Translations under genes and position numbers: made by a program | Shown: positions 1 through 22,255 of the stretch, piece after piece | Layout: each line of letters opens with the position of its first letter | How positions within the stretch are numbered: position 1 is the first letter of the stretch | Notes under the pieces: model-generated | What the model saw: the letters and a program-made list of their open reading frames with translations, nothing else | Database searches by the model: none | Told to the model about the DNA's origin: nothing | Virus record (IMG/VR): IMGVR_UViG_3300042923_000358 | Location: 1 to 22,255 of that record | From: a virus | Strand: one strand, 5' to 3' | DNA: 22,255 nucleotides

Positions 1-620
1 GTATCTTGTGCAGTTTTTGTTGCTGAATCAGTAGGTGCTGACCATGCACCACTTTTATATTGCTGCATAGTGAATGTACCATCAGCATTTCCTTTATACC
101 AAATATCTCCATCTTTGGGATTAGTTGGTGTACTAACTCCATATGAAATTTGATTTTTACCATTTGCTGTTGATAGTGCGCTATTTGCCAATTGTTGTGC
201 ATCTTTAATCGCTTGCTCTTGTGGTGTGATCCATGCATTGTTCTGATATTGCTCAATGGTAATGGTACTGTCGCCATTGTCTTTAAACCAAATGTCTCCA
301 TCATGAGGATGCGCAGGTATTGTTTGACCATAATAAATGGTATTTTTGCCATCAGCACTTGTTTGTGAATCAGTCGCTGCATTAAATGCATCAATAGCTT
401 TTTGCATAGCTGCATTAGCACTGTTTTGAGCATTATTTGCACTTGTCTGTGCATTTCCTGCATTTGTATTGGCAGTATTGGCAGTATTCTGTGCTGCACC
501 TGCTGCTGTATTAGCATCGTTTGCTGTCCCTTGTGCATTAGATGCTTGTTGCTGTGCGATCAATGCTTGATAAGCATTATCGGTAAAAACAATATCATTT
601 GTCTTTGCTAAAATAGCCAC
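1..620 (-). CDS. Tail-tip / receptor-binding protein, N-terminal part (runs off left edge)
   Basis: An open frame starts at a GTG at 620 and continues without a stop to the left edge (about 206 codons seen). The GTG was chosen because AAGGTGA lies 7 to 8 bases upstream and the Tal stop is only 11 bases away. After about 20 residues comes an Ala/Asn-rich stretch (roughly residues 24-80, alanines spaced as in a coiled coil) that probably trimerises. Two copies of a 63-residue module follow, starting at positions 350 and 161; each holds GKN, then DGDIWF/YK, then a Q-Y-x(3)-AW segment. DGDIW modules of this kind are common in fibres and receptor-binding proteins of Gram-positive phages. Its place directly after Tal fits a baseplate upper protein or tail-fibre role at the host-contact end of the virion. 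The receptor-binding head domain would lie beyond the window. Confidence 0.8.
   Translation of the reverse strand, partial: MAILAKTNDIVFTDNAYQALIAQQQASNAQGTANDANTAAGAAQNTANTANTNAGNAQTSANNAQNSANAAMQKAIDAFNAATDSQTSADGKNTIYYGQTIPAHPHDGDIWFKDNGDSTITIEQYQNNAWITPQEQAIKDAQQLANSALSTANGKNQISYGVSTPTNPKDGDIWYKGNADGTFTMQQYKSGAWSAPTDSATKTAQD
153..350 (-). repeat. 63-residue DGDIW module, tandem repeat in tail-tip protein
   Basis: Two in-frame copies with a 189-base period begin at 350 and 161. Each starts GKN-x-I-x-YG, continues to DGDIW(F/Y)K, and ends in an AW-x-x-P segment followed by a short Ala-rich helix. The second copy continues to the left edge, so more copies may follow. The two diverge at many positions, which suggests an old duplication. 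Confidence 0.75.
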
Positions 621-631
621 TTGAAATCACC

Positions 632-3082
632 TTAGTTATTTATCTTCTCTGTCACTAAATAAATTGCATCTTGTCTATTTCCAGAATTTTCTGAATCATC
701 ATCGTATGCAGGAGTATAACAAAATCCTAATAGCAAATATCTATATCCTGCACCATCGACAACTACTGCTGCTGTTTCAGGCGTTGCAAATTTATCAACT
801 TTTTCAATATTTATAAATGTAAAATCAATTGTGTATACAACGCTTTGACTTCTTATGTCAACGCAATACCACATACGCATATCTGTTCCATCTTCATTAC
901 CTGATACCATATAAACATATGGATAATCGAGATAAGCAGATTGAAATTTCTGACTTGTGTAGTCAAATTGAAAATCTCTACCATGCATTGAGTACAATGG
1001 TTTCCATTTAGCTGCTAATATATCTGCTGTATCGCACACATAAAAAGTTATTTCATTTCCATTTATCTGTGTAGCGATTAACAAATATTCACTCACTGGA
1101 TCATAATTAACTTTGTATGAATACATTCCTGACAATGGACGATACGTGAACATGCTTGCATCATTGTAGTACATTACTTTATGTGGCGTATATGGAAATC
1201 TGACAATCATATTGCAATGATAATCAGGTGTATAATAACTTGCCCAAATATACATTTGCTGTTGATCATTGTCATATTGAAGTCCAAATGATCTGCAATC
1301 TCCACCTTGTACACATACCATTGAATCTAGAATTGTTTGACCATCAAGTGAAGTTCTGACGATTTGATATGAACCTACACCATCACTTGTAGCATATTGA
1401 CCTGTATATCTCTTCAACCAATAATTGCACTGATGAACAGCATCCATTTGCACATATTTTCCAATGTGTCCATTTGGATCATCACCAGAAATATCAGATG
1501 TAGGGTTATTTGTGAAGCTTGCATAATAATCTGCATCACCTTCACTAGCAAATCGGACTGGATTAGAAACAGTTTCATCAATACCACATCGAACAATACA
1601 GCCTTTCACTTCATATCCAACAGTAATACAATTTCCAACATCACTATGATCAATTTCCCATTGAAGATCATGCGATCCATCTGGATTAATTTTTTCCCAT
1701 GCGAACGCTGAATTACTCATTTGAGTGGTTACATCTTTATTTCCAAGATAAGCCTTAACTACTAATCTTTTCTGTGTGGCATTGTCTCCAAAATCTGTTC
1801 CATCCAAAGTAAGCATTTGCAATTGATAATCTAATCCTTGTTGTGCTTTTTGGTTGGCTGCATCAACCATTGACATGATCTGTGCAACATAATCAGGAGT
1901 TGCGGGCATCTGTAGTGTCGTAAAATCGCCTAAAACTACTTTGCTTTGTGATGGATCACTAAAGCATATATCTATTTCAATTATTCTAGCTTCAATCAGT
2001 AAATATGGATTCATAGATCTATCAATTACTTTTACAGTGTCACCAAGTCGTACTTTTTCACCAACAAAGCCATATTGTTCGAGAAGCACAACATCTACGA
2101 CATAGGTGTAATGTGGATGATTGACAATTGCTAATTTTTTATGTCCCCAATCTAATAATGCCCAAGGGTTATCAATATCAGAATTGGTTGCAATTCCCAT
2201 GATATAACCTGTTCCACCTGCATTATATTGTTGGTTCGCTGCATCATCATAAATATAATCCAATCCATTATTAACAGATCTAACACTAATATTTGTAGGA
2301 TTTCCATCTGTATCTCTGAAATCTGAACTGGTGAATCTTCCTGCTGTATCTGCTCCACCAACTAAACGTAAAGCCGTTTTAACTTGATTTAGATCTGAAT
2401 GTCTGGTTACACCAAGAACATCCTTTGTATATTCAAATCGTTTTCCCGTTTTTTCTCCACGTTGAGCATAAATATCACATACATAATCGACAATTCTACC
2501 ATTACGATAAATTACATGGAACTTAGGTTCACAAACAAGATTAGTTGGATCTGTTTCATCCAAGCTTGTGCTTGTATCTTCCGTAGCTGCACTTCTTACA
2601 AAATTTTGTAATGCAGCAATAGCAGAAGTATTTGCATCAATTGTGAAGCTAGCAATGTTCCCAATATAATCTTGTCTGCCTAATCTCCATCCTGTGCCTT
2701 GCAGAATATAATTCATGATATTAATTCCAAATTCATTCTTGAAAGTTGTTGCTGCGCAAATCGTAGATGCTAAGTCAAAAATAAATGCATCTTCACAAGT
2801 AACTACTTTTGTGTGAACGCCTAGACTGGAATCTAATCCATCATCAATATTTACAATTCGATAAAGGATTAAGTCTTGATCTGGATCTGGTGCTAATACA
2901 AAATTACCTTCTAGTAAAAAACCTGCTTCTTCATGATCTGAAGGTGCAGTAAAAGTAAATGTGCTATCAAAATCCGTTAATTTCATGACTTGTGAATCAG
3001 TCCAGAAGGGACAAGATAAAGAAGAATCATTGGATAGACTTGCTAATGTTTGATGATTCTTATCTAGAATCCAAATATTCAT
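632..3082 (-). CDS. Tail-associated protein (Tal), prophage-endopeptidase-tail type, with C-terminal binding-like region
   Basis: This 816-residue protein should form the tail-tip hub below Dit. The first ~390 residues have the look of the phage minor structural protein / prophage endopeptidase tail family (gp27-like hub fold): an MNIWILDKN start, a conserved region near LVCEPKFHVIYRNGRI, and a KTALRLVGG strand. A short Ala/Gln-rich linker (about 390-420) follows. The remaining ~400 residues are rich in Tyr, Asp and aromatic strand segments (repeated Y-I-W, Y-L-L, Y-V-Y patterns). They could be a beta-propeller or other carbohydrate-binding receptor domain; this is an inference. No Cys/His peptidase signature or lysozyme motif was recognised. 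The ATG at 3082 has GAAGGG 9 bases upstream. Unlike its neighbours it is separated from Dit by 195 bases that carry a promoter and a terminator. Confidence 0.82.
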   Translation of the reverse strand: MNIWILDKNHQTLASLSNDSSLSCPFWTDSQVMKLTDFDSTFTFTAPSDHEEAGFLLEGNFVLAPDPDQDLILYRIVNIDDGLDSSLGVHTKVVTCEDAFIFDLASTICAATTFKNEFGINIMNYILQGTGWRLGRQDYIGNIASFTIDANTSAIAALQNFVRSAATEDTSTSLDETDPTNLVCEPKFHVIYRNGRIVDYVCDIYAQRGEKTGKRFEYTKDVLGVTRHSDLNQVKTALRLVGGADTAGRFTSSDFRDTDGNPTNISVRSVNNGLDYIYDDAANQQYNAGGTGYIMGIATNSDIDNPWALLDWGHKKLAIVNHPHYTYVVDVVLLEQYGFVGEKVRLGDTVKVIDRSMNPYLLIEARIIEIDICFSDPSQSKVVLGDFTTLQMPATPDYVAQIMSMVDAANQKAQQGLDYQLQMLTLDGTDFGDNATQKRLVVKAYLGNKDVTTQMSNSAFAWEKINPDGSHDLQWEIDHSDVGNCITVGYEVKGCIVRCGIDETVSNPVRFASEGDADYYASFTNNPTSDISGDDPNGHIGKYVQMDAVHQCNYWLKRYTGQYATSDGVGSYQIVRTSLDGQTILDSMVCVQGGDCRSFGLQYDNDQQQMYIWASYYTPDYHCNMIVRFPYTPHKVMYYNDASMFTYRPLSGMYSYKVNYDPVSEYLLIATQINGNEITFYVCDTADILAAKWKPLYSMHGRDFQFDYTSQKFQSAYLDYPYVYMVSGNEDGTDMRMWYCVDIRSQSVVYTIDFTFINIEKVDKFATPETAAVVVDGAGYRYLLLGFCYTPAYDDDSENSGNRQDAIYLVTEKINN

Positions 3083-3116
3083 TCTTTAAAACCCTTCTTT
3101 TAATTATTTGTTATGT

Positions 3117-3143
3117 ACCCTACATTGTAGTAGCAATATAGGT
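3117..3143 (-). promoter_or_regulatory. Leader hairpin upstream of the Tal gene
   Basis: Read on the minus strand, ACCTATATTG and CAATGTAGGGT pair over 10 base pairs with one bulged G and a 6-base loop. The hairpin ends about 35 bases before the Tal start codon, inside the roughly 143-base leader expected from the promoter at 3232-3260. It could stabilise the leader or adjust translation. No known riboswitch was recognised. Confidence 0.4.
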
Positions 3144-3198
3144 TTTCTTTATCTGTCTTTGTGTCTCGTGAACAGATTCCAGTCTGTGAAAAGTAGGT

Positions 3199-3231
3199 AA
3201 ATAAAAACGTAGAGGATTTCCCTCTACGTTT
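3199..3231 (-). terminator. Intrinsic terminator between Dit and Tal
   Basis: A perfect 11-base-pair stem (3221-3231 with 3205-3215), a 5-base loop and a run of T residues directly after the stem on the minus strand (CGTTTTTATTT). It lies 47 bases after the Dit stop codon and would end the long head-tail transcript, or reduce it, before the tail-tip genes. Its 5' arm overlaps the predicted start site of the promoter next to it. Confidence 0.85.
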
Positions 3232-3260
3232 ATTATACAGATTATTTTATTTTGTCGCAA
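3232..3260 (-). promoter_or_regulatory. Sigma-A-type promoter overlapping the Dit/Tal terminator
   Basis: On the minus strand TTGCGA (3260-3255), a 17-base spacer and a perfect TATAAT (3237-3232). The predicted start is an A near 3225, inside the 5' arm of the adjacent terminator stem. Transcripts from here would lack six of the eleven 5'-arm bases, so the terminator should not form fully. It would drive Tal and the receptor-binding genes to its left. Confidence 0.6.
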
Positions 3261-3277
3261 TATTCTGACTACTTATA

Positions 3278-4975
3278 TTACAATTGTTTTGGTCTATATG
3301 ACAATGACCAATCACAATCTTCAAATGGTGCAACACCAATTTGTGCAGTGTCGCCACCCTGTAAAACAAGCCACTGTGAATCATCCGTAACATATTGCAT
3401 AAATCTTAAACCGTTTTTATAAACAATTCCAGATTCACAATCAATTTGGATTTCATCACCTGCATGTGCAATAATTGGTGGTACATCTTGATCATCATTA
3501 AACTTATCAATTTCTACATCTGTCCATTGCATCCAGTTTACAATTGGTCTTTCATGGTATGCAGCAGTCCATAGTGCAATTCCTGCTAATGGAGTTGTAT
3601 AGTGATTACTATCATCCGTATATGTCCAAGTCTTTGAAGATTTTTCCGTTAAATCTTCATTCAACCAATGAACACTTGCAGTAAAGACATTTCCTTTTTT
3701 CTGTAATTCAATGTAGCCATATAAATTGGCGTACTCTGAATATGCAGGAATTAAATTACCACCAGAAGAATTTGTATCGGTGTAATAAGTGTAATACGGA
3801 TCATAGGTGTAGTAAGTGGTGGTCGTGTAATACGTATCTTTAACTTTCTTCCACTTGCCACGTACTTTCTTTTTCTTTGTTTTTGTATGCTTTACCTTTT
3901 TAGTGTGTGCAATGGCACGATAATTGGTAACAGTATGAACATAATAAAGTTGCTGTTTACCTTCATTCACGATATCATGTTCATCAGTTTCTCCACCAAT
4001 AGATATATGCATATCAACATCTTCTGCTTTATCTCCATCGTACATATCAAGTTTACCCATTCTTTGACCATGCTGATCTAATAATGTGGCTGTCATTTTC
4101 CCATACTCAAGAGGATCAGATGGAATAAAGTTAACTCTTAATCTTACTCGCCAATCAGTACACAATTGTGGTAGAAATCTTTGAATACAAGCACCATGCC
4201 ATGTATCACCAGATCCATATCCAGTAGTCGATCCAATGGCATTTTTATCCACGTAAATAGAATTTGCAGTAGAAGTATATCCACCATCAATAATTCCATT
4301 GTATGTGTCAAAAGTTTTACTACCATCTGTTACTGTTTCCCATAAGCTTAAATCGTTCATATAATCGTGAATCATTACTTCTTCTGGATCATACGTTGAT
4401 CCATCTGAATCAGGAGAAGGAGATTTACCAATCGCCACATATTTTTGTGCGGTTGTAACAGCTAAATACGGAAGATCTGTTTTTACAACAGCATCAATAA
4501 TTGGTGGTGTTGGTTGCGTTCCTTCAATGGGAATATTTACAACCGAATCAAATATGTCTTGATCTATTTGTGGCAAATAAGCATATGGATCATTGGCAAT
4601 AAATACGAGTGTAAATTGTGCATTATTATCCAATTTAGAGATCTGTGCAGGTGATGTGAATGAACCAATATAAGTTACATCCGGTTCGTCTTCAAATACC
4701 AATTCACCATCATCATCTGTTGGTGTAAATAGTGCATCTGCAACAATATGCATACGCTGTTTTAATTGCTCTGGTGTATCTGCAACTAATGTCACATCTA
4801 GATCAATTTCCCTGTATGTCATTTTGTTTCCCATTTTGTACCTACCTATTAAAGCAGGAACTTCTTGCACGATTTGTTCAGTTTGTGGTGCAAGATATGG
4901 TTTGATATTGTTAACAATAAGAAACAAGTCTTGATATGCATCAAGACCTGCAAAATTAAAATTAGATGGTAACAT
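3278..4975 (-). CDS. Distal tail protein (Dit), enlarged form with carbohydrate-binding-like insertion
   Basis: This 565-residue protein should form the hexameric ring linking the tail tube to the tip. Residues 1-135 match the Sipho_tail/Dit N-terminal fold: an NFNFAG start, a YREIDLDVTLVADTPEQLKQR helix-strand region, and a F-I-A-N-D-P-Y-A-Y end. The last ~70 residues (IIAHAGDEIQIDCESG, then SLSYRPKQL) look like the usual C-terminal jelly-roll edge. Classical Dit proteins are about 250-300 residues; the extra material between them suggests an 'evolved' Dit with a carbohydrate-binding domain for adsorption. Residues about 357-399 are a very unusual Lys-rich then Tyr/Thr-rich low-complexity stretch. 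The ATG at 4975 overlaps the tape-measure stop by 14 bases and has GGGGGGA 7 bases upstream. Confidence 0.88.
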   Translation of the reverse strand: MLPSNFNFAGLDAYQDLFLIVNNIKPYLAPQTEQIVQEVPALIGRYKMGNKMTYREIDLDVTLVADTPEQLKQRMHIVADALFTPTDDDGELVFEDEPDVTYIGSFTSPAQISKLDNNAQFTLVFIANDPYAYLPQIDQDIFDSVVNIPIEGTQPTPPIIDAVVKTDLPYLAVTTAQKYVAIGKSPSPDSDGSTYDPEEVMIHDYMNDLSLWETVTDGSKTFDTYNGIIDGGYTSTANSIYVDKNAIGSTTGYGSGDTWHGACIQRFLPQLCTDWRVRLRVNFIPSDPLEYGKMTATLLDQHGQRMGKLDMYDGDKAEDVDMHISIGGETDEHDIVNEGKQQLYYVHTVTNYRAIAHTKKVKHTKTKKKKVRGKWKKVKDTYYTTTTYYTYDPYYTYYTDTNSSGGNLIPAYSEYANLYGYIELQKKGNVFTASVHWLNEDLTEKSSKTWTYTDDSNHYTTPLAGIALWTAAYHERPIVNWMQWTDVEIDKFNDDQDVPPIIAHAGDEIQIDCESGIVYKNGLRFMQYVTDDSQWLVLQGGDTAQIGVAPFEDCDWSLSYRPKQL

Positions 4976-7900
4976 TCAGTGATCCCCCCATTAGTCGGCT
5001 CTTATGCTGATCTGTTTTCTCTTTTATCCCCTGAATGACAGGATAAACAACCTGACCGAGTTTTTGATTATCAACATAAATGCCTGCGCCATTTAATCCA
5101 TTTGCTGCATTAGTTTCAATGTCTATCAATTGTTTCATCAAAGCAATTAGAGTTTGAACATCATTGGATGAAGTTGAACTTAGAATATTCTGACTATTGC
5201 TTCCAGAAGTATTCTGCAATGCAAGATTCATTCCCTCTACTGCCATTGTACCATCAAGAGGTACAATATTGCTTGATATACTGTTAGACAAATTACTTGC
5301 AGCTTGCACAACACCACTTGCATTGTCTTTCAATCCATTAATTAAACCTTGAACTGTGAAACCACCTAATGCATGAGTAACACGTGAAGGAGAATGAATC
5401 TTCAAGGTCTTTTTAATAGTGCTTACAATGCTATTTGCAATCTTCGTAGTTTGAGATTTTAGCGCACCACTCATATTTTTAAATCCATCAATAATACCAG
5501 TTAAGGTATATTGACCAATAGTAAATCCTGCTTGCTTATATTTCGAAGTATCGGATTTCAGATTTGTTAAAAATGTCTTTTGTGCTGTAGCCAATTGTTT
5601 CTTCGCATCGGCAATAGCTGTTGTTGATTGATCAATCGCAATACTGTTTGTGATACTGTTTCTGCTGTTCCATGCTTTCAGATAATCACCATATCCAACA
5701 GAAGATGAACCAACCAAATGTGATATCTGATCAATACTTCCTACACCCAATCCCTCAACTTCATCTATGAAGTCTTCACTTGCTTTACTTCCAGTAGATG
5801 TTGTTTTTGATCTCAATTGTTTGATCAAATTATAGAATTGAGTATATTTATTATCCTGCTGTTTTAGATTATCTAATAAATCAACACCAGTCATACCCGA
5901 AGAATCAGTATTTGCTGAATCAAATAATCCAAATGATCCTTGAATATTTTTAGCTGCATCTTTAATAGTTGTGTTCAGTTCATTATTAATCGTTTTTACT
6001 GAACTTTCATATTTAGTTGCTGCTGATTTAATACCATTTTGGAAATGGGTTAATTTTGCATTTGTTTGTTTTGCAGCAGTTGAAATTGCACTGATAATTC
6101 TATTTCTTTGTGCTGTAGATATTTGATTATTTTTCTCAATCGCTTGAAGTCTAGATTTTTCAGTCTTTTGAGAAATCTTTCCAGATCTAAATTCAGTAAG
6201 AACAGTAGAAATCTGATCTGTGATTTTTTTTGATTTAGCTTGTTCTGCTTTCCGTCTAGCAGTATTCGCTTGCGTTTCTGCTCTATGCTGTGCAGTATAA
6301 ACTGTGCTTTTAACATAGTTATCTGTACTAGCATTATGACCTTTAGCATTTTTCAATGCAGACATTTGACTTACGAATTTAGAAGTGGACAATGTGCCAA
6401 TTCTAAAATCAGTGTATAAAGATTCCATCCTATCTCGCAATGCACGAGTTGCATCAATAGATGAATTGCTGCTTGATCTAGTTGACTTATAGGTGGTTGC
6501 TTTCTTGGTTGTTTTCGGTGCTGTTTTGACAGTTCTCCAATAACCTTTAACTTTTGTACCATTTGACTTGGTATAACCTTTAACCCATACCTTTTTAGTA
6601 CCTGATTTAAAGTGTGGAAGATTACTTGCAAAATCACTGACCGATTTCCAAACTCTTGTTCCATATGGGAACTTTTGGTATAAAGTAGGTTTACTTGGTG
6701 AAATACCAAATTTTCCATCTGTTGTTAAAAATGGTTCTGCTCTTCCTGCATCACCTAAAACTGCTGCTCCACCAACATGAGATAAAGTACCATTTGCATA
6801 TCCATGACCTTGACCTAAAGCAGATAGGGCTTTACCATATCTTTTTTTCGCATAATTTAATGCTGCGAGTAGGTTATCAAAACCATTAAATATATCATTA
6901 TGACCTTTAAACTTATAAGCATTGAATGTAGCACTGATCGTTTGCATTAAGCCTTTAGCGAGATCTCCACTGATTGTGTTTACATCAGTGTAGCCATGCT
7001 GAACAGCTTTTGGATTGCCACCAGATTCAGTCTGGATTTGACGTAAAACTTTTGAAATCATATCCTTGCTTGTCGATAAACCGTTCATTTTTAAGGCTTT
7101 TACGATATATGGTTTCCATCGATTTACATCTGCACCTTTAGGATTTGCACCACCACCCATTACAGTGTTTTGAACAAATTTCTTCATTTGTCCTGCAATG
7201 AATTTTACTGTTCCACCTGCGAGATCTGCTGTAACGCCTGTCATTTTACCAACCGAAGATTGAGTAAAATTTGACAGAATTGTATCCATTAATTTTATAG
7301 GATGTGACACTTCATCATAAACGGCTGTTGCGCTTGATTTTAGTTTACCAAATCCACCTTTAACAAAATCAGCAGCAGATTTAATCCAAGTGCCGATTGA
7401 GAATTTAGGTAAAAATCCAGATCCCATTAGCTGTTCTGTTTTGTCGCCACCAAGGATACTATCACCTTTTCTTACCATCGTGATCGTATCTGTATTTGGT
7501 GTTAACTCCATTGATCCATCTTTATGCTTAATGACTTCTGTCTTGTTACCATCGCCAACATGAACTAGAGAATCCTGAACAAAATTTCCTGAACTATCAA
7601 CAGTACCATTGGAAAAGTAAGGAAGTTTTGGCATATGAAACATTGGCATTTTCTTCATGCCTACTTTTTTCAGCAACCAGTTTATACCATCTTCAATACC
7701 GTCAACCACACTACCAATGCCACTTAATAGTTTATTGCCAACAAATATTCCTGCATTGCCAAGATCTTTAGCACCTGCTTTAATGCCACTTGACATTCTA
7801 GAAGGTAGTTTTTTGAAAAAGTTTATAATCTTGCTTCCAGTTTTTTCAGCAGCATTAAACATATTTCCTAACATTCCACCAGTAAGATCATTCAAAACTC

Positions 7901-10900
7901 CAAATCCTGCTTTGAAATATGATTTAACTGTTTTCCATGCACTAGAAACCAAATGCTTGAAATCTTTTCCAAGATCAGACCAATTACCTGTGAAGAAGTC
8001 TTTAAATAATTTTGTGGCAGCCTTAATAGTACTAAATCCATTCTTATACACATTAACAAAACTATGCACATAAGATTTTATTTTTATACCAACTGAAGAA
8101 AATGCACTTGCAACAACTTTGAATACGCCTTTAAAAAATGATCCCATTGGTGCGAATGTTTTTTTGATTCCTTCGCCAATTGCATTTACTATGCTTCTGA
8201 ATGTCTTGGAATGTTTATATGCAGCAATTAGTCCTGCAACTAATAAAGCTATAGCAGTAATTACTAAACCAATTGGATTAGCATCCATTGCAACATTCAA
8301 TACTTTTTGCGCAACTGCCCATGCTTTAGATGCAACAGCAGCAGTCTTTTGTGCAGCAGCTACAGCTAATATCTTAACCTTTTGTACAGTCCAAATAACG
8401 GCTGTTTTCCCAAAAGATAAAGTTGCTAAAGTCATAGTTTTAATGGCTCTGCCTGAAGCTAGTGCAGCCGTTTTAATACCATTGATAGATGCTTTCGCAG
8501 CAGCAACAGCAACCTTCCCAGTCCATCTAGCACCAATTGCAATGCCTTTTCCTGCTGCTTTAACACCTGCAATACTTGCTTTAGCACCTGATAATACAGT
8601 TTTTCCAATCCATTTTCCAGTCCATGCAATTCCTTTACCAATTGCTTTTACGGCTGTCCATGTGGCTTTTGCACCTGTTGTGACACCTTTTCCAATCCAT
8701 TTACCAACAAAACGAATAGACTTTGCTTTAAACCCTTTATCATTTTTAATGAAATCAATAACTGATTTAACTTTCTCAACACCAGTTACACCAATCTTAA
8801 ATACTTTTGTACCTACTTTAATACCTGCAAGAGTACCAAGCAAACCAACAACTAATTTGATGTGATTGATTGAGAAATTTGCAATTGCTGTGCTCAATGG
8901 AATAATTACATCATTTAATAATCCTGATAAAATGCCTTTAACTTTATCAATTATTACTTGTAATTCTGCTGCATTTTGAGAGATACGAGACATATCTTTA
9001 GTGGAAAGAACACCTTGAAACATGGATACATCTTTTCCTAAACTTTTACTATCTGTGAAAAAGTCCCAAAATAACTTAATTTCATCGTGTACTTTCGTCA
9101 AACTTTTACTGAATGGCTTTGATTTATTATCAGCTATTTCAAAAGAAGTAACTAATCCACCAATAGCAAGTGCAGCAATACCAAATGGCGAAGCTAATGC
9201 ACCTACAGTGGTCATAATTCCACCTAAAGCTATGCCAACAGGCGCAGCAGCAGCAACTAAAGCAAGTAATACTGCAACTGTTGTTTTAACACCCTTTGGC
9301 AATTTGGTGAATCCAACAGCTAAACTATTGATATGCTTCAAGATCATAGTAAAAGTAGGCAATAGAGTTGACGAAAAATCCATTAACGTAGTGGTCATGG
9401 TCTGTTTAAAAATATTTAATTGTTGTTGTCCAGACTTCATCATACGTTGTGTAACTGTACCTGCATAATCATTTTTTTCTGCATTTTTGATCTTATCAGA
9501 AAAATTATCAATCTGTTTTCCAGATTTAGTCATTAAGGCAGTGATCGTAGGTAAGGATGTTCTACCAAACATTGTAGACAAAAGATCTCCACGTTGCTTA
9601 CTGCCCATCTTATCCAATTTATTGCGTAACTGATCAACGATATCTGATAATGGAAGCAAATTTTTATGAGCATCTTGGGTTTTCAATCCAATGTCTTCCA
9701 TTGCACCTGCTGCTTTATCAGATGGATGAACCAAACTTGCGATAACACCACGAAGTCCCGTACCTGCTGAAGTACCTTCAACACCTCTACGAGACATAAT
9801 TTCAATGGCTGCTGCCATATCGTTCATGTTATACCCAACAGATTTTGCATAGTCACCAACATAGTTCATGGAATAACCCAAATCTACAAATTTTGCAGAT
9901 CCATGATCTGCTGCATATGCTAAACCATTAGTGACTTTCGTAGTATTTCTTGCAGTTTCAGCAGCATTCTTAGCCTTACCATAAAACTGTTCCATGACAT
10001 TCATTGCAACTTTGGTTGTATCTTTAAAAGATGAACCAGAAGCGACAGACGCTTTTAGCATCTTTTCCATGGCAGCCATTGCTTGACGACCAGAATCACC
10101 TTTACGAACTAATGTTTCGTATCCATCACCAATATCTTGAATAGAAACACCATACTTTTGAGATAACTTGACACCTTGTGACATCATGTCTTTCTGGATT
10201 TTACCTGCTGATTGTGCAGATTCTCCATCACTCTCAAGCAATGATTTTACATCAGTTAGTTTCTTTTGAAATGCCAAACTTTGTTTAGATCCATAAACAA
10301 AAGCTGCACCCATTCCCAAGGCAAATGTTTGCACACTACGACCTGCATCAGTAATTCTACTACCCATATTCTTTAGACCTGTAGAAGTTTTGCTTAGAGA
10401 ATCTCTAAACTTCAAACTTGCTGTAGTGGTAAATCCAACTTCAGATCTTAATTTCTTATATCTTGCCTGTGATGTAGCTTGTGTGGCTTCCAACTTAGCA
10501 ATTTCTGCTCTTTGATGAAGAATTGCATCACTATCGCTATGTTCCATATTTATAAGATCTTGCAACTTAGCTTTTTGAGCAGTGATTAATCTAGATCTTG
10601 TTTGAATAACACTATTTAAATTCTTATATTCAGCATGGTTTGCTTGCAGTGTTTTTCCTTGCGCTTTAAACTTTTCTGAAATCGAAGAAGTAATGCTACT
10701 TAAATCTTTTGTAGCATTCATTAAAGACGTTGTTCCTCTACGTTCTGCATCCAATTCAACTTTGACTTTCTCAAGTTGTTGACGATATAAAGCTTGTGAC
10801 TTTATATTGTCATTGATTTTATTAGTTAAACTAATTGCAGCATCAGAATTTTTCTTGCCCTTAGCCGTCAAATCAGTATAGCTTTGTCCCAACTTACCCT

Positions 10901-11123
10901 GTTCTTTTTGCAGACCTGTCATAGTAAGTTTTAGATCCTCATACTGGTGTTCTAGCTTGCCAAGATTATCGCCTACTTGACTATAAACAGCCATATCAGC
11001 TTTCATTGATCGCATCGAAGCACGAATTTGATTATGAATTTGTCTTAGTGAATCGCCAAACTCAACGCCATCCATACCTACATGAATGACCATATTGCCT
11101 AGTGGTGTACCCTGTGCTACCAT
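4962..11123 (-). CDS. Tape measure protein with lytic transglycosylase domain
   Basis: At 2053 residues this sets tail length and lies inside the tail tube. From the N terminus: a long coiled coil (about 20-245); a phage-tail tape-measure core (about 270-550, with MSRRGVEGTSAGTGLRG and a FGRTSLPT segment); a hydrophobic helix near 605-655; a Lys/Ala/Gly-rich repeat block (807-893); a second hydrophobic helix near 942-970; an SLT-type lytic transglycosylase domain (about 1335-1450) with TESGGNPKA (likely catalytic Glu1366), GLMQT and NLLAALNYA; a Ser/Thr/Lys-rich linker (about 1510-1560); a coiled coil; and a KIHSPSRV motif typical of tape-measure C-terminal parts. At about 0.15 nm per residue the tail would be near 300 nm. 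The transglycosylase should open peptidoglycan during DNA entry. AAGAAGG precedes the ATG by 7 bases. Confidence 0.96.
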   Translation of the reverse strand: MVAQGTPLGNMVIHVGMDGVEFGDSLRQIHNQIRASMRSMKADMAVYSQVGDNLGKLEHQYEDLKLTMTGLQKEQGKLGQSYTDLTAKGKKNSDAAISLTNKINDNIKSQALYRQQLEKVKVELDAERRGTTSLMNATKDLSSITSSISEKFKAQGKTLQANHAEYKNLNSVIQTRSRLITAQKAKLQDLINMEHSDSDAILHQRAEIAKLEATQATSQARYKKLRSEVGFTTTASLKFRDSLSKTSTGLKNMGSRITDAGRSVQTFALGMGAAFVYGSKQSLAFQKKLTDVKSLLESDGESAQSAGKIQKDMMSQGVKLSQKYGVSIQDIGDGYETLVRKGDSGRQAMAAMEKMLKASVASGSSFKDTTKVAMNVMEQFYGKAKNAAETARNTTKVTNGLAYAADHGSAKFVDLGYSMNYVGDYAKSVGYNMNDMAAAIEIMSRRGVEGTSAGTGLRGVIASLVHPSDKAAGAMEDIGLKTQDAHKNLLPLSDIVDQLRNKLDKMGSKQRGDLLSTMFGRTSLPTITALMTKSGKQIDNFSDKIKNAEKNDYAGTVTQRMMKSGQQQLNIFKQTMTTTLMDFSSTLLPTFTMILKHINSLAVGFTKLPKGVKTTVAVLLALVAAAAPVGIALGGIMTTVGALASPFGIAALAIGGLVTSFEIADNKSKPFSKSLTKVHDEIKLFWDFFTDSKSLGKDVSMFQGVLSTKDMSRISQNAAELQVIIDKVKGILSGLLNDVIIPLSTAIANFSINHIKLVVGLLGTLAGIKVGTKVFKIGVTGVEKVKSVIDFIKNDKGFKAKSIRFVGKWIGKGVTTGAKATWTAVKAIGKGIAWTGKWIGKTVLSGAKASIAGVKAAGKGIAIGARWTGKVAVAAAKASINGIKTAALASGRAIKTMTLATLSFGKTAVIWTVQKVKILAVAAAQKTAAVASKAWAVAQKVLNVAMDANPIGLVITAIALLVAGLIAAYKHSKTFRSIVNAIGEGIKKTFAPMGSFFKGVFKVVASAFSSVGIKIKSYVHSFVNVYKNGFSTIKAATKLFKDFFTGNWSDLGKDFKHLVSSAWKTVKSYFKAGFGVLNDLTGGMLGNMFNAAEKTGSKIINFFKKLPSRMSSGIKAGAKDLGNAGIFVGNKLLSGIGSVVDGIEDGINWLLKKVGMKKMPMFHMPKLPYFSNGTVDSSGNFVQDSLVHVGDGNKTEVIKHKDGSMELTPNTDTITMVRKGDSILGGDKTEQLMGSGFLPKFSIGTWIKSAADFVKGGFGKLKSSATAVYDEVSHPIKLMDTILSNFTQSSVGKMTGVTADLAGGTVKFIAGQMKKFVQNTVMGGGANPKGADVNRWKPYIVKALKMNGLSTSKDMISKVLRQIQTESGGNPKAVQHGYTDVNTISGDLAKGLMQTISATFNAYKFKGHNDIFNGFDNLLAALNYAKKRYGKALSALGQGHGYANGTLSHVGGAAVLGDAGRAEPFLTTDGKFGISPSKPTLYQKFPYGTRVWKSVSDFASNLPHFKSGTKKVWVKGYTKSNGTKVKGYWRTVKTAPKTTKKATTYKSTRSSSNSSIDATRALRDRMESLYTDFRIGTLSTSKFVSQMSALKNAKGHNASTDNYVKSTVYTAQHRAETQANTARRKAEQAKSKKITDQISTVLTEFRSGKISQKTEKSRLQAIEKNNQISTAQRNRIISAISTAAKQTNAKLTHFQNGIKSAATKYESSVKTINNELNTTIKDAAKNIQGSFGLFDSANTDSSGMTGVDLLDNLKQQDNKYTQFYNLIKQLRSKTTSTGSKASEDFIDEVEGLGVGSIDQISHLVGSSSVGYGDYLKAWNSRNSITNSIAIDQSTTAIADAKKQLATAQKTFLTNLKSDTSKYKQAGFTIGQYTLTGIIDGFKNMSGALKSQTTKIANSIVSTIKKTLKIHSPSRVTHALGGFTVQGLINGLKDNASGVVQAASNLSNSISSNIVPLDGTMAVEGMNLALQNTSGSNSQNILSSTSSNDVQTLIALMKQLIDIETNAANGLNGAGIYVDNQKLGQVVYPVIQGIKEKTDQHKSRLMGGSLNVTI
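8445..8705 (-). repeat. 29-residue tandem repeat (3 copies) inside the tape measure
   Basis: Three in-frame 87-base units begin at 8705, 8618 and 8531. Each encodes G/A-K/R-W-x-G-K, then (G/A)AKA, then a GxGIA-like or Ala-rich end. The units are basic and amphipathic, with Lys spaced along an Ala/Gly helix, and the third has drifted most. They correspond to tape-measure residues 807-893. Tape-measure repeats are a known route to change tail length. Confidence 0.8.
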
Positions 11124-11136
11124 TTAAAAGCCTTCT

Positions 11137-11322
11137 TCAAAACGTCTTGAAAAACTCTTCCATAGACATAGTTTTCTTTTCTTCTTCTTGCGTATTAATA
11201 GAAACAAGTTCTAATAAACGATAAAAATCGGTTTCATCGACTTGTGTATCGGTGTAACCCAATTTATCCATACACTCTCTCCAAAACCGATTTAATCGCT
11301 TTAGGGCTTGCACAGCCGTCAT
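11137..11322 (-). CDS. Tail assembly chaperone, downstream frame (gpT-like)
   Basis: A 61-residue frame whose ATG overlaps the stop of the preceding chaperone gene (ATGA at 11319-11322). There is no convincing ribosome binding site. It is more likely made as the C-terminal part of a -1 frameshift product: the slippery AAAAAAG lies upstream at 11343-11349, and the -1 frame is open from there into this ORF, adding seven residues (GSTTGAK) before the Met. This is the known arrangement of lambda G/GT and of many siphoviruses immediately upstream of the tape measure. The sequence (RFWRECMDKLGYTDTQVDE, then an acidic/Lys stretch and MEEFF) resembles small downstream chaperone parts in lactic-acid-bacterial phages. 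It should bind the tape measure and recruit major tail protein. Confidence 0.78.
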   Translation of the reverse strand: MTAVQALKRLNRFWRECMDKLGYTDTQVDETDFYRLLELVSINTQEEEKKTMSMEEFFKTF

Positions 11323-11645
11323 TTTTGCGCCTGTTGTGCTACCTTTTTTAATCCATTTTCCTTAACACCCATTACTTTATCAATCAAACCATTGAGAGTT
11401 GAGAGAAGCTTATCTGAAGGAACACCATCAAGAATTGCATCTTTCGTAACAGCCTTGTCAGTAAAAAGTTCAGCGACATAATCAAGCATCTTATCCAAAC
11501 TCTGAAGTTCATCAGCGTCCTCTTTCTCTAGTTCTGCTTGCATCTTAATCGCATCATAAACTTTTCTAGCCTTTACAAAAGGTTCTGCATATTTCTTATA
11601 AGAATCCGTTTCAGCATCGTATAGTTCAATTTCCAATTTAGCCAT
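11319..11645 (-). CDS. Tail assembly chaperone, upstream frame (gpG-like)
   Basis: A 108-residue protein between the major tail protein and tape-measure genes, the standard position of the tail assembly chaperone. It begins with a beta segment (MAKLEIELYDAETDSYKKYA), followed by acidic helices (ELEKEDADELQSLDKMLDYVAELF), as in chaperones of Gram-positive siphoviruses. The last codons contain TTA AAA AAG, the substrate for -1 slippage; normal reading stops seven codons later at TGA. The ATG at 11645 has a GGGGGA ribosome binding site. The frameshift product would be about 169 residues (101 from this frame plus 68). Assignment rests on position, size and the frameshift site rather than on a strong motif. 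Confidence 0.85.
   Translation of the reverse strand: MAKLEIELYDAETDSYKKYAEPFVKARKVYDAIKMQAELEKEDADELQSLDKMLDYVAELFTDKAVTKDAILDGVPSDKLLSTLNGLIDKVMGVKENGLKKVAQQAQK
11343..11349 (-). promoter_or_regulatory. Programmed -1 frameshift site (A AAA AAG)
   Basis: On the minus strand the upstream chaperone frame reads TTA AAA AAG GTA. The heptamer A AAA AAG is a canonical X XXY YYZ slippery sequence in the correct phase. After a -1 slip the frame reads GGT AGC ACA and on into the downstream ORF without a stop. A weak downstream pairing (GCACA near 11338 with TGTGC near 11310) might stimulate slippage. Confidence 0.75.
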
Positions 11646-11700
11646 AATAAAAAAATTCCCCCGATTATTTTTAATTAAAATCTTAATTTTCTGAAAATAA

Positions 11701-11724
11701 TTAGCTGACTTTTACATCAGCCAA
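11701..11724 (-). terminator. Hairpin after the major tail protein gene
   Basis: TTGGCTGA and TCAGCTAA pair over 8 bases (one G-T) around an 8-base loop, followed on the minus strand by TTATTTTC. It lies just after the major tail protein stop. It is best read as a weak terminator or 3'-end stabiliser that leaves more tail protein than chaperone or tape-measure message. Confidence 0.55.
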
Positions 11725-11734
11725 TCTAAATACA

Positions 11735-12328
11735 TCATCCAATAGAAGTAGTCGTAGTCGTTGCACTTGCTTGATGAAATACAAACTGTTCAAATGTTGC
11801 ATACGTAAACACAGGACGATTTGAGCGACCTCTTGCCTGTACATAACCATCAAGTCCACGCGCTACGAAAGATCCAGTAATCTTATCCGTTTGCAGCGTT
11901 GCACCACTGTTATCATTAGATTTCAAATCGTTATCTGGATATGCGAACTTACCTTTCAAAAGTCCAAAGTATAGATCGTTACCATCTTTATCAGCCGAAT
12001 GAAGAATTACAGCGACAAAAGGTGGTTTTGTATCTTGACCAACCAAACTAATTCCTTGCTCGTTAGTGACTTCTCCAAGAACCTGCTCTAGAATATCATC
12101 ACTAAGATCTGCAACAGAAAATTCAAGTTGTGGTTCGCCAGTACCTTGTGCAGACACATAAAACGGTACGTTAGAAGCATATACAACATTTCGGTTTGCA
12201 CCTAGACCAGTGATATTCGCTTCCATAGCACCACCGTCTTGTTTATCAACAATTAACGGAGTACCAATAACGGCTTCATTCTCGTCTAGTACAGCGATTT
12301 TTGCATCAGTAAAACCAACACTAGCCAT
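11735..12328 (-). CDS. Major tail protein (tail tube subunit)
   Basis: A 197-residue protein in the canonical position between the tail terminator and the tail assembly chaperone. It has the beta-rich pattern of tube proteins (GFTDAKIAVLDENEAVIG; PQLEFSVADLSDDILEQVLG; DLYFGLLKGKF), as in the phi13-type major tail family. The C terminus ends in SATTTTTSIG, close to the end of the major capsid protein both as protein and as DNA, and is probably surface-exposed on the tube. A strong AAAGGAAGC ribosome binding site precedes the ATG, as for the capsid gene, and a hairpin follows the stop. Several hundred copies per virion would be expected. Confidence 0.87.
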   Translation of the reverse strand: MASVGFTDAKIAVLDENEAVIGTPLIVDKQDGGAMEANITGLGANRNVVYASNVPFYVSAQGTGEPQLEFSVADLSDDILEQVLGEVTNEQGISLVGQDTKPPFVAVILHSADKDGNDLYFGLLKGKFAYPDNDLKSNDNSGATLQTDKITGSFVARGLDGYVQARGRSNRPVFTYATFEQFVFHQASATTTTTSIG

Positions 12329-12374
12329 TTATTATTGCTTCCTTTCAACAAACATAAATATATTTTTAAAGGGA

Positions 12375-12758
12375 TCACTTGAATATAGATTTAGTGAAAC
12401 CTTGCGTAATCATTATTAAAGAATTATCCACAGATGGATCAGTTCTTTGATCATCATAATATTGACCAAAACCTAGATCTGTCATTTTCTCTTCCAGTAG
12501 ATTTCCATATAGATCTGGATCTTCAACATCTTTTGGAATCCATAATTGAACTTGAACTTTGAATGCTTTTTGTTTAATTCTGTTGCTTGCAAACAAATTA
12601 GCATTGTTATTAACTTCAGTAATAAGCATTATAGGAACAATTTCTATCCAATTAGTCTGATCTGGAAGATCCATTGTAAAAATATGATCAGAATCAATTA
12701 TATTTTTGATATCAGAATCTTCTGACAATTCAAGATAAAGATCATCGAGTTTACTCAT
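12375..12758 (-). CDS. Tail terminator / tail completion protein
   Basis: A 127-residue protein overlapping the preceding gene by four bases (ATGA), so translation is probably coupled. Features of the SPP1 gp17 / tail-component family are a short acidic N-terminal helix, a middle segment with QLWIPKDVEDPD, and a compact C-terminal half. The order connector, head closure, gp10-like, terminator, major tail protein is typical of siphoviruses, and position is the main support. It should cap the tail tube and join it to the head. Confidence 0.72.
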   Translation of the reverse strand: MSKLDDLYLELSEDSDIKNIIDSDHIFTMDLPDQTNWIEIVPIMLITEVNNNANLFASNRIKQKAFKVQVQLWIPKDVEDPDLYGNLLEEKMTDLGFGQYYDDQRTDPSVDNSLIMITQGFTKSIFK

Positions 12759-13162
12759 TTTTTAAACATCACACTTCTAAAAGCTTTAACATAAATATCA
12801 AACACTTCATCTTTTACTTCATTAATTGTCTTCTCAATAAAGTGTTGTCCTTTTATGCCTTTGATAGTGCCGTTATTGACAAATACTGCACGCCATGCAG
12901 CACCACCATTCTTTCCTCCCTTATATCCTACCAAAAAAGAACCATCATCTGCAACGCTAGAATACACAACTGCTAATTTTAAATGATTTTTATGTGGATA
13001 GGAATCATCATAAGGAGTATTTTTAGCAAGTATTTCTGCAACAAACTTTGCTGCAACTTTACCTGCATATCGTCTAGCTTTTCTTTGATCGAGAATCAGA
13101 CCTTGTAATGCTGCATCAATTCCCTTGCCTGTCACTTCTACTTTTACTATTGGTGCTACCAT
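12755..13162 (-). CDS. HK97 gp10-like head-tail joining protein
   Basis: A 135-residue basic protein matching the HK97 gp10 / minor tail (gpZ-like) family in length and pattern: VKVEVTGKGIDAALQGL at the start, AKFVAEILAKNTPYDDSY in the middle, and a GTIKGIKGQHFIEKTINE motif near the end, where 'H-F-I-E' is characteristic. It probably takes part in joining tail to head. It starts directly after the preceding stop and overlaps the next gene by four bases. Confidence 0.85.
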   Translation of the reverse strand: MVAPIVKVEVTGKGIDAALQGLILDQRKARRYAGKVAAKFVAEILAKNTPYDDSYPHKNHLKLAVVYSSVADDGSFLVGYKGGKNGGAAWRAVFVNNGTIKGIKGQHFIEKTINEVKDEVFDIYVKAFRSVMFKK

Positions 13163-13510
13163 TTAATCCACTCGTTTCAATGTAACGGCAGTATAGTCAT
13201 TACCTTGTTGAAAATTGGGTTGAATATTGACAATCTCATATCGTTCATTATTATCTGTATTTAAAACAGACATATCATTATTAGGTTCAATTTCTTTATT
13301 CTGTCTAATCACGTAAATGCGAATATCCTTTAACAATGTTCCATTATCATTTAATGCAGCTAATTGATCAGACATTGTAATATTCCATTCTGCTGCCCAA
13401 CAATGAAATACTTCAATGAAACTGTCCTCAACTACTCTTCCACCAACTCGTCTACTCTGTTTTGTCTGAAAAGATAAATGAGTATCAAATCTTTGTGTGT
13501 TTATTTTCAT
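13163..13510 (-). CDS. Head closure protein (SPP1 gp16-like head-tail joining)
   Basis: A 115-residue protein with the phage head-tail joining pattern: a DTHLSFQTK N-terminal strand, a WAAEWNITMSDQLAAL middle, IRIYVIRQNKEIEPNNDMSVL, then NERYEIVNIQP and a final strand ending TAVTLKRVD. These beta-barrel stoppers close the connector after DNA packaging. Its ATG overlaps the stop of the upstream connector gene (13507-13510). Confidence 0.85.
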   Translation of the reverse strand: MKINTQRFDTHLSFQTKQSRRVGGRVVEDSFIEVFHCWAAEWNITMSDQLAALNDNGTLLKDIRIYVIRQNKEIEPNNDMSVLNTDNNERYEIVNIQPNFQQGNDYTAVTLKRVD

Positions 13511-13920
13511 AATAGAACATCTTCAGTAGTATCTTCAGGAGCATCTTCAGGAAAATAATATCTATATGGTTCAAGGATATCTTTAAATGTATATGGAATT
13601 TCTGCACTTGTCGATCCTGTAGGACGAATACCACGATAATCATACCAATGAGCAATTAATGAAATCATAGCAACAACCACATCATGTGGGACTTCAGGAA
13701 TAAAATCAACGAAGTTTCTATTCAGATACGTTTGAACTTTTGATTTTGCTGAATCAATCAATGTGATAATTAATTGATCATCACTCTTATAATCTACTTT
13801 TAGATAATTTTTCATAAAAGTGAGATCAAGTGTATCTACTGTTACTGCTTCAATCGTTGGTACCTGTGTAGTTGTTAATGTTTCTATTATTGTGGTTGTT
13901 GTAGTTGTTTCATCAGCCAT
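13507..13920 (-). CDS. Head-tail connector protein (gp6-like) with Thr-rich N terminus
   Basis: A 137-residue protein. From about residue 28 it matches the gp6-like connector family (DLTFMKNYLKVDYKSDDQLI, then IDSAKSKVQTYLNR, a helical region with ISLIAHWYDYRG, and a proline-rich C terminus). Such proteins form a ring under the portal. The first ~27 residues are unusual: six consecutive Thr at residues 5-10, then TLTTTQVPT. The start at 13920 has a GAGGG ribosome binding site, so the Thr-rich segment appears genuinely translated. An alternative start after this segment is not evident. It is the first head-tail gene after the glycosyltransferase cassette. Confidence 0.85.
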   Translation of the reverse strand: MADETTTTTTIIETLTTTQVPTIEAVTVDTLDLTFMKNYLKVDYKSDDQLIITLIDSAKSKVQTYLNRNFVDFIPEVPHDVVVAMISLIAHWYDYRGIRPTGSTSAEIPYTFKDILEPYRYYFPEDAPEDTTEDVLL

Positions 13921-13951
13921 ACTAAAACCCTCTTTAAAATGTTACTTTTAA

Positions 13952-14125
13952 TCAAATAGCAATTAGAATCAATGCGGCAATCGTCAGAACTGTGAAAATA
14001 GATCCAACAGTAAATTTTCCCCACTGTTTGAATTGATAACCCTCATATGCCATCTGAAACGAATTTGCAGCGCATCCATAAAAATACAATGCAATGATAA
14101 TCAAAATTCCTGCTAGAAAATCCAT
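13952..14125 (-). CDS. Small two-helix membrane protein coupled to the glycosyltransferase
   Basis: A 57-residue ORF. Its ATG shares a base with the glycosyltransferase stop (TAATG at 14123-14127), and GAAGG lies 8 bases upstream, so the two are probably translationally coupled. It contains two hydrophobic segments: residues 4-20 (LAGILIIIALYFYGCAA) and about 40-57 (VGSIFTVLTIAALILIAI). Between them is a polar loop with Tyr, Gln and Lys. It should be an inner-membrane hairpin. No family was recognised. Coupling suggests that it helps the glycosyltransferase, for example by anchoring it near a lipid-linked sugar pool. It could instead be an independent accessory gene such as a superinfection-exclusion peptide. 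A holin role seems less likely this far from lysis genes. Confidence 0.72.
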   Translation of the reverse strand: MDFLAGILIIIALYFYGCAANSFQMAYEGYQFKQWGKFTVGSIFTVLTIAALILIAI

Positions 14126-15030
14126 TATTTAACCTTCTTAATTGCTTCTATATATTTCCAACTACATTTAGTGTGATCGATGTTACTAAAGGTTTCATTA
14201 AATGGTTCTTTGTTGAAATACCTGCCTTTGAAGAAAAGTCCTCTCATATTGGCAGTTACACCTGCATTATGATAAATTTTATTTTTGTCCCACTTGGCAA
14301 TATCATCTGTCGCCCATGAAAAATTTAATTCTGTTGATATGGCAACATCTTTCTCAAAAAATAAGACATTCCACAATTGTGACCACATTTCTGCTGTCCA
14401 TTTTTGAATCGGTTGATAGTTAGATCCATTCGCTTTAATATATCTTGGCTCTTCATTTGAGAACATTCGATACATCTTAGTACAATCCGTATAAACCTTA
14501 TACCAATATTCAGCAGTAGGATGTGTGATAATCCACTGTGCGCCACCTGATCTATTTTCAAGTGTCAATATTTTCCTTCTATTTAATTGTACAATGTTTG
14601 CCATCTTATCTAAAAGATCTGATCCTTTGGATTCAATGTAAGATGGATTTAGATATGAATTACAATTACTTGCAACCCAAAGATCTTCATTATATTTAAT
14701 AGCTTTAAAATCAGGAAGTTCTCTAAATATCACATCAGAATCCATATAGAAAAATGTTTCTTTTTCCATATCCTTATTTTCTCTAAGAAATTGCCACCAA
14801 AGATAAGGCTTGATAGCAGGAATATAAAATTTATCTGATCGATCATCTTTATGAACATAGCAAGTAACACTATATTTATTTTTTAAATGATTGACAATAG
14901 ATATGTTTTCATCTGTAAATAGTAAAATTATATCATCAGGTTTAACACCCAATGAGAATAAATTAGTAAGACAAACATCTAATTCCCATTTAAATCGTTT
15001 AATTGAAGGTTGTGCTAAAATAAATTTCAT
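14125..15030 (-). CDS. Glycosyltransferase-like protein (GT-A fold, DxD)
   Basis: A 301-residue protein that looks like a nucleotide-sugar glycosyltransferase. It has an N-terminal beta-alpha region (MKFILAQPS; VKPDDIILLFTDENIS), the sequence FFYMDSDVIF with a DSD motif at residues 97-99 (expected to bind metal and the sugar-nucleotide phosphates), a SGGAQW segment at 161-166, and IYHNAGVT at 253-259 with a conserved-type His254-Asn255. It is soluble with no signal peptide. It sits between major capsid and connector genes in the late operon, so it is made with virion proteins. Its acceptor could be the Thr-rich ends of capsid, tail tube or connector; modification of host wall polymer is an alternative. 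GGAG lies 10 bases before the ATG. It is an extra gene compared with a minimal siphovirus operon. Confidence 0.8.
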   Translation of the reverse strand: MKFILAQPSIKRFKWELDVCLTNLFSLGVKPDDIILLFTDENISIVNHLKNKYSVTCYVHKDDRSDKFYIPAIKPYLWWQFLRENKDMEKETFFYMDSDVIFRELPDFKAIKYNEDLWVASNCNSYLNPSYIESKGSDLLDKMANIVQLNRRKILTLENRSGGAQWIITHPTAEYWYKVYTDCTKMYRMFSNEEPRYIKANGSNYQPIQKWTAEMWSQLWNVLFFEKDVAISTELNFSWATDDIAKWDKNKIYHNAGVTANMRGLFFKGRYFNKEPFNETFSNIDHTKCSWKYIEAIKKVK

Positions 15031-15057
15031 TTTTATCTATCTCCATTATGTATATAG

Positions 15058-15091
15058 ATGGGCATGAACCGTTTTATTAGTTCATACCCAT
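15058..15091 (-). terminator. Hairpin after the major capsid gene
   Basis: ATGGGTATGAAC and GTTCATGCCCAT pair over 12 bases (one G-T) with a 10-base loop, directly after the capsid stop. No clear T run follows on the minus strand (CTATATACA), so it is more likely a 3'-end stabiliser or RNA-processing barrier than a strong terminator. Confidence 0.6.
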
Positions 15092-15099
15092 TAAATCAA

Positions 15100-16371
15100 T
15101 TATCCACCAATAGTAGAGGTTGTTGTCGTTGCGCTTGATCCATCAGCATCTTGAGTTAAAAGATGTGTCTGAACAGTATTTGCTACGTTAGACTTAACAA
15201 ATACTTTTGGATTGACAACGATACCATCCATATAGCCATCAAGAACAAGAAGGTTTCCACCTTTAAGTGCCTGTGCGCTATCGTGAGAAACTTGCGTCAA
15301 TGCCATATCTTTCTTGATAGAAATCATATAACCTTGAGCAAAGTTACCAAATAGGACAGTATTTGCAGGCATCCGATCAGAGACATAGAGCGTGCAGCCA
15401 AAGAGTTGATAACCTGGAACCTTACCTACAATCGAACGTAGAACGAGATAAGAACCATCACCATCACGAAGCTTCATAAGACGATTAAATGTCGCACGAT
15501 CCGTTACCCACATAGAACCTGTCAAGTAAACTGGATTGATACCTGCATAAATGTCCATGATAGCTTCGATCAACTGCTCACCATCAACAGTAATGCTCTC
15601 AATATCAGCATCGTTCAGGACACCGCTGAAAGTATCACCTGTATCACCGTTACCATTCAGAATTGCATCTTCCAAACATTTTGCAATGCGACCTGCAAGA
15701 TAAGCAATAGAATAGTTAATTACATCGAATTGTGCATCATTAATTGCCTGATTAGACAACTGCAAAGACGCTGCAACTCTACGCTGTTTCAGAGTTACGA
15801 ACTTGAACTTCGGAGCAGTATCAGCAGCATCCGTTAATTCACCAATCCATGCACCCTGTACTGGTGTCTGTGCATCACCGTCTTCATCTTCACGAACAAC
15901 CTTGATATCACCTGTTGCATTGATACGATTTGCTGCCGCAAAAATCGGTGCAGATTCAGTTACCTTTTGAATGATTTGACCATAGATAGTAGTTGGTACG
16001 AGAACGCCACCACCATTGGACGAATCACCAGATTGTTGTGCCGTTAATGCACGAACCTCTTCACCATCTTGCTGACGCAAATATTGTTCAAATCCACGAA
16101 CTTCAGCTTCAGCATCGAGATCTTTGGCATTACGTTGTTCTTTCTTATCCTTAACAAATTCTACTGTGTCAACAGTTTTTAGCTGTTCATTTACAACAGC
16201 AATAGTCTGATCAATAGAACGAATTTCATCATTAAGTGCTTTCATGCGAGTTGTTTCAGCTTCGTCCATAGAACGAGTTTCTGTAACAACAACTTTATTG
16301 ATCAATTCGTTTGCTTCTTTCTTAGCAGCATTACGTTTTTCAATCAACTTTTTCAGCTTATTTTCAGCCAT
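15100..16371 (-). CDS. Major capsid protein (HK97 fold) with N-terminal delta domain and Thr-rich tail
   Basis: A 423-residue protein that builds the icosahedral shell. Residues 1 to about 105 form a charged coiled-coil delta domain (scaffold), followed by a likely protease cleavage region around residues 105-120 (EEVRALTAQQSGDSSNGGG). The HK97-fold body starts with VLVPTTIYGQIIQKV and continues through QRRVAASLQLSNQAIND (E-loop/spine region) and the C-terminal P and A domain segments (YQLFGCTLYVSDRMP; LFGNFAQGYMI; LLVLDGYMDGIVV). The last 13 residues are Ser/Thr-rich (GSSATTTTSTIGG), matching the end of the major tail protein. The upstream gene encodes the processing protease. Ribosome binding site AAAGGAAGC is strong. 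Confidence 0.96.
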   Translation of the reverse strand: MAENKLKKLIEKRNAAKKEANELINKVVVTETRSMDEAETTRMKALNDEIRSIDQTIAVVNEQLKTVDTVEFVKDKKEQRNAKDLDAEAEVRGFEQYLRQQDGEEVRALTAQQSGDSSNGGGVLVPTTIYGQIIQKVTESAPIFAAANRINATGDIKVVREDEDGDAQTPVQGAWIGELTDAADTAPKFKFVTLKQRRVAASLQLSNQAINDAQFDVINYSIAYLAGRIAKCLEDAILNGNGDTGDTFSGVLNDADIESITVDGEQLIEAIMDIYAGINPVYLTGSMWVTDRATFNRLMKLRDGDGSYLVLRSIVGKVPGYQLFGCTLYVSDRMPANTVLFGNFAQGYMISIKKDMALTQVSHDSAQALKGGNLLVLDGYMDGIVVNPKVFVKSNVANTVQTHLLTQDADGSSATTTTSTIGG

Positions 16372-16407
16372 TGTTAAAAAGCTTCCTTTCGAATTATCAT
16401 ATATAAT

Positions 16408-16423
16408 GACTGAATATTCAGTC
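16408..16423. promoter_or_regulatory. 16-bp perfect palindrome between protease and capsid genes
   Basis: GACTGAATATTCAGTC is its own reverse complement and lies in the short gap between protease stop and capsid ribosome binding site. On the plus strand it is followed by TTTTT, so it could terminate antisense transcription. On the minus strand it could cap the capsid message after RNA cleavage or act as a protein-binding site. Confidence 0.5.
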
Positions 16424-16439
16424 TTTTTAAATCAAAATT

Positions 16440-17438
16440 TTATTCTTGCTTAGTCAAATTCATAAAATCCTCAATTACTTGAGCCATTGCACGATTCTCT
16501 TTTTTCTTGGAATCGTCTTTTGGTTCATCTTTCTTATCTTCAGGTTTGTCTTGATCATCTTTCTGATCATCGGCAGACTTTTGATCTTTCTTATTTTCTT
16601 GCTTTGGTGCATGAGTACCATTCTTGCTATCCTGTTCTGTGTCATTCGTGCCATCTGATTCATCATCATTGCTACGATCTTCAGGATCAGGAGCATTTTT
16701 CATGGCATCCATACACTGTTGGGAACATTGAGCGCATTTATTAACAACATCGATCAATTGATTCATCGTTGAAATAAATTGTTCAGGTGTTGCATCACTT
16801 GGCAACTCTTCTACACTCTCATTGTCATTCATGTTATCCCTCTTTTCAGCTTCAAGTAATTCATTAGGAATTTGTACTACCTTCACTAAATCAAGACCAC
16901 GATTTGACATTGTTTGAATTTCTGATTGCAGATAAGCAGGATTTTTCACAACTGAAACTTCCAAAAGACATAAATCTAAAACTTGTCTTTCAAAAATTCC
17001 ATCTGATCCCCTGTCCCATTGTTCATCAGTTGCTCTAAACCCAAAACTCATATTTGAGAGAATGCCACTTTTGATAAGTTGGTAATAATCCTGTCCCCAA
17101 GTTGTATTTGCGATAGTTGCGGTCATTTTAAGACCTGTATCATCTTCCTGAAGAACCAAAGAACCATTTTTTGTAGAAGCTAGAATTTTGCTGTTATCAT
17201 GTTCAGCCAAAAAATCAATATCAGAAGATGCAGATGAAACTGCTCTTTGAAATGCACCTTTTTGAATTGTTTCTCTAAACTGTCTTCCACCAGAATTTAA
17301 GATCTGTGAAGGTTGACCAGTTTTATTCACATATCCAGAGACAACCATTGATTGAGAATCACTATTGATTGCTCTAATTTCATCAACATTCATTCTCAAT
17401 TCAATTTTGTGTAGCTGTTTACTCTTTTGTGCCATCAT
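16440..17438 (-). CDS. Prohead protease (S78/HK97 type) with charged scaffold-like C-terminal tail
   Basis: The start at 17438 (MMAQKSKQLHK, 332 residues) is preferred over an upstream in-frame ATG at 17501, because GGAAGTG lies just before it and 20 bases of overlap with the portal gene is more usual than 83. Residues about 25-200 match the HK97 prohead protease: VVSGYVNKTG, GAFQRAV, FLAEHD with likely catalytic His80, and NMSFGF with likely catalytic Ser131. It cleaves the capsid delta domain in the prohead. Residues about 205-315 are an unusually acidic/lysine-rich, low-complexity tail (repeats of DQKDD, KKDEPKDD), followed by a short helix. Such tails may act as scaffold and be destroyed on maturation. 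It includes three Cys near 235-242 (CAQCSQQC). Confidence 0.9.
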   Translation of the reverse strand: MMAQKSKQLHKIELRMNVDEIRAINSDSQSMVVSGYVNKTGQPSQILNSGGRQFRETIQKGAFQRAVSSASSDIDFLAEHDNSKILASTKNGSLVLQEDDTGLKMTATIANTTWGQDYYQLIKSGILSNMSFGFRATDEQWDRGSDGIFERQVLDLCLLEVSVVKNPAYLQSEIQTMSNRGLDLVKVVQIPNELLEAEKRDNMNDNESVEELPSDATPEQFISTMNQLIDVVNKCAQCSQQCMDAMKNAPDPEDRSNDDESDGTNDTEQDSKNGTHAPKQENKKDQKSADDQKDDQDKPEDKKDEPKDDSKKKENRAMAQVIEDFMNLTKQE

Positions 17439-18798
17439 GATCACTTCCACTATCTGAATTATCTGATAATTTATCTTTTTTTGCAACTGTTTTTGCATCA
17501 TTTTGAGAATTTTCTGATAAATCTACAGATTGTGACTGTCCAGATGGCGTTTGCATCGTATTTGGAATAATCATTTTGTTTGTATTTGGATCGAACAGAA
17601 CAGATCCAGTCGTAAACATGAAATAATCGTTCTTCATAATCTTTGGATAACCTAATTTAACTCTAGCTTCATCCAATGAAATTAAACCACCATTGTATTT
17701 ACTAACAACATTGGCAGTTTTCTCTTTATCTGTCACCTGCAACAGAGCAGTAGTGTCAAATTTGAAGGAGATTCCATCAGATTTTTCCTCTTCAAGTAGT
17801 AAAAATTTGTTTAATGAAGATTCAATGCCCATTAAGATTGGCGCTAAAGTATATTTCAAAAAATACAAGTCACTTTGTTCGTTAGCAGCGTATTTATTGG
17901 CTGCCACATTGATCATCGTTTCAGGAACATTAAAAATTCTTGCTACATCAGATAACTGTCTAGCTTGCGTCTCTTTTAGCTGTAATTCATCAGGATTCAA
18001 TGAAATTGGCTTATATTCAAGACCATTTTCCAAGACAACAACCTTTAAAGCGTTTTTTACACCTGAATAAAGGCTATTCCATTGGCTTCTAATATGATTT
18101 GCTGAATCTTTCATTAATTTTCCTGCTGTTGTCAACATACCAACAGGCAAACTACCATTTTCCAAAATTGATTTTGAATATTGTTGACTATTTAGCATTT
18201 CTTGCAAGATATCTTGATTATCTTGAATAATACCACTTGATGTAACACCATCAATTGAATTTCTCAAACAGCTAAACAGTTCATAGGGAATAAATTCATA
18301 CCTTCCTGATTGATTATTCAACTGAATTTCATAAGTAATTTTATATCCATTAGTTACATACTTCACAACTGTAATGTCTTTTGTATCCAGTGGATAAATA
18401 CCCATAATTTCGTTTAAATTTCTTTCAATTTTGGAATATGTTGCACCATATAATAAATAGTCACTTGCCCATTTCTTTTTAAGATCAAATCCAGTCATAG
18501 TGTCATTTGGTTCATCATTAATTAAATTAACAACTTCATCATCAATTTCTTCATAAGAATCTGTTGTAGGATCTTTTCTTAATTTCCGAATGGGCATTTG
18601 AGCAATTGCACCACAAATTAATTCATGTGCTGCTGCAACAGCAGGTATAGACATTGCTTGTTCTTTACTAACAGGAGAACTTTTTCCGAACAAAGCCATA
18701 AACGGATGTGTAACACCACTATCATACGAATAAGAATCAACTTTTTTTGTTGTATTCTGATTATTCAGTAAACTTTTTATAATATTTGACCATGCCAC
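17419..18798 (-). CDS. Portal protein (HK97 family)
   Basis: A 459-residue protein that forms the dodecameric DNA entry channel at one capsid vertex. The pattern is of HK97-type portals: an N-terminal region with SKEQAMSIPAVAAAHELICGAIAQMP, a DLKKKWASDYLLYGATYSKIER segment, a central stem helix region with SVASKYN-like NVVSKYNGGLISLDEAR, and a flexible polar C-terminal tail rich in Ser, Asp and Gln. Length is normal for the family. It lies between the large terminase and prohead protease, as expected, and overlaps the protease gene. Confidence 0.95.
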   Translation of the reverse strand: MAWSNIIKSLLNNQNTTKKVDSYSYDSGVTHPFMALFGKSSPVSKEQAMSIPAVAAAHELICGAIAQMPIRKLRKDPTTDSYEEIDDEVVNLINDEPNDTMTGFDLKKKWASDYLLYGATYSKIERNLNEIMGIYPLDTKDITVVKYVTNGYKITYEIQLNNQSGRYEFIPYELFSCLRNSIDGVTSSGIIQDNQDILQEMLNSQQYSKSILENGSLPVGMLTTAGKLMKDSANHIRSQWNSLYSGVKNALKVVVLENGLEYKPISLNPDELQLKETQARQLSDVARIFNVPETMINVAANKYAANEQSDLYFLKYTLAPILMGIESSLNKFLLLEEEKSDGISFKFDTTALLQVTDKEKTANVVSKYNGGLISLDEARVKLGYPKIMKNDYFMFTTGSVLFDPNTNKMIIPNTMQTPSGQSQSVDLSENSQNDAKTVAKKDKLSDNSDSGSDHDGTKE

Positions 18799-18816
18799 GC
18801 TGTATTTCCTTCTCTC

Positions 18817-20532
18817 TTACCCCAAGACGATCAACGAATCATCTGATTCAGCAGGTTCGCCCTCTTCTGCAATTCTATTTTGCCACAAAACCATAGCATC
18901 GATCAACGCTGCAAGCATATCAATTTTTCCATTTGACTTCTTTTTATTGACCATTCCATTCAATTGATCATCATAAGTCACTCTAGCATTTGCTACGTTG
19001 TTTTCAAATAAATCATTCTGTTCATAGGCAAATTTCTTACTCAAAATAGATTCTTTTAATAATTTTGTCGCAGGATGAAGAACTCCATTTCTCTGCATAA
19101 CTTCTACTGTGTCATATCCTTCAGCTAACCATTTATTTGCTGAAGAAATGGCATTGTATCTATCATAAGCAATACCTAACACATTCACACCATATTTATT
19201 TTCAAGATTTGATACAAAAGATTCTATAAATTGATAGCTTACTACTCGATCCCCACAAGCAAAACACCATTTATTACGCTCATATTGCCTATAATCAATA
19301 CGTTCAACCTTTGTCTTCTCTTCTTCTCGATCAGCAGGGAAAAATGCCCATGTTTTTGCAACGAATATTTGCTGCATTGGATCATAAGTTACCATGCTAA
19401 TACCACAATTATCAAAAGACATTGCTAAATCTGCGCCCAAATAAACGTCCTTCCCATACCAATCAAATTCATTTTTCAATTTGCATTGGATTAAATCATC
19501 ATGGCTAACAAAAATTTCTGTATCATCACCATCAACAAATATGTTCAGGTGCTTAGTTAGAAAGTTTTTACGTTTATTTGGCATATCAATGGCATCTTGA
19601 CGCTGTTGTTTTAAATATTCCAAGTTATCAGATATATCAATCGCTAATGGATTTGCCTGTACTAATGTTTTATCTGAAGTCCAATCTTTAGGATCATCAG
19701 GCATATAAAGCAAGGCAAATACTGTATCATTGTGTTTGATACCATCAATAAGCTGCTTACAATACTCTACTTCTTCTGTCATAGGATTATTTATCGTGTC
19801 ATATGCAGTAGAAATTAAAATTCCTGTACGATTTAACATGTTCATTTGGCTAGATTGCATGGCATCAATTGGATAACGATTTCTCAATGCACCTACTTCA
19901 TCGGCTACAAACACATTGGCTTTACGACCATCCATTCTGTTATCAGAAGTCGCCAATGGTTGAAACTTAGAGTGATTCAGTACACATTGTACATCTGCTT
20001 TATGAATAATAAAATGCTTGCTTAACATTGGAGAAGAGGAAATCATTTGATTGATCTCTTTTTTAACCAGTGTAGACAATTCCTTATCAGGTGCAACAGA
20101 ATAAAACTCTGAAAATTGTGGCTCTAGCAGCAATAACAACACAAAGATCAATCCTACCAAGAAAGTTTTTCCTGATTTACGACCAATAAGCAGCACACTT
20201 GTTTCATATCTTCTTTTCTCTGATCGATCCTTATGTTTCCAACATAGGGCATTAATAATAAAGAACCATTGAAATTCAGCTAGTGAATCATGGACTGTCT
20301 CACCTGCTCTTAATCCAGTAGCCATATTTATATAGTTTGTCATTTCAGTAATGTGGTCTACTTCATCAAGATCCAAAAAATATTTAAAAGGTGCTTCATC
20401 TTGATTTTTCACATCATCAATAAATTGCTGACATACTTTAATGACATATTTATTTGCTTCAATTTTTTTGTTTACAACTTTTTCTGCATAGATATAGGCA
20501 GGATGTTGTTTAAACTCTTCAATGTCCCCCAT
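18817..20532 (-). CDS. terL: Terminase large subunit (ATPase/nuclease)
   Basis: A 571-residue packaging motor. The ATPase part carries a Walker A variant GRKSGKT (residues 117-123) and Walker B VFVADE (Asp211, Glu212). The RNase H-like nuclease carries likely metal ligands at Asp368 (YLGADLA), Asp457 (AYDRY) and Asp538/Asp545 (KIDMLAALIDAM). It resembles the terminase-1 family paired with P27-type small subunits. It converts concatemeric DNA to packaged genomes; the nearby HNH nuclease favours cos-type cutting. The ATG at 20532 has AAGGATG about 12 bases upstream, a longer spacing than for its neighbours. It is separated from the small subunit by a tRNA-like gene and a hairpin, where most phages have these genes abutting. 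Confidence 0.97.
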   Translation of the reverse strand: MGDIEEFKQHPAYIYAEKVVNKKIEANKYVIKVCQQFIDDVKNQDEAPFKYFLDLDEVDHITEMTNYINMATGLRAGETVHDSLAEFQWFFIINALCWKHKDRSEKRRYETSVLLIGRKSGKTFLVGLIFVLLLLLEPQFSEFYSVAPDKELSTLVKKEINQMISSSPMLSKHFIIHKADVQCVLNHSKFQPLATSDNRMDGRKANVFVADEVGALRNRYPIDAMQSSQMNMLNRTGILISTAYDTINNPMTEEVEYCKQLIDGIKHNDTVFALLYMPDDPKDWTSDKTLVQANPLAIDISDNLEYLKQQRQDAIDMPNKRKNFLTKHLNIFVDGDDTEIFVSHDDLIQCKLKNEFDWYGKDVYLGADLAMSFDNCGISMVTYDPMQQIFVAKTWAFFPADREEEKTKVERIDYRQYERNKWCFACGDRVVSYQFIESFVSNLENKYGVNVLGIAYDRYNAISSANKWLAEGYDTVEVMQRNGVLHPATKLLKESILSKKFAYEQNDLFENNVANARVTYDDQLNGMVNKKKSNGKIDMLAALIDAMVLWQNRIAEEGEPAESDDSLIVLG

Positions 20533-20554
20533 TGCAATTACACATCCTTAAATT

Positions 20555-20610
20555 TAAAAAAATCCTTATCTGTCATTTTTTGTTAATCGGGAGAACCAAA
20601 CAGATAAGGA
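20555..20610 (-). terminator. Terminator-like hairpin upstream of terL
   Basis: On the minus strand TCCTTATCTGT (20610-20600) pairs perfectly with ACAGATAAGGA (20573-20563) over 11 bases, with a 26-base loop, followed directly by a run of seven T. It lies 10 bases after the tRNA-like gene and before terL. It could end the tRNA transcript. The long loop makes it weaker than the Dit/Tal terminator. Confidence 0.55.
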
Positions 20611-20620
20611 AATAAATAAC

Positions 20621-20691
20621 GGTAGATAAGGGAATCGAACCCTTGTTTTGTAATAGACGGTTACATGTAATTACCATTATACTAATCCACC
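20621..20691 (-). tRNA. tRNA-Asp(GTC)-like gene with atypical anticodon loop
   Basis: The minus strand folds as a complete 71-base cloverleaf. The acceptor stem GGTGGAT/ATCTACC has seven pairs (one G-T). There is a short D arm with GG in the loop, and a perfect anticodon stem TGTAA/TTACA around loop CCGTCTA. A 4-base variable region follows, then T stem AAGGG/CCCTT with loop TTCGATT. The base after the acceptor is G, as the tRNA-Asp discriminator; CCA is not encoded. The central triplet is GTC, and G2-C71, G10 and G73 also fit Asp identity. Against normal function, position 33 is C instead of the near-invariant U, and position 37 is U instead of a purine. It may be functional, a pseudogene, or have another job. 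It sits between terS and terL. Confidence 0.82.
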
Positions 20692-20714
20692 ATAATAGGG
20701 ACATACCCTATCAA

Positions 20715-21215
20715 CTATTTTTTTGCTTGCTTGACAAGTTGCATTACAGGATCTTCATCTTCCTCTTTCTTCTGCATTTTTGCACCTGCTAATTGTGCTC
20801 TAGATGCAGGAGAAAGACCTAATTGAGTACACAACGCTCTGAATTGGGACAAATAAACATTTTTTGCATGTACCATTGGATGCTCTTGTTTTTTTGGATT
20901 TCCATATCTATCCTGTGTCACAATCATAATATCCTCTTCATTGAGAATCTCTTGCGCTCTTTTTAATTTACTTAGACAGTCTGCTGTTTGCTCTAGAATA
21001 GGTACATCCAAGTTACATAATAGATCACTAATCTCTAACTCACTCACAAGAAATTTGTAATACTCTTTCCCAACATCATCTAATGATTCTGGAACATTTG
21101 CTAACTTGTCAGCATTTCCTTTTAATTTCTGTTCCTCTTCTGCTCTCTCTGCTAAATCAGTTTTGGATTCTGATTTTCCTTGTTTAAGTAAAGCAGGTTT
21201 TCTAGGTCTTGCCAT
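20715..21215 (-). CDS. terS: Terminase small subunit (P27 family)
   Basis: A 166-residue DNA-recognition subunit of the packaging terminase. It matches the P27 / terminase_4 family: a basic N terminus (MARPRKP), the segment PESLDDVGKEYYKFLVSEL, a central helical region, a DRYGNPKKQEHPMV segment, and the hallmark LGLSPASRAQLA near the C terminus, followed by a Lys/Glu-rich tail. It should bind cos DNA and regulate the large subunit. It follows the HNH gene by a few bases and is separated from terL by a tRNA-like gene. Confidence 0.93.
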   Translation of the reverse strand: MARPRKPALLKQGKSESKTDLAERAEEEQKLKGNADKLANVPESLDDVGKEYYKFLVSELEISDLLCNLDVPILEQTADCLSKLKRAQEILNEEDIMIVTQDRYGNPKKQEHPMVHAKNVYLSQFRALCTQLGLSPASRAQLAGAKMQKKEEDEDPVMQLVKQAKK

Positions 21216-21227
21216 TTAGACACCCTC

Positions 21228-21659
21228 TTACAAAAAATACTCTTGGTTTCTTTCTTCAGGCGACCATTCAAAATCAATGCCACTTAATCCCAATTCCAAG
21301 TTGCATTTCTTGCAAGTGGTAACAAGATTGTCCTCTTCAAATACCAATTCAGGATAGATTGCCCTTGGCTTAATATGGTGTACCTGAAGATCTTCTTGAT
21401 TCACAACACCAAATTTTTTATAACAACGAATGCATTTATGACCATCGAGATCCATAATGCGACTTCTTAATTTTCTCCATTTTGTGCTATTTAATATTTT
21501 TTGTGTATCTTTGTTGTTCTTGTACCAAAGACGTTTTCTCTCGTTGTATTTCTTTTTCCATGCTTCAGTGCGTTTCTTTTTGCATATACAATCTTGTCCA
21601 GAGACTACTAATCTGCCACAGTGAGGACACGTATATTTCCTATTGCTCATTTTCATCAT
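21228..21659 (-). CDS. HNH endonuclease (terminase-associated)
   Basis: A 143-residue protein with an N-terminal zinc-ribbon-like CPHCG (Cys11, Cys14) and CIC (Cys24, Cys26), a basic helix, then an HNH nuclease: CIRC (Cys76, Cys79), LQVHHIKPRA (His94, His95), EEDNLVTTCKKCN (Asn111, Cys116, Cys119, Asn120). The four HNH-domain cysteines should bind structural zinc. HNH proteins adjacent to the terminase genes are known to be required for cos-site cleavage in several cos-type phages (Kala et al., HK97 and relatives), and that is the most likely role here. The start could be the ATG at 21659, 21656 or 21650; none has a strong ribosome binding site, which suggests coupling to the overlapping upstream gene. 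Confidence 0.9.
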   Translation of the reverse strand: MMKMSNRKYTCPHCGRLVVSGQDCICKKKRTEAWKKKYNERKRLWYKNNKDTQKILNSTKWRKLRSRIMDLDGHKCIRCYKKFGVVNQEDLQVHHIKPRAIYPELVFEEDNLVTTCKKCNLELGLSGIDFEWSPEERNQEYFL

Positions 21660-21792
21660 CGATTACTTGACCAGATTCATCAGTAGTAATCTTATTCCCA
21701 CAGAGATCGCATTCATAAAGTTTAGTAACACCAAAATCAGCAACAAAATGTGCAGATGCAAAACAGTGTGGGCAAATAATTACATCTTCCAT
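21640..21792 (-). CDS. Small zinc-ribbon protein (50 residues)
   Basis: A 50-residue ORF from ATG at 21792 to TAG at 21640, the first gene of the late operon. GGAG lies 9 bases upstream. It holds two Cys pairs, Cys7-Pro-His-Cys10 and Cys28-Asp-Leu-Cys31, an 18-residue-spaced zinc ribbon, followed by an acidic tail (DESGQVIDDENEQ). It overlaps the HNH gene by 20 bases, so the two are probably coupled. It may bind nucleic acid or a protein such as the HNH nuclease or RNA polymerase; its function is unknown. CPHC also begins the HNH protein, so both may share a binding mode. Confidence 0.75.
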   Translation of the reverse strand: MEDVIICPHCFASAHFVADFGVTKLYECDLCGNKITTDESGQVIDDENEQ

Positions 21793-21824
21793 GACTAAAA
21801 ACTCCATTCCTTTATTTCACTTAT

Positions 21825-21853
21825 ACTATATCATTGTTTGAATTTTCTGACAA
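21825..21853 (-). promoter_or_regulatory. Late operon promoter
   Basis: On the minus strand TTGTCA (21853-21848), a 17-base spacer, and TATAGT (21830-21825), with TGA directly before the -10 as an extended -10 element. It lies about 30 bases upstream of the first late gene's start codon. The near-consensus boxes suggest it can be used by the host vegetative sigma factor. No activator site was recognised. Confidence 0.72.
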
Positions 21854-21877
21854 TAGAAATAGTTTTAATTAATATAG

Positions 21878-21905
21878 TTGACATTATTATTTTTTTAGAT
21901 ATAAG
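21878..21905 (+). promoter_or_regulatory. Divergent rightward promoter
   Basis: TTGACA (21878-21883), a 16-base spacer and TATAAG (21900-21905) on the plus strand, about 24 bases from the -35 box of the late promoter. It should drive the small genes at 21936 and beyond. The two promoters are back to back, with an AT-rich segment between them containing TTAATTAA. Confidence 0.65.
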
Positions 21906-21935
21906 AGTGATGATAAATGAAGAAGGTGGAAATAA

Positions 21936-22133
21936 ATGGAACAAGGCGCACATGTTACGATTAAATTCGAAGATGGATCAACAGAAAATTATTTCATTAA
22001 TCTTGTGAATGCAGATGTAGATGTTCTTGATTTATCAACTGAAGATCTAGTTGAACTGGTTAAAATCCATCGTGATAGTGCAGGGAAAAATGAGGTTCCA
22101 TTCACTATTATTGCAACGGAGCGTGATGCATGA
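21936..22133 (+). CDS. Small acidic protein of unknown function (65 residues)
   Basis: A 65-residue plus-strand ORF divergent from the late operon, with AAGGTGG 6 bases before the ATG and a TTGACA promoter upstream. The protein starts with a beta pattern (VTIKFEDGSTENYFINLV), then an acidic helix (LSTEDLVELVKIHRDSAG) and a last strand (PFTIIATERD). I do not recognise the family. It could be a small regulatory or host-takeover protein; there is no helix-turn-helix, signal peptide or metal motif. Its stop overlaps the next start (ATGA). Confidence 0.72.
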   Translation: MEQGAHVTIKFEDGSTENYFINLVNADVDVLDLSTEDLVELVKIHRDSAGKNEVPFTIIATERDA

Positions 22134-22255
22134 TGATTAAAAATATCTGGTGGAAAACTTATGGTTGTTATCTTCAGTTTCATATCTTCATTCAGGATAT
22201 AAAAATCAAACATTACAAGAAGAAATCATTAAAACAAATGAAGGAACATCCTGAA
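22130..22255 (+). CDS. Small basic protein, N-terminal part (runs off right edge)
   Basis: An ORF starting at ATG 22130, overlapping the preceding stop by four bases, with GGAG 8 bases upstream, open to the right edge (42 codons). The visible part is rich in Lys and aromatic residues (MMIKNIWWKTYG, then IQDIKIKHYKKK). No family recognised. The overlap and ribosome binding site suggest it is co-translated with the 65-residue protein. Confidence 0.55.
   Translation, partial: MMIKNIWWKTYGCYLQFHIFIQDIKIKHYKKKSLKQMKEHPE

Follow-up and report, generated by a model that had tools for sequence, protein, structure and literature searches.

The question raised by this viral DNA is why a gene with the features of a glycosyltransferase lies among the structural genes of a phage, and whether the threonine-rich ends of the neighboring virion proteins are its substrates. 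The window, by which we mean the whole 22,255-nucleotide stretch that was analyzed (IMG/VR record IMGVR_UViG_3300042923_000358), carries on the – strand the genes for an HK97-type major capsid protein (MCP; 15100..16371, 423 aa; PF05065, E=2e-39, PHROG 10), a glycosyltransferase-like protein (14125..15030, 301 aa; PHROG 4417), a head-tail connector (adaptor Ad1; 13507..13920, 137 aa; PF05135, PHROG 40) and a major tail (tube) protein (MTP; 11735..12328, 197 aa; PF04630, E=3e-18, PHROG 88). The transferase gene is therefore located between the capsid and connector genes, and the same gene string and strand include, between transferase and connector, a small hydrophobic ORF of 57 aa with no family match (13952..14125). 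The MCP ends in ...DADGSSATTTTSTIGG, of which SSATTTTSTIGG is the Thr tag (DNA at 15103..15138), and the tail-tube protein ends in ...HQASATTTTTSIG, with the tag ASATTTTTSIG (11738..11770). The connector begins with MADETTTTTTII, where the Thr run is MADETTTTTTIIETLTTT. The matching capsid and tail-tube tails, the Thr-rich connector start and the intervening transferase, all pointed out in a previous sequence-only reading of this DNA, are thus present.

The enzyme had been described in that reading as a DxD glycosyltransferase, and this is borne out by motif and modeled fold but not by family recognition. The protein matches the PHROG 4417 profile over its full length (residues 1-301, E=4.2e-117), a family annotated as ‘unknown function’ with relatives in 74 named phage records, where members have names such as ‘prophage pi2 protein 34’ in VPE25 and Orf45 in bIL285. 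The DxD motif (D97-S-D99) and H254 are invariant across 44 relatives. The structure model (pLDDT 96.6) has a GT-A glycosyltransferase fold in which all 301 residues belong to a globular domain with no separate membrane segment. A Foldseek search of the PDB gave 322 matches at E≤0.001, the best being UGGT (GT24), LgtC and glycogenin (GT8) and GTA/GTB (GT6). The modeled enzyme is like these proteins (for UGGT, its catalytic domain) in overall fold and DxD, but the identity is about 10%, no Pfam family can be assigned to it, and the TM score is only about 0.5, so that the class of donor and acceptor cannot be read from the fold. No Pfam or NCBIfam GT family (GT8, GT2 etc.) matched the window enzyme at the curated cut-off, a scan of 44 family members gave only scattered weak matches, and a PDB sequence search with the enzyme returned nothing meaningful. 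The assignment as a GT-A type glycosyltransferase rests on the DxD motif and the model fold and remains a prediction, with transferase activity and sugar donor both inferred.

A comparison of relatives with and without the enzyme links it to the tags. At least one Thr-tagged protein is present in all 79 loci with distinct enzyme sequences, compared with 2 of 76 enzyme-less relatives; both exceptions have one common recombinant tail protein, and tags are absent from the other 74. This near-absolute linkage is upheld inside all five protein families that have both enzyme-positive and enzyme-negative relatives. Specifically, the ratio of tagged to untagged proteins with and without the enzyme is 22/1 versus 0/52 for MCP1, 25/2 versus 0/32 for MTP1, 25/3 versus 1/30 for MTP2, and 26/3 versus 0/10 for MCP2. 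Independent pairs on the trees agree, with five of five concordant for MCP1 (enzyme with tag) and no discordant pair for MTP1 or MTP2. Tail proteins that are mostly 94-97% identical end in ...TTTTTTSHA when the enzyme is present and in ...ADTAPAQGGSGTGA when it is not. Among named phages, vipetofem, 9183, PT1-1, F1, SA2, bIL285 and Semele have the enzyme and all are Thr-tagged, while the enzyme-less relatives GR1, phiLM33, Maenad, 6ec and BtpYZU02 have no Thr tags. The tagged proteins form 29 sequence clusters between which no similarity was detected, spanning capsid PHROGs 10, 29, 840 and 544 and tail-tube PHROGs 88 and 238, together with a small tail protein (PHROG 14018) and a connector-position protein (PHROG 749). 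The position of the enzyme gene varies (after the MTP, after the MCP, or after the small tail protein), but a tagged gene lies no more than 100 bp away from it in 69 of the 79 loci. The search for related loci with the MCP of the window itself found only one near-identical contig, so controls for its capsid type were taken from the named phages, and the Lacticaseibacillus MCP3 family provides no contrast because it has no enzyme-less relatives. In an unbiased check, poly-Thr C-termini were picked by DNA pattern in viral contigs, and the enzyme was present in at least 27 of 120, compared with 0 of 50 for a poly-Ser control. The sequence-only reading had called for a survey of transferase and Thr-tail co-occurrence in related phages and would have been refuted had relatives kept either the tails or the enzyme alone, with no correlation between the two; the co-occurrence is near-perfect, and families, tree pairs and named phages all agree.

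Based on these data, we propose that O-glycosylation of the virion is carried out by a phage-encoded unit, in which the enzyme O-glycosylates the Thr tags of virion proteins, and we put the probability of this at roughly 0.84. The idea of an O-glycosylation acceptor tag, put forward previously for this locus, is now supported by the enzyme-tag linkage and the GT-A model fold, with the chemistry itself inferred in the absence of mass spectrometry. In the proposed mechanism, a soluble GT-A type glycosyltransferase would be made from within the structural gene string and would use an as yet unidentified sugar donor, for which a nucleotide sugar of the host (UDP-hexose or UDP-HexNAc, for example) is the probable candidate. 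The acceptors would be threonines in the short flexible terminal tags of the most abundant virion proteins, namely the capsid and tail-tube subunits, with the connector as a possible addition, giving a particle with a sugar coat. Such a coat might keep antibodies or binding proteins off the particle, or might assist adhesion. Catalysis, Thr acceptor, sugar and benefit are all inferences only.

Counter-evidence is provided by a recombinant Lacticaseibacillus prophage lineage (L218, L221, L227) with a Thr-tailed tail protein and no enzyme, two records of which are about 40 kb long and still enzyme-less. Among large environmental phages, most poly-Thr C-termini are without a detected enzyme relative in the same record, although these records are mostly fragments. 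The existence of such orphan tails leaves room for a scheme in which the tails are modified by another enzyme of the phage or by O-glycosylation machinery of the host and the linked glycosyltransferase only primes or extends the glycan, and multi-enzyme schemes do occur, as illustrated by the three tandem glycosyltransferases of phage Che8. We nevertheless consider this very unlikely, as in most loci only the PHROG 4417 enzyme is consistently linked to the tags, and the absence of tags accompanies the absence of this single gene.

Surface polymers of the host are a familiar target of phage glycosyltransferases (mentioned in PMC12619734), and the enzyme could instead act on a host wall polymer or receptor, in superinfection exclusion or serotype conversion, with the Thr tails serving otherwise, for example in adhesion. 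This appears very unlikely to us, since it leaves unexplained why in many families the tails are present with the enzyme and absent without it, and why the enzyme gene is beside the tagged genes within the structural module; moreover, the entire enzyme model is accounted for by the globular domain, without a membrane segment.

The threonine runs are of low complexity and differ in length between relatives, as would be expected if they were neutral simple-sequence expansions generated by replication slippage and common in such phages. However, the runs draw on different Thr codons, and identical codons are not adjacent more often than chance predicts (adjacent-same frequency 0.265 versus 0.273 expected), and the runs are confined to the termini and missing from close enzyme-less relatives. 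TTTTT is found in the last 25 residues of 181 of 1977 distinct ORFs from 141 enzyme-positive loci, compared with 4 of 1787 from 127 enzyme-negative loci, and internally in only 12 ORFs. In addition, the reading frame of the poly-Thr capsid extension described below is preserved across the capsid stop. On codon use and terminal position, slippage is rejected as the general origin, and we regard the neutral explanation as highly improbable. Only three N-terminal runs were seen in the ORF survey, so the connector, whose Thr run had been included in the system, has few parallels and no further support, and is a weaker case than the capsid and tail tags. Least credible of all is that the substrate of the enzyme is phage DNA, whose bases it glycosylates, and that the Thr tails are there by coincidence: phage-encoded DNA glucosyltransferases exist (PMC12619734), but the enzyme-tail linkage and the gene position in the capsid-tail module speak against it, and no hypermodified-base synthesis genes were recognised in the window.

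It should be noted that the matching of the capsid and tail ends proves nothing on its own. Enzyme-less relatives (L117, L119, L124, L190) also have capsid and tail proteins that end alike, in PEGA or similar (e.g., EPEGA/EPEGA), so the shared suffix is dismissed as sole evidence for glycosylation and the argument from matching tails is weaker than had been claimed; it is the threonines themselves that are informative. The DNA encoding the two ends had likewise been described as alike up to the stop. Both contain GCAACGAC and CTATTGG, but the MCP gene has an extra TGGA between CTATTGG and the stop. The aligned tags share seven identical residues (A,T,T,T,T,I,G), three of them with the same codon, a DNA likeness no greater than the protein likeness demands, and DNA duplication, at least a recent one, is unsupported as the source of the matching tails.

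Virion glycosylation by phage enzymes is described, in the literature accessible to us, for mycobacteriophages and is suggested for some other actinobacteriophages. In the mycobacteriophages, phage-encoded glycosyltransferases are reported to place O-linked glycans on the C-termini of capsid and tail-tube proteins (Freeman et al., 2023, as described in PMC12619734, PMC11652166, PMC11600133 and PMC13313380), and in those accounts the modification affects how antibodies see the particles. By analogy, the system proposed here would likewise have a phage-encoded enzyme and O-linked glycans, placed at the C-terminal ends of the capsid and tail-tube proteins. In contrast, the Che8 enzymes gp108, gp109 and gp110 have no detectable homology to the window enzyme (hhalign probability below 1%) and are encoded in tandem at the far end of the genome, whereas the window has one enzyme beside the tagged genes. 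Moreover, the C-termini of the Che8 capsid and tail proteins have no poly-Thr tag, and the proposed system is found mostly in phages of Bacillota. No relevant report of phage proteins with poly-threonine or threonine-rich ends turned up in literature searches, and as far as such searches reached, the link between PHROG 4417 and Thr tags is new. It provides a probable function, and a probable acceptor, for an unnamed enzyme family that occurs in well-known Enterococcus, Lactobacillus, Lactococcus, Staphylococcus and halophilic Bacillaceae phages and prophages, with relevance to phage therapy through the way antibodies see the particles. As the tag is visible in the sequence itself, genome-wide surveys could predict which virions are glycosylated.

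The capsid protein of the Andrewesvirinae has no in-frame tag, but the –1 frame over the capsid stop contains a conserved, start-less poly-threonine extension, apparently produced by programmed –1 frameshifting, which would give these capsids a tag as well. On balance we favor, with reservations, a broader hypothesis, that the PHROG 4417 enzyme and its poly-Thr tags are a portable module for virion glycosylation, widespread among phages of Bacillota and large environmental phages. The tag would have been added to capsid, tail and decoration proteins that are unrelated to each other, in some phages through programmed frameshifting by the ribosome at the capsid stop codon, which would leave part of the subunits without sugar. 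If true, a frameshift-made sugar-acceptor tail would be an unusual means of setting the number of modified subunits. Listeria phage PSA extends its capsid and tail proteins by frameshifting, and the apparent recoding at the stop described here would resemble it in adding, beside the normal form of a major structural protein, another with a longer C-terminus. The two cases differ in that the capsid extension described here is in the –1 frame and is poly-Thr, and the only possible +1 case is the tail protein of SA2, at CCC-TAA.

On the minus strand of the window the order is capsid, enzyme, a 57-aa hydrophobic ORF, connector, three more small neck and tail genes, and tail tube, and the Thr-rich capsid and tail tube ends, connector start and intervening 301-aa gene on which the sequence-only reading was built are all present in the sequence. 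The capsid protein (15100-16371) ends in SSATTTTSTIGG, the connector (13507-13920) begins with MADETTTTTTII and the tail tube protein (11735-12328) ends in ASATTTTTSIG, with Pfam and PHROGs concordant for all three, while the hydrophobic ORF (13952-14125), between enzyme and connector, has no family match. The two tails are indeed alike as proteins, but the likeness noted for their DNA is no greater than the protein likeness requires, with a common codon at three of seven identical residues. Elsewhere on this strand lie a long Dit of 565 aa (3278-4975), in which an insertion between the two Dit domains carries a KHTKTKKKK...TTTTYYTYDPYYTYYTD stretch, and a tRNA-Asp (GTC; 20619-20692), between the terminase large-subunit gene and an ORF at 20715-21215.

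By sequence, the enzyme (14125-15030, minus strand) has no meaningful match in Pfam, NCBIfam or the PDB. Its family is PHROG 4417 (E=4e-117), labelled 'unknown function', and D97 and D99 (MDSD), H254 and QKWTAEMW are invariant among 44 diverse relatives. Its AlphaFold2 model (mean pLDDT 96.6) gave 322 Foldseek matches in the PDB at E<=0.001 with TM about 0.5, headed by the UGGT catalytic domain (GT24), LgtC and glycogenin (GT8), and the GTA/GTB blood-group enzymes (GT6); the closest viral models are those of the uncultured phage protein A0A6J5SW30 and Orf49 of Lactobacillus phage LP65. Judged from this predicted structure, the enzyme is a GT-A fold protein, the donor and acceptor of which cannot be read from the fold matches. 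A domain of ~60 aa is fused to the enzyme C-terminus in many Bacillaceae loci (L003:10001-11077 in one relative) and stands alone in relatives (listed at locus L190:13275-13457); its PHROG 3673 label, 'Arc-like repressor', is doubtful. Distant PHROG 4417 members (E~1e-50) occur in large environmental phages (loci L299:1206-2831, L315 and L297), flanked by proteins of 50-165 aa with poly-Thr ends.

Relatives of the enzyme were retrieved as 80 loci from viral contigs and 31 from bacterial genomes, and practically all have neighbours ending in poly-Thr. The sequence-only reading had named a lack of correlation between tails and transferase among related phages as one refutation; we find that they co-occur. 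Among loci counted on distinct enzyme sequences with flanks, 79 of 79 encode one or more Thr-tagged ORFs, mostly two or three; where relatives of these capsid and tail proteins occur without the enzyme, the figure is 2 of 76. TTTTT falls within the last 25 residues of 181 of 1977 distinct ORFs from enzyme-positive loci, compared with 4 of 1787 from enzyme-negative ones, and is internal in only 12 ORFs. Despite its lineage-dependent position, the enzyme gene is separated by no more than 100 bp from a gene for a tagged protein in 69 of 79 loci. The tagged proteins form 29 clusters without detected similarity between them and belong to several PHROGs, which cover capsid proteins, tail tubes, a small protein of the tail and a connector-position protein. 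A ~600-aa protein of the head-maturation-protease family also bears a terminal tag in some enzyme-positive phages (loci L067:5258-7072, L068, L073 and L076).

The linkage holds within single protein families. Tagged/untagged counts with and without the enzyme were 22/1 and 0/52 for capsid family MCP1, 26/3 and 0/10 for MCP2, 25/2 and 0/32 for tail tube family MTP1, and 25/3 and 1/30 for MTP2. In one untagged enzyme-positive locus (L112) the capsid and enzyme ORFs are broken in the draft sequence, and in two loci (L065, L104) a small tail protein bears the tag instead. When the tail residues were left out of tree building, changes in enzyme and tail coincided in five of five supported independent MCP1 pairs, and no MTP1 or MTP2 pair ran in the opposite direction; independent pairs are too few for any single family to pass 0.05. 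The most telling single case is MTP2 of Lacticaseibacillus prophages, in which mostly 94-97% identical proteins end in TTTTTTSHA with the enzyme and in ADTAPAQGGSGTGA without it. Among named phages, enzyme and tags are both present in vipetofem, 9183, PT1-1, F1, SA2, bIL285 and Semele and both absent from GR1, phiLM33, Maenad, 6ec and BtpYZU02. In the reverse direction, the DNA pattern (Thr)7-x-x-stop matched at least 120 stretches of viral contigs, and the enzyme accompanies at least 27 of 120 among the matches listed; with the poly-Ser version it was found in 0 of 50 records.

We regard it as all but certain that enzyme and Thr tags act as a single functional unit, and infer that the enzyme adds sugar to the tag Thr residues, the reading that best accommodates its fold, the chemistry of the tags, gene position and linkage taken as a whole. 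In mycobacteriophages, capsid and tail-tube subunits are reported to carry glycans at their C-termini (Freeman et al. 2023, as described in PMC12619734, PMC11652166 and PMC11600133). Che8, chosen to represent these phages, has three tandem glycosyltransferases, none with detected relation to PHROG 4417, and its capsid and tail proteins lack poly-Thr ends; the present unit is therefore functionally alike, but not a member by homology or acceptor type. A literature search for poly-Thr tags in phage virions found no mention of them.

Exceptions exist. Three prophage contigs (L218, L221 and L227) share a tail protein ending in SVSGETTTTTTTSK with no trace of the enzyme in their whole records (40, 12 and 41 kb), and the L218 capsid is untagged; the pattern suggests a single recombination, between the capsid and the tail genes, after which the tag remained. 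In many large environmental phages, represented mostly by fragmentary records, poly-Thr ends likewise occur and no PHROG 4417 member was detected.

The matching of the tails, offered as an argument for glycosylation, survives only in their Thr content. Likeness of the two tails within a genome often extends past the Thr run (SA/SA, AAV/AAV, SGAGA/SGAGA), and capsid and tail ends are also alike in the enzyme-less loci L117, L119, L124 and L190 (TEPEGA, PEGA, EPSGV/EPTGV), TPTEPEGA ending both proteins in L117, so that matching has a wider, unexplained cause and the tie to the enzyme is confined to Thr content. Replication slippage as the source of the Thr runs was rejected because the 227 terminal runs draw on every one of the four Thr codons and show no excess of identical neighbouring codons (26.5% observed versus 27.3% expected).

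The tags of the window itself are in frame. The capsid proteins of vipetofem and 9183 have no in-frame Thr tail, and the -1 frame is open over the capsid stop for roughly 30-45 mostly Thr residues with no start codon. In such extensions VVATAK runs on into VTPQPTTTTTTT... after GCA AAG TAA, and VVAAPK into RVEPTTTT... after CCA AAA GGG TAG. The -1 frame is preserved in VPE25, nattely and Planchet, where indels in the extension come in multiples of three, and two unrelated loci (L006, L014) have the same capsid layout with TCA AAR TAA. The apparent -1 frameshift loci (L389:7860-8022, L390:10170-10295, L416-L418, L006 and L014) have slip sites NCA AAR TAA or CCCAAAAG. From reading frames alone, with no peptide seen, we infer that programmed -1 frameshifting where the capsid gene stops would add a conserved, start-less poly-Thr tail. 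The tail protein of Staphylococcus phage SA2 has a Thr end at CCC TAA followed by a long Thr-rich +1 frame, which looks like a putative second frameshift extension; that frame is annotated as a separate CDS (L413:6545-6808).
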